The notes below the pieces were generated by a model. The model did no database searches. It had not been told where the DNA came from and worked only from the letters and a program-made list of their open reading frames with translations. A program made the translations under genes and the position numbers. Below are positions 1-64,000 of a stretch of 64,000 bases of DNA, piece by piece (the first letter of the stretch is position 1; each line of letters starts with the position of its first letter). The stretch spans positions 1,054,001 to 1,118,000 of the forward strand of contig AP021857.1 of assembly GCA_017347485.1 (NCBI GenBank), read 5' to 3'. This stretch comes from Candidatus Desulfobacillus denitrificans. GTDB lineage: Bacteria > Pseudomonadota > Gammaproteobacteria > Burkholderiales > Rhodocyclaceae.

Positions 1-1
1 G

Positions 2-1108
2 GAGGCCGATGTGTACATGGCCTACGGCCGCGACGCGCAGGCGGAGGAAATCCTCCTCGACGCGCTCAAGACCGATCCGACCCGTACCGCCATTCACGTC
101 AAGTTGCTGGAGATCTACGCCGGCCGCAAGAACAACAAGCAGTTCGAGACCCTGGCCAGCGACTTGTATGCGCAGACGGGGGGCGTTGGCGTGGATTGGG
201 AAAAAGCCGCCGCGATGGGACAGAAGCTCGATCCGTCCAATCCGCTCTATGGCGGAAGCGCGGGCGGCGAGAAGCAGGCCATGCACACCGACACGACCGT
301 CATCGTCCAGCCCGGCGAAAAGCAGATGCGCGATACCTGGACCATGCCGGGGGAACTGAGCCAGATCTCCGAAGCCGTGGAAAAAGGTGGCACGGCTACC
401 GCGATCCTGGAAAAACCGGTTGAAGCAGCCGCGGCGGCGCCTGCCGCGGGGGCCCCGGCGCTGGATTTCGATCTCGACCTGGGTTCGCCCCCGCAGCCTG
501 TTGCGGCGCCGGCTGCACCGGCTGCTGCAGCGGCCGCGGCCCCAGCCGGCCTGGACTTCGACCTTGGGCTCGATTTCAAGCCGGCCGTCAGCAACGCCGC
601 CGAATACCATCCTGAAGCGACCGTGGTCATGAGTGCGTCTGCCGCAGCCCAGCAGCCGGCCGCCGATCTGGCGCTCGACATCAAACTCGACGAACCCGCG
701 CCGGCCGCGGCGGACGAAGGCATGCATTTCGATCTCGACCTGGGCGCCCCGGCTGCGCCTGCCGCACCGCCATCTGCCGAGGTGGTCGATCTCGAAAAAA
801 CCTTCGCCGGAGGCAGTGCGCTGGATTTCGACTTCAACATCGGCGCACCTCCGGCTGCGCCGGCGCCCAAGGCCGAGCCCGATATCGGCCTCGGCGCCAT
901 CAGCCCTGACCTCGGCCAGGTTGCGGCGGCCGTGCCCGCAGCCGACGTCCCCGCCGGCGACGAGGTGGCGACCAAACTCGAATTGGCCAAGGCCTACGAG
1001 GAGATGGGCGACAAGGAAGGCGCGCGCGAATTGCTGGGCGAAGTCGCCAAGGAAGGCAATGCCGAGCAGCAAGCCAAGGCGCAGAGCATGCTCGCCAAGC
1101 TGAGCTGA
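2..1108 (+). CDS. fimV: FimV C-terminal part (5' end outside window)
   Basis: This is the C-terminal part of a FimV/HubP-type polar scaffold protein, which links peptidoglycan to type IV pilus assembly and polar positioning. The reading frame is open from base 2, so the start lies upstream of the window. A TPR-like helical segment (about residues 1-60, with the motif YMAYGRDAQAEEIL) is followed by a long Ala/Pro-rich acidic linker carrying repeated LDFDLDLG-like blocks. It ends in the conserved FimV C-terminal helical motif (KLELAKAYEEMGD, then GARELLGEV). The LysM and transmembrane parts expected of the family are not visible because of the truncation. A strong terminator follows the stop codon. 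Confidence 0.9.
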   Translation, partial: EADVYMAYGRDAQAEEILLDALKTDPTRTAIHVKLLEIYAGRKNNKQFETLASDLYAQTGGVGVDWEKAAAMGQKLDPSNPLYGGSAGGEKQAMHTDTTVIVQPGEKQMRDTWTMPGELSQISEAVEKGGTATAILEKPVEAAAAAPAAGAPALDFDLDLGSPPQPVAAPAAPAAAAAAAPAGLDFDLGLDFKPAVSNAAEYHPEATVVMSASAAAQQPAADLALDIKLDEPAPAAADEGMHFDLDLGAPAAPAAPPSAEVVDLEKTFAGGSALDFDFNIGAPPAAPAPKAEPDIGLGAISPDLGQVAAAVPAADVPAGDEVATKLELAKAYEEMGDKEGARELLGEVAKEGNAEQQAKAQSMLAKLS

Positions 1109-1115
1109 GCGACCT

Positions 1116-1145
1116 GGCGGAGGGCGGCCTGCCCTCCGCCTTTTT
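1116..1145 (+). terminator. Rho-independent terminator after fimV
   Basis: A perfect 10-bp stem (GGCGGAGGGC paired with GCCCTCCGCC) closes a 5-nt loop and is followed by five T residues. It lies 8 bases after the fimV stop codon and only 9 bases before the next start codon. Confidence 0.9.
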
Positions 1146-1154
1146 ATCTTCCCG

Positions 1155-1763
1155 ATGCTGCACCCGACCGTTCGCCTCCTTGCCTGGGGCGTGGCGGCCG
1201 CGCTGGTTCATTGGCTGTCGTTGACTGGCTTGGCGCTGGCCTGTGCCGCGGCGCTGGCGGCAAGCGTGTGGCTGGCGCGGCCGCGGCTGTTCCTGTTGCT
1301 GAAGCGCACCCGCTGGCTGATCCTCACCCTGCTCACGCTGTTTGCCCTGACGACCCCGGGCATCTACCTGCTGCCCGTACTGGGCGATCTTGGCCCGACC
1401 GAGGAAGGGCTGCGGCTCGGCCTGGGGCACTTGCTGCGGCTTGTTTTCGTGCTGGCCAGCCTGGCCCTTCTCCTGCAGAGCACGGCGGCCGATGAACTGG
1501 TGGCCGGCGTCCATGACCTGATCCGTCCCTTGTCGTGGCTTGGTCTGGATCGCGGCCGCGTCGCGTTGCGCCTGATGCTGGTGTTGCATTATGTCGAACG
1601 GGCGCCGCCGGGCCGCCACTGGCGGGAATGGCTGCGGGGCGAGTCGGACGAGGGGGCGCCCCTGACGCTCCGTCTGCAAGTACGGTCTCTCGCCGCCGCC
1701 GATTTCGCCGTGCTGGCGGGACTGACTTTTGCCGTGGCCGCTTTCATCGGAATTGCATCGTGA
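1155..1763 (+). CDS. CbiQ/EcfT-like integral membrane protein
   Basis: A 202-residue hydrophobic protein with several membrane segments (about residues 5-40, 53-75 and 92-117, and one at the C-terminus). It ends in a more hydrophilic region that includes an RLMLVLHYVERA stretch. The overall pattern resembles the transmembrane T component (CbiQ/EcfT) of energy-coupling-factor transporters, but no ATPase or substrate-binding partner gene lies nearby, so the transport role is only an inference. The ATG at 1155 has no clear Shine-Dalgarno sequence and lies 9 bases after the fimV terminator. The stop codon overlaps the truA GTG in a GTGA junction, indicating translational coupling. Confidence 0.55.
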   Translation: MLHPTVRLLAWGVAAALVHWLSLTGLALACAAALAASVWLARPRLFLLLKRTRWLILTLLTLFALTTPGIYLLPVLGDLGPTEEGLRLGLGHLLRLVFVLASLALLLQSTAADELVAGVHDLIRPLSWLGLDRGRVALRLMLVLHYVERAPPGRHWREWLRGESDEGAPLTLRLQVRSLAAADFAVLAGLTFAVAAFIGIAS

Positions 1764-2554
1764 GAATTGTCCTGGGGCTCGAGTACGACGGCGCCGCCTT
1801 CGCCGGCTGGCAGACACAGCCGCAGGGCAACACCGTGCAGGATGCGGTGGAGCGGGCGCTGGCCGAAATCGCCGGCGCGCCGGTGCGCACGACCTGCGCC
1901 GGCCGCACCGATGCCGGGGTACATGCCGCGGCCCAGGTCGTGCATTTCGACACTCCGGCGGCCCGTCCGGAGAACGCCTGGGTGCGCGGCGTGAATGCGC
2001 ACCTGCCGGACAGCATCGCCGTGCGCTGGTCGCGCGTGGTGGCGGACGATTTCCATGCGCGCTTTTCCGCACGATCGCGCAGCTACCGCTACGTGCTGGT
2101 CAATCATGCCGTGCGTCCCGCCCTCATGCATGGCCGGGTCGGCTGGTTCCATCTGCCGCTCGACCTTGCGGCCATGCAGGCAGGTGCCGCGCATCTCGTC
2201 GGCGAACGGGATTTTTCCGCCTTCCGTGCCGTCGAGTGCCAGGCCAAGACGCCGGTGAAGACGCTGCACCGTGCGGAAGTGCGTCGGCAAGGCGACTGTG
2301 TCATTTTCGACTTTCACGCCAGCGCCTTTCTGCACCACATGGTGCGCAACATGGTCGGCGCCCTCGTCTATGTCGGCAAGGGTGCGCACCCGCCGGAATG
2401 GATCGCCGAACTGATCGCCAGCCGCGATCGCAGCCTGGCGGCGCCGACCTTTTCCCCCAATGGCCTGTATCTCTCCGGCGTCGAGTACGAGGCGCGCTGG
2501 CAGTTGCCCCTGAATGGCCGTATCATCGCGCCTTTCGATCCGCTTTCCCTCTGA
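1760..2554 (+). CDS. truA: tRNA pseudouridine(38-40) synthase TruA
   Basis: TruA converts uridines 38-40 in the tRNA anticodon arm to pseudouridine. The predicted protein has 264 residues, the usual family length. The catalytic Asp (about residue 51) lies in the RTDAGVHA motif, and the N-terminal LEYDGAAFAGWQ signature and the C-terminal FLHHMVRNMVGAL motif are present. The GTG start at 1760 is chosen because it forms a GTGA overlap with the upstream stop and places the conserved N-terminus immediately after it. trpF follows within 2 bases of the stop, so this is one operon. Confidence 0.95.
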   Translation: MRIVLGLEYDGAAFAGWQTQPQGNTVQDAVERALAEIAGAPVRTTCAGRTDAGVHAAAQVVHFDTPAARPENAWVRGVNAHLPDSIAVRWSRVVADDFHARFSARSRSYRYVLVNHAVRPALMHGRVGWFHLPLDLAAMQAGAAHLVGERDFSAFRAVECQAKTPVKTLHRAEVRRQGDCVIFDFHASAFLHHMVRNMVGALVYVGKGAHPPEWIAELIASRDRSLAAPTFSPNGLYLSGVEYEARWQLPLNGRIIAPFDPLSL

Positions 2555-2556
2555 CA

Positions 2557-3180
2557 TTGCCCCGCACCCGCATCAAGATCTGCGGCATCACCCGTCCCGA
2601 GGATGCCCGCGCCGCGGTCGAACTGGGCGCGGATGCCCTCGGCCTGGTCTTCAACGAGCCCAGCCCGCGCCATGTCAGCCTCGAGCAGGCTTGGGAGATC
2701 GCCCGCGTCGTGCCGCCCTTCGTCACCCTGGTCGGCCTGTTCGTGAACGAGACCAAGCTCACGGTGCGCCGCGTCATGGAGGCGGTGCCGATCCAGCTGC
2801 TGCAGTTTCACGGCGACGAGGAAGAGTCGTTCTGCCGTTCCTTCCATGCCCCGTACATAAAAGCGGCGCGGGTGAGGCCGGGCCTCGATTTGGTAAAATA
2901 CGCAGAGTCCTATCCCACTGCGCAGGGCCTGTTGCTCGACGCCTACGTCGAGGGCTACGGCGGCGGCGGCAAGACCTTCGACTGGTCGCTGATCCCGCCG
3001 AGCCTGCCGCTGCCGGTGATCCTGTCGGGCGGCCTGGAGGCCGGCAATGTGGCCGAGGCGGTGCATGCCGTGCGGCCGTGGGCGGTGGATGTCAGCAGCG
3101 GGGTGGAAGCCGCCAAGGGAATCAAGGACGCTGGCAAAATCGCCGCGTTCATAGCTGGAGTAAAGCATGCAGATGTATGA
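2557..3180 (+). CDS. trpF: Phosphoribosylanthranilate isomerase
   Basis: TrpF performs the Amadori rearrangement of phosphoribosylanthranilate in tryptophan biosynthesis. The protein has 207 residues in a single (beta/alpha)8 barrel. The catalytic Cys (about residue 9, KICGIT) and catalytic Asp (about residue 128, LLLDAY) are present, as are the phosphate-binding LSGGL and DVSSGVE motifs. There is no ATG at the expected position. The TTG at 2557, two bases after the truA stop, is the start that preserves the conserved beginning RIKICGIT. The 3' end overlaps the trpB start by 14 bases. Order F-B-A places three late tryptophan genes together. Confidence 0.93.
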
Positions 3181-4366
3181 CCTGCCCGATGCGCGCGGCC
3201 ATTTCGGCCCCTACGGCGGCACCTTCGTCGCCGAGACGCTGATCGAGGCGCTCGACGAGCTCAAACGCGCCTACGCCGAAGCCCGCGCCGATCCTGCTTT
3301 CAAGGCCGAGTTCGAGTACGAACTCCAGCACTACGTCGGCCGTCCCAGTCCGATCTATCACGCGAAACGCTGGTCGGAGCTGCTCGGCGGGGCGCAGATC
3401 TACCTCAAGCGCGAGGATCTCAACCACACCGGCGCGCACAAGGTGAACAACTGCATCGGCCAGGCCATGCTGGCGCGCCGCATGGGCAAGCCGCGCGTCA
3501 TCGCCGAGACCGGCGCCGGACAGCACGGCGTCGCCACCGCCACCGTCGCCGCCCGCTACGGCATGGAATGCGTGGTCTACATGGGCAGCGAGGACGTCAA
3601 GCGCCAGGCCGCCAACGTCTACCGCATGAAGCTGCTCGGCGCCCGCGTGGTGCCGGTGGAATCCGGCTCGAAGACGCTGAAAGACGCGCTGAACGAGGCC
3701 ATGCGCGACTGGGTGACCAACGTCGGCAATACCTTTTACATCATCGGCACCGTGGCCGGCCCGCATCCCTACCCGATGATGGTGCGCGACTTCCAGTCGG
3801 TGATTGGCGAGGAGTGTCGCGTGCAGATGCCGGAACTGGCGGGACGCCAGCCGGACGTCGTCATCGCTTGCGTCGGCGGCGGCTCCAATGCCATGGGCAT
3901 TTTCTACGACTATATCCCCGATGAATCCGTGAAGCTGGTCGGCGTCGAGGCGGCCGGCTACGGCCTGGCCAGCGGCCATCACGCCGCCTCGCTGGTCGCC
4001 GGCAGGCCCGGCGTGCTGCACGGCAACCGCACCTATCTGCTGCAGGACGAGAACGGCCAGATCATAGAGACGCACTCGGTTTCCGCCGGACTCGACTATC
4101 CCGGCGTCGGCCCTGAGCACGCCTGGCTGAAGGACAGCCACCGCGCCGACTATGTCGCCGTCACCGACGACGAGGCGCTGGCCGCCTTCCATGCCCTGTG
4201 CCGCTACGAGGGCATCATCCCGGCGCTGGAGTCCGCGCACGCACTGGCCTACGCCGCCAGGCTGGCGCCGACGCTGCCGAAGGACAAGCTGCTGCTGGTG
4301 AACCTCTCCGGCCGCGGCGACAAGGACATGCACACCGTGGCGGAGAAATCGGGAATCCAGTTCTAA
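3167..4366 (+). CDS. trpB: Tryptophan synthase beta chain
   Basis: TrpB is the PLP-dependent beta subunit that condenses indole with serine to give tryptophan, working with TrpA as an alpha2-beta2 complex. The protein has 399 residues. The PLP-binding Lys (about residue 92) lies in HTGAHKVNN, the GGGSNA phosphate-binding loop is near residue 236, and the SGRGDKD motif is at the C-terminus. The start overlaps trpF. A second in-frame ATG two codons downstream is an alternative start. A GGAG-like ribosome site lies about 10 bases upstream. Confidence 0.97.
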
Positions 4367-5187
4367 TGTCGCGCATCCGGAAAACCTTCGAGCAACTCGC
4401 CGGTCGGGGGCGCAAGGCCCTGATCCCCTTCATCACCGCCGGCGATCCCGAGCCCGCCCAAACCCTGCCGCTGATGCGTGCGCTGGTGGCCGGCGGCGCC
4501 GACATCATCGAGCTGGGCGTGCCCTTTTCCGACCCGATGGCGGACGGCCCGACCATCCAGCGCGCCTCCGAACGGGCGCTCAAGCATGGCATGTCGCTAC
4601 GCCGGGTGCTCGCCATCGTGCGTGAATTCCGTGCCGGCGATGTCGACACACCGGTGGTGCTGATGGGCTATGCCAATCCGATCGAGGCGATGGGGATCGA
4701 CGCCTTCGCCGCCGAGGCGAAGCAGGTGGGTGTGGATGGCGTGCTGGTGGTGGATTACCCGCCGGAGGAGTGTGCGGACTTCGCGGCAAAGCTAAAGGCC
4801 GTCGGCCTCGATCCGATATTCCTGCTGGCGCCGACATCGACCGACGAGCGCTTCGGCCAGGTGGCCGAGGTCGGCAGCGGCTACATCTACTACGTTTCGC
4901 TGAAGGGCGTCACCGGCGCCGGGCATCTCGATCTCGACGAAGTGGCGCGGCGCATTCCGGCCATCCGCCAGAAGGTCGGCATGCCGGTCGGCGTCGGCTT
5001 CGGCATCCGCGACGCTGCAAGCGCGCGGCGCATCGCCGCCGTGGCCGACGCGGTGGTGATCGGTAGCCGCATCATCGAGGAGATCGAGAAAAGCCCGCGC
5101 GAGCAGGCTGCCGTTAATGTCACGGCATTCCTGCGCGGCATCCGCGCTGCGCTCGACGAGCCGGCCGTTTCCAAGGAGGCGTCATGA
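4366..5187 (+). CDS. trpA: Tryptophan synthase alpha chain
   Basis: TrpA cleaves indole-3-glycerol phosphate to indole and glyceraldehyde 3-phosphate, channelling indole to TrpB. The protein has 273 residues. The catalytic Glu49 ([10 protein letters not shown]) and Asp60 are at the same positions as in the enterobacterial enzyme, and the C-terminal phosphate-binding GFGI motif is present. The ATG shares one base with the trpB stop (TAATG). The gene overlaps accD by 4 bases in an ATGA junction. Confidence 0.97.
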
Positions 5188-6044
5188 GCTGGTTGCAAAA
5201 GCTGCTCCCGCCCAAGATCAAGCGCGCCGAAGGTGCCAAGAAATCGATCCCCGAGGGCCTCTGGTGCAAGTGCCCGAGCTGCGAGGCCACGCTCTATAGC
5301 TCGGATCTCGAGAAGAACCTCGGCGTCTGCCCCAAGTGCGGGCATCACCATCGCCTGGGTGCCCGCGCCCGGCTCGATCTGCTGCTCGACCCCGAAGGCC
5401 GCTTCGAGATCGGCGCCGAGGTGCTGCCGGTCGATCCGCTCAAGTTCAAGGACAGCAAGCGCTATCCGGAGCGGCTCAACGCCGCCGTAGACGAGACCGA
5501 GGAGGGCGACGCGCTGGTGGTGATGCAGGGCGCGGTGAAGACCCTGCCGCTGGTGGTTGCCGCCTTCGAGTTCGACTTCATGGGCGGCTCGATGGGCTCG
5601 GTGGTTGGCGAACGCTTCGTGCGCGGCGTGCGCACGGCCGTCGAGCAGCAGATGCCCTTCGTCTGCATCACCGCCACCGGCGGGGCGCGCATGCAGGAGG
5701 GGCTCTTTTCGCTGATGCAGATGGCGAAGACCACGGCGGCCGTGACGCAGCTCTCCGCCAACCGCCTGGCCTTCATTTCCATACTGACCGACCCGACCAT
5801 GGGCGGCGTCTCCGCCAGCTTCGCCTTCGTCGCCGACGTCGTCATCGCCGAGCCCGGGGCGCTGATCGGCTTTGCCGGCCCGCGCGTCATCGAGCAGACG
5901 GTGCGCGAGAAGCTGCCGGAGGGCTTCCAGCGCGCCGAGTTCCTCCTTGAAAAGGGCGCTCTCGACATGATCGTCGACCGGCGCGAGATGCGCGACAAGC
6001 TGGCCGCGCTGCTGACCCTGCTGCAGAAGATTCCCGCGGTCTGA
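5184..6044 (+). CDS. accD: Acetyl-CoA carboxylase carboxyltransferase beta subunit
   Basis: AccD is the beta subunit of the carboxyltransferase that transfers CO2 from carboxybiotin to acetyl-CoA, the first step of fatty acid synthesis. The protein has 286 residues. The N-terminal zinc ribbon is visible as Cys30/Cys33 (CPSC) and Cys49/Cys52 (CPKC). The crotonase-like core carries GGARMQEG and MGGVSASFA motifs. Its partner gene accA is elsewhere in the window (19098). Coupling to trpA is by ATGA overlap, an arrangement common in proteobacteria. Confidence 0.97.
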
Positions 6045-6046
6045 TC

Positions 6047-7336
6047 CTGACGCCCCTCTCTCACTTCACGCTGCAAGACTGGCTGGCGCACATCGAGCGG
6101 CTGCACGCACGGCCCGTCGCGCTAGGGCTCGAGCGCGTCCTGGCCATGAAGCGCGCGCTCGGCGCGGAACAGACCGTGCCGCTGATTACCGTCGGCGGCA
6201 CCAACGGCAAGGGCTCGACCTGCGCCATGCTGGAGCGCATCCTGCTCAGCGCGGGCTACCGCGTCGGCCTGTACACCTCGCCGCATCTGCTGGTGTACAA
6301 CGAGCGGGTGCGCATCAACGGCGAGCCGGCCCCGGACGCGGCGCTGTGCGCTGCCTTCTCGCGGGTGGAAGCCGCGCGCGGCGAGACCCCACTGACCTAC
6401 TTCGAGTTCGGCACGCTGGCCGCATGGCAGGCCTTCGCCGCGGCCGGCGTCGACGTCGTCATCCTCGAAGTCGGCCTGGGCGGCCGGCTCGACGCCGTGA
6501 ACGCCTTCGATGCCGATTGCGCGGTCGTCGCCTCCATCGATCTCGACCACATGGATTATCTCGGCGAGACACGCGAGGCGATCGGCTTCGAGAAGGCCGG
6601 CATCTTCCGCGCCCGCCGTCCGGCCATCGTCGGCGATGCGCAGCCACCGCAGCGACTGCTCGACCACGCCGCTGCGATCGGCGCCGACCTGCAGGTACTG
6701 GGGCGGGACTTCGGTTTCCTGGCCGAGCCGGGGCAGTGGGCCTATTGGGGACGCCGCGGCCGGCGCGGCGGCCTCGCCTATCCGGCACTGCGCGGCGCCG
6801 TCCAGCTGGTGAATGCCAGCACGGCGATCGCGGCGCTGGAGGCGCTGGCGGAGCGACTGCCGGTATCGATGCAGGATGTCCGGCGCGGCCTGATCGAGGT
6901 CGAGCTGCCCGGCCGCTTTCAGGTCCTGCCGGGCCGCCCCACCGTGGTGCTGGATGTCGGCCACAATCCGCAGGCCGCCGGCGTGCTGGCCGACAACCTC
7001 GGCAGCATGGCGTTTCATCCAAATACCTGGGCGGTGTTCGGCATGCTGGCCGACAAGGACGTCGCCGGCGTCGTCGGGCGCGTCAAGGACAGGATCGACC
7101 ACTGGCTCGTCGCCACCTTGCCCGGTCCGCGCGGCATGGCGGCGGGGGCGCTGGCCGAACTGCTGGAAGCGCATGGCGCCAAGGCGGCCGCCTGCTTCGA
7201 TTCGCCCGCCGAAGCGTATCGCGCCGCAAGAGAGAAGGCGGGGGAAAATGATAGAATTGCCGCCTTCGGTTCCTTCCTCACCGTGGCCGATGTGCTGCAC
7301 ACGATAGACGATGAGCGAAAACGACGCACAACTTGA
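6047..7336 (+). CDS. folC: Folylpolyglutamate/dihydrofolate synthase, probable CTG start
   Basis: FolC adds glutamate to dihydropteroate and extends the glutamate tail of folates, using ATP. The P-loop GGTNGKGST lies about 50 residues from the proposed start, and Mur-ligase-type motifs (YFEFGTLAAW, EVGLGGRLDAVN, DLDHMDYLG) follow. The first ATG (6146) would remove the conserved N-terminal helix WLAHIERLH..LGLERV, which is encoded upstream in the same frame without a stop codon. No ATG, GTG or TTG exists between the accD stop and that helix, so a CTG at 6047, or at 6041 overlapping the accD stop, is the likely start. Length from 6047 is 429 residues, normal for FolC. The 3' end overlaps the SPOR gene by 26 bases. 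Confidence 0.9.
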   Translation: MTPLSHFTLQDWLAHIERLHARPVALGLERVLAMKRALGAEQTVPLITVGGTNGKGSTCAMLERILLSAGYRVGLYTSPHLLVYNERVRINGEPAPDAALCAAFSRVEAARGETPLTYFEFGTLAAWQAFAAAGVDVVILEVGLGGRLDAVNAFDADCAVVASIDLDHMDYLGETREAIGFEKAGIFRARRPAIVGDAQPPQRLLDHAAAIGADLQVLGRDFGFLAEPGQWAYWGRRGRRGGLAYPALRGAVQLVNASTAIAALEALAERLPVSMQDVRRGLIEVELPGRFQVLPGRPTVVLDVGHNPQAAGVLADNLGSMAFHPNTWAVFGMLADKDVAGVVGRVKDRIDHWLVATLPGPRGMAAGALAELLEAHGAKAAACFDSPAEAYRAAREKAGENDRIAAFGSFLTVADVLHTIDDERKRRTT

Positions 7337-8033
7337 GCTGAAGAAGCGCGCGCGCCGCCGTCTCGTCGGGGCCGCCGCCCTGGCGGTCCTGGCCGCAATC
7401 GTGCTGCCGATGGTCATGGACCAGACACCCAAGCAGCAGCCGGCGCAGGACATCCAGATACGCATTCCCGCCCAGGATGCCGGCTCATTTACCTCCCGCA
7501 TCCTCCCGGTCAAGCCGGGGTCGACGCCGACGCCGCTGCCGCCGACAGCAGCCCCGGAGGCGAAACCCGCGGAGACAGTCAGGCAGGCTGCGGTCCCTCC
7601 TGCCAAGGCAGAGGCCAAGGCCGACACCAGGCCCGAACCGAAAGCCGAGCCCAAGGCGTCCCAGAAGCCTGCGGAAAAGCCGGCGGCCGCCAAGGCGGAA
7701 GTCAGTCCCGCCCATACGGCGACCAGGCCTGCCGAGGTCAAGGCTGTCGAGAAAAAGCCCGAGGAGGCCAAGGCCAAGCCGTCGCCCGCCCTCTCGAACG
7801 GAGAGCAGTGGGTGGTCCAGCTCGGCGCCTACCGCGACCAGGCGAATGTCCGCAATCTGGCGACCAAGCTGAAGCAGCAGGGCTACAATTTTTATACGGA
7901 AGTCCTGCCTTCGCCGGACGGCAGCGATCGGACCCGAGTGAGGGCCGGACCTTTCCCAAGCAAGGAGGCCGCCGAGGCGGCGCGGGAGCGCATCAAGCGC
8001 ATCGGCGTGGATGGCGTCGTTGCGCAGAAGTAA
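7311..8033 (+). CDS. SPOR-domain protein, DedD-like
   Basis: A 240-residue single-pass inner-membrane protein with a short basic cytoplasmic N-terminus, a membrane segment at about residues 18-36, and a long Pro/Ala/Lys-rich periplasmic linker. A C-terminal SPOR domain follows (about residues 160-240; WVVQLGAYRDQANVRNLA to VRAGPFPSKEAA). SPOR domains bind denuded septal peptidoglycan, and DedD helps cell constriction. The position between folC and cvpA matches dedD in other proteobacteria, so DedD is the likely identity, although the linker is too variable to prove orthology. Confidence 0.85.
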   Translation: MSENDAQLELKKRARRRLVGAAALAVLAAIVLPMVMDQTPKQQPAQDIQIRIPAQDAGSFTSRILPVKPGSTPTPLPPTAAPEAKPAETVRQAAVPPAKAEAKADTRPEPKAEPKASQKPAEKPAAAKAEVSPAHTATRPAEVKAVEKKPEEAKAKPSPALSNGEQWVVQLGAYRDQANVRNLATKLKQQGYNFYTEVLPSPDGSDRTRVRAGPFPSKEAAEAARERIKRIGVDGVVAQK

Positions 8034-8039
8034 GCGGCA

Positions 8040-8531
8040 GTGACGGCGTTCGATTACGCTGTCCTGGCGATCTTAGCCGCCTCTGTCGCGCTCGGCGCCT
8101 GGCGCGGACTGGTGAGCGAGGTGCTCGCCCTGGCTGCCTGGGTGTTGGCGATCCTGGCCGGGCGTGCCCTGGCGCCGGACATGGCGCCGGTGTTCGCGGA
8201 TTGGCTGAAAGAAACGGCCTGGCAGTACGCGGCGGCTTTCGCGGCGATTGCCGTCGCGGTGCTGGTGACGGTGGCCTTGCTGCGTTTCACCCTTTCGAAG
8301 CTGCTGCGGGCGATCGGGCTGGGGCCGCTGGACCGCTTCCTTGGCGCGGTGTTCGGCGTCGCGCGGGGCGTGCTGGTGGTGTGGTTGTGCGTGCTGATCG
8401 GCGGCCTGACGGCACTGCCGCAGCAGGCGTGGTGGCGGCAGGCCTGGCTGGCGCCGCCGTTGGAAACCGCAGTGCTGGCGGCCAGGCCCTGGCTGCCGCC
8501 GGCGGTGGCAAAGCGCATACGCTATAGGTGA
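8040..8531 (+). CDS. cvpA: CvpA family membrane protein
   Basis: A 163-residue protein with four predicted membrane segments, starting with FDYAVLAILAASVALGAWRGL, the typical CvpA beginning. The family is linked to colicin V production and envelope homeostasis, and its biochemical role is not established. The GTG start at 8040 lies 6 bases after the SPOR gene stop. purF follows after 3 bases, the conserved cvpA-purF pair. The family signature RFLGAVFGVARGVLVV is present around residues 98-114. Confidence 0.9.
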   Translation: MTAFDYAVLAILAASVALGAWRGLVSEVLALAAWVLAILAGRALAPDMAPVFADWLKETAWQYAAAFAAIAVAVLVTVALLRFTLSKLLRAIGLGPLDRFLGAVFGVARGVLVVWLCVLIGGLTALPQQAWWRQAWLAPPLETAVLAARPWLPPAVAKRIRYR

Positions 8532-8534
8532 GAC

Positions 8535-10055
8535 ATGTGCGGAATCCTGGGCGTCGTCGCGACGACGCCGGTGAACCAGTTGCTCTATGACGGCCTGCAG
8601 GTGCTGCAGCACCGCGGCCAAGATGCGGCCGGCATCGCCACGGCGGAAGGCGGTGTCTTCCACATGCACAAGGGCCCGGGGCTGGTGCGCGACGTCTTCC
8701 GCACGCGCAACATGCGCAGCCTGCAGGGCAATTGGGGCATCGCCCATTGCCGCTACCCGACCGCCGGCTCGGCCTTCAACACTGCCGAGTCACAGCCCTT
8801 CTACGTCAATTCGCCTTTCGGCCTGATGCTCGCGCACAACGGCAACCTGACCAACGCCGAAGAGCTCAAGCGCGAGATGTTCCTGCAGGACCTGCGCCAC
8901 ATCAACACCAATTCCGACTCCGAGGTGCTGCTCAACGTGCTGGCGCACGAGCTGCAGGCAGCGGCGACCAAGTACCAGCTCGACGCCGAGACCATCTTCA
9001 AGGCGGTGGCCGGCGTGTACCGCCGCGTGCGCGGCGCCTACGCCGTAGTGGCCATGATCGCCGGCTACGGCCTGCTGGCCTTCCGCGATCCCTACGGCAT
9101 CCGCCCGCTGATCGTCGGCCGCAATGCCACGCCGCAGGGAAACGAATATCTGGTGGCCTCGGAGAGCGTCGCCCTCGACACCCTCGGTTTCCAGATCCTG
9201 CGCGATGTGGCGCCCGGCGAGGCGGTGCTGATCGACATCCAGGGCAACTTCCACAGCAAGCCCTGCGCCGAGCACACCCTGCGCGCGCCCTGCATCTTCG
9301 AGTTCGTCTATCTGGCGCGGCCCGACTCGCTGATCGACGGCATCTCGGTGTACGAGAGCCGCGTCAAGATGGGCGAGCACCTGGCGGAGAAGATCCGCCA
9401 CACGCTGCCGCACGTCGACATCGACTCCGTCATTCCGATCCCGGATTCCAGCCGGCCCTCGGCGATGGAGCTGGCCACGCGGCTGAACCTTCCCTATCGC
9501 GAGGGCTTCGTCAAGAACCGCTACATCGGCCGCACCTTCATCATGCCCGGCCAGGCGCAGCGGAAGAAATCGGTGCGCCAGAAGCTCAACACCATCGCGC
9601 TGGAATTCAAGGGCAAGAGCGTTCTGCTGGTGGATGATTCGATCGTGCGCGGCACCACCAGCAAGGAAATCGTGCAGATGGCGCGCGACGCCGGCGCGCG
9701 CAAGGTCTACTTTGCGTCGGCCGCGCCGCCGGTGCGTTTTGCCAACGTCTACGGCATCGACATGCCGACGCGCCACGAGCTGATCGCCAGCAACCGCAGC
9801 GACGAGGAGATCTGCCGGGAGATCGGCGCCGACGGCCTGATCTACCAGGATCTCGATGCGCTGAAAGCGGCGGTGCATGCGCTGAATCCCTCGATCACGG
9901 TGTTCGAAACCTCCTGCTTCGACGGCTGTTACGTGACCGGCGACATCAGCGCCGAGTATTTGAGCAGTGTCGAGAACCAGAGGAGCGACGGCAAGCTCAC
10001 CGGCGAAGACAGCGACGTCGCCCAACTCGACCTCAATCTCGTCGTCGCCGATTGA
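8535..10055 (+). CDS. purF: Amidophosphoribosyltransferase
   Basis: PurF catalyses the first committed step of purine synthesis, making phosphoribosylamine from PRPP and glutamine. The protein has 506 residues. The N-terminal MCGILGVV gives the Cys nucleophile of the glutamine amidotransferase domain after Met removal. The PRPP-binding loop (VLLVDDSIVRGTTS) is near residues 362-376, in the C-terminal phosphoribosyltransferase domain. This is the last gene of the operon that begins at 1155. The -35 box of the metZ promoter overlaps its stop codon. Confidence 0.97.
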   Translation: MCGILGVVATTPVNQLLYDGLQVLQHRGQDAAGIATAEGGVFHMHKGPGLVRDVFRTRNMRSLQGNWGIAHCRYPTAGSAFNTAESQPFYVNSPFGLMLAHNGNLTNAEELKREMFLQDLRHINTNSDSEVLLNVLAHELQAAATKYQLDAETIFKAVAGVYRRVRGAYAVVAMIAGYGLLAFRDPYGIRPLIVGRNATPQGNEYLVASESVALDTLGFQILRDVAPGEAVLIDIQGNFHSKPCAEHTLRAPCIFEFVYLARPDSLIDGISVYESRVKMGEHLAEKIRHTLPHVDIDSVIPIPDSSRPSAMELATRLNLPYREGFVKNRYIGRTFIMPGQAQRKKSVRQKLNTIALEFKGKSVLLVDDSIVRGTTSKEIVQMARDAGARKVYFASAAPPVRFANVYGIDMPTRHELIASNRSDEEICREIGADGLIYQDLDALKAAVHALNPSITVFETSCFDGCYVTGDISAEYLSSVENQRSDGKLTGEDSDVAQLDLNLVVAD

Positions 10056-10080
10056 CAGGAGCCCGAAGCGCGTGTAACTT
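10052..10080 (+). promoter_or_regulatory. Sigma-70 promoter for the metZ leader
   Basis: A perfect -35 box TTGACA (10052-10057) and a -10 box TAACTT (10075-10080) are separated by exactly 17 bases. The -35 overlaps the purF stop codon. Transcription would begin near 10087, at the first base-paired position of the riboswitch. Confidence 0.75.
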
Positions 10081-10085
10081 TCCGA

Positions 10086-10141
10086 ATGCGCCGATTTGAT
10101 TTCAGCTTGCGGGCGCCTTATAAATGCGGCTAAAGCGAGGG
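10086..10141 (+). promoter_or_regulatory. SAM-II type riboswitch upstream of metZ
   Basis: The leader matches the compact SAM-II (metA-type) S-adenosylmethionine aptamer. Helix P1 is GCGCC (10088-10092) with GGCGC (10112-10116). The conserved loop starts with CGATTT and ends with TTGC before the P1 3' strand. The conserved 3' segment TATAAATGCGGCTAAA is followed by AGGGA (10138-10142), which forms the pseudoknot in the known family. The downstream gene acts in methionine synthesis, as expected for this class. The identification rests on visual comparison with the family consensus, not on a covariance-model search. Confidence 0.85.
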
Positions 10142-10180
10142 AAAACCCGGTCGCTCAGCTGCGCCGGGTTTTTTTGTTTT
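10142..10180 (+). terminator. Terminator between riboswitch and metZ
   Basis: A 9-bp stem (AAAACCCGG 10142-10150 with CCGGGTTTT 10164-10172) is followed by a T-rich tract. It starts directly at the 3' edge of the SAM-II aptamer and ends before the metZ ribosome site, so it probably acts as a SAM-dependent attenuator. Confidence 0.8.
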
Positions 10181-10192
10181 TTGGGGTCGCGT

Positions 10193-11368
10193 ATGGACAA
10201 GGATTTCGATTTGGACACGCTGGCAGTGCGCGCCGGCATTCAACGCAGCCAGTTCAACGAGCACGCCGAGGCGCTCTACCTGACCTCGAGCTTCGTCTTC
10301 GACAATGCCGCCCAGGCGGCGGCGCGCTTCTCCGGCGAGGAGGCCGGTTTCGTCTACGGCCGCTTCTCCAACCCGACCGTCAGCATGCTGCAGGAACGCC
10401 TGGCGGCGCTGGAAGGCGGCGAGGCCTGCATCGCCACGGCGAGCGGCATGGCCGCCATCCTGTCGACCGTGATGGCGCTCATGAAGGCGGGCGAGCACAT
10501 CGTCGCCTCGCAGAGCATTTTCGGTGCGACGCAGCAGTTGTTCGGCGGCATCCTGTCGAAGTTCGGCGTCGACACCACGTTCGTCGCCTCCACTGAGCCG
10601 GCGGCCTTCAGGGCGGCGCTCAGGCCGCAGACGAAGCTGGTCTTCATCGAGACGCCGTCGAACCCGCTCACCGAAGTGTTCGACATCGCCGCGCTGGCCG
10701 AAGTCGCCCATGCCGGCGGCGCGCTGCTGGCGGTGGACAACTGCTTCTGCTCGCCGGCCCTGCAGCGTCCCCTGCATTTCGGCGCCGACCTGGTGATCCA
10801 TTCCGCCACCAAGTATCTCGACGGCCAGGGACGGGTGTTGGGCGGCGCCGTGGTCGGGTGCAAGGCGCTTACCGAGGAGGTGTTCAAGTTCCTGCGCACC
10901 GCCGGCCCGTCGATCTCGCCCTTCAACGCCTGGGTCATCCTGAAGGGCCTGGAGACGCTGCGCCTGCGCATGGAGGCGCAATCGGCGGCGGCGCTGAAGC
11001 TCGCGCGCTGGCTGGAGGCGCAGCCGCGGGTGGGGAAGGTGTATTACCCCGGCCTGCCTTCGCATCCGCAGCATGAGCTGGCGATGCGCCAGCAGAAAAC
11101 GGGCGGCGCCATCGTCTCCTTCGAGGTGAAGGGTGGCCGCGCCGAGGCATGGCAGGTGGTGGACGCGACGCGCCTGATCTCCATCACGGCGAATCTCGGC
11201 GACACCAAGAGCACCATCACCCACCCGGCCAGCACGACGCATGGGCGCATCTCGGCCTCCGCGCGCGCCGCCGCCGGCATCCAGGAAAGCCTGCTGCGGG
11301 TGGCCGTCGGCCTGGAGTCGGTTGAGGACCTCCAGGCCGATCTGGCGCGGGGCCTGGCGCTGATTTAG
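10193..11368 (+). CDS. metZ: O-succinylhomoserine sulfhydrylase
   Basis: MetZ is a PLP enzyme of the Cys/Met metabolism family that uses sulfide to convert O-succinylhomoserine to homocysteine. The predicted length is 391 residues. The PLP Lys (about residue 207) lies in HSATKYLDGQGR, and YGRFSNPTV and ATASGMAA motifs are present. The start at ATG 10193 is supported by a GGGG ribosome site 6 bases upstream; upstream in-frame codons belong to the riboswitch leader. Its downstream end overlaps the convergent lpxH by 4 bases. Confidence 0.93.
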   Translation: MDKDFDLDTLAVRAGIQRSQFNEHAEALYLTSSFVFDNAAQAAARFSGEEAGFVYGRFSNPTVSMLQERLAALEGGEACIATASGMAAILSTVMALMKAGEHIVASQSIFGATQQLFGGILSKFGVDTTFVASTEPAAFRAALRPQTKLVFIETPSNPLTEVFDIAALAEVAHAGGALLAVDNCFCSPALQRPLHFGADLVIHSATKYLDGQGRVLGGAVVGCKALTEEVFKFLRTAGPSISPFNAWVILKGLETLRLRMEAQSAAALKLARWLEAQPRVGKVYYPGLPSHPQHELAMRQQKTGGAIVSFEVKGGRAEAWQVVDATRLISITANLGDTKSTITHPASTTHGRISASARAAAGIQESLLRVAVGLESVEDLQADLARGLALI

Positions 11369-12099
11369 GCCGCGGCAGGCGGCCAGCTCAGCAGTCGGCA
11401 GCCGGTCGCATCGCAGGCGAGGTAGCCGCCGGCTTCATACCAATCCGGCAGCACCCAGCGTTCCGCCGCGCGGCCTGCGACGTCCAGCAGGTGGCGGGCC
11501 GGACGATGGGTATGGCCGTGGATGAGGCGTGTGCAGCGGTGAAAAGTCAGTGTCTGCAGGACGGCGCCCGGATTCGCGTCCATGATGTCCGTCGGCTTGA
11601 CGCGCTTTTGCGCCTCGCTTTCGCGGCGCAGCGCTTCGATCCGCGCCTTGCGTCGGTCCAGAGGAAGGGTGAGAAAGGCCTGCCGCCATTCGGGCGAGCG
11701 CACCTCGGCGCGGAATGCCTGATAGGCGTCGTCGTCGGTGCACAGTGTGTCGCCATGCATGAGAAGGGTTGCCGTGCCGGCGATCTCGATCAGGGCGGGA
11801 TCGGGCAACAGCTTCAGTCCCGCGGCCTTGGCAAAGGTTTCGCCGCAGAGGAAATCGCGGTTGCCGGCCATGAAGAACAGCGCGACGCCCGAAGCCGATA
11901 GCGCCTGCAGCGCGACGCAGACCTCGGCGTTGGAGGGATCGTCGAGGTCATCGTCCCCGGCCCAGTGCTCGAACAGGTCGCCGAGGATGTAGAGCGCATC
12001 GGCCTCGCGTGCCGGGCCGGAGAGGAAATCGAAAAAGAGCCGGCCGATTTGCGGCCGGCTCGGGCAAAGATGGAGATCGGAGATGAACAGCGTGGCCAT
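11365..12099 (-). CDS. lpxH: UDP-2,3-diacylglucosamine diphosphatase
   Basis: LpxH hydrolyses UDP-2,3-diacylglucosamine to lipid X and UMP in lipid A synthesis at the inner membrane face. The protein has 244 residues. The calcineurin-like metal-binding motifs appear in order: SDLHL, GDLFEHW, GNRDF, HGDTL and HGHTHRPA. It is the last gene of a minus-strand envelope group and sits 15 bases after ppiB, in an order common in proteobacteria. It is convergent with metZ. Confidence 0.95.
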   Translation of the reverse strand: MATLFISDLHLCPSRPQIGRLFFDFLSGPAREADALYILGDLFEHWAGDDDLDDPSNAEVCVALQALSASGVALFFMAGNRDFLCGETFAKAAGLKLLPDPALIEIAGTATLLMHGDTLCTDDDAYQAFRAEVRSPEWRQAFLTLPLDRRKARIEALRRESEAQKRVKPTDIMDANPGAVLQTLTFHRCTRLIHGHTHRPARHLLDVAGRAAERWVLPDWYEAGGYLACDATGCRLLSWPPAAA

Positions 12100-12114
12100 C
12101 GCCGACCCGCCGGT

Positions 12115-12606
12115 TCAGGCAACCTCGGCCTTCTGGATCACCACGTCCTCGACGGGCACGTCCTGGTGGAAGCCCTTGGTCCCGGTCTTGACCCCCTTGA
12201 TCTTGTCGATGACGTCCATGCCCTCGACCACCTTGCCGAAGACGCAGTAACCCCAGCCCTGGCCGCTCGGCGCGCTGTGGTTGAGGAAGGCGTTGTCCTT
12301 GACGTTGATGAAGAACTGCGCGGTGGCCGAATGCGGGTCGCCGGTGCGCGCCATGGCGATGGTGTAGCGGTCGTTCTTGAGGCCGTTGGCGGCTTCGTTC
12401 TGAATCGGCGCGTCGGTCGGCTTCTGCTGCATGCCCGGCTCGAAGCCGCCGCCCTGGATCATGAAGCCGTCGATGACGCGGTGGAAGATGGTGTTGTCGT
12501 AGTGGCCGGCCTCGACGTAGGCGAGGAAGTTCTTCACCGTCTCGGGGGCCTTGGCGGCGTCGAGTTCGATGACGATGGTGCCGAAATTGGTGTGCAGCTT
12601 GACCAT
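12115..12606 (-). CDS. ppiB: Cytoplasmic peptidyl-prolyl cis-trans isomerase (cyclophilin B)
   Basis: A 163-residue cyclophilin without a signal peptide, starting [15 protein letters not shown]. The active-site block [15 protein letters not shown] and the [16 protein letters not shown] motif are intact. The enzyme speeds proline isomerisation during protein folding in the cytoplasm. It lies 11 bases after the paralogous periplasmic cyclophilin gene and is closely similar to it across the whole domain, suggesting a tandem duplication followed by gain or loss of the signal peptide. Confidence 0.95.
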
Positions 12607-12617
12607 GGTGTCTCCAG

Positions 12618-13187
12618 TTACTTGGCGGGTTTGGCTTCGATCAGCCGGATGGATTCGATGACGACGGGGTCGACCGGCACGTTCTGATGGAAGCCGGCAT
12701 TGCCGGTCTTCACCTTGGCGATTTTCTGCACGACGTCGAAGCCCTGGGCGACCTTGCCGAACACCGCGTAACCCCAGCCGTCGCGCGAGGGATAGTCGAG
12801 CGGACGATTGTCGACGAGGTTGATGAAGAACTGCGCCGAGGCGGAGTGCGGATCCTGCGTGCGCGCCATGGCGATCGTGCCGGCAGCGTTCTTCAGGCCG
12901 TTCTTCGCCTCGTTCTCGATCGGCGCGCGCGTCGGCTTCTGCTTCATGCTCGGCTCGAAGCCGCCACCCTGGATCATGAAGCCGTCGATGACGCGGTGGA
13001 ACACCGTGCCGTTGTAGAAGCCGTCCTTGACGTACTGGAGGAAGTTGGCGACGGTCTTCGGCGCCTTCTCGGCATCCAGCTCGATGAGGATGACACCCTG
13101 GTTCGTCTTCATCTCGACGACGGGGTTGGCGGCCATGGCGGACAGGCTCATCAGCAGGCCGGTGGCCAGCGCGAACAGCTTCTTCAT
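12618..13187 (-). CDS. ppiA: Periplasmic peptidyl-prolyl cis-trans isomerase (cyclophilin A)
   Basis: A 189-residue cyclophilin with an N-terminal signal peptide ([19 protein letters not shown], cleavage near residue 19-20), so it acts in the periplasm. The catalytic [15 protein letters not shown] block is identical to that of the neighbouring cytoplasmic ppiB. It follows the L,D-transpeptidase gene by 29 bases on the same strand and is probably cotranscribed with ppiB and lpxH. Confidence 0.93.
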
Positions 13188-13216
13188 TGCGGGGTTTCCT
13201 TAAAAAGGGAAGGGGC

Positions 13217-14413
13217 TCAGGCGCCGCCTTCGTAGACGATCTTCCAGGCGCCGTCTTCCTTGATCCAGTACTGGCGCTTCTTCATGACGTTGCTCAGGTT
13301 GCTGCTCTTGTAGTCCTGGTCGAAGGTGACGACGACCATTTCTTCCCTGCCCGGATTGCGGAACATGCTGATGTTGCCGGCCTCGATTTTGATCCACTGC
13401 TTGCCGGCATTCACCTGGCGCTTTTGCATCGCCCACTGCTCGAGGTTTTGCTTGCCGGCCTGGAAGCGCTTCGCATAGTGGCGCAGGTATTTCTCCGTAT
13501 CGAGGCTTTCCCAGTCGCTGCGCCATTCCTCGATGGTGCGGGAGAGCGCGCTGCGCTCGGCCTGCCAGTCGTCGAGGGAGAGCCATTCGATGCTGTTGGA
13601 GATGATCACCGGGGTGGTGCCGATTTGCAGGTTCTTCGCCAAGGCATCGAGATCCTGGTTGGCCAGCACGACGCAGCCGTCGGAGGCCTTGGGCGGGCGC
13701 GAGAAGGTGTCCGAGGGGGTACCGTGCAGCCAAATGCCGTGACCGTTGCGACCCTGGCGCTTGTCCCATTCGTTCGGGTAGCTGATGGGGAAGGCGCCGC
13801 TGCCATAGAAGTCGCCCAGCTTCTGGCGCGGTAGGCTGGCCGTCACATGATAGACCCCGATCGGCGTCTTTTTGTCGCCCTCACGGGCCTTCTCCGTGCC
13901 AGCCTTGCCATGCGAGATGTAGTAGTCGGCGACGAAGCGGGGCTTGCCGTTCTCGTTGCGGTAGAGATAGAGCCGCGCCTTCTGCGTATCGACCACCACC
14001 GCATATTTCTGTTCCGGATGCATCTGCAGCAGGTAGCGCGGCACATAGTCGGCGGGTGGCCTGTCGCGATAGGCCTTCAGACGGGCGATGGCTTCCTCGC
14101 GCAGGTCCGCCAGCCTGTCCTGGGGGGCATTCGACGCATTGCCAAGCGTTTGCAGCGGCCGCGAACGGGCCAGCAGGAGGTCGCCCTTGATGAGGTGCCC
14201 GAGCCGAAAATTCGGATAAGCCTTGAGCAGCTTCTCGGTCTGGCCCAGCGCGGCATCGAGGCTGTTCTGCTCGATCTGGGAGAAGATCTGTGCCAGCAGC
14301 GGCTCTGGCCCCGAATCGGAGTAAGTTTGCTCGGGCGCGGCTGCCGAAACAGCGCCCGCCGCAGCCAGGCAAAGGGTCGCTGCGAGGAGGTGGAAGCGCT
14401 TGCCCGCGGCCAT
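13217..14413 (-). CDS. L,D-transpeptidase (YkuD) with Cds6-like C-terminal domain
   Basis: A 398-residue exported protein with a signal peptide of about 25 residues. A central YkuD L,D-transpeptidase domain carries the catalytic signature HG (about residue 228) and SDGCVV (Cys about 246). A C-terminal NTF2-like domain (about residues 285-398) resembles the Cds6 family. It probably forms 3-3 cross-links in peptidoglycan or attaches proteins to it. The ATG at 14413 shares its A with the upstream gene stop (ATGA) and directly precedes the signal peptide; longer in-frame extensions lie inside the upstream gene. Its C-terminal domain is related to that of the upstream TPR protein. Confidence 0.85.
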
Positions 14414-15495
14414 CAGTTGGCGACCCGCTCCTGCTGGATGAGCCATTTTCCGTCGCGCCTGACGAGGACCATGACCTTGGTGGCCGCGGTCTTCAGTTTG
14501 CCGGAGCGGTAGTGCTGGCGGAACTTGGCCGTGGCTCGTTCGCCTTCGAACGATATCTGGAGGTTTTCCACCCCGACCTGTATCGGCTCGGGTTTGTCGA
14601 GGCGGCGCGTGCGCTCGGCCTCCCATGCCTTGCGCGGCTCGCCTCCCGGCGTCTGGAAATCCCGATCATAGGCCGCAAGGTAGGTCTTGACGTCCTTCCC
14701 GGACCAGGCGGCTGCCCAGTCGCGTATCGACTTCTCGACCTCCTGCTTGTCGCCGGTCGAGGGCATGGGCCCGGTCGCCTGGGCAGATTTCGGTTCGGCG
14801 GGCGCGTCGGCGGCTGCCTTCGCTTCGGGTTTCGTTTCGGATTTCGCAGGCGCAGGCGCAGGCTCGGGCTTGGGCGCAGGCTGTGCAGCCTGCGCCTTGG
14901 CGACGGCCGCAGGCGCCTGTACCTTGCCGCTCGTGCTGCGGGAAGCCAGTGTCGCCGGGCGCGCCGAGACGCTCATCAAATCGCGGATCAAGGCCAGTTT
15001 CGACTGTGCGCTGGTGTTGGATGAATCGATCTGGAGGGCCTTGTCGTAAGCCTGGCTGGCCATGCGGGCGTAGATATCGCCCAGATTCTCGTGGGCGGTG
15101 GCATACGAGGGATGGGTGCGGATGGCCATCTCCAGCGCGTTCTTGGCCTTCTCGTACTGACGCTGCTGGGCGTAAAGCACGGCCAGATTATTGTAGGGCT
15201 CGGGCAGTTCGGGATAGTCTTCTGTCAGTTTGGTGAAGACTGAAATGGCGTCGTTGTAGCGGTTCATTTCCGTCAGGATCAGGCCCTTCATGAAGCGGGC
15301 CTGCGCATCCTTTGGCTTGGCCGCCAGCACCTGCTCGGTCTTCTCCAGAGCTGGCCCGAGTTGGCCCTGCTTCATCAGGCGACTGGCTTCCTCCAGCGTG
15401 TCGGCGCGGACTGCCACCGGGGCAAGGGCGAGCAGCCCTGCGCACAGCAGGGCGGCGATGATCCGGGTGGAGACGAAAAAGCGGCGTAAGGTCAT
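14413..15495 (-). CDS. Exported TPR protein with Cds6-like C-terminal domain
   Basis: A 360-residue protein with a signal peptide (about residues 1-29, ending VAVRA), TPR repeats (about 30-165), and a Pro/Ala/Lys-rich linker. A C-terminal NTF2-like domain follows (about 250-360; IRDWAAAWSGKDVKTYLAAY). It resembles periplasmic TPR proteins encoded next to L,D-transpeptidases and may be a partner of the downstream enzyme. ATG 15495 starts a normal signal peptide; ATGs at 15516 and 15522 would add 7 to 9 residues. Divergent from cysS. The precise function is unknown. Confidence 0.75.
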   Translation of the reverse strand: MTLRRFFVSTRIIAALLCAGLLALAPVAVRADTLEEASRLMKQGQLGPALEKTEQVLAAKPKDAQARFMKGLILTEMNRYNDAISVFTKLTEDYPELPEPYNNLAVLYAQQRQYEKAKNALEMAIRTHPSYATAHENLGDIYARMASQAYDKALQIDSSNTSAQSKLALIRDLMSVSARPATLASRSTSGKVQAPAAVAKAQAAQPAPKPEPAPAPAKSETKPEAKAAADAPAEPKSAQATGPMPSTGDKQEVEKSIRDWAAAWSGKDVKTYLAAYDRDFQTPGGEPRKAWEAERTRRLDKPEPIQVGVENLQISFEGERATAKFRQHYRSGKLKTAATKVMVLVRRDGKWLIQQERVAN

Positions 15496-15536
15496 TGTGT
15501 TATACTTTTCGGCCATAGGCATTTGAATAGTCTCGC

Positions 15537-15542
15537 ATTCTA
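15537..15542 (-). promoter_or_regulatory. Possible extended -10 promoter of the TPR/transpeptidase operon
   Basis: Read on the minus strand, the sequence TGCTAGAAT gives an extended -10 element about 40 bases before the ATG at 15495. The -35 region is not close to consensus, so this is a tentative call. The same intergenic stretch must also hold the divergent cysS promoter. Confidence 0.35.
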
Positions 15543-15615
15543 GCAAGAACGACGGCAGATCAACAATAATTGCCGTTTTCCGGCCAGTCCGCCGATTTCC
15601 AGAGTTTTTCTCCCG

Positions 15616-17001
15616 ATGCTGAGAATCCACAATACCTTGCTGCGCGACAAGCAGGTGTTCGCCCCCATCGAGCCCGGGCTTGTCCGCATGTATGTCTGCG
15701 GCATGACCGTGTACGACTATTGCCACCTGGGCCATGCCCGCGTGCTGGTGGTGTTCGACATGGTGGCGCGCTGGTTGCGTGCCTCGGGCTATCGCGTGGT
15801 TTACGTGCGCAACATCACCGACATCGACGACAAGATCATCCGGCGGGCGCAGGAGAACGGCGAAACGATCCGGGCGCTGACCGACCGCTACATCGCCTAC
15901 ATGCACGAGGATGCTGCGGCGCTGGGCGTGCAGAAGCCCGATCACGAACCGCGCGCCACCCGGTACGTCGCGGCGATGCAGCGGATGATCGGTGCGCTGG
16001 AAAAGAGCGGCTATGCCTACGTCGCTTCCAATCGCGACGTCTGCTACAGCGTGCGCAAGTTCGAGGGCTACGGCCGGCTGTCGGGCAAATCCCTGGAGGA
16101 TTTGCGTGCCGGCGAACGGGTCGACGTGGCGGAGGGCAAGCACGATCCGCTCGACTTCGTGCTGTGGAAGCATGCCAAGGCGGGCGAGCCGGATGAGGCG
16201 AAATGGGAGTCGCCCTGGGGCAGCGGCCGGCCCGGCTGGCACATCGAGTGCTCGGCCATGGGCTCGGAACTGCTGGGCCCGCATTTCGACATCCATGGCG
16301 GCGGCCAGGATCTTCAATTTCCCCACCACGAGAACGAGATCGCCCAGAGCGAGGGGGCGCACGGCTGCCGTTTCGTGAACTACTGGATGCACAACGGCTT
16401 CGTGCGGGTGGACGACGAGAAGATGTCGAAGTCACTCGGCAACTTCTTCACCATCCGCGAGGTGCTGAAGCAGTACGATGCCGAAGTGGTGCGCTTTTTC
16501 ATCCTGCGCGCCCACTACCGCAGCCCGCTCAATTATTCCGATGCTCACCTCGACGATGCGCGGGGCGCGCTGACGCGGCTGTATACCGCCCTCAAGGGAA
16601 CCGCGGCGGATGCCGCAGGCGTGGACTGGAGCGAGCCGCACGCAACCAGGTTTCGCCAGGCCATGGACGACGACTTCAGCACCCCGGAGGCGATTGCCGT
16701 CCTGTTCGAGCTGGCCAACGAGGTGAATCGGACGCAGTCAACGCGCGCGGCGGGCCAGCTCAAGGCGCTGGCCGGTGTGCTGGGTCTGCTCGAACGCGAA
16801 CCGGTAGCTTATCTGCAGGGGGCGCCAGCTGCGGGCGAAGGACTCGACGTGGCAGGAATCGAGTCCCGGATCGAAGCGCGGCTTGCCGCAAAGCAGGCCC
16901 GAAATTACGCCGAAGCCGACCGGATCAGGGCCGAATTGCTCAGGGGGGGCATCGTCCTGGAGGACAAGCCGGGCGGCGCCACCGAGTGGCGCCGCGCCTG
17001 A
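15616..17001 (+). CDS. cysS: Cysteinyl-tRNA synthetase
   Basis: CysS charges tRNA-Cys with cysteine. The protein has 461 residues. The zinc Cys and HIGH-type motif are in [18 protein letters not shown] near the N-terminus, the metal-binding [10 protein letters not shown] motif lies near residue 238, and KMSKSLGN is near residue 268. The C-terminal anticodon-binding helical region is complete. The gene is transcribed divergently from the minus-strand envelope operon and convergently with the following binding-protein gene. Confidence 0.97.
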
Positions 17002-17004
17002 CGG

Positions 17005-18138
17005 CTATTGCACGAACTGTCCGTTGCTGCGGAGGATCGAGAGATCGACGAAGCTCGATCCGGTGTGCTTGCCGGGAGAGAAGTCGATAAGAAAATCACC
17101 CAGATCGATGTTGCGCATGCCTTCCAGGGCGGCAACGAGCTTGTCGCGTGTCGGATCCTTGCCGGCGCGCCGAATGCCCTCGGCCAGCACTCGCGCAGCG
17201 ATCCAGCCTTCGATGCTTGCGTGATGCGGTTCCTGTTTGTTGCCCAAGGCTTCGCGGTATTGCCTGACGACCGCGTATTTGCTGCTCCAGGGTGAGGGAA
17301 CGACCTGGGCGATGACGATTCCGGTGCTGTCCGGGCCGAGTTCCTTGCGCAATTGGGCCGCGCTCATCACGGACAGTCCGAAGAATTGCGGGCGCTCTCC
17401 CGTCTTCAGGTAACTGCCGATGAAGGTAACGGAAGCCTTGCCAGCCGTGCCCATCAATATCGCCCCGGGATGGGCCTTGGCGATGGTGTCCGCGGCCGCT
17501 TTGGCCTCGTAGGTCTTGCCGTCGATGACGCCGATGGCGGAGGGCTTCAATTGGAACTTGGCGAGGGCCTCCTCGGCCGCCTTGAGCGCCGACTTGCCGA
17601 AGCCGTCGTCCTGGTAGGCGACGGCGATGTTCTTCACCCCCGTCGTGACGAGTTGTTCGACCATGTGCAACATTTCGTTGCGATACCCTGCGCGAACGAC
17701 GAACAGCATCCGGTTGCCTCCATCGCGCAAGGCATCCGCACCCGAAAATGGAGCGATGAAGGGCACCAAGGCCTTTTCGGCGATGGGCACGGCAGCGAGG
17801 GCCGAACCGGTGCCGGCATAGCCGAAAAGGGCAAATACATGGTCTTCGTCTATGAGCTTCTGGGTATTTGCGGCGGTTTTTTTCGGATCGTAGCCGTCGT
17901 CCAGCGTCTTGATCAGGATTTTGCGGCCATGAATGCCGCCTTTGGCGTTGACCTGATCGAAGTACAGTTTGATGCCTTGCGTGTAGTACACCCCGTTTTC
18001 TGCCATCGGGCCGCTCAGCACGACGGATTGGCCCAGGGTGATGCTAGAGGGGGCAACGCCAGTCTCGGCGTTGGCCCACGTGATGCCCAGTAAGCCGAGC
18101 GCGAGGACGAGCGCTGGCTTGACAGCTGTTCCCACCAT
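17005..18138 (-). CDS. Branched-chain amino acid type ABC transporter substrate-binding protein
   Basis: A 377-residue periplasmic binding protein of the LivJ/Leu-Ile-Val type. A signal peptide (about residues 1-24) is followed by ITLGQSVVLSGPMAENG, the usual opening of the first lobe, and the family periplasmic-binding fold continues to the C-terminus. The start at 18138 has a strong AGGAGG ribosome site about 7 bases upstream. No permease or ATPase genes are adjacent, so it is an orphan that would work with a transporter encoded elsewhere or act as a sensor. The ligand cannot be told from the sequence; this family also binds amides and aromatic compounds. Confidence 0.85.
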   Translation of the reverse strand: MVGTAVKPALVLALGLLGITWANAETGVAPSSITLGQSVVLSGPMAENGVYYTQGIKLYFDQVNAKGGIHGRKILIKTLDDGYDPKKTAANTQKLIDEDHVFALFGYAGTGSALAAVPIAEKALVPFIAPFSGADALRDGGNRMLFVVRAGYRNEMLHMVEQLVTTGVKNIAVAYQDDGFGKSALKAAEEALAKFQLKPSAIGVIDGKTYEAKAAADTIAKAHPGAILMGTAGKASVTFIGSYLKTGERPQFFGLSVMSAAQLRKELGPDSTGIVIAQVVPSPWSSKYAVVRQYREALGNKQEPHHASIEGWIAARVLAEGIRRAGKDPTRDKLVAALEGMRNIDLGDFLIDFSPGKHTGSSFVDLSILRSNGQFVQ

Positions 18139-18462
18139 GAACGACCTCCTCCTATGAGTGCGGGCCTGTGCGCGGCCGCCGGGCGGCAGCACACGATGCC
18201 GCAATACCCAAACGCCCCGGTAGTGCGAAGTGGGCAAGTCGGTATCGGTTAAACGGCCCGTTAGAGTTATTTGTGGCAGCAAATGATACAAAAATATGCC
18301 ACAAAATGCCATCTTTGAAACAAATGGGATAGAGGCCCACGACGGACCCAGGCGTGGGTACTGCCGTTCCAATCTTGCGGCTTCGGCAGATTAAGCCGGA
18401 AGCTGGTTGCACATGGATAATGGCAAAATGGGAGATGGTTGGTCACCGTCGGAGCATGTGCC
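18139..18462. other. Divergent intergenic region
   Basis: This 324-base stretch separates two divergent genes and must hold both promoters. It is more AT-rich around 18260-18330 than its surroundings. The only clear structure is the 9-bp inverted repeat at 18270-18305. I see no coding or RNA gene in it. Confidence 0.5.
18270..18305. repeat. Inverted repeat, possible operator
   Basis: TTTGTGGCA (18270-18278) and TGCCACAAA (18297-18305) form a perfect 9-bp inverted repeat with an 18-base AT-rich spacer. It lies between the divergent binding-protein and hypothetical genes and could be a regulator site or an RNA hairpin. Confidence 0.45.
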
Positions 18463-19065
18463 ATGAAATGGCTGCTAGGAACGAGCTTGATTCTTCTCTG
18501 CCTGCCGGCGAGAGCGGACGTATTCGTCCGCGACGACATCGTTCTCGACCCGACTCCCGACCGGATGAGCATCTGCCATGGCAATGGTTGCGTTCTTCTC
18601 AGCCAGGTCAGTCTGGCTTCCGGACAATGGCATCAATTGCGTGACGTCTTTTTACCCTTGACGAACAGCGCGGAGGAGGAGCGTGAGAAATTGCGCCGTG
18701 CGATTGCGCTGATGGAACAATTCGTTGGGGCAATGACCGGCACCTGGAGAGACAAAGGCGGCACGTTCAATGGTGGCGAGGGCCAGATGGACTGCATCGA
18801 CGAATCCATTAATACAACCCTGTATCTGACCATGCTGCAGAAATTCGGGCTGATGCGTCTTCATCGTGTCGAAGACCGTGCTACTCGCGGCTGGTTTCTG
18901 GCTGGCTGGCCCCATACAACGGCCGTGATCAGCGAAATCGCGATGAATCGCGAAAATGGAACGTACCGTTTATGGGCCGTGGATTCGTGGTTCCTCGATA
19001 ATGGCGAGCCGCCTTTCATCCTGCCACTGGAAACCTGGAAGGCCGGCTGGGAGCCGATCAAGTAG
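18463..19065 (+). CDS. Exported protein of unknown function
   Basis: A 200-residue protein with a signal peptide ([18 protein letters not shown], cleavage near residue 18). The mature part has four cysteines or so (including CHGNGCVL and MDCIDES) and a conserved-looking [16 protein letters not shown] segment near residues 105-120. It also has several Trp-rich stretches ([14 protein letters not shown]). I do not recognise a named domain. ATG 18463 is supported by GGAG 9 bases upstream and by the signal peptide. The gene ends 32 bases before accA and may be cotranscribed with it. Confidence 0.65.
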
Positions 19066-19097
19066 AATACGTCAGTCTGAATAAGCCGAACGCACGC

Positions 19098-20069
19098 ATG
19101 AAGACCACTTTCCTGGATTTTGAGCAACCGATCGCCGAATTGGAAGCGAAGATCGAGGAACTGCGCTACGTACAGGATGACTCGGCCGTGGATATTTCCG
19201 AGGAAATCGGCCGGCTCGAGGCCAAGAGCCAGTCATTGACGAAAGAAATCTACGCCAAGCTGACTCCCTGGCAGATCGCCCAGGTGGCGAGGCATCCTCA
19301 GCGACCCTATACGCTGGACTATATCCAGCATATCTTCACCGATTTCGAGGAGCTTCATGGCGACCGGACGTTTGCAGACGATCACGCCATTGTCGGCGGC
19401 CTGGCGCGTTTCAACGGGCAGTCGGTCATGGTGCTCGGCCATCAGAAGGGCCGCGATACGAAGGAAAAGATTCATCGCAATTTCGGCATGCCGCGCCCGG
19501 AAGGTTATCGCAAGGCCCTGCGACTGATGCGCCTGGCCGAAAAATTCGGCATTCCGGTGGTGACCTTTATCGATACGCCCGGCGCCTACCCGGGCATCGA
19601 TGCCGAAGAACGCGGCCAGTCCGAGGCCATTGGACGTAATTTGTACGTCATGGCCGAGTTGAAGGTTCCCGTCATCTGCACCGTCATCGGAGAGGGCGGT
19701 TCTGGGGGGGCTCTGGCCATTGCGGTGGGCGATGTGGTCATGATGCTCCAGTACGCGACCTATTCCGTTATTTCTCCCGAAGGCTGCGCCTCCATCCTAT
19801 GGAAGAGCGCCGAAAAGGCGCCCGAAGCGGCCGAAACGATGGGCATAACGGCCTCGCGCCTGAAAACCCTAGGTCTTGTCGATCGCATCGTTAACGAGCC
19901 GACGGGTGGGGCTCACCGCGATCAACGTGCCATGGCGCAGGCGCTCAAGAAGGCGCTGCAGGATGCCCTGCGACAGGTGGCGGATCTTTCTCCGACTGAA
20001 CTTGTCGAGCAGCGTTTCGAGCGCGTGCTCGGTTATGGCAAGTACAAGGAACAGCAGCCCGCCCGCTGA
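19098..20069 (+). CDS. accA: Acetyl-CoA carboxylase carboxyltransferase alpha subunit
   Basis: AccA pairs with AccD to form the carboxyltransferase of acetyl-CoA carboxylase. The protein has 323 residues, full length for the family. The start [22 protein letters not shown] matches the family N-terminus, and the core motifs [18 protein letters not shown] and [10 protein letters not shown] are intact. The 3' end overlaps the tilS start by 35 bases, suggesting coupled expression with tRNA modification. accD is located about 13 kb upstream. Confidence 0.97.
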
Positions 20070-21375
20070 GATTGTCGCGCGGGTTTCCGGCTTTCTGGAG
20101 CGGCATGTCCGGCCGGGCGATCGCCTGGTGGTGGCATTTTCCGGCGGCATCGATTCCATGGTGCTGCTGCATCTTCTGCGTGTTTTGTCCCGTTCACTTG
20201 GCTACCGACTCTCCGCCTTCCATGTCCACCATGGGCTGAGCCCTCATGCGCACGACTGGCTGTCATTTTGCGAGCGCAGCTGCGAAGCGCTCGATATCCC
20301 GCTGAAGACTTCGCATGTCGATGTGGGGGATGTCGCGGCGTCCGGTCTCGAGGCGGCGGCGCGCCGGGTCCGTTATGGCGCCTTTGCCGAACTGGATGCG
20401 GACTGGCTCGTACTGGCCCACCAACGCGACGACCAGGCCGAGACGCTGCTCTTCAACCTGCTGCGCGGCACCGGTTGGACGGGCGCAGCAGCGATGCCTG
20501 CGGTACGCGATTTTCCGGGGCGGCCCGGGATGTGCCTGTTGCGCCCTCTTCTCGATGTGTCGCGGAGGGAGATCGCAGGATACGCCCGAGCGAACAAACT
20601 GACCTGGATCGAGGATGAGAGCAATCTGGACGCCCGGCATGCGCGCAATTTTCTGCGCCATGACATCCTGCCGCTCCTGCGCGAACGCTTTCCAGGCTGC
20701 GATGCCGTCCTGGCAAGGGCGGCGGGGCATTTTGCCGAAGGAGAGTCGTTGTTCGCGCAACTGGCCGAACTCGATGCCCGCGTTGCGTTGCGGGATGGGC
20801 GCATTATCGTCGCCGAGTTGGCGCGGCTCGAGGCGGCGCGTGCCCGGAATCTGCTGCGCCATGTGCTGAAACTCAAGGGCGTGCCGATGCCGGATTCCGC
20901 CCGCCTCGACGAGGCGCTCCGGCAGGTTTGCCATGCTGCTGCCGATCGGCGTGTGGCCGTCGATTTGGGCAGCGTGGTGCTGCGCCGTCATCGGGACGAG
21001 TCGTGGCTGGTGCCGAAGCTCGCACCGCCGTTGGCGATCGAGTGGTGCGGCGAGGAAACCATGGACTGGGGCGGGGCCCAACTGTGTTTGGAGCGAGTCG
21101 AGGGCAACGGCATCGCCCTGGAACGGCTCAAGGGTAAACCGGTGACCATCCGGCCCCGCCGGGGCGGCGAGCGTATCCGCCCTGACGCGCATCGCCCGCG
21201 TCGCGAACTGAAGAAGCTGTTGCAGGAGAACGGCATTCCCCCCTGGAAACGCGAGATCCTGCCGCTTCTGTGGTGTGGCGAAGAACTGGTCTGGGTGGCT
21301 GGCATCGGCATCGACTGTGCCTGGCAGTGCCGGCAGGGCGAAGCGGGCCTGCGGCCGGAATGGTCGGCGGACTGA
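20035..21375 (+). CDS. tilS: tRNA(Ile)-lysidine synthase
   Basis: TilS converts cytidine 34 of the CAU anticodon of tRNA-Ile2 to lysidine, changing both charging and codon reading. The protein has 446 residues. The PP-loop ATP-binding motif SGGIDS lies at about residues 36-41. The HQRDDQAET motif, the linker region and the C-terminal TilS substrate-binding domain ([10 protein letters not shown] and [13 protein letters not shown]) are present. ATG 20035 lies inside accA; no other start precedes the PP-loop. Confidence 0.95.
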
Positions 21376-21390
21376 AAAGTCATAGTCTCC

Positions 21391-21490
21391 GCAGCACGGC
21401 GGTTCGGCGCTGGCCTGACGGCAATGAACCATTGCGGTGCTGCAGGAGGGAATGTGCAACGGTGACAGCAACGGTGACTGCTGGTTGCAC
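21391..21490. repeat. Nested inverted repeats upstream of dctP
   Basis: Two potential hairpins occupy the 191-base gap before dctP. The first has an outer arm GCAGCAC (21391-21397) with GTGCTGC (21437-21443) and a tight inner hairpin GCAATG-AAC-CATTGC (21421-21435). The second has GTGCAAC (21454-21460) with GTTGCAC (21484-21490) plus an inner CAGCA/TGCTG pair. The second also contains a 10-base direct repeat CAACGGTGAC. They may be regulator sites or leader-RNA structures. No sigma-54 promoter was found. Confidence 0.4.
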
Positions 21491-21566
21491 TCGGCGGGGA
21501 AATGCGTCAATCTGTTGTTGCAAGAAAATCCCCAAACCACGGAGCACTGTTTTTCAGGAGAAAAAA

Positions 21567-22571
21567 ATGAAATTGCATTCTTTGTTGCTGGGCATGGTGG
21601 CGATGGCACTGACCGGTTCTGTTGCGGCGCAGCAGCCTGTCGTCATCAAGTTCAGCCATGTTGTCGCCCAAGATACGCCAAAGGGCAAGGCTTCCGAATT
21701 CTTTGCCAAGCGTGCCGCCGAACTGACCCACGGCAAGGTGAAGGTCGAAGTGTATGCAAACAGCACCCTGTACAAGGACAAGGAAGAGATGGAGGCACTG
21801 CAGCTGGGCGCCGTGCAGATGCTGGCTCCCTCGCTGGCGAAATTCGGGCCGCTGGGCGTGAAGGAGTTCGAGGTTTTCGACCTTCCCTATATTTTTGACA
21901 ATTACGCCGAATTGCACCGCGTCACGCAAGGGCCTGTCGGCAAGCAGCTCCTGGCCAAGCTGGAGCCCAAGGGCGTCAAGGGCCTTGCCTATTGGGACAA
22001 CGGGTTCAAGGTGTTCAGCTCGAACAAGCCGATCAAGAAGGTCGAGGACTTCAAGGGGCAGAAGATGCGCATCCAGTCTTCCAAGGTGCTGGAGGCCGAG
22101 ATTCGCGCCCTTGGCGGCATTCCGCAGGTGATGGCTTTCTCCGAGGTCTATCAGGCGCTGCAGACCGGTGTCGTCGATGGCACCGAGAACCCGCCGTCGA
22201 ATCTCTATACCCAGAAAATGCATGAAGTGCAAAAGCACGTCCGGGTAACCGATCACGGCTATCTCGGCTATGCCGTCATCACCAACAAGAAGTTCTGGGA
22301 TGGTCTGCCTGCGGACATCCGGGGGCAGCTCGAACAGGCCATGACGGAGGCGACCAAGTATGCCAACGATATCGCCAAAAAGGAAAACGACGACGCCCTG
22401 GAAGCCGTCAGGAAATCCGGCAAATCTGAGGTGAGCGTGCCGACGGACGAGGAGAAAAAGGCGCTGAAGAAGGCCCTCGTGAAGGTCCACACGGAAATGG
22501 AATCGCGGATCGGCAAGGATCTCATCCAGTCCATCTACAAGGAAACGGGCTTCGATCCGAACAAGCTGTAA
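21567..22571 (+). CDS. dctP: TRAP transporter substrate-binding protein DctP
   Basis: The periplasmic binding subunit of a tripartite ATP-independent periplasmic transporter for C4-dicarboxylates or similar acids. It has 334 residues with a signal peptide (about 1-21, ending VAA). The DctP fold signatures are present: VIKFSHVVAQDTPKGKA at the mature N-terminus and the carboxylate-binding Arg region KMRIQSSKV, followed by VYQALQTGVVDGTENP. AGGAG lies 7 bases before the ATG. An attenuator-like hairpin separates it from dctQ, consistent with excess binding protein. The exact ligand cannot be assigned. Confidence 0.93.
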   Translation: MKLHSLLLGMVAMALTGSVAAQQPVVIKFSHVVAQDTPKGKASEFFAKRAAELTHGKVKVEVYANSTLYKDKEEMEALQLGAVQMLAPSLAKFGPLGVKEFEVFDLPYIFDNYAELHRVTQGPVGKQLLAKLEPKGVKGLAYWDNGFKVFSSNKPIKKVEDFKGQKMRIQSSKVLEAEIRALGGIPQVMAFSEVYQALQTGVVDGTENPPSNLYTQKMHEVQKHVRVTDHGYLGYAVITNKKFWDGLPADIRGQLEQAMTEATKYANDIAKKENDDALEAVRKSGKSEVSVPTDEEKKALKKALVKVHTEMESRIGKDLIQSIYKETGFDPNKL

Positions 22572-22586
22572 TCAGCCGATGAGACA

Positions 22587-22628
22587 AGCCACCGCGACCG
22601 GGGGAGAATATCGGCGCGGTGGCTTTTT
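22587..22628 (+). terminator. Terminator/attenuator between dctP and dctQ
   Basis: A perfect 10-bp stem (AGCCACCGCG 22587-22596 with CGCGGTGGCT 22615-22624) with an 18-base loop, followed by a short T run. It probably lowers transcription into the membrane subunits. Confidence 0.75.
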
Positions 22629-22646
22629 CATGCCTGGAGAACAAGA

Positions 22647-23330
22647 ATGATGTTGAAGGCACTCGATCATCTGGAGGAGTGGCTCATTACCTTCCTCATG
22701 GGTGGCGCGACGGTGATCATCTTCTTTGCCGTGCTGCACCGGTATTTTTCGGGAATGTCGATCCCCGGGCTGCAGGACTGGCTGCTTGGACTGAACATGG
22801 GCTGGGCGCAGGAACTGTGCATCATCATGTTCGTCTGGATGGCCAAGTTCGGCGCGGCGTATGGCGTGCGCACGGGCATCCACGTCGGCGTGGATGTGCT
22901 GATCAACCGGCTGCAGGACCGCAACCGCGCCAAATTCATCGTCTTCGGGCTGCTGGCCGGAGCGACCTTCACGGGCATCGTCGGCACCCTCGGCGCGACT
23001 TTCGTCTGGGAGAACGGCGCACACTACGCGGTGTTCAGGTTCCTTGGACTGGATACGGGCGATCTTCCCGAAGGGCCGACGACGCCGGATCTGGAGTGGC
23101 CGACCTGGATCGTGTACTCCGCCGTGCCGTTTGGCTCCTACCTGATGTGTTTCCGTTTCCTGCAGGTGACGACGAGCTTCGTGCGGTCCGGCGAACTGCC
23201 GCACCACGATCACGGCCATGTCGAGGGCATCGAGGGTGAGCCGATTCCGGCTCCTGGCACGGAAGACAAGCTGTACCGCATGGATGACGATCTGCATCCG
23301 CGCGAAACCGACGGGAGGGACAGACCATGA
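22647..23330 (+). CDS. dctQ: TRAP transporter small permease DctQ with acidic/His tail
   Basis: The small membrane subunit of the TRAP transporter, with four membrane segments (about residues 13-35, 50-68, 92-115 and 148-168). It contains the MFVWMAKFGAAYGVR stretch typical of the family. The protein has 227 residues and carries a hydrophilic C-terminal extension of about 50 residues rich in His, Asp and Glu (starting LPHHDHGHVEG), which most DctQ proteins lack. ATG at 22647 is followed by a second ATG at 22650. The 3' end overlaps dctM by 4 bases. Confidence 0.9.
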   Translation: MMLKALDHLEEWLITFLMGGATVIIFFAVLHRYFSGMSIPGLQDWLLGLNMGWAQELCIIMFVWMAKFGAAYGVRTGIHVGVDVLINRLQDRNRAKFIVFGLLAGATFTGIVGTLGATFVWENGAHYAVFRFLGLDTGDLPEGPTTPDLEWPTWIVYSAVPFGSYLMCFRFLQVTTSFVRSGELPHHDHGHVEGIEGEPIPAPGTEDKLYRMDDDLHPRETDGRDRP

Positions 23331-24619
23331 ACACCCTGGTCATCTTCTCCCTGCTGGTCGTGCTGATGCTGACCGGCATGCCGATCTCGATCTCCCTCGG
23401 CCTGACGGTGCTCTCCTTCCTGTTTTTCCTGACCCAGGTGCCGATCGAGTCGGTCGCGCTGAAGCTGTTCACCGGCATCGAGAAGTTCGAGATCATGGCG
23501 ATTCCGTTCTTCATTCTCGCCGGCAACTTTTTGACCCATGGCGGTGTGGCGAGGCGCATGATCAACTTTGCCACCTCCATGGTCGGGCATTGGCATGGTG
23601 GCCTGGGACTCGGCGGCGTGTTCGCCTGCGCCCTCTTTGCGGCGGTCTCCGGCTCCAGCCCGGCCACGGTCGTGGCGATCGGCTCGATCCTCCTGCCGGC
23701 GATGGTCAAGGCGGGGTTTCCCAAACGCTTCGGCGCCGGCATCCTTACCACCTCCGGTGCGCTGGGCATCCTGATTCCGCCCTCCATCGTCATGGTCATG
23801 TACTCGGTGTCGACCAATACCTCGGTCGGCGCGCTGTTCATGGCCGGCGTGGTTCCTGGGCTTGCGCTCGCCACCATGCTGGGCCTGACGACCTGGTATC
23901 GCGCCTGGAAATTCGACTACCCGCGCCAGCCCAGGGCATCGTGGCGCGAGCGCCTCGACGCCTTCCGCAAGTCGGCCTGGGGCCTGTTCCTGATCGTCGT
24001 CGTGATGGGCGGCATCTACTCGGGGATGTTCACCCCGACCGAGGCGGCGGCGATGAGCGCGGTCTATGCCTTCTTCGTCGCCGTGTTCGTCTACAAGGAC
24101 ATGGGGCTGAAGGACGTGCCGAAGGTGCTGCTGTCCTCGGCCAACATGAGCGCGATGCTGCTCTACATCATCACCAATGCGGTGCTGTTCTCCTTCCTGA
24201 TGACGCACGAGAACATCCCGCAGTCGATGGCGGACTGGATGATCGGCACCGGCGTCGGTGTGATCGGCTTCCTGATCATTGCCAACATCCTGATGCTGGT
24301 CGCCGGCAACTTCATGGAACCCAGTTCGATCGTGCTGATCCTGGCGCCGATCCTGTTTCCGATCGCGGTGAAACTCGGCATCGACCCGGTGCATTTCGGC
24401 ATCATCATGGTGGTGAACATGGAAGTTGGCATGTGCCACCCGCCGGTAGGATTGAACCTTTATGTCGCCTCCGGCATCACCAAGATGGGGATCACGGAAT
24501 TGACCATCGCCGTCTGGCCGTGGCTGCTGACCATGCTGGTGTTTCTGGTGATCGTCACCTACTGGCCGGCGCTGTCGCTATGGCTGCCGCGGCATCTGGG
24601 CATGATTGCCGGCGGATGA
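23327..24619 (+). CDS. dctM: TRAP transporter large permease DctM
   Basis: The large membrane subunit that carries the sodium-coupled transport path. It has 430 residues with about a dozen membrane segments. Family motifs such as FFILAGNFLTHGGVARR, SGSSPATVVAIGSI and MEVGMCHPPVGLNLYV are present. It overlaps dctQ by ATGA and is followed by a terminator, completing a dctPQM operon. Confidence 0.96.
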   Translation: MNTLVIFSLLVVLMLTGMPISISLGLTVLSFLFFLTQVPIESVALKLFTGIEKFEIMAIPFFILAGNFLTHGGVARRMINFATSMVGHWHGGLGLGGVFACALFAAVSGSSPATVVAIGSILLPAMVKAGFPKRFGAGILTTSGALGILIPPSIVMVMYSVSTNTSVGALFMAGVVPGLALATMLGLTTWYRAWKFDYPRQPRASWRERLDAFRKSAWGLFLIVVVMGGIYSGMFTPTEAAAMSAVYAFFVAVFVYKDMGLKDVPKVLLSSANMSAMLLYIITNAVLFSFLMTHENIPQSMADWMIGTGVGVIGFLIIANILMLVAGNFMEPSSIVLILAPILFPIAVKLGIDPVHFGIIMVVNMEVGMCHPPVGLNLYVASGITKMGITELTIAVWPWLLTMLVFLVIVTYWPALSLWLPRHLGMIAGG

Positions 24620-24639
24620 ATTGCCGTGTTCCACGCCCG

Positions 24640-24665
24640 AGCCCGGCTTTGGCCGGGTTTTTTTC
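24640..24665 (+). terminator. Terminator after dctM
   Basis: CCCGGC (24642-24647) pairs with GCCGGG (24652-24657) around a TTTG loop and is followed by seven T residues. It ends the TRAP operon 20 bases before the next start codon. Confidence 0.85.
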
Positions 24666-24684
24666 TCTGTGATAAGCTCGAATC

Positions 24685-25428
24685 ATGCTCGAAGCGGCCC
24701 TTCATCTATCCTTCTGGACCTCCGTCCTGCAGATCATCGCCATCGACATCCTGCTCGGCGGCGACAACGCCATCGTCATTGCCCTGGCTTGCCGCAGGCT
24801 GCCGGAAGAGCAACGCAGGCTCGGCATTTTCTGGGGCGTGGTCGGCGCCATCGGCCTGCGCATCATCCTGATCTTTTTCGCCCTGCAACTGCTGGCGATT
24901 CCGTTCCTGAAAATTGTCGGCGGCGCATTGCTTTTGTGGATCGGCGTCAAGCTCCTGCAGCCCGAGGACGGCGGTGAACACGACAAGATAGAAGGCAGCA
25001 CCCATCTCTGGGGGGCGATCCGCACCATCATCATTGCCGATGCGGTCATGAGCCTGGACAACGTGATTGCCGTTGCGGCAGCCGCCAAGGGCGATCTTTC
25101 ACTGGTGATTTTCGGCATTCTCGTCAGCATCCCCATCGTCGTCTGGGGCAGCAAGTTCGTGCTCAAGCTGATGGACCGCTTGCCCGTCGTGATCACTTTC
25201 GGCGGCGCGCTGTTGGGCTGGATCGCCGGCGACATGCTGCTGGGCGATGCGATGGTGAAGCCTCATCTGGAAGGCCAGCCGGGTTGGCTCAAGTACGCGG
25301 CTTCCTCGGCGGGCGCGGTATCGGTGGTTCTGGTCGGCAGCTGGCTGGCCAAACGTGCCGCACGGCCGACAGCCATCATCAAGGTGGCGTCGAATCAATC
25401 CGTGGAGGAGCAAGGCGATGTCAATTAA
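24685..25428 (+). CDS. TerC family membrane protein (YjbE-like)
   Basis: A 247-residue protein with about seven membrane segments. The two acidic signature repeats of the TerC family are present: DILLGGDNAIVIA near residues 20-32 and DAVMSLDNVIAVAA near residues 117-130. TerC-like proteins are implicated in efflux of manganese or other metals and in secretion-linked metal loading; the substrate here is unknown. The last 11 bases overlap the start of the universal stress protein gene, so the two are probably cotranslated. Confidence 0.85.
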   Translation: MLEAALHLSFWTSVLQIIAIDILLGGDNAIVIALACRRLPEEQRRLGIFWGVVGAIGLRIILIFFALQLLAIPFLKIVGGALLLWIGVKLLQPEDGGEHDKIEGSTHLWGAIRTIIIADAVMSLDNVIAVAAAAKGDLSLVIFGILVSIPIVVWGSKFVLKLMDRLPVVITFGGALLGWIAGDMLLGDAMVKPHLEGQPGWLKYAASSAGAVSVVLVGSWLAKRAARPTAIIKVASNQSVEEQGDVN

Positions 25429-25870
25429 CCTCAACAAGGCAGCCATGCCCAAGGTTCTGGTGCCGGTCGACGGCTCGGCCTATACGGGTCGCGTGATCGA
25501 TCTTTTACTGCGCCAGATCGAATCGGACGGTCCGATGGAGCTGCACCTGCTGAATGTGCAAATACCGGTCGTCTCGGGCCATGCACGCATGTTCGTTTCC
25601 GCCGAGGACGTCAAGGCCTACCACCGGGAGGAGGGGCTGCAGGCGCTGAAGTCGGCGCGCAACAAGCTCGACGCGGCGGGCATCAAGTACACGTGGCATA
25701 TCGCGGTGGGCCATATTGCCGACACGATCATTCGCTTTGCCCAAGAGAATGCCGTGGACCGCATCGTGATGGGTACGCATGGCCGCTCGGCACTGACCCA
25801 TCTGCTGCTCGGCTCCGTGGCAAGCGCAGTCTCGGGTTCTGCAGACGTTCCCGTGACCCTGGTCAAATAG
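25418..25870 (+). CDS. Universal stress protein UspA family
   Basis: A 150-residue single UspA domain. The ATP-binding signature is visible at the C-terminus as GTHGRSALTHLLLGSVA (G-x2-G-x9-GS type), with the N-terminal VLVPVDGSA strand. Such proteins are soluble and nucleotide-binding and are induced by starvation or stress; direct targets are unknown. ATG 25418 has GGAGGAG about 8 bases upstream. Overlap with the TerC-like gene suggests a joint stress or metal role, which is inference. Confidence 0.9.
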   Translation: MSINLNKAAMPKVLVPVDGSAYTGRVIDLLLRQIESDGPMELHLLNVQIPVVSGHARMFVSAEDVKAYHREEGLQALKSARNKLDAAGIKYTWHIAVGHIADTIIRFAQENAVDRIVMGTHGRSALTHLLLGSVASAVSGSADVPVTLVK

Positions 25871-26016
25871 GACGCACCTGACGCGGCCCGCGGCGGCAAG
25901 GGCGTGGCAGGATTTGTACAGCCTTGCCCCGTACCTCAACGATGATCGGCGGGGTGCTTCTGGACTGTCTGCCCTCGCGGCTCATGATCCCTGGCCTTTC
26001 CCGGTCCTTCCTCCCG

Positions 26017-37594: not shown

Positions 37595-37646
37595 TGTCGG
37601 GCGGTTGCGGCCGGGCTGTCGCCCGCCCAGCGTAAACTTCTCCCCC

Positions 37647-38774
37647 ATGTTCGAACGCCCAGGCGGCGGCGAGAAGGCCGTACTCGTCCAACTGGATTTC
37701 GGCGAAGGCGATACCCTAGAGCGCCTGGAGGAGCTTAAGCTGCTGGCGGGATCGGCCGGTGCCATCACCGTGGCTATCGTGCAAGGACGCCGGGAACGCC
37801 CGGATTCCGCGCTCTATGCGGGCAAGGGAAAAGTGGCCGAGGTGGCCGAGGCGATCCGCGGCATGGGCGCCGACATCGCCATTTTCAATCATGAACTTTC
37901 CGCTGCCCAACAGCGCAACCTGGAAAAGGAACTGGGGTGTCGTGTTGTCGATCGCACCAGCCTGATTCTCGACATCTTCGCCCAGCGCGCCAGAAGCCAT
38001 GAAGGCAAGTTGCAGGTCGAACTGGCGCAGTTGCAGCACATGGCGACCCGCCTGGTGCGCGGTTGGACGCACCTGGAGCGTCAGAAGGGCGGTATCGGCT
38101 TGCGTGGGCCTGGCGAAACCCAGCTTGAAACCGACCGGCGTCTGCTCGGCAAGCGGGTCAAGGTGCTCAAAGACCGTCTGAAGCTGCTTGGACGCCAGCG
38201 TGCCGTGCGGCGCCGCGCGCGCACCCGCCGCGAGATGCTGGCCGTGTCCCTGGTCGGCTACACCAACGCCGGCAAGTCGACCCTGTTCAATGCCCTGACA
38301 AAGGCCGGGGCCTATGCCGCCGATAAGCTGTTTGCCACCCTGGACACCACTTCCCGGCGGCTTTACCTGGATGGAGCCGGGCAGGTAGTCCTGTCCGACA
38401 CTGTCGGCTTCATCCGCGACCTGCCCCATTCGCTCGTGGCTGCTTTTCATGCCACGCTGGAAGAAACTGCCTCCGCGGACCTGCTCCTCCATGTGATCGA
38501 TTCGGCCAGTGCAGATCGCGATGCGCAGATTGCGGCGGTAAATAGCGTTCTCGAGGAAATCGGCGCTGCAGCCGTTCCTCAAATCCTGGTCTGGAACAAG
38601 ATCGACGTCACCGGCGTCGAGTCGGGGATCGAGCGGGATGCCTATGGTAAACTCTCGAGAGTTCGAGTCAGCGCAAAAACCGGCGCCGGTCTCGATCTTT
38701 TGCGGCTGGCATTGGCGGAAACGGCGCAGGGCGAATATGCGAAGCCCGTTTCGCCCGCCGTGGATGCCGCCTAA
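37647..38774 (+). CDS. hflX: Ribosome-rescue GTPase HflX
   Basis: HflX binds stalled or heat-damaged 50S/70S ribosomes and splits them using GTP. The 375-residue protein has an N-terminal HflX domain (residues 1-185, with GLRGPGETQLETDRR). The GTPase motifs GYTNAGKSTLFN, DTVGFIRDLP and NKID follow. ATG 37647 gives the conserved N-terminus; an upstream in-frame start at 37605 would add 14 residues with no conserved sequence. It precedes hflK and hflC as in many proteobacteria. Confidence 0.95.
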   Translation: MFERPGGGEKAVLVQLDFGEGDTLERLEELKLLAGSAGAITVAIVQGRRERPDSALYAGKGKVAEVAEAIRGMGADIAIFNHELSAAQQRNLEKELGCRVVDRTSLILDIFAQRARSHEGKLQVELAQLQHMATRLVRGWTHLERQKGGIGLRGPGETQLETDRRLLGKRVKVLKDRLKLLGRQRAVRRRARTRREMLAVSLVGYTNAGKSTLFNALTKAGAYAADKLFATLDTTSRRLYLDGAGQVVLSDTVGFIRDLPHSLVAAFHATLEETASADLLLHVIDSASADRDAQIAAVNSVLEEIGAAAVPQILVWNKIDVTGVESGIERDAYGKLSRVRVSAKTGAGLDLLRLALAETAQGEYAKPVSPAVDAA

Positions 38775-38819
38775 CAACGCTTCGCAACGCTTCGCACCCA
38801 GATGATTACTGGCATCCTG

Positions 38820-40046
38820 ATGTCGCTGAACGACCCACAGTGGGGCAACAACAAGGGATCGAACCAGGGCCCCCCCGACCTGGAAGATCTCTGGCGCGAT
38901 TTCAATCGCCGCCTCTCGGCGCTGTTCGGCAGGAAAGGCGGCGGCAGCGGCGACGGCGGTTCGCGCCCGCCCCTCAACGCCAAGGTCTTCGGTGGCGGCA
39001 TCGGCGCGCTCGTTGTGCTGGTACTGCTGGTATGGCTTTTCAGCGGTTTCTACATCGTCGATGCCAGCCAGCGCGGCGTCGTGCTGACTTTCGGCAAATT
39101 TACCCAGACGACCGAGCCCGGCCTGCGCTGGCGGCTGCCCTATCCGATCCAGACGCACGAGATCGTCAAGCTGACCGATGTTCGCATCGTGGATATAGGC
39201 TATCGCGGCTCCGACAAGAACAAGGTGCTGAAGGAAGCGCTGATGCTGACGGACGACGAGAACATCATCAGCATCCAGTTTTCCGTGCAATGGTTTCTGA
39301 AGGATCCGCAGGAGTATCTGTTCAACAACCGCAATCCGGAGGACACGGTGCTGCAGGCTGCCGAGACGGCCATGCGCGAGGTGGTCGGCAAGAGCAAGAT
39401 GGATTTCGCCCTCTATGAGGGCCGCGAACAGGTCGCCGCCCAGGCCACGAAGATCATGCAGGAGATTCTCGACCGCTACAGGACCGGCATCGTCGTGTCC
39501 AAGCTCCTCTTGCAGAACGTGCAGCCGCCAGAACAGGTGCAGGCCGCCTTCGAGGATGCCGTCAAGGCCGGCCAGGACCGCGACCGACAGATCAACGAAG
39601 GCCAGGCCTACGCCAATGACGTCATTCCGAAGGCACGCGGCACGGCCTCCCGCTTGCTGGAGGAGTCCAACGGCTACAAGAGCCGCGTCGTCGCCAATGC
39701 AGAAGGCGAAGCCAGCCGCTTCAAGCAGGTGCTGGTCGAATACAACAAGGCGCCCGAAGTGACGCGGCAGCGCATGTATCTTGACACGGTCCAGCAAGTC
39801 CTCTCCAGCACCAGCAAAATCCTGATCGATGCCAAGGGTGCGGGCAATCTCCTCTATCTGCCGCTCGACAAGCTGATGCAGGCAGCGGGAGCACCAACTG
39901 CCAGCACGCCGACCCCCGAGGCCTCGGCGCCTTTGAGCAAGGTCCTGCCGAATCTCGGCGCGGAGGTGCCGCCGCAAATCGAGCGGTCCGAGCCGATTTC
40001 GCGCTCACGCGATTCGCTGCGCTCGCGCGAGAGGGGGGAGCGCTGA
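38820..40046 (+). CDS. hflK: FtsH protease regulator HflK
   Basis: HflK is a membrane SPFH/stomatin-family protein that with HflC forms a cage around the FtsH protease. The 408-residue protein has a Gly-rich cytoplasmic N-terminus (about 1-57), a membrane segment (about 58-80) and the SPFH domain, followed by a long helical region and a Pro-rich tail. ATG 38820 gives the family start MSLNDPQWG; ATG 38802 is an alternative adding six residues. hflC starts 2 bases after the stop. Confidence 0.95.
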   Translation: MSLNDPQWGNNKGSNQGPPDLEDLWRDFNRRLSALFGRKGGGSGDGGSRPPLNAKVFGGGIGALVVLVLLVWLFSGFYIVDASQRGVVLTFGKFTQTTEPGLRWRLPYPIQTHEIVKLTDVRIVDIGYRGSDKNKVLKEALMLTDDENIISIQFSVQWFLKDPQEYLFNNRNPEDTVLQAAETAMREVVGKSKMDFALYEGREQVAAQATKIMQEILDRYRTGIVVSKLLLQNVQPPEQVQAAFEDAVKAGQDRDRQINEGQAYANDVIPKARGTASRLLEESNGYKSRVVANAEGEASRFKQVLVEYNKAPEVTRQRMYLDTVQQVLSSTSKILIDAKGAGNLLYLPLDKLMQAAGAPTASTPTPEASAPLSKVLPNLGAEVPPQIERSEPISRSRDSLRSRERGER

Positions 40047-40047
40047 C

Positions 40048-40923
40048 ATGCAACGCAACCTTGCCTTCATGATCGCCGTCGCCCTTGTCCTGCTGGTGGC
40101 GACCGCCATGTCGATGTATACGGTGGATCAGCGCCGTTACGCCATCGTCTTCCAGCTCGGCGAGATCAAGGATGTTATTGACGAGCCGGGACTGAACTTC
40201 AAGTGGCCGTTGATCCAGAACGTGCGCTATTTCGACAAGCGCATCCTCACCTACGATGCTTCCGAGCCCGAGCGATTCATTACTTCGGAGAAGAAGCCGG
40301 TGCTGGTCGATGCCTTCGTCAAATGGCGCATTGTGGACGTCAAGCAGTACTACATTTCCGTGCAGGGTGACGAAGCGCGCGCCTCCACCCGCCTGGCCCA
40401 GACCGTGAATGCCGGCCTGCGCGACGAGTTCTCCAAGCGCAGCGTGCATGACGTCGTCTCCGGCGAGCGCGAGAAGATCATGGATGAGGTCCGCACCAAG
40501 GCCGATGCCGATGCGCGCGCCATAGGCGTGCAGATCGTCGACGTCCGCCTGAAACGCGTAGACCTGGTGCAGGAAGTCTCCGAGTCGGTCTACCGGCGCA
40601 TGGAAACCGAGCGCAAGCGCGTTGCCAACGAGCTGCGTTCCAAAGGCGCCGCCGAGGCGGAAAAGATCAAAGCCGATGCGGACAAGCAGCGCGAGATCAT
40701 CATTGCCGAAGCCTACCGAGATGCGCAACGCATCAAGGGCGAGGGCGATGCCAAGGCGACGGCGATCTATGCCGGCGCTTTCGGCCAGAACCCGGAGTTT
40801 TACGCTTTCTACCGCAGTCTCGAGGCCTACCGCACCAGCTTCCGCAACAGGAGCGACGTGCTGGTTCTCGAACCGAATTCCGAATTCTTCAAGTACCTGA
40901 AGAGCACCGGCAAAGGGAAGTGA
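40048..40923 (+). CDS. hflC: FtsH protease regulator HflC
   Basis: The HflK partner, 291 residues, with one N-terminal membrane segment (about 5-22), an SPFH domain and a helical region containing KRVANELRSKGAAEAEKI. Together the proteins modulate FtsH access to membrane substrates. The stop overlaps the start of the small DUF2065 gene (TGATG). Confidence 0.96.
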   Translation: MQRNLAFMIAVALVLLVATAMSMYTVDQRRYAIVFQLGEIKDVIDEPGLNFKWPLIQNVRYFDKRILTYDASEPERFITSEKKPVLVDAFVKWRIVDVKQYYISVQGDEARASTRLAQTVNAGLRDEFSKRSVHDVVSGEREKIMDEVRTKADADARAIGVQIVDVRLKRVDLVQEVSESVYRRMETERKRVANELRSKGAAEAEKIKADADKQREIIIAEAYRDAQRIKGEGDAKATAIYAGAFGQNPEFYAFYRSLEAYRTSFRNRSDVLVLEPNSEFFKYLKSTGKGK

Positions 40924-41108
40924 TGTGGCCAACGTTGCTGATGGCATTCGCGCTAATGCTGGTCCTGGAAGGCTTGCTGCCCTTCATCGCGCCGAGGGCC
41001 TGGCGCGACACATTTCGGCGCATTACTGAGCTGGCCGACGGCCAGATCCGTTTCCTGGGGCTGTCCTCGATTGTCGTCGGCTTGCTTCTGCTCCTGATCA
41101 TGAAATGA
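40923..41108 (+). CDS. DUF2065 small membrane protein (YjeT-like)
   Basis: A 61-residue protein with two predicted membrane segments (about residues 3-22 and 42-59) separated by an amphipathic loop containing [15 protein letters not shown]. This matches the DUF2065 family, usually encoded right after hflC; function unknown. The ATG at 40923 overlaps the hflC stop and has AGGGAAG just upstream. A GTG one codon earlier is possible. Confidence 0.88.
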
Positions 41109-42271
41109 CCATGCGCCGCTGGCTGTTGCCCGAATCCATCGAAGACATCCTGCCGGCCGAAGCGCGTCGCATCGAGCGCCTGCGCCGCGCGTTCCTCGAC
41201 GAGTTCGGTCTGCATGGCTATGAACTGGTCATGCCGCCCCTGCTGGAATATGTCGAATCCCTGATGACCGGCAGCGGCCACGACATGGAACTGCGCACCT
41301 TCAAGCTGATTGATCAGCTGTCAGGCCGCACCATGGGCATACGTGCCGACATCACGCCGCAAGTGGCCCGAATTGATGCGCACCTACTCAACCGCAAGGG
41401 GGTTGCGCGACTGTGTTATTGCGGCAGCGTGCTGCACACCTTGCCGTCAGGGTTGACCGCAACGCGGGAGCCCCTGCAGATCGGCGCCGAGCTCTACGGT
41501 CATGCCGGCATCGAGGCCGATGCCGAGGTGATCCGCCTGCTGGCGCAGTCCCTCGAGATCGCTGGAGTAAAGACGTCGCGCATCGATCTGGGCCATGTTG
41601 GCGTCTTCCGCATCCTATCGTCGCGGGGCGGCCTGGAGCCTGAACTGGAGCAGGAACTGTTTTCCGTGCTGCAGGCGAAGGACCTGCCCGCTCTGCGGGA
41701 ACTGGTGAAGGATGTCGCCGAGCCGGTCCGGTCGGCCCTGCTGGCGCTTCCAGAATGCTATGGTGGGCGGGAGTCGCTCGACCGTGCTCTCGACCTAGCG
41801 CCGGGCGATGACGAGATTGCCCAGGCGGTAGCCGATCTGCGACAACTGGCGGGCGACTTGGCCGACCTGCCGGTAAGCTTCGATCTTGCCGACCTGCGCG
41901 GCTATCACTATCACAGCGGGGTAGTCTTCGCTGCCTACTGTGCAGGCCATCCCGGCGCCATTGCGCTTGGCGGCCGCTATGACAAGGTTGGCAAGGCTTT
42001 TGGGCGCGGTCGCCCGGCGACCGGTTTCAGCCTGGATCTGCGCGAGCTGGTCCAGTTCGAGACGGCCAGTGCAGCGCCCCGGGCTATTCTGGCTCCTCAG
42101 TCCGGCGGAAAAGGTCTGCGCGAGGCGGTGGCGCACCTGCGCACCAAGGGTGAGATCGTCATCGAAGCGCTGCCCGGCCACGAGGGCACCTGGAGCGAAG
42201 CTGGCTGCGACCGGCGACTGGTGCAGCGGGCCGGTGATTGGATCGTAGAGAATATCCAGGGAGAAATATAG
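41105..42271 (+). CDS. hisZ: ATP phosphoribosyltransferase regulatory subunit HisZ
   Basis: HisZ is a HisRS-like protein without tRNA charging activity that activates the short form of HisG, the first enzyme of histidine synthesis. The 388-residue protein begins [19 protein letters not shown], typical of HisZ. It retains the class II fold ([14 protein letters not shown]) but lacks the full histidyl-tRNA synthetase C-terminal anticodon domain. Its position between hflC/DUF2065 and purA is conserved. It implies a short HisG elsewhere in the genome. Confidence 0.95.
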
Positions 42272-43585
<1,314 letters not shown>

Positions 43586-43595
43586 CGGACGTAAA

Positions 43596-43624
43596 AAAAG
43601 CCGGTCGCTGACCGGCTTTTTCCT
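43596..43624 (+). terminator. Terminator after purA
   Basis: An 11-bp stem (AAAAGCCGGTC 43596-43606 with GACCGGCTTTT 43610-43620) closes a 3-base loop and runs into a T-rich tail. The A and T flanks make it potentially bidirectional, so it may also stop the minus-strand tRNA-Leu transcript. Confidence 0.88.
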
Positions 43625-43631
43625 TTGTACC

Positions 43632-43718
43632 TGGTGCCCAGAAGAGGACTCGAACCTCCACAGTGTTGCCACCGCTAGGACCTGAACCTAGTGCGTCTAC
43701 CAATTCCGCCATCTGGGC
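43632..43718 (-). tRNA. tRNA-Leu (anticodon CAG)
   Basis: The minus strand folds as a class II tRNA of 87 nt including an encoded CCA. The acceptor arm is GCCCAGA with TCTGGGC, the D-arm contains GGCGGAATTGGTAGACGC, and the anticodon stem CTAGG/CCTAG holds the loop TTCAGGT, giving anticodon CAG. A variable arm and the T-arm GTTCGAGTC follow. It reads CUG codons. It lies in the gap between purA and rnr, opposite in direction to both. Confidence 0.97.
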
Positions 43719-43730
43719 AAAGAGGGCGCA

Positions 43731-43758
43731 ATTTTAAAGGAAAGATCGATTTTGTCAA
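43731..43758 (-). promoter_or_regulatory. Promoter of tRNA-Leu, overlapping the rnr start
   Basis: On the minus strand, a perfect -35 box TTGACA (43758-43753) is followed after 16 bases by TAAAAT (43736-43731). This places transcription start just before the tRNA 5' end at 43718. The -35 box overlaps the TTG start codon of rnr on the other strand. Confidence 0.75.
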
Positions 43759-45968
43759 ACAAGCCGAGCAAGACGCGCAAGCGCGATCCGCACTATGAGC
43801 GCGAGGCCGGGAAGTACGATAACCCCCTGCCCAGCCGCGAATACGTGCTGTCTACGCTCGCCGAGCGCGGCGTGCCGCTGTCCTTCGAGTCGCTGGCTGA
43901 TCTGCTCGATATCCGGGAGCATGAATTCGATGCCTTCCAGCGCCGGCTGGGCGCCATGCAGCGCGATGGCCAGATCATGCAGAACCGGCGCGGCGACTAC
44001 CTCATTCCAGACAAGGCCGACCTTATCCGCGGCCGCGTCGAGGGACATCCTGACGGCTACGGTTTCTTGGTGCGCGACGAAGACGGGCCGGATATTTTCC
44101 TCGGCCCTAAGGAGATGGACAAGGCCCTGCATGGCGACCGCGTCATGGCGCGCATCGTCGGCATGGATCGGCGCGGCCGTCCCGAGGGCAAGATCGTCGA
44201 AGTGCTGGAGCGCGCCAACCACCGTGTCGTCGGCCGTGTGCACAACGAGCATGGCGTGCTGTTCGTGGTGGCCGAGAACCGCCGCATCAGCCAGGATATC
44301 CTGCTCGCCCCTGGCGCCAAGCCCAAGGCCGTGGCCGGTCAGGTGGTGGTGGTCGAGATCATCGAGCAGCCATCGAAGCACTCCCAGCCCATCGGCAAGG
44401 TGGTCGAGGTGCTCGGCAACTATGCCGATCCCGGCATGGAAATCGAGATTGCCCTGCGGAAGCACGAGCTGCCCTTCGAGTTTTCCCGCGAGGGCCTGGC
44501 CGAAGCGAAGAAACTGCCGGACGCAGTGCGCAAGAGCGACTGGAAGTGGGAGGGCGGCGTCCGCGAGGACATCCGCAGCCTGCCGCTGATGACCATCGAC
44601 GGCGAGACGGCGAAGGACTTCGACGACGCCGTCTATTGCGAACGCCAGGGCAAGGACGGCAAGGGCGGCTTCCGCCTGGTGGTCGCCATCGCCGATGTCA
44701 GCCACTACGTCCAGGCGGAGCGGGATCTCGACCGCGACGCCTACGAGCGCGGCAACTCGGTGTATTTCCCGCGCCGCGTGATCCCGATGCTGCCGGAGAA
44801 GATATCCAACGGCTTGTGCTCGCTCAACCCGCAGGTTGAGCGCTTGTGCATGGTCTGCGACATGGCCATCGCCGCCAACGGCGTCATCAAGCGCTACCGC
44901 TTCTACCCGGCGGTGATGTTCTCGCATGCGCGCCTCACTTACAACGAGGTGGCGGGCGCCCTTTATGAAAACGATCCGACGGCCACGGCAAAGATCGGGG
45001 GGTTGCTGCCCCACCTGCGCACCCTCGACGATCTCTACCGCGTGCTGGTGAAGGCGCGCTGGGCGCGCGGCGCCATCGACTTCGAGACGGTCGAGACGCA
45101 GATGATCTTCGATGACCAGGGCAAGATCGAACGCATCATCCCGGTCAGCCGCAACGACGCCCATCGCATCATCGAGGAGTGCATGCTGGCCGCCAACGTC
45201 TGCGCCTCGGACTTCCTGCACGAGAACGAGCACGCCGCGCTGTATCGCATCCATGAGGGACCGACGCCGGAGAAGCTGGAAAAGCTGCGCGAGTTTCTCA
45301 AGGAGTTCGGTCTGCAGCTCACCGGCGGCGACGAGCCCCATGCCAAGGACTACGCCAAACTGCTGGAGAAGGTAAAAGGCAGGCCGGACATGCAGCTTCT
45401 GCAGACGGTGATGCTGCGCTCCCTGCAGCAGGCGGTCTACAGCCCGGACAATGTCGGCCATTTCGGTCTCGCCTACGAGTCCTATACCCATTTCACCTCG
45501 CCCATCCGGCGCTATCCCGACCTCGTCATCCACCGCGCCATCAAGGCGGTGCTGCAGGGGGCGAAATACCGTCCGGGCAAATGGGATGAGATCGGCATCC
45601 ACTGCTCGCAGACCGAGCGGCGCGCCGACGATGCGACGCGCGACGTCGAGTCCTGGCTGAAGTGCTACTACATGAAGGAGCGCATCGGCGAGGAATTCGC
45701 CGGCAGCGTCTCCGCCGTTACGTCCTTCGGCATCTTCGTCGCACTGGACGACGTTTTCGTCGAGGGGCTGGTGCACATTTCCGATCTCGGCAGCGACTAT
45801 TTCCATTACGACGACGCCAAGCACCAACTGGTCGGCGAACGCACAGGACGCCGCTTCCGCCTGGCTGACCGCGTGCGCGTGCAGCTGGTGCGGGTGGATA
45901 TGGAAAGCAGCAAGATCGACTTCCGCTTGGCCGAGGAAGAGGGCGGGCAGGGCAGGCGCCGTGTCTGA
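43752..45968 (+). CDS. rnr: Ribonuclease R, TTG start
   Basis: RNase R is a 3'-to-5' exoribonuclease that degrades structured RNA. The 738-residue protein has N-terminal cold-shock domains, an RNB catalytic core with the metal-binding Asp cluster ([13 protein letters not shown], about residues 280-292), and a C-terminal S1 domain ([19 protein letters not shown]). No ATG exists before the conserved N-terminal block [16 protein letters not shown] 43752, with GGAAAG about 8 bases upstream, is the likely start. The 3' end overlaps rlmB by 8 bases. Confidence 0.95.
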
Positions 45969-46725
45969 AACCCGCTTCATCCACGGCTTTCATGCCATCA
46001 ATGCACGGCTGAGGCAAAGCGCCGGCAGCGTGCAGGAAATCTACATCGCCGCAGGACGGCAGGATGGCCGCACGCGGGACCTCGTCAAGTTGGCCGAAGC
46101 ACAGGGCGTGCGCGTCATTGCGACCGACCCGGCGCGCCTCGACGGCATGGCCGGTGGCCATGGCAAGGCGGCGCGCCACCAGGGCGTGGTGGCCCGCGTC
46201 GATGCCGCCCAGCGCCACGTCACGCTGGACGACGTGCTCGACACCCTCGCCGAGCCGGCCCTGCTGCTGGTGCTCGACGGCGTGCAGGATCCGCACAACC
46301 TGGGAGCCTGCCTGCGCGTCGCCGATGCGGCCGGGGCGCATGCCGTCGTGGCGCCGAAGGACCGGGCGGTGGGGCTCAACGCCACGGCCGTCAAGGTGGC
46401 CTGCGGCGCCGCCGACACCGTACCCTACGTCACCGTGACCAACCTGGCCAGGGCGTTGCGTGAAATGCAGGAGCGCGGCATCAGGATGGTTGGCGCCGAT
46501 GCCGAGGCCGACCAGGACATCTACGGCCTCGATCTCAAGGTGCCGTTGGCCCTGGTGCTGGGTGCCGAGGGTAGTGGTCTGCGCCGGTTGACGCGGAAAA
46601 CCTGCGACGCCTTGATTCGGATTCCCATGCATGGCAGCGTGGAAAGCCTCAACGTTTCCGTCGCCAGCGGCATCTGCCTGTTCGAGGCGCAGCGCCAGCG
46701 GCGCCCGGTCATTACAAGCGCTTGA
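45961..46725 (+). CDS. rlmB: 23S rRNA Gm2251 2'-O-methyltransferase
   Basis: RlmB is a SpoU-family (SPOUT) methyltransferase acting on G2251 of 23S rRNA. The 254-residue protein has an N-terminal L7Ae-like substrate-binding region and the three SPOUT motifs: [25 protein letters not shown] and [18 protein letters not shown] 45961 lies inside the end of rnr, the common rnr-rlmB pair. Confidence 0.95.
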
Positions 46726-46815
46726 TTTACCGCGCTTGTGCGGTTAAAATGCCCGGCTTTCACACCCTTGCCCCACCGCACGCATGGCGGGGGGTATAAC
46801 CCAGAAGGAGATTGC

Positions 46816-47211
46816 ATGCGACATTACGAAATCGTCTTCATCGTCCACCCGGACCAGAGCGAGCAGGTGCCCGCGATGATCGAGCGCTACAAGGGGCTCG
46901 TCACCGGCCGCGCCGGCCAGATCCACCGGCTCGAGGACTGGGGCCGCCGCCAGTTGGCCTACCCGATCGAGAAGGTGCACAAGGCGCACTACGTGCTCAT
47001 GAACATCGAGTGCGACGGCGAGACCCTGGCCGAACTCGAGCACGCCTTCAAGTTCAACGACGCTGTCCTGCGCCACCTCACGGTCAAGATGCGTCAAGCC
47101 GTGACGACGCCCTCCCCGATGATGAAGGAGGAGAAGGCCAAGTCGCTGACGCCGTCCGCCGAAGGTGCCAAAGCCGAGGAGGCGAAGCCCGCCGAGCAGC
47201 CCGCGGCCTGA
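46816..47211 (+). CDS. rpsF: 30S ribosomal protein S6
   Basis: S6 is a 30S platform protein that binds with S18. The 131-residue protein begins [18 protein letters not shown] and has an acidic/Ala-rich C-terminal tail. GAAGGAG lies 5 bases before the ATG. It heads the conserved rpsF-priB-rpsR-rplI operon. Confidence 0.98.
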
Positions 47212-47212
47212 T

Positions 47213-47536
47213 GTGACGGCGCCGCAGAACCGACTGACGATCACCGGGAGTATCATCGAATTGGCGCAGCTGCGCCACACCCCGGCGGGCGTGCCGGTCC
47301 TGAATTTCAGGATCGCCCATGCATCCGAACAGATCGAAGCCGGACTGCCGCGCAAGGTCGAATGCGAATTGCAGGCAGTGGCACTGGGACAGACGGCGCT
47401 TTTGCTGCAGGGGGCCAAACCGGGTGACGGCACCAGGCTGACCGGGTTTCTCGTGGCGAAAAGCACCCAGTCGAAGCAGCCGGTGCTGCATGTGGAACGA
47501 ATCGAATTTTTGGAAGGATCGAATCATGGCGTTTAA
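47213..47536 (+). CDS. priB: Primosomal replication protein N (PriB)
   Basis: PriB is a small OB-fold single-strand DNA-binding protein that helps PriA restart replication forks. The 107-residue protein begins with a GTG at 47213, two bases after the rpsF stop, followed by [21 protein letters not shown], the family N-terminus. A longer frame inside rpsF is not conserved. The gene lies between rpsF and rpsR as in other beta- and gammaproteobacteria and overlaps rpsR. Confidence 0.95.
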
Positions 47537-47807
47537 ACCGAGAAATGCGAAGGACGCGAAGAAGCGCAAGGACGACAAGGGCTCGCGCGGCATGTTCAAG
47601 CGGCGCAAGTTCTGCCGCTTCACCGCCGAGAAGATCGAGGAGATCGATTACAAGGATGTCGAGATTCTCAAGGACTTCATCACCGAGAACGGCAAGATCA
47701 TGCCGGCGCGCATCACCGGGACCAAGACCGGCTACCAGCGCCAGCTGTCCACCGCCATCAAGCGCGCGCGCTTCCTGGCGCTGATGCCCTACACCGACCT
47801 GCACTGA
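47526..47807 (+). CDS. rpsR: 30S ribosomal protein S18
   Basis: S18 pairs with S6 on the small subunit platform. The 93-residue protein has the core motif [19 protein letters not shown] and the C-terminal [22 protein letters not shown] 47526 follows GGAAGG at a proper distance inside the end of priB. Confidence 0.98.
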
Positions 47808-47821
47808 GAGAGGACGCGACC

Positions 47822-48271
47822 ATGCAAGTGATTCTGATGGAAAAGGTGGTCAACCTCGGCAATCTGGGCGATGTCGTCAAGGTGCGCGACGGTTTTGCGC
47901 GCAACTTCCTCATCCCGCAGGGCAAGGCCAAGCGAGTTACACCGGAGAACCTGGCCGAGTTCGAGAAGCGCCGCGCCGAATTGGAGCGTCAGCAGGCCGA
48001 GAAACTGGCCGGCGCCCAGGAGAAAGCCGCCAAGTTGGAAGGCCTGATGGTGCAAATTACCCGCAAGGCTGGTGTGGATGGCCGCCTGTTCGGCTCCGTC
48101 ACCAACTTCGACATCGCCGACGCGCTGAAGGGGCTGGGCCACGAGGTCGAGAAGGCCGACATCCGCCTGCCGCAGGGCCCGTTGAAGATGATCGGAGATG
48201 CCCAGGTGCAGATTGCCCTTCATAGCGATGTGGTGGTGAACATCACCGTGTCGGTGCTGGGCGAGCACTAA
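47822..48271 (+). CDS. rplI: 50S ribosomal protein L9
   Basis: L9 binds 23S rRNA near the base of the L1 stalk. The 149-residue protein has the N-terminal signature [20 protein letters not shown], the connecting helix and the C-terminal domain. A strong bidirectional-looking terminator follows 25 bases after the stop, directly before the group II intron. Confidence 0.98.
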
Positions 48272-48296
48272 GCCGAACGGCTGTTCCGCAATATGC

Positions 48297-48327
48297 AAAA
48301 GGGCCGCTGGAAAGCGGCCCTTTTTTT
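48297..48327 (+). terminator. Terminator after rplI, probably bidirectional
   Basis: GGGCCGCT (48301-48308) and AGCGGCCC (48313-48320) pair around GGAA, flanked by AAAA on the left and seven T on the right. The symmetric A and T flanks allow termination in both directions. The intron begins 2 bases after the T run. Confidence 0.92.
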
Positions 48328-48329
48328 GT

Positions 48330-48957
48330 GTGCGCCCGGCACGGGCGCACTCTTATGGGTGAAAGTCCCACCGTAAGTTGATTACAGCGAACGAAGCGAA
48401 GCGCAACTGCATGAGGGTGACCGATTGTGGGGAGGAGGCGTGGAGCGAAACTGCGAGCCGATGGACAAGAACCGGATAGAAGGCGTTGCCGAGCAGGGCG
48501 AGCGGGCACAATTCCGTGAAGCTCTTGTGATCAAGGCGAGGCGGCGTAAATCTGGCGGTTGTGCAGTGAAGGAGTGCGTTCTTACCCGGGGAGATCTCGC
48601 CTCATGGCTGAAAGGCCGACGTTGAAACACGGAGCGAGGAGTCAGCAGCGGCCATAGTAGCTGCCTGTATGGGGTGAAGGGCCAAAGGAATAGAAGGAGT
48701 TGCCCTGTGATTCTCGGGTTGGACGGTCTCAGATGTTCGCGCCAGCGAAGCTCGCCGATACGGTGAAGAGAGTGAAGCCCAAAACACTTCGGCAGGGAGA
48801 AACCAAACCCGGCGAATTAAAGACCAGCATCTTCAGGCGGCATGCAGGAACTGTCTCCTGCGAATCGACCTCAACTATTCCAACCGCCCGGTGCGGACCC
48901 GCATGCCGGGTGGTGTGGGAGGGGTCGGTCAGGTTCCCTGACCGCCCCTATCCCGAT
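48330..48957 (+). mobile_element. ORF-less group II intron
   Basis: A 628-base element with group II intron hallmarks. It opens with GTGCG (GUGYG consensus) in a 9-bp hairpin (48330-48350). Domain I-like sequence with GGGTGAAAGTCCC follows, then conserved-looking blocks before the usual ORF position (GTCAGCAGCGGCCATAGTAG). It ends in a domain V hairpin, a domain VI hairpin with a bulged A, and a terminal AT. The length is far below the roughly 2 kb of introns with a reverse transcriptase, and no maturase motifs are seen. It lies immediately downstream of a terminator hairpin, the site type used by group IIC introns, although class assignment is not proven. It could only move with a maturase supplied in trans. 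Confidence 0.8.
48883..48957 (+). other. Group II intron domains V and VI and 3' splice end
   Basis: Domain V is a 32-nt hairpin (48883-48914) with a 9-bp lower stem starting ACCGC, a 2-nt TG bulge (48904-48905) and a short upper stem. The catalytic triad would be CGC at positions 3-5. The tetraloop reads GACC instead of GNRA. Domain VI follows, with a stem GGTCAGG/CCTGACC and a candidate branch-point A at 48950, seven bases before the 3' end. Confidence 0.7.
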
Positions 48958-48958
48958 T

Positions 48959-49048
48959 TGGCGGAGAGAGAGGGATTCGAACCCTCGATACGTTTTACCG
49001 TATACACACTTTCCAGGCGTGCGCCTTCGACCACTCGGCCATCTCTCC
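48959..49048 (-). tRNA. tRNA-Ser (anticodon GGA)
   Basis: The minus strand folds as a class II tRNA of 90 nt with encoded CCA. The acceptor arm is GGAGAGA with TCTCTCC, the D-arm GCCGAGTGGTCGAAGGC, the anticodon loop CTGGAAA with anticodon GGA, a long variable arm and the T-arm GGTTCGAATCC. It reads UCC and UCU codons. Its 3' CCA end lies one base from the 3' end of the group II intron, which separates it from the rplI-side terminator. A TAGAAT -10-like box lies upstream at 49060-49065. Confidence 0.97.
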
Positions 49049-49178
49049 GGAAGGGGCGCATTCTAGCAGAAAGGGTAGGACGGCGCAGCGCCGCATCCCT
49101 CGTGGCCCTGCACGTCCAAGCATTCCCGACAGCCTCCAAATCATGCTGCGGGCCGCCCGGGGCGGCGTCTGATTGGGT

Positions 49179-49184
49179 TAAAAT
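49179..49184 (+). promoter_or_regulatory. -10 box of the SRP RNA promoter
   Basis: TAAAAT lies 5 bases before the proposed 5' end of the 4.5S RNA. The region 17 bases further upstream is GC-rich and has no good -35 box. Confidence 0.45.
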
Positions 49185-49189
49185 ACGGT

Positions 49190-49289
49190 GCGGCGGGTCT
49201 CCCCGCATTGCAGGGTGGTGAATCTGGTCAGGTCCGGAAGGAAGCAGCCACAGCCATTGACTGCAAGTGCCGGGGGTCAGGCTCGCCGC
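49190..49289 (+). ncRNA. ffs: 4.5S RNA of the signal recognition particle
   Basis: The sequence contains the universally conserved apical domain of bacterial SRP RNA (GGTCAGGTCCGGAAGGAAGC with the following AGCC), which binds Ffh. The ends pair over about 11 bases (GCGGCGGGTCT at 49190 with AGGCTCGCCGC at 49279-49289), giving a roughly 100-nt hairpin RNA. It directs ribosomes making membrane proteins to FtsY and the translocon. It lies just before dnaX, a conserved neighbourhood. Confidence 0.95.
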
Positions 49290-49319
49290 CCTTACTTCCC
49301 CCTCTGATAAAATTCACCC

Positions 49320-50906
49320 ATGAGTTATCAGGTCCTTGCGCGCAAGTGGCGCCCCCGCTCCTTCGAAACGCTGGTCGGGCAGGAGCATGTCGTGCGCGCC
49401 CTGACCCATGCCCTGGACCAGCAGCGGCTGCACCACGCCTACCTGTTCACCGGCACGCGCGGCGTCGGCAAGACCACCATCGCCCGCATCCTCGCCAAGG
49501 CCCTCAACTGCGAGAGCGGCATCACCTCCAGCCCCTGTGGCGCCTGCAGTGCCTGCCGGGAGATCGACGCCGGGCGCTTCGTGGACCTCATCGAGGTGGA
49601 TGCCGCGACCAACACCAAGGTCGACGAGATGCGCCAGCTCCTGGAGAACGCCATCTACGCACCGACGCGCGGCCGCTTCAAGGTGTATGTCATAGACGAA
49701 GTGCACATGCTGTCCACCTCGGCCTTCAATGCCATGCTGAAGACCCTGGAAGAGCCGCCCGAGCACATCAAGTTCATCCTCGCCACCACCGACCCGCAGA
49801 AGATTCCGGTGACGGTGCTCAGCCGCTGTCTGCAGTTCAACCTCAAGCAGATGCCGCCTGGCTACATCGTCGAGCATCTCTCGCGCGTCCTCGAGGCCGA
49901 GCAGGTGCCCTTCGAGCCGGCTGCCCTGCGCCACATCGCCAAGGGAGCCGCCGGCAGCATGCGCGACGCGCTGTCGCTGCTCGACCAGGCCATCGCCCAC
50001 GGCGCCGGCCGCATCGAGGAGACGGACGTGCGCGATATGCTCGGTACGGTGGGGGAGGACCACCTCTTCGCACTCCTGGACGCCCTTGCCGCGCGCGACG
50101 TACACGCCATGCTCGGCGTCGCCGCAGAGATGGACGCGCGCAGCCTGTCCTTCGATTCGGCCCTGCAGGAACTGGCCACCCAGTTGCACCGCATCGCCCT
50201 CGTGCAGTTCGCTCCAGAGGCTATCGTGGAGGAGGCCGAGCGCGCTCGCCTGGCCGCCTATGCCGGTCGCCTCGACGCGGAATTCCTGCAACTCTGCTAT
50301 CAGATTGCCATCAACGGCCGCAGCGACCTTGCGCTGGCGCCGGACGAGTATTCCGGCTTCCTCATGACGCTGCTGCGCCTGGTGGCCTTCAATCCGGAAA
50401 CGCCGCCGACGCTCGGTGCAGGCACGCCCGAACCTGCAGTGCGGGCACCCGCGCGGCCGGCGGCCGCCGCATCCGTTTCCCCGACTGTCTCGGCCGCGCC
50501 ACGGCCCGTCGGTACAGCCGCAGCAGCAGGCGACTGGCACGGCTTGCTGGCAGAGTTGAAGCTCGGTGGTATGGTGCGCGAACTGGCCCATCATTGCGAA
50601 CTGGCCGAGCGGTCCGAGACGGCCGTCAAGCTGCGCCTCGACCCGGCCCACAAGTCCCTGCTCATGAACAAGGCTCCGCAGGAGAAGCTGCAGGCCGCCC
50701 TGGCGACGCATTTCGGCCGTCCGCTCAAGTTGTCCATCGAGACCGGTGACCTGAATGGCGAGACGCCGGCACAGCGCGCAGAGAACACCCGCACCGAAAA
50801 GCAGAACCGGGCCATCGAATCGCTCGAGCAGGATGCCTTCGTGCGCGACATGATCGAGACCTTCGATGCCACCATCAACGAACAATCCATCAAGCCCCTG
50901 AACTGA
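49320..50906 (+). CDS. dnaX: DNA polymerase III subunit tau (DnaX)
   Basis: DnaX is the clamp-loader ATPase of the replicative polymerase. The 528-residue protein has Walker [13 protein letters not shown] (about residues 43-54), a four-cysteine zinc site (CESG..CGACSAC, about residues 63-78), DEVHMLS and the sensor LSRC. A Pro/Ala-rich linker and a C-terminal tau domain follow. I saw no A-rich frameshift site for a gamma form. ybaB and recR follow, the usual dnaX-ybaB-recR order. Confidence 0.96.
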
Positions 50907-50926
50907 ACGCAAGCGGAGAACTGAAC

Positions 50927-51253
50927 ATGATGAAAGGCGGACTCGCCGGCCTGATGAAGCAGGCCCAGCAGATGCAGGAGAACATGAAGAAGGCGCAGGA
51001 GCAGCTCGCTGCCATCGAGGTCGAGGGCCAGGCCGGCGCCGGCCTCGTCAAGGTGGTGATGACCTGCAAGCACGACGTGCGCCGCATCAGCATCGACCCC
51101 TCCCTGCTCGCCGACGACAAGGAAATGCTGGAGGATCTCGTCGCCGCTGCGGTGAACGATGCCGTGCGCCGCGTCGAGGCGACGGTGGCCGAGAAGATGA
51201 GCGGCTTCACTGCAGGCCTCAACCTGCCGCCTGGGATGAAGCTGCCGTTCTGA
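50927..51253 (+). CDS. YbaB/EbfC family nucleoid-associated protein
   Basis: A 108-residue protein of the YbaB/EbfC family, which forms dimers that bind DNA and affects nucleoid organisation. It starts [27 protein letters not shown] and ends with the family motif [17 protein letters not shown] second ATG one codon later is equally possible. The stop overlaps the recR start (TGATG). Confidence 0.95.
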
Positions 51254-51849
51254 TGGCGCTGCCCACCGCCCTCGAGGAACTCGTCGAGGCCCTGCGCTGC
51301 CTGCCAGGCGTCGGGCCGAAATCGGCGCAGCGCATGGCCTATCATCTGCTGCAGCGCGACCAGAAGGGTGCACAGCGTCTGGCTGCGTCGCTGGAGCACG
51401 CCGTGGCGGTGCTGCGTCATTGCGACCGCTGCAACGCCTTCAGCGAAAGCGAAGTCTGCGAGCGCTGCGCCTCGCCGCGCCGGGACGCCTCCCTGTTATG
51501 CGTGGTCGAAATGCCGGCCGACCTCAACATGATGGAACAGACCCATGCCTACCAAGGCATGTACTACGTCCTCATGGGCCATATTTCTCCGCTCGACGGC
51601 ATCGGTCCGAAGGAACTGCGCCTCGAGCGCCTTCTGGCGCGTGCCTGCGACGGCGTTGTGAAGGAGGTCATCCTCGCCACCAACTTCACCAACGAGGGCG
51701 AGGCCACTGCCCATTACCTTGGCGAGATGCTGCGCGCGCGAGGCCTGAAAGTGACCCGCATCGCCCGCGGCCTGCCCGTCGGTGGCGAGATTGAGCACAC
51801 CGATGCCGGCACCATTGCCCAGGCGCTGATCGAGCGCCGCATTCTCTGA
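51253..51849 (+). CDS. recR: Recombination protein RecR
   Basis: RecR acts with RecO and RecF to load RecA on gapped DNA. The 198-residue protein has a helix-hairpin-helix ([17 protein letters not shown]), a four-Cys zinc finger ([16 protein letters not shown], about residues 57-72), and a Toprim domain with [12 protein letters not shown]. It is the last gene of the dnaX cluster. Confidence 0.97.
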
Positions 51850-51915
51850 TTTTCCGTTCCCGGACCCCGAGGCCTTGCCGAGCCGGGGTGTTCTGGCCCG
51901 CCCCGACGTGGAACT

Positions 51916-51975
51916 GGCCAGGCCTGTGTCCAATGCCGGTGCCTGGCCGGAAACCCAGTACTGGCGCGGGTTTCC
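51916..51975. repeat. Two adjacent inverted repeats between recR and petA
   Basis: GGCCAGGC/GCCTGGCC (51916-51923 with 51941-51948) and GGAAACCC/GGGTTTCC (51949-51956 with 51968-51975) form two consecutive potential 8-bp hairpins. No T run follows on either strand, so classical terminators are unlikely. They lie just upstream of the petA promoter. Confidence 0.4.
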
Positions 51976-51985
51976 GCGGTTTTGC

Positions 51986-52015
51986 TTCCAATTGCCATTG
52001 ATTTTTATGTATAAT
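51986..52015 (+). promoter_or_regulatory. Promoter of the petABC operon
   Basis: A perfect -10 box TATAAT (52010-52015) is preceded after 18 bases by TTCCAA (51986-51991). It is placed about 45 bases before the petA start in an AT-rich stretch that contrasts with the surrounding GC-rich DNA. Confidence 0.55.
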
Positions 52016-52058
52016 CTTCAAGTTTTGGATTCGGGCATTTCTTCAGGAAATCGATGCC

Positions 52059-52655
52059 ATGAGCAGCAGTGAAAAAAAGGTCGATTGCGCCAGGCGGAAC
52101 CTGGTGTTCGCCTCCGCGGCCGTGGGGGGCGTTGCGACCGTCGCGACGGCGGTGCCTTTCCTGGCCAGCATGGCGCCTTCGGAACGTGCCAAGGCAGCCG
52201 GTGCGCCGGTCGAGGCCGACATCAGCAAGCTCGCCCCGGGCGAGATGATGCGCGTCGAATGGCGCGGCAAGCCGGTGTGGATCCTCCACCGCACCAAGGA
52301 GATGCTTGAAACCCTGAAGAAAACCGACGCCCTGGTCGCCGATCCGGCGTCAAAGCGCCCCATGCAACCGGATTACATCAAGGGGGATAGCCGTTCAATC
52401 AAGCCGGAATACCTCGTCGTCGTCGGCATCTGCACCCACCTCGGTTGCTCGCCGACGGACAAATTCCAGAAGGGCGCCGAGTCCGGCATCGCCTCCGACT
52501 GGCCGGGCGGCTTCCTTTGCCCCTGCCACGGTTCGACCTTCGACTTGTCCGGCCGCGTGTACAAGAACAAGCCGGCGCCGGATAACCTGGAAGTGCCGCC
52601 GCACTATTACTTGTCCGACATGCGCATCCTGATCGGCGAAGACAAGAAGGCATAA
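52059..52655 (+). CDS. petA: Ubiquinol-cytochrome c reductase Rieske iron-sulfur subunit
   Basis: The Rieske protein transfers electrons from ubiquinol to cytochrome c1 in the bc1 complex. The 198-residue protein has an N-terminal membrane anchor with a twin-arginine-like ARRNLVF opening, a flexible Ala-rich hinge, and the [2Fe-2S] ligands in CTHLGC and CPCHGS (about residues 126-160). petB and petC follow directly, forming the complete bc1 operon. Confidence 0.96.
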   Translation: MSSSEKKVDCARRNLVFASAAVGGVATVATAVPFLASMAPSERAKAAGAPVEADISKLAPGEMMRVEWRGKPVWILHRTKEMLETLKKTDALVADPASKRPMQPDYIKGDSRSIKPEYLVVVGICTHLGCSPTDKFQKGAESGIASDWPGGFLCPCHGSTFDLSGRVYKNKPAPDNLEVPPHYYLSDMRILIGEDKKA

Positions 52656-52668
52656 GGGGACGCAAGTC

Positions 52669-53967
52669 ATGTCCAGCACCAATTTCGAGAAATACAAGTC
52701 GGACGGCTCGCTCGCGGGAAACGTCCTCGAATGGGTCGACGCCCGCTTCCCGTTGACGGCGAACTGGAAAGGCCACCTGTCCGAGTACTACGCGCCGAAG
52801 AACTTCAACTTCTGGTATTTTTTCGGATCCCTCGCCCTGCTGGTGTTGGTGATGCAGATCGTTACCGGCATCTTCCTGGTGATGCACTACAAGCCGGACG
52901 CCTCCCTCAACGCCGCCGGCGTGCCGGTGGCCTTCGCCAGCGTCGAGTACATCATGCGCGACGTGCCGTGGGGCTGGCTGATCCGCTACATGCATGCCAC
53001 GGGGGCTTCGGCCTTCTTCGTCGTGGTCTACCTGCACATGTTCCGCGCCATGCTCTACGGCTCCTACCGCAAGCCGCGCGAGCTGCTGTGGATCTTCGGC
53101 GTCTTCATCTACTTGTGCCTGATGGCCGAAGCCTTCGCCGGCTATCTGCTGCCCTGGGGCCAGATGTCGTTCTGGGGCGCCCAAGTAATCCTCAACCTGT
53201 TCTCCGCCATTCCCTTCGTCGGCGACGACCTGGCCCTGTGGATCCGTGGCGACTACGTGATTGCCGATGCCACGCTGAACCGCATGTTCGCCTTCCATGT
53301 CATCGCCATTCCGTTGGCGCTGATCGGTCTCGTCGCCGCACACATCCTGGCGCTGCACGAGGTCGGCTCGAACAACCCGGACGGCATCGAGATCAAGGCC
53401 AAGAAGGACGAGAAAGGCATCCCCCTCGACGGCATCCCCTTCCATCCGTACTACACGGTGAAGGACATCGTCGGTGTGGTGGTGTTCCTGATGGTCTTCT
53501 CCATCATCGTTTTCTTCGCGCCCGAGATGGGCGGCTACTTCCTCGAATTCAACAATTTCATTCCGGCCGATCCGCTGGTGACGCCGCCGCACATCGCCCC
53601 GGTGTGGTACTTCACGCCGTTCTATTCGATCCTGCGCGCCAACACGGTGAACTTCTTCTGGATCGACGCCAAGCTGTGGGGTGTGATCTTCATGGGCCTC
53701 GGCGTGATGATCCTGTTCTTCCTGCCTTGGCTGGACCGCAGCCCGGCAAAATCGATTCGCTACCGCGGGCCGATCTACAAGGGCGCGCTGGCTGTTTTCG
53801 TCGTCGCCTTCGTCATCCTCGGCTATCTCGGCATGCAGGCGCCGACGCCGGCCTACACGCTTGTCTCGCAGATCTGCACGGTCATCTACTTCCTGTTCTT
53901 CCTGCTCATGCCCTGGTACACGCGCATCGACAAGTGCAAGCCGGAGCCGGAAAGGGTGACGCAATGA
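52669..53967 (+). CDS. petB: Cytochrome b of the bc1 complex
   Basis: The membrane core of the bc1 complex, 432 residues, with about eight to nine membrane helices. Heme b ligands are in the helix containing HATGASAFFVVVYLHMFRA and the later FAFHVIAIPLALIGLVAAH. The PEWY-like quinol-site region differs (a PADPLVTPPHIAPVWYF stretch), as is usual for betaproteobacteria. The stop overlaps petC by ATGA. Confidence 0.96.
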   Translation: MSSTNFEKYKSDGSLAGNVLEWVDARFPLTANWKGHLSEYYAPKNFNFWYFFGSLALLVLVMQIVTGIFLVMHYKPDASLNAAGVPVAFASVEYIMRDVPWGWLIRYMHATGASAFFVVVYLHMFRAMLYGSYRKPRELLWIFGVFIYLCLMAEAFAGYLLPWGQMSFWGAQVILNLFSAIPFVGDDLALWIRGDYVIADATLNRMFAFHVIAIPLALIGLVAAHILALHEVGSNNPDGIEIKAKKDEKGIPLDGIPFHPYYTVKDIVGVVVFLMVFSIIVFFAPEMGGYFLEFNNFIPADPLVTPPHIAPVWYFTPFYSILRANTVNFFWIDAKLWGVIFMGLGVMILFFLPWLDRSPAKSIRYRGPIYKGALAVFVVAFVILGYLGMQAPTPAYTLVSQICTVIYFLFFLLMPWYTRIDKCKPEPERVTQ

Positions 53968-54686
53968 GAATGACCATGCTCAAGAAATTTCTCATTGCGG
54001 CCCTGTTTGTACCGCTCGCCGTCCTCGCCAGCGAAGGCGTCAAGCTCGACCGCGCGCCCGACCGCTCGACCGATCAGGCCGCCCTGCAGAATGGCGCCAA
54101 GCTGTTCGTAAACAACTGCCTGAACTGCCATGGGGCAAGCTTCATACGCTACAACCGCCTCAAGGACATCGGCCTCACCGAGCAGCAGATCAAGGATAAC
54201 TTAATGTTCACCGCCGAGAAGATCGGCGAGCCGATGGGCATCTCGATGTCGCGCAAGGACGCCAAGGAATTCTTCGGCGCCTGGCCGCCCGACCTGTCCC
54301 TGATCGCCCGCTCGCGCGCCTCCGAGTCCGGCAGCGGGGCCGACTGGTTGTACACCTACCTGCGGGGCTTCTACCGCGACGAGACCCGACCGACTGGCTG
54401 GAACAATATCGCCTTTCCCAGCGTCGGCATGCCCCATGTGCTATGGGAACTGCAGGGCGAGCAGGTCATGGGCGCCGAACACAAATTGACCCTGGCCAGG
54501 CCAGGCAAGCTTTCGTCGAAGGAATTCGACGACGCCGTCGGCGACCTCGTCGCCTTCCTGGTCTGGATGGGCGAGCCGCAGGCGCAGTTCCGCAAGCAGC
54601 TCGGCGTCGCCGTGCTGCTGTTCCTCGGCGTGTTCTTCATCGTCGCCTATGCGATGAAGCGCGCGTTCTGGAAAGATATCCACTAA
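53964..54686 (+). CDS. petC: Cytochrome c1 of the bc1 complex
   Basis: Cytochrome c1 receives electrons from the Rieske protein. The 240-residue protein has a signal peptide (about 1-22), one heme c site CLNCH (about residues 52-56), the axial Met region near the FPSVGMPHVLWE motif, and a C-terminal membrane anchor (about 213-232). ATG 53964 overlaps the petB stop. The encoded mature protein would sit in the periplasm anchored to the inner membrane. Confidence 0.95.
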   Translation: MRMTMLKKFLIAALFVPLAVLASEGVKLDRAPDRSTDQAALQNGAKLFVNNCLNCHGASFIRYNRLKDIGLTEQQIKDNLMFTAEKIGEPMGISMSRKDAKEFFGAWPPDLSLIARSRASESGSGADWLYTYLRGFYRDETRPTGWNNIAFPSVGMPHVLWELQGEQVMGAEHKLTLARPGKLSSKEFDDAVGDLVAFLVWMGEPQAQFRKQLGVAVLLFLGVFFIVAYAMKRAFWKDIH

Positions 54687-54791
54687 CTCACTGCAAGGAC
54701 AGCCATGCAGTTCCTCGGCCATCGTGATTTCAACGCACCGCGCGTCCGCCGCGTGGTGCGTGATGCCGATTATTCCTGGAGCGGGAACACC

Positions 54792-55388
54792 ATGATGACT
54801 CTGTATTCGGGCACGACCTGCCCGTTCAGCCACCGCTGCCGGATCGTCCTCTACGAAAAGGGGATGGACTTCCAGGTAATCGACGTCGACCTCTTCAACA
54901 AGCCGGAGGACATCGCCGTCATCAACCCCTACAACCGCGTGCCGGTGCTGGTCGACCGCGACCTCGTGCTCTATGAGGCCAACATCATCAACGAATACAT
55001 CGACGAGCGCTTCCCGCATCCGCAGCTGATGCCGCCCGATCCGATCATGCGTGCACGCGCGCGTCAGTTGCTGTTCACCTTCGAGCAGGAGCTGTTCAGC
55101 CACATCGAGACGCTGGAAAAGAACCTCAAGGCCGCCGAGAAGGCCCGCATCCATGTGCGCGACCGCCTCTCCGAACTGGCACCGGTGTTCAACAAGCAGA
55201 AGTTCATGCTGGGCGAGGAGTTCTCCATGCTCGATGTCGCCATCGCGCCGCTGCTTTGGCGCCTCGACCACTACGGCATCGAGTTGCCGAAGACCGCCGC
55301 GCCGCTGATGAAGTACGCCGAACGCATCTTCAGCCGCCAGGGCTTCATCGATGCCCTGACCCCCTCCGAGAAGGTGATGCGCCGCTAG
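54792..55388 (+). CDS. sspA: Stringent starvation protein A
   Basis: SspA is a glutathione-S-transferase-fold protein that binds RNA polymerase and alters transcription under starvation. The 198-residue protein has the N-terminal thioredoxin-like part (MMTLYSGTTCPFSHRCRIVL) and the helical C-terminal domain. ATG 54792 with GGAG 10 bases upstream is preferred; the frame opens at 54705 but the extra 29 residues are not conserved. It lies between petC and sspB, an arrangement typical of betaproteobacteria. Confidence 0.92.
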   Translation: MMTLYSGTTCPFSHRCRIVLYEKGMDFQVIDVDLFNKPEDIAVINPYNRVPVLVDRDLVLYEANIINEYIDERFPHPQLMPPDPIMRARARQLLFTFEQELFSHIETLEKNLKAAEKARIHVRDRLSELAPVFNKQKFMLGEEFSMLDVAIAPLLWRLDHYGIELPKTAAPLMKYAERIFSRQGFIDALTPSEKVMRR

Positions 55389-55420
55389 CGCGGCTCGCGC
55401 GCCTTGACGGCGCTAAGTTC

Positions 55421-55837
55421 ATGAGCGTCGCCTCCACCAAGCCCTACCTGCTGCGCGCCCTCCACGAGTGGTGCGTGGATCAGGGCTTCACGCCCTACAT
55501 TTCGGTGCAGGTCGACGCTGGCACCCTGGTGCCGCGCCAGTACGTGCGCGACGGCCAGATCGTGCTCAACCTCGGTGCCGAAGCCGTGCAGAACCTGCAC
55601 CTGGGCAACGACCTCATCACCTGCCAGGCCCGTTTCGGCGGCGTCGCGCAGTCGCTCTCCATCCCCGTCGGCAACGTCGCCGCCATCTATGCCCGCGAGA
55701 ACGGGCAGGGCATGGCCTTCGAGGTCGGCGAGTCAGCCGAAGGAGCAGCCATCCCGCCGGAAGAAGCCACCCCGGAAGCGCCCGAACCCCCGCCTACCGA
55801 TACCCCGCCCCGGCCGCATCTCACCCGCGTCAAGTAG
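55421..55837 (+). CDS. sspB: ClpXP specificity adaptor SspB
   Basis: SspB tethers ssrA-tagged proteins to the ClpXP protease. The 138-residue protein has the substrate-binding beta-fold (YLLRALHEWCVDQGFTPYI to IPVGNVAAIYARENGQGM) and a Pro/Glu-rich linker. It ends in a short basic PHLTRVK segment, the ClpX-binding tail. ATG 55421 lies 32 bases after sspA. A 9-bp inverted repeat spans its stop codon. Confidence 0.93.
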   Translation: MSVASTKPYLLRALHEWCVDQGFTPYISVQVDAGTLVPRQYVRDGQIVLNLGAEAVQNLHLGNDLITCQARFGGVAQSLSIPVGNVAAIYARENGQGMAFEVGESAEGAAIPPEEATPEAPEPPPTDTPPRPHLTRVK

Positions 55838-55885
55838 TAGCTAGACTTTCGCTTCGAGTGTTTGATTCTGTCAAGAAGCTACTAC
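55834..55885 (+). repeat. Inverted repeat spanning the sspB stop codon
   Basis: GTAGTAGCT (55834-55842) and AGCTACTAC (55877-55885) are perfect 9-bp inverted repeats 34 bases apart. They enclose the 3' end of sspB and could fold in its mRNA. No T run follows. Confidence 0.5.
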
Positions 55886-55957
55886 CAATGCGTGACGCAA
55901 TTCACGGATTTTTTCCGCCGGCCCGCCTAGGATTCGTTCCAGCAAGTGAGTCGTTGT

Positions 55958-56104
55958 CCCTCCTGGCTCAGGGAGGGCGGCAGGATGGAACCGGAATCCC
56001 CGGATCGCGCAGCGCCTGTAAGCATGGCGGCCGGGCAGGCGGCGGCGGGGATCTCCGGGTTGAGGAAGCACGGAAGGCGCGAGGTGAAAGCCCCGCGCCT
56101 TTTT
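55958..56104 (+). ncRNA. Candidate structured RNA element or sspB 3' UTR
   Basis: The plus strand can fold into an ordered set of helices: a hairpin CCCTCC/GGAGGG (55958-55977), an 11-bp long-range helix CCGGA-ATCCCC (55991-56001) with GGGGAT-C-TCCGG (56047-56058), an inner GCCTG/CAGGC pair, and a final terminator hairpin. No known riboswitch or RNA family was recognised. It may be an independent small RNA or the structured 3' end of the sspAB transcript. Short open frames on the opposite strand lack support. Confidence 0.4.
56074..56104 (+). terminator. Terminator of the sspB-side transcript
   Basis: AAGGCGCG (56074-56081) pairs with CGCGCCTT (56094-56101) around a 12-base loop and is followed by T residues overlapping the cysG 3' end. 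It points to a plus-strand transcript ending here, convergent with cysG. Confidence 0.8.
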
Positions 56105-57524
56105 ATTTGTCCTTCTTCCAGCTGCCGACGTCGGGCGCGCCGGCGGGATCGAACCATTTCAACTGGTCGTGCAGCCTGACCACCTCGCCGACGATGATGA
56201 GGGTGGGCGGCTTGAGCTGCGCCTCTTCAGCCTGCTGCGGCAGGCTGGCCAGCGTGCCGATGAGGACGCGCTGGCGGTTGGTGGTGCCCTGCTGCACGAT
56301 GGCCGCGGGGGTGCTGTCCGGCAGGCCGTGGGCGACGAGTTCCTTGCACAGCACCGGCAGTCCGAGCAGGCCCATGTAGAAGACGACAGTCTGATGCGGG
56401 CGGGCCAGGCCCGTCCAGTCGAGGTTCATGGTGCCGTCCTTGAGGTGGCCGGTGACGAAGACGCAGGACTGGGCGTAATCGCGGTGGGTGAGCGGGATGC
56501 CGGAGTAGGAGGCGACGCCGGCCGCTGCGGTAATGCCGGGCACCACCTCGAAGGAGATGCCGTGGGCGGAGAGCGTCTCGATCTCCTCGCCGCCGCGCCC
56601 GAAGATAAAGGGGTCGCCGCCCTTCAGGCGCAGCACGCGCTTGCCTTCCCGGGACAGCTTCACCAACAGGGCGTTGATCTCTTCCTGGCGCAGCGTGTGG
56701 TTGTTGCGCTGCTTGCCGACATAGATGCGGCTGGCGTCGCGCCGGCACAGCTCGACGATGGCGGGCGAGACGAGGTTGTCGTGCACCACCACGTCGGCCT
56801 GCTGCATCAGCTTCAGCGCGCGGAAGGTGAGGAGGTCCGGGTTGCCGGGGCCGGCGCCGACAAGATACACCTCGCCGCGCGGTGGCGCGTCCTTTGTCGC
56901 GGCGAGCTGTTCCGCGAAGTGCTTCTCCGCTTCGGCGGCCTTGCCGGCCAGCACCAGGTCGGCGAAAGTCCCGCCGAGCATTTTTTCCCAGAAGATGCGC
57001 CGTTGCGCCGGGTTGGCGAAATGCCGCTTGACGCGGTCGCGCAGGCCGTTGGCCAGCTGCGCCAGGCGGCCGTAGGTGGCCGGCAGCATTGTCTCCAGCT
57101 TCGCCCGCATCAGGCGCGCCAGTACCGGCGAGGCGCCGCCGGTCGACACCGCGACGATCATCGGCGAGCGGTCGACGATGGAGGGGAAGATGAAGCTGCA
57201 CAGTTCGGGCGAGTCGACGACGTTCACCGGGATGTCGCGCGCCTTGGCGGCGCGCGAGACGGCCGCGTTGACTTCGTGGTCGTCGGTGGCGGCGATCACT
57301 AACGCGGCACCAGCGACGTGGACCTCCTCGAAGCGCGCGGCGATGTGCCCGATGCGGCCGGCGGCGGCTTCCGCGGCGAGGGTCTCGCCGAGCTCCGGCG
57401 CCACCACGGCGACTTTCGCGCCGCAGCCGGCGAGCAGGCCGGCCTTGCGCGCGGCGACGGCGCCGCCGCCGACGACGAGGCAGCGCGTCCCCTTGAGGTT
57501 CAGGAATATTGGCAGGAAATCCAT
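56103..57524 (-). CDS. cysG: Siroheme synthase CysG
   Basis: CysG makes siroheme from uroporphyrinogen III by two methylations, an NAD-dependent oxidation and iron insertion. The 473-residue protein has the N-terminal dehydrogenase/ferrochelatase half ([15 protein letters not shown] and [15 protein letters not shown]) and the C-terminal SUMT half ([34 protein letters not shown]). Its place directly after dsrR suggests it supplies siroheme to the sulfite reductase. ATG 57524 gives the family start [19 protein letters not shown] sequence upstream could allow separate transcription. Confidence 0.95.
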
Positions 57525-57575
57525 GGCTTGGCGCCGGATGGCGCGATGCGGCCGCCTTGATGCGAGTTGGTCGTC

Positions 57576-57581
57576 ATTATA
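57576..57581 (-). promoter_or_regulatory. TATAAT box upstream of cysG
   Basis: A perfect TATAAT occurs on the minus strand just after the dsrR stop and about 50 bases before the cysG start. No matching -35 box is seen, so an internal promoter is possible but not shown. Confidence 0.3.
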
Positions 57582-57586
57582 CCGGC

Positions 57587-57943
57587 TCAGCTTGCCGAGC
57601 CGCAGCCGCTCCGGCTGCCGCAGCCGCCGCAGCTGGAGGGCGGGCAGCTGCCGCCCGGGGCCTGGGTCTGCATGAAGACGAACTGCCATTCGCCCGGCTC
57701 GACCTCGACGAAGTCGAGCAGCATGCCATCGAGCAGGTCGCGGCTGGGCGGGGCGATGAGGACGGTGAGGCCTTCGCATTCGTAGGCAAGGTCATGCTCG
57801 CGCTCGTCGTCGAAGCCGAGGCCGAAGGCGAGTCGGCCGTCGTCCTCGATCTTGGCGGCGATGCGCAGCGCCATGCCTTCGGCGTCGCTCTGGGTGGCGG
57901 AATCGAGGATGCGGGTGGCGGCGGCGGGGGTGAGGGTGAACAT
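57587..57943 (-). CDS. dsrR: DsrR, A-type scaffold-like protein with Cys-rich tail
   Basis: A 118-residue protein with the A-type (IscA-like) fold ([16 protein letters not shown] at the start, then [20 protein letters not shown]). It matches DsrR, which in sulfur oxidisers influences dsr expression or maturation. Known DsrR proteins lack the cluster cysteines of IscA. Here the last 20 residues contain four Cys (100, 105, 108 and 114) in a Gly/Ser-rich tail, and another Cys lies near residue 56. Order dsrN-dsrR matches the known dsr operon. Whether the tail binds metal is unknown. Confidence 0.85.
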
Positions 57944-57955
57944 GATGGGTTTGTC

Positions 57956-59347
57956 CTATCCGTGGGTTGGGGTGGGGTGCTCCATGTGTTGCCGGGCGAA
58001 GCCGACGAAGCGCGCCGCCCAGTTGCAGTTGCCGGCGCTCCTGAGGTGCGTGTAGGAGGCCAGCAGGTTCTTGTGAACGATGCCGTCGTGGGCGCCGTCG
58101 GCGCCGTGCCCCCGCTTCACCTCGTAGGCGAAGCGCGTGGCCGGGTCGAGGTTCTCCAGGCTGGAGTAATGGAACTCGTGGGCCGGAATCTCGTCGGGAT
58201 GCGCGCCCGGCGGCACCCAGGGATGGGCGGCGGTGGGCGCCAAGCGCACGTAGCCGCGGCCGACCGGCTTCTCGTGCATGACGACGTCGGCGGGGATGAC
58301 CCCGGCCATTTCGCGCTTCTCGCCGCGCCACGTCAGGCTGCGGGCGAGGTACATCAGGCCGCCGCATTCGGCGTAGGCGGGGAGTCCGGCCTCGATGGCG
58401 GCGCGCACCGATTCGCGTATGCCCTGGTTGGCCTCCAGTTCGCGCATGAAGCACTCGGGGAAGCCGCCGCCGAGGAAGAGGGCGTCCACCTCGGGCAAGG
58501 TCTTGTCGGCGATGGGGCTGAAGAACACCGGCTCGGCGCCGGCCTGTTGCAGGGCGTCGAGGTCGTCGGCGTAGTAGAAACCGAAGGCCGGGTCGCGGGC
58601 GATGCCGAGGCGCACGGTGGGTTGTTCCGCCGGCACGGCCGCAACCATGTCAGGCTTGAGCGGTTTGTCGGTGGCGGTCACCTGCAGCAGGCGGCCGATG
58701 TCCACCTGCTCGGAGACGATCTTCGCGATGGCGGCGATGCGCGCTTCGGCCGCCGCGGCCTCGTTGGCCGGCATCAGGCCGAGGTGGCGCTCGACGATGG
58801 CCAGTTCCGGGTTCTCCAGCACGGCGCCCAGCACCGGCACGTCGGTGTAGTGCTCGATGACGGCGCGCAGCTTGGCCTCGTGGCGCTTGCCGCCGAGGCG
58901 GTTGAGGATGACGCCGGCGATGCGGATGTTGCGGTCGAAGGCCTGGTAGCCGAGGATCAGCGGCGCGATGCCGCGCGTCATGCCGCGCGCGTCGAGCACC
59001 AGCACCACCGGCAGGCCGAGCAGTTCCGCCAGGGCGGCGTTGCTGTTGCTGCCGGCGAGGTCGAGTCCGTCGTAGAGGCCTTTGTTGCCTTCGACGAGGG
59101 CGACGTCGGCATTCGCGCCATGGCGGGCGAAGCTGTCGAGGATCTCGGCGTAGGGCTGCAGGTAGAAATCCAGGTTGCGGCAGGGGCGGCCGCCGGCCAG
59201 CCCCAGCCAGATCGGGTCGATGTAGTCCGGACCCTTCTTGAAGGTCTGCACGGCCAGCCCGCGCTGCCGCAGGGCGGCGGCGAGGCCGAGGCTCAGCGTG
59301 GTCTTGCCGGAGGACTTGTGCGCGGCGGAAATGAGGAAACGGTGCAT
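57956..59347 (-). CDS. dsrN: DsrN, siroheme amidase (CobB/CbiA family)
   Basis: DsrN is a glutamine-dependent amidotransferase resembling cobyrinic acid a,c-diamide synthase; in dsr operons it is believed to amidate siroheme for DsrAB. The 463-residue protein has an N-terminal ATP-binding P-loop (HKSSGKTTLSLGL), KGPDYIDP, and a C-terminal glutaminase domain with the catalytic AYAECGGLMYLA block. The dsr neighbourhood separates it from cobalamin-pathway CobB. It is followed by dsrR after 12 bases. Confidence 0.93.
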   Translation of the reverse strand: MHRFLISAAHKSSGKTTLSLGLAAALRQRGLAVQTFKKGPDYIDPIWLGLAGGRPCRNLDFYLQPYAEILDSFARHGANADVALVEGNKGLYDGLDLAGSNSNAALAELLGLPVVLVLDARGMTRGIAPLILGYQAFDRNIRIAGVILNRLGGKRHEAKLRAVIEHYTDVPVLGAVLENPELAIVERHLGLMPANEAAAAEARIAAIAKIVSEQVDIGRLLQVTATDKPLKPDMVAAVPAEQPTVRLGIARDPAFGFYYADDLDALQQAGAEPVFFSPIADKTLPEVDALFLGGGFPECFMRELEANQGIRESVRAAIEAGLPAYAECGGLMYLARSLTWRGEKREMAGVIPADVVMHEKPVGRGYVRLAPTAAHPWVPPGAHPDEIPAHEFHYSSLENLDPATRFAYEVKRGHGADGAHDGIVHKNLLASYTHLRSAGNCNWAARFVGFARQHMEHPTPTHG

Positions 59348-59381
59348 CCGCGCCAGTGTAGCGCGATCCGGCGGGGCCGGA

Positions 59382-60575
59382 TCAGTCTTCGGCCTTGAGC
59401 GCGGCGAAGTCGTCCTGCGGCAGGAAGCGCAGGACGCGCACCGCGACGACGGTGATGAGGAAGGCCAGGGCGATGCCGCCGAAACCGAGGGCGAACTCGC
59501 CGAGCACCGGGGAATAGCTGTTCACGATGCCGTCCTGGAAGGTGCTGGAGACGGCGTAGCCGGGGAAGATCTCGAGCGGGAAGGCCTGGCCGCCGACGAT
59601 GGTGACGAACATCTGGGCGAGGCCGCCCAGCACCACCAGCACCGAGGCGGCAATGACGCGCGTCTGCGTGGCGCCGGGCGCGAAGATCAGCGCCAGCGGC
59701 AGGATGCCGCCGACCACGACCTGGCCGAGCCAGAACGCCGTGGTGTAGATGCCGCCGTCGAGCAGGAGGAAGCGTTCGTAATCGGTCTGCTTGGCGAAAT
59801 ACAGGCTGGTCAGGTGCATCACGGCGGTGAAGTAGAGCGCCGCGCCGACGAAGACGGCGAGCAGGTTCTTCATGCGGGCGAGGATGCGCGCGTCGAGCGT
59901 GAGGCCGTTCCAGGCGTACATCGAGCCTTGCACGATGAGGAAGGCCGCCAGGCCGTAGGCGAAGGAATAGATGATGAACATCGGCGCCATCAGGGCCGAG
60001 CCGTAGGCGGTGCGGGCAATCAGGAAGCCGAAGATCGAACCGGTGGCGGTGGTCAGCGCCAGGCGCCAGAAGAAGGCGAGGAAGCCGACGATCTTCGAGT
60101 AGCCGTTCAGGCTGCGGTCCATCATCGTCACCAGGTAGGCGGCGACGATGGCGAAGAAGCCCGAATAGAACATCATGTTCAGGGCGAAGATCGACTTGAA
60201 GTTGAAGTGCGTCATCGCCACGATGAGCCGGTCGGGCCGGCCGAGGTCGGCCGCCAGCACGGCCAGCCCGCCGGCCATCATAGCCAGCGCCAGCAGGCCG
60301 GAGAGCGGCGCGCGCGCCTTGTAGATCGGCTTGCCGAAGACCGAGCCGATCGAGGCGACGTTGAGCACGCCCGAGGCGGCGACGATGAGGAACACGGCGA
60401 AGACGTGCGGCATGCCCCAGACGATCTGGTTGTCCATGCCGGTGACGACGTGGCCGCTGTGCTCGAAATGCAGGAAGGCGGCGAAGGCGGCCAGCAGGAA
60501 CAGGCCGCCCGCGGCGAGCAGGCCCCAGAAGGCGGCGGGGCGGCTTTGCGTTTCGACGTAGGAGGCAGACGCCAT
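59382..60575 (-). CDS. dsrP: DsrP, NrfD-type integral membrane subunit
   Basis: DsrP is a membrane protein of the NrfD/PsrC family in the DsrMKJOP complex, thought to exchange electrons with the quinone pool. The 397-residue protein has about ten predicted membrane helices, with the conserved opening helix region and a C-terminal helix before ALKAED. ATG 60575 lies 2 bases from the end of dsrO, with GGAG-like sequence nearby. The reading frame continues upstream into dsrO but is not conserved there. Confidence 0.93.
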   Translation of the reverse strand: MASASYVETQSRPAAFWGLLAAGGLFLLAAFAAFLHFEHSGHVVTGMDNQIVWGMPHVFAVFLIVAASGVLNVASIGSVFGKPIYKARAPLSGLLALAMMAGGLAVLAADLGRPDRLIVAMTHFNFKSIFALNMMFYSGFFAIVAAYLVTMMDRSLNGYSKIVGFLAFFWRLALTTATGSIFGFLIARTAYGSALMAPMFIIYSFAYGLAAFLIVQGSMYAWNGLTLDARILARMKNLLAVFVGAALYFTAVMHLTSLYFAKQTDYERFLLLDGGIYTTAFWLGQVVVGGILPLALIFAPGATQTRVIAASVLVVLGGLAQMFVTIVGGQAFPLEIFPGYAVSSTFQDGIVNSYSPVLGEFALGFGGIALAFLITVVAVRVLRFLPQDDFAALKAED

Positions 60576-60577
60576 CT

Positions 60578-61315
60578 TCAAATCCCTTCGTAGCGGACGC
60601 CGAGGTCGAGTTTGAGGTCGGCGCGCACCTGGGTGGTTTTCACCTCGCGCACGCGCTTGGCGATCGCGCTCTCGGGGTCGTTCAGGTCGCCGAACAGCAT
60701 GGCGTTGTGGCCGGCCGCGGCGCAGGCCTCGACGCAGGCCGGCGTGCCGCCGCGGTCGACGCGGTGCACGCACAGCGTGCAGCCCTCGACGCAGCCCTGG
60801 CCGCGCGGCACCTCGGGGTTCTGGTCGGTGTGCGGCTCGTGCACGAAGGAACGCGCCTTGTACGGGCAGGCCATCATGCAGTAGCGGCAGCCGATGCAGA
60901 TGTGGCGGTCGACCAGCACGATGCCGTCGGCGCGCTTGAACGAGGCGCCGGTCGGGCAGACGTCCACGCAGGGCGGATTGGCGCAGTGCTGGCACATCAT
61001 CGGCAGCGACAGGGCGCGGCCGGTCTTGAGTTCCTTCAGGTCGATCTTGCGGATCCACTGCGCGTCGGTGCGTGGCTTCTTCACCTCACCGAGGTGGTTT
61101 TCCTTGTTGCAGGCGGAAACGCATTCGGTGCAACCGGTCTGGCAACGCGTCGTGTCGATCAGCATGCCCCAGCGCACCCTGGCCGTGACGGCCTCATTGT
61201 CCGGCTTGGCGGCGGCGATCTCCACCAGGCGGATGCCGGGGGCGAGGGCGACGAAGCCGGCGCCGGCCGCCGCCGCGGCGAGGAATTTGCGGCGGTCGTC
61301 GTTGCGTTCACTCAT
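60578..61315 (-). CDS. dsrO: DsrO, periplasmic iron-sulfur subunit
   Basis: DsrO is a ferredoxin-like periplasmic protein of the DsrMKJOP complex. The 245-residue protein has a twin-arginine signal (DDRRKFLAAAAAGAG) and four groups of cysteines for [4Fe-4S] clusters: CQTGCTECVSAC, CQHCANPPCVDVC, CIGCRYCMMAC, and CTLC with CVEAC. It passes electrons between DsrJ and the membrane subunit DsrP. Its start overlaps the dsrJ stop (ATGA). Confidence 0.94.
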   Translation of the reverse strand: MSERNDDRRKFLAAAAAGAGFVALAPGIRLVEIAAAKPDNEAVTARVRWGMLIDTTRCQTGCTECVSACNKENHLGEVKKPRTDAQWIRKIDLKELKTGRALSLPMMCQHCANPPCVDVCPTGASFKRADGIVLVDRHICIGCRYCMMACPYKARSFVHEPHTDQNPEVPRGQGCVEGCTLCVHRVDRGGTPACVEACAAAGHNAMLFGDLNDPESAIAKRVREVKTTQVRADLKLDLGVRYEGI

Positions 61316-61695
61316 GGCCGGGCTCCCGCGACGGATTTCTGGCCGGGCTTCGGCTGGTGGCAGTCCCAGCAGTCGGGTTTCACCGCCGCATAATCGTGGC
61401 AGCTCTGGCAGAAGCCGCCCTCGCCGATGACGCTGCCGGTCTTCGGACTGGCGTGGCACGAAATGCATTCGTTGAGGCTGTGTTTCTTCGTGCGGATGCC
61501 CTCGTGCATGGTCAGGTCGCGCTGGTGCCGGAGGAATTTCATGTGGTCGCGCCGGATGACGTCCTTTGGCTCGACGCACTGGCCGGGCTTGGCGATCTCG
61601 ATGGCCGGCAACGGGGCGCGCCCCGGCTCCGCCGCGTGCGCCACGGCAAAAGTCAGTCCCCACAGCACGGCGATCGCGATCGCTTTCACGCTCAC
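61312..61695 (-). CDS. dsrJ: DsrJ, triheme cytochrome c
   Basis: DsrJ is the small periplasmic cytochrome of the DsrMKJOP complex. The 127-residue protein has a signal peptide (about 1-21) and three CxxCH heme sites (CISCH 77-81, CQSCH 96-100, CWDCH 109-113). Cys40 in GQCVEP matches the Cys known to be an unusual distal heme ligand in DsrJ. GTG 61695 overlaps the dsrL stop; a second GTG two codons later is possible. Confidence 0.93.
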   Translation of the reverse strand: MSVKAIAIAVLWGLTFAVAHAAEPGRAPLPAIEIAKPGQCVEPKDVIRRDHMKFLRHQRDLTMHEGIRTKKHSLNECISCHASPKTGSVIGEGGFCQSCHDYAAVKPDCWDCHQPKPGQKSVAGARP

Positions 61696-63668
61696 TCCCC
61701 GAGTCCCATCTGGATGTAACCGGTCGGGCAGACTTCGTGGCAGATGTGGCAGCCGATGCACTTCGTGTAGTCGGTCGCCACGTAGCGGCCGGTGGTCGAC
61801 TCGGCCTTCTTGACGCGATACACCGCCGTCTGCGGGCAATACACCACGCAGTTGTCGCACTCGAAGCACAGGCCGCAGCTCATGCAGCGCTTGGCCTCGG
61901 CGATGGCCTGCTTCTCGTCGAGCGCATCGAGGCGCTCCTCGAAGTTGCCCAGGGCCGACGCCTTGTCCAGCGTCGTGACCTTGCGGATGTTGCGCGGCGT
62001 GTAGCCGAAATGGCCGAGGAACAGTTCCTTGTGCGTGATGACGTAGCGGTCGGAACGGTTGTCGAAGTTGTGCACGGCCACGTTCTTGCTGTCGGTGCCC
62101 CAGGTCGGGCCGTGGATCTCCTGCGGCGGGAGGCCTTTTTCCATGAGCTTGCGCTGCATGTCCCAGTAGTGAACATCCACCTTCGGCCGCTTGTCCTGAT
62201 CCTCGCCGCGCAGGAAGCGGTCGATGCCCTCGGCGGCGATCCAGCCGTGGCCGATGGCGGTGGTGAGCAGGTGCGGGCGGACGACGTCGCCGCCGGTGAA
62301 TACGCCGGGCTGGCCCTGCACCTGGTAATTCTTGTCGGCGGCGATGCCGCCCTTGCCGGAATCGAACGCCTCGAGGCCGGTGAAGTCGACCGCCTGGCCG
62401 ACGGCCGAGACGATGAGGTCGGCCGGGAGGTCCTGCTCGGTGCCGTCGATCTTCTTGATTTCCAGCTTGGGGCCGACGAACTTGGCCTCGCACTGCGCCA
62501 CGCGCAGCGCCGTGGCGCGGCCGTCCGCATCACGGACCACGGCGACCGGCATCCAGCCGCCGCGAATGTCGATGCCTTCGGCCTGGGCCTGCTCGATCTC
62601 GTGCTTGTTGGCCTGCATCTTGTCGATGGGGAAAACCGAGGTCAGCGTCACTTCGGCGCCCTGGCGCGCCGAGATCTCGGCGACGTCATGGGCGACGTAG
62701 CCGCCGATGACCCGTTCGGCAAAGTCGGTGGGCTTCGGGTTTTCGATGGCGCCGAGGCGCCGCGCCACGGTGGCGACGTCGATCGAGGTGTCGCCGCCGC
62801 CGACCACCACCACGCGCTTGCCGACGAAGCGCATGCGGCCGTCGTTGAAGGCGCGCAGGAAGGAGGTGGCGGTCACCACGTTGGGGGCGTCGTTGCCCTC
62901 GCAGGGCAGCGCCCGGCCGCCCTGGGCGCCGAGGCCGAGGAACACCGCGTCGAACTGCTTGCGAATGTCCTCCATCTTGACGTCGGTGCCGATGCGCGTT
63001 TTCAGCTGCGTCTTGACGCCGAGGTCGAGGATGCGCTGGATTTCGGCATCCAGCACGTCGCGCGGCGTGCGAAAGCCCGGAATGCCGTAGCGCATCATGC
63101 CGCCGAGCTGCTCGTGTTCGTCGAAGATCGTCACTTCGTGGCCCATCAGCGCCAGCTGGTAGGCGCAGGACAGGCCGGCCGGGCCGCCGCCGATGACGGC
63201 CACCTTCTTGCCGGTCTTCGTCTCGGGGGCCTTGAACTTCAAGTTGTTCTTGATGGCGTACTCGCCGAGGAAATGCTCGACCGAGTTGATGCCGACGAAA
63301 TCCTCGACGACGTTGCGGTTGCAGCCGGTTTCGCAGGGCGCCGGACAAACGCGGCCCATCACCGAGGGGAAGGGGTTGGCCTGGGTCAGGCGGCGCCAGG
63401 CGTATTCGTAGGCCGGCATGGTCGGCTTGCCGTCGGCGCCGACCGGCGGCTTTTCCTGGCCGCGCACGATGGCGAGATAGCTGCGGATGTCCTCGCCCGA
63501 AGGGCAGCTGGACTGGCAGGGCGGCGTCGACTGGATGTAGGTCGGGCACTTGTAGGAGTAGCTGGCCTGGAAGATGTATTTGTTCCAGGGCACGGGCTTG
63601 TTGTCGCCGTCCTTGAAGCGGCGGAAGGTCAGTTTCTGCGTATCGGATTTCTCGTTGGTGGCCGACAT
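61692..63668 (-). CDS. dsrL: DsrL, NAD(P)H:acceptor oxidoreductase of the dsr system
   Basis: DsrL is an iron-sulfur flavoprotein related to the glutamate synthase small subunit that couples DsrAB to NAD(P)H. The 658-residue protein has N-terminal cluster Cys (CQSSCPSGEDIRSYL; CPAPCETGC), an FAD site (VIGGGPAGLSCAYQL), an NAD(P)-site (VVVGGGDTSIDVA) and a C-terminal two-cluster ferredoxin domain (CMSCGLCFECDNC; CIGCHICHEVC). DsrL is typical of sulfur-oxidising dsr systems. It starts 20 bases after dsrK. Confidence 0.95.
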   Translation of the reverse strand: MSATNEKSDTQKLTFRRFKDGDNKPVPWNKYIFQASYSYKCPTYIQSTPPCQSSCPSGEDIRSYLAIVRGQEKPPVGADGKPTMPAYEYAWRRLTQANPFPSVMGRVCPAPCETGCNRNVVEDFVGINSVEHFLGEYAIKNNLKFKAPETKTGKKVAVIGGGPAGLSCAYQLALMGHEVTIFDEHEQLGGMMRYGIPGFRTPRDVLDAEIQRILDLGVKTQLKTRIGTDVKMEDIRKQFDAVFLGLGAQGGRALPCEGNDAPNVVTATSFLRAFNDGRMRFVGKRVVVVGGGDTSIDVATVARRLGAIENPKPTDFAERVIGGYVAHDVAEISARQGAEVTLTSVFPIDKMQANKHEIEQAQAEGIDIRGGWMPVAVVRDADGRATALRVAQCEAKFVGPKLEIKKIDGTEQDLPADLIVSAVGQAVDFTGLEAFDSGKGGIAADKNYQVQGQPGVFTGGDVVRPHLLTTAIGHGWIAAEGIDRFLRGEDQDKRPKVDVHYWDMQRKLMEKGLPPQEIHGPTWGTDSKNVAVHNFDNRSDRYVITHKELFLGHFGYTPRNIRKVTTLDKASALGNFEERLDALDEKQAIAEAKRCMSCGLCFECDNCVVYCPQTAVYRVKKAESTTGRYVATDYTKCIGCHICHEVCPTGYIQMGLGE

Positions 63669-63687
63669 CTTTGTCTCCTTGTAATGC

Positions 63688-64000
63688 TTAATCGTTGCTG
63701 CCGAGCCGGATGGCCGTGCTGACGAGCTGGTGCACGCCGCCGACCATGCCGCGATTGAACTTGTAGTAGGGCAGGACCTTGGTGAACTGCGCCTTGCAGA
63801 TGGCGCAGATGGTCGCCATGAAATTCACGCCGTGCCGCTCCACCACCTGGTTGAGGGCGTCCATGCGCGGCAGCGCGCCCTTGACGCGCAACTCGAGCAG
63901 TTCGTCGGTGAGGATGCCGCCGCCGCCGCCGCAGCAGAAGGTCGCCTCGTGCGTGGTGCCGGGCGCCATCTCGACGTATTTGTTCGCCACGGCCTTGATG
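63688..64000 (-). CDS. dsrK: DsrK C-terminal part (5' end outside window)
   Basis: The C-terminal part of DsrK, the HdrD-like iron-sulfur subunit of the DsrMKJOP complex. The visible 104 residues hold a CCG-type motif (FCCGGGGGILTDE) and CAICKAQFTKV, the ligands of the noncubane-type cluster in this family. The frame runs off the right edge. With dsrL-J-O-P-N-R downstream it fits the known gene order; dsrAB and dsrM presumably lie upstream, outside the window. Confidence 0.88.
   Translation of the reverse strand, partial: IKAVANKYVEMAPGTTHEATFCCGGGGGILTDELLELRVKGALPRMDALNQVVERHGVNFMATICAICKAQFTKVLPYYKFNRGMVGGVHQLVSTAIRLGSND

Follow-up and report, generated by a model that had tools for sequence, protein, structure and literature searches.

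The window (the whole 64,000-nucleotide stretch of DNA analysed, from contig AP021857.1 of Candidatus Desulfobacillus denitrificans) carries the ribosomal protein gene rplI with its Rho-independent terminator, a 628-base intron without an open reading frame (ORF), and a tRNA-Ser gene that converges on the intron from the opposite strand (Table 1). The first-pass annotation had described an ORF-less group II intron that begins 2 nt past the T run of the rplI terminator and stops one base short of the tRNA-Ser CCA end, and both distances were reproduced. Homologues of rplI with more than 83% identity also adjoin tRNA-Ser in congeners.

Table 1. Features of the intron locus (window coordinates) and of related intron arrays (coordinates within the loci named)
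Feature	Position	Strand	Basis
rplI (ribosomal protein L9) CDS, upstream of the intron	47822..48271	+	ORF; name from sequence
rplI Rho-independent terminator, insertion target	48297..48327	+	12-pair hairpin 48297-48324, T run to 48327
IBS1 (TTGT), last four 5'-exon bases	48326..48329	+	4/4 pairing with EBS1 loop
ORF-less group IIC intron, GTGCG...CCCGAT, 628 bases	48330..48957	+	Rfam; homologues with the same ends elsewhere
Ribozyme domain I core (Rfam RF02001, group-II-D1D4-3)	48411..48581	+	106.9 bits, E 6.9e-21
EBS1 (ACAA)	48508..48511	+	pairs with exon TTGT
End of D1-D4 core, domains II-III and start of IV (RF01998, D1D4-1)	48598..48682	+	
Conserved structured domain IV replacing the RT gene; putative docking site for an RT acting in trans	48676..48881	+	
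Domain V	48883..48914	+	Rfam match and fold
Domain VI with bulged branch-point A at 48950	48916..48955	+	Rfam match and fold
tRNA-Ser (anticodon GGA), converging on the intron	48959..49048	-	ARAGORN, Rfam
Head-to-tail IIC arrays behind one terminator	L156 about 2550-4600; L193 1-2800; also L159, L147		

Group II covariance models match the intron, in agreement with the initial assignment. The catalytic core of domains I-IV is present, with RF02001 recognized at 106.9 bits and RF01998 at 34.4 bits, the latter under a lowered threshold and against a gathering score of 35. The model of domains V and VI (Intron_gpII, RF00029) matches positions 48882-48957 with 36.9 bits (E 2.2e-5; lowered threshold, gathering score 40), and this match terminates exactly at the proposed 3' end of the intron. 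The D5/D6 fold is canonical (z -5.8), and A48950, the bulged adenosine that had been expected in domain VI, lies in an unpaired UA bulge 8 nt before the 3' end. No reverse transcriptase (RT) is encoded within the 628 bases, as originally described, and the element was confirmed to be a complete, ORF-less group IIC intron.

Both boundaries proposed from the sequence are confirmed, because 12 related introns at other sites have identical ends and because congeners lack the insert; no copy with different boundaries was seen elsewhere. The intron-free order of rplI, terminator and tRNA-Ser is found in seven congeners (G010, G073, G540, G541, G543, G544, and G546), where the terminator is conserved and the spacer between it and tRNA-Ser measures about 2-27 bp, which bears out the proposed insertion behind the rplI terminator. 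The empty site of G543 reads GCGGCCCTTTTTGTTGGCGGAGAG, and the corresponding flanks in the window are GCGGCCCTTTTTTTGT before and TTGGCGGAGAG after the intron, so the insertion is clean. The tRNA-Ser gene is located elsewhere in five other congeners. Among 16 genomes of the genus, long relatives of the intron are present only in G541 besides the genome of the window, while congener G547 keeps a 38-bp intron fragment. It was also observed that the interval between tRNA-Ser and the SRP RNA gene varies within the genus, from about 0.1-0.2 kb to about 4.5-6 kb (L126, L127, and L129-L131 compared with L122-L125, L128, and L132), as if this interval were an insertion hot spot.

The hairpin of the rplI terminator folds on both strands. 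Read from the tRNA side, only four T follow the stem, and the terminator scan called no minus-strand terminator at this hairpin or inside the intron; antisense read-through from tRNA-Ser into the intron is therefore plausible. As proposed earlier, it is possible that the insertion parted tRNA-Ser from a terminator that also stopped the tRNA transcript, and the tRNA-Ser precursor could plausibly read into the antisense strand of the intron.

The genome of the window is complete in one contig of 3.145 Mb and holds the intron in a single copy, with no second domain V match. A full-length, maturase-bearing relative, which the first-pass annotation had suggested looking for in the same genome, was not found, as no RVT_1 (reverse transcriptase) match occurs anywhere in this one-contig sequence, the intron included. 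The copy would thus be immobile now unless an RT arrives.

Previous studies showed that group IIC introns characteristically insert behind terminators (PMC8919778, PMC3898094). The intron of the window shows the traits of this class, including terminator-side insertion and a short IBS1 that pairs with EBS1. Over 30 unique intron-exon pairs of the family, 94 of 120 EBS1-IBS1 positions pair (shuffled mean 66.0, p 5e-5), and in the relative of G080 both partners are changed, with EBS1 GCAA facing exon TTGC. Poor pairing is mostly seen in introns at the second or third position of a head-to-tail array, which directly follow another intron, as would be expected from repeated insertion at one terminator. 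In other genera, twelve relatives, RT-bearing or ORF-less, all lie behind T runs, with a clear terminator hairpin in almost every case; likewise, the full-length and ORF-less relatives examined lie directly behind a terminator-like T run, with the exception of downstream array members and a few degenerate or truncated copies. The class C RT/maturase without endonuclease domain is missing from both the intron and the genome, while homologous RT-bearing introns exist. The ribozyme and its targeting are IIC-like, and the autonomous element is absent here.

Beyond the first-pass annotation, the intron is one member of a family that spans several genera and shares a conserved domain IV. A 628-base ORF-less intron in G148, a genome of the same taxonomic family, is 81% identical from end to end and lies behind another terminator, and the ORF-less intron of congener G541 shares 80% identity. 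We searched one genome per species (84,980 species) for the ORF-less architecture, defined as the end of domain III, 190-220 bases, and domain V, and obtained 36 matches in 34 stretches of 18 named genomes of alpha-, beta- and gammaproteobacteria. The hosts include Zoogloea, Neorhizobium, Rhizobium, Herminiimonas, Massilia, Polaromonas, Burkholderia, Cupriavidus, Paraburkholderia, Pseudomonas, Azonexus, Dechloromonas, and Sideroxydans, among others. Because the pattern fixes the end of domain III, domain V and the spacing, their conservation follows from the selection of the sample, which does not apply to the interior of domain IV.

Copies with identical core and domain IV are found at different terminators within one genome, for example in Zoogloea and Neorhizobium; the alphaproteobacterium Neorhizobium huautlense DSM 21817 contains six near-identical ORF-less copies at different terminators (L142, L148, L161, L162, L164, and L170). 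On contig JADJBR010000004.1 of a Zoogloea sp. MAG, two ORF-less introns followed by an RT-bearing intron stand head to tail behind one terminator. The ORF-less copies of the Zoogloea arrays are 653 bases long and directly joined (CCCGAT then GTGCGC), and the RT-bearing intron in L193 has 1841 bases. Such arrays suggest repeated insertion at one terminator without target immunity. A 2015 review described ORF-less introns as rare among bacteria and noted one exception that lacks a related intron-encoded protein (IEP) (PMC4424553), and in a 2022 survey 281 of 2,381 introns were without an IEP (PMC8919778). No account of a cross-genus ORF-less IIC family was found in the literature searched, which lay mostly outside subscription journals.

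The interior of domain IV, which is outside the search pattern, still aligns across all copies. Its RNAalifold consensus contains 48 pairs in 22 distinct sequences, with 94.9% of cells paired compared with 34-45% in slid controls; two-sided changes occur in 29 of the 48 pairs, and none of 500 shuffles reaches any of five measures. Domain IV was also considered as a decayed ORF, which was rejected since no frame is kept open across the family and the pairing is compensatory. A covariance model of domain IV (R1) scores 181.9 bits on the window. The same model gives 33-65 bits on RT-bearing introns, in the 5' part of their domain IV and over the start of the RT gene, indicating that the ORF-less introns did not invent this domain; an initial impression from BLAST, that domain IV is a novelty absent from RT-bearing introns, was discarded, as R1 found the diverged version over the RT start. 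Judged from these matches, the ORF-less introns appear to have retained the front of this domain, while the gene that followed it was lost. Global alignment of domain IV with RT-bearing introns was unreliable and was not used for this comparison.

Scanning with the domain IV model across the class returned the window and one weak match only, and across the order ORF-less-like scores were obtained in three genomes (the window's, G148, and G170), with weaker, RT-type scores elsewhere. A weak match in G414 lies inside an aldehyde dehydrogenase-like gene and was dismissed as chance. Another match, in G201 (L134 899-963, minus strand; 31 bits, 65 nt), is intergenic, between PEP-CTERM-like genes; the rest of the intron is absent there, and this stand-alone piece is either a relic or another use of the domain.

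In intron Ll.LtrB, the intron-encoded protein is bound by DIVa, an RNA element located where the intron ORF begins. That intron is of a different class, and domain IV of the present family is likened to DIVa by position; by this analogy, domain IV may be an RT-binding element, with RT binding putative.

Trees of domain IV and of the ribozyme core differ. In the front of domain IV (168 columns), all ORF-less sequences fall on one side of a branch that separates them from the RT-bearing introns, with support 100/100, while in the core (455 columns) the ORF-less introns are not one clade, and a single clade is rejected (AU p 0.005). The core of the window's intron is most similar to the cores of RT-bearing introns in G541, G080, and G039 (92-93%), and the nearest sequences to its domain IV are those of ORF-less introns from a Sideroxydans and a Burkholderiales MAG (87%). 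The simplest reading of these alignments would be one ancestral loss of the ORF, followed by exchange of the core with resident RT-bearing introns, although other readings are allowed by the coding constraint on the RT-bearing sequences and by the shortness of the alignments. The mismatch between the two trees suggests that parasite and helper exchange modules.

A group II RT above the curated cut-off was detected in 13 of 20 genomes carrying the ORF-less form, and none over the cut-off was found in Neorhizobium huautlense, G148, G556, G557, G564, G565, and G568, in a search that covered contigs of at least 3 kb of the draft hosts, so that RTs on short repeat contigs may be missing from this count. 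The PF00078 match of G148 was rejected as a helper RT; it lies in a protein of 1242 aa that does not reach the cut-off for group II RTs. Congener G541 contains an ORF-less copy together with an RT-bearing intron whose core is 92-93% identical to that of the window. In the RT-bearing intron of G080 (L033 2318-4153), the RT gene is broken into two frames (231 aa and 320 aa), and some relatives may thus be inactive in spite of carrying an RT gene.

We consider it probable that the element is a non-autonomous IIC intron of a family moved in trans by the RT of resident relatives, and that the copy in the window is stranded. On this account, the ORF-less intron would have lost the RT and kept the whole ribozyme, the terminator targeting, and the domain IV RNA. 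The RT/maturase for splicing and for reverse splicing behind Rho-independent terminators would come from a related IIC intron of the same cell that still carries an RT. The domain IV RNA would be kept because it is the RT-binding element, which overlaps the start of the RT gene in the autonomous form. The copy of the window would have inserted behind the rplI terminator via pairing of EBS1 ACAA with IBS1 TTGT, and would now be stranded because its genome has no RT. We infer mobilisation in trans, RT binding by domain IV, and splicing from this body of comparisons; the element looks like a counterpart of parasitic non-autonomous retroelements, not a dead fragment.

The single copy and the genome without RT would equally be expected if an ordinary RT-bearing IIC intron had its gene deleted in this genome and is now decaying, and two domain IV pairs that every other aligned member keeps are indeed broken in the window. 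However, two broken pairs of 48 is the typical count for the family, and domain V, domain VI, and EBS1 are intact. Moreover, domain IV is constrained by compensatory changes and is common to ORF-less introns of nearly equal length, other genera included, such as those of G148 and G541, which makes such a dead remnant unlikely.

The failure to detect a group II RT in the genome of the window and in several multi-copy hosts also fits an intron that only splices and was spread without any RT, via recombination or host enzymes, like C.te.I1. This is very unlikely, as precise insertion at many terminators with EBS1-IBS1 pairing is indicative of reverse splicing and reverse transcription, group II RTs are present in most hosts, and one array includes an RT-bearing intron. 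Least probable is the idea that domain IV has some other function, for the host or for the intron itself, for example as a small RNA or in stabilising the fold, and that the element was domesticated beside tRNA-Ser: the strong structure and conservation of the domain speak for it, but each genome has its copies at unrelated loci, this copy is missing altogether from congeners, and a diverged domain IV also exists in RT-bearing introns.

The closest precedent for a non-autonomous intron moved in trans is found in Thermosynechococcus elongatus, where mobilisation of ORF-less TeI3 introns by TeI4 IEPs was shown experimentally, and domain DIVa was noted as an IEP-binding region (PMC2882425). There, the ORF was lost from domain IV once, DIVa was kept with covarying loops, and copies multiplied, much as is proposed for the present family. 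The TeI3/TeI4 introns differ in that they are of another class, have an IEP with an endonuclease domain, occur in one genome, and retrohome to specific sites, whereas the family described here is IIC, terminator-targeting and distributed over many genera, with a domain IV that forms one clade, cores that do not, and trans-mobility that is inferred. Multiple copies at different sites are likewise a trait of this family, while the genome of the window has one copy. A related IEP in the same genome is absent here, and group II RTs are present in the 13 other hosts mentioned above and in congener G541. The ORF is absent from the present intron, and the front of domain IV, the putative RT site, is common to RT-bearing introns according to R1.

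The IIC introns of Oceanobacillus iheyensis and Bacillus halodurans (B.h.I1) likewise lie behind Rho-independent terminators and have a short IBS1 and the same architecture (PMC4424553, PMC3898094, PMC8919778). Their domain IV contains an RT gene, whereas in the present intron a conserved RNA domain of about 205 nt stands there by itself. C.te.I1 of Clostridium tetani is also ORF-less in a genome without a related RT, but it is a single independent intron that acts in alternative splicing in an S-layer gene (PMC4424553), whereas the intron of the window has many relatives and RT-bearing kin.

More tentatively, the family may be a long-lived, horizontally moving, non-autonomous IIC family of SINE-like character, in which a domain IV derived from a single ORF loss acts as an RT-capture module, and the cores were repeatedly swapped with those of local helpers; we regard this extended reading as possible but doubtful. 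If it were true, core swapping would keep the parasite fitted to any RT it met across bacterial classes. Terminator-side insertion accounts for the tolerance of the host towards such elements beside rplI and a tRNA gene. The family makes it possible to test if IIC introns are bound by the RT at domain IV, and in what way bacterial RTs are parasitised by non-autonomous retroelements.
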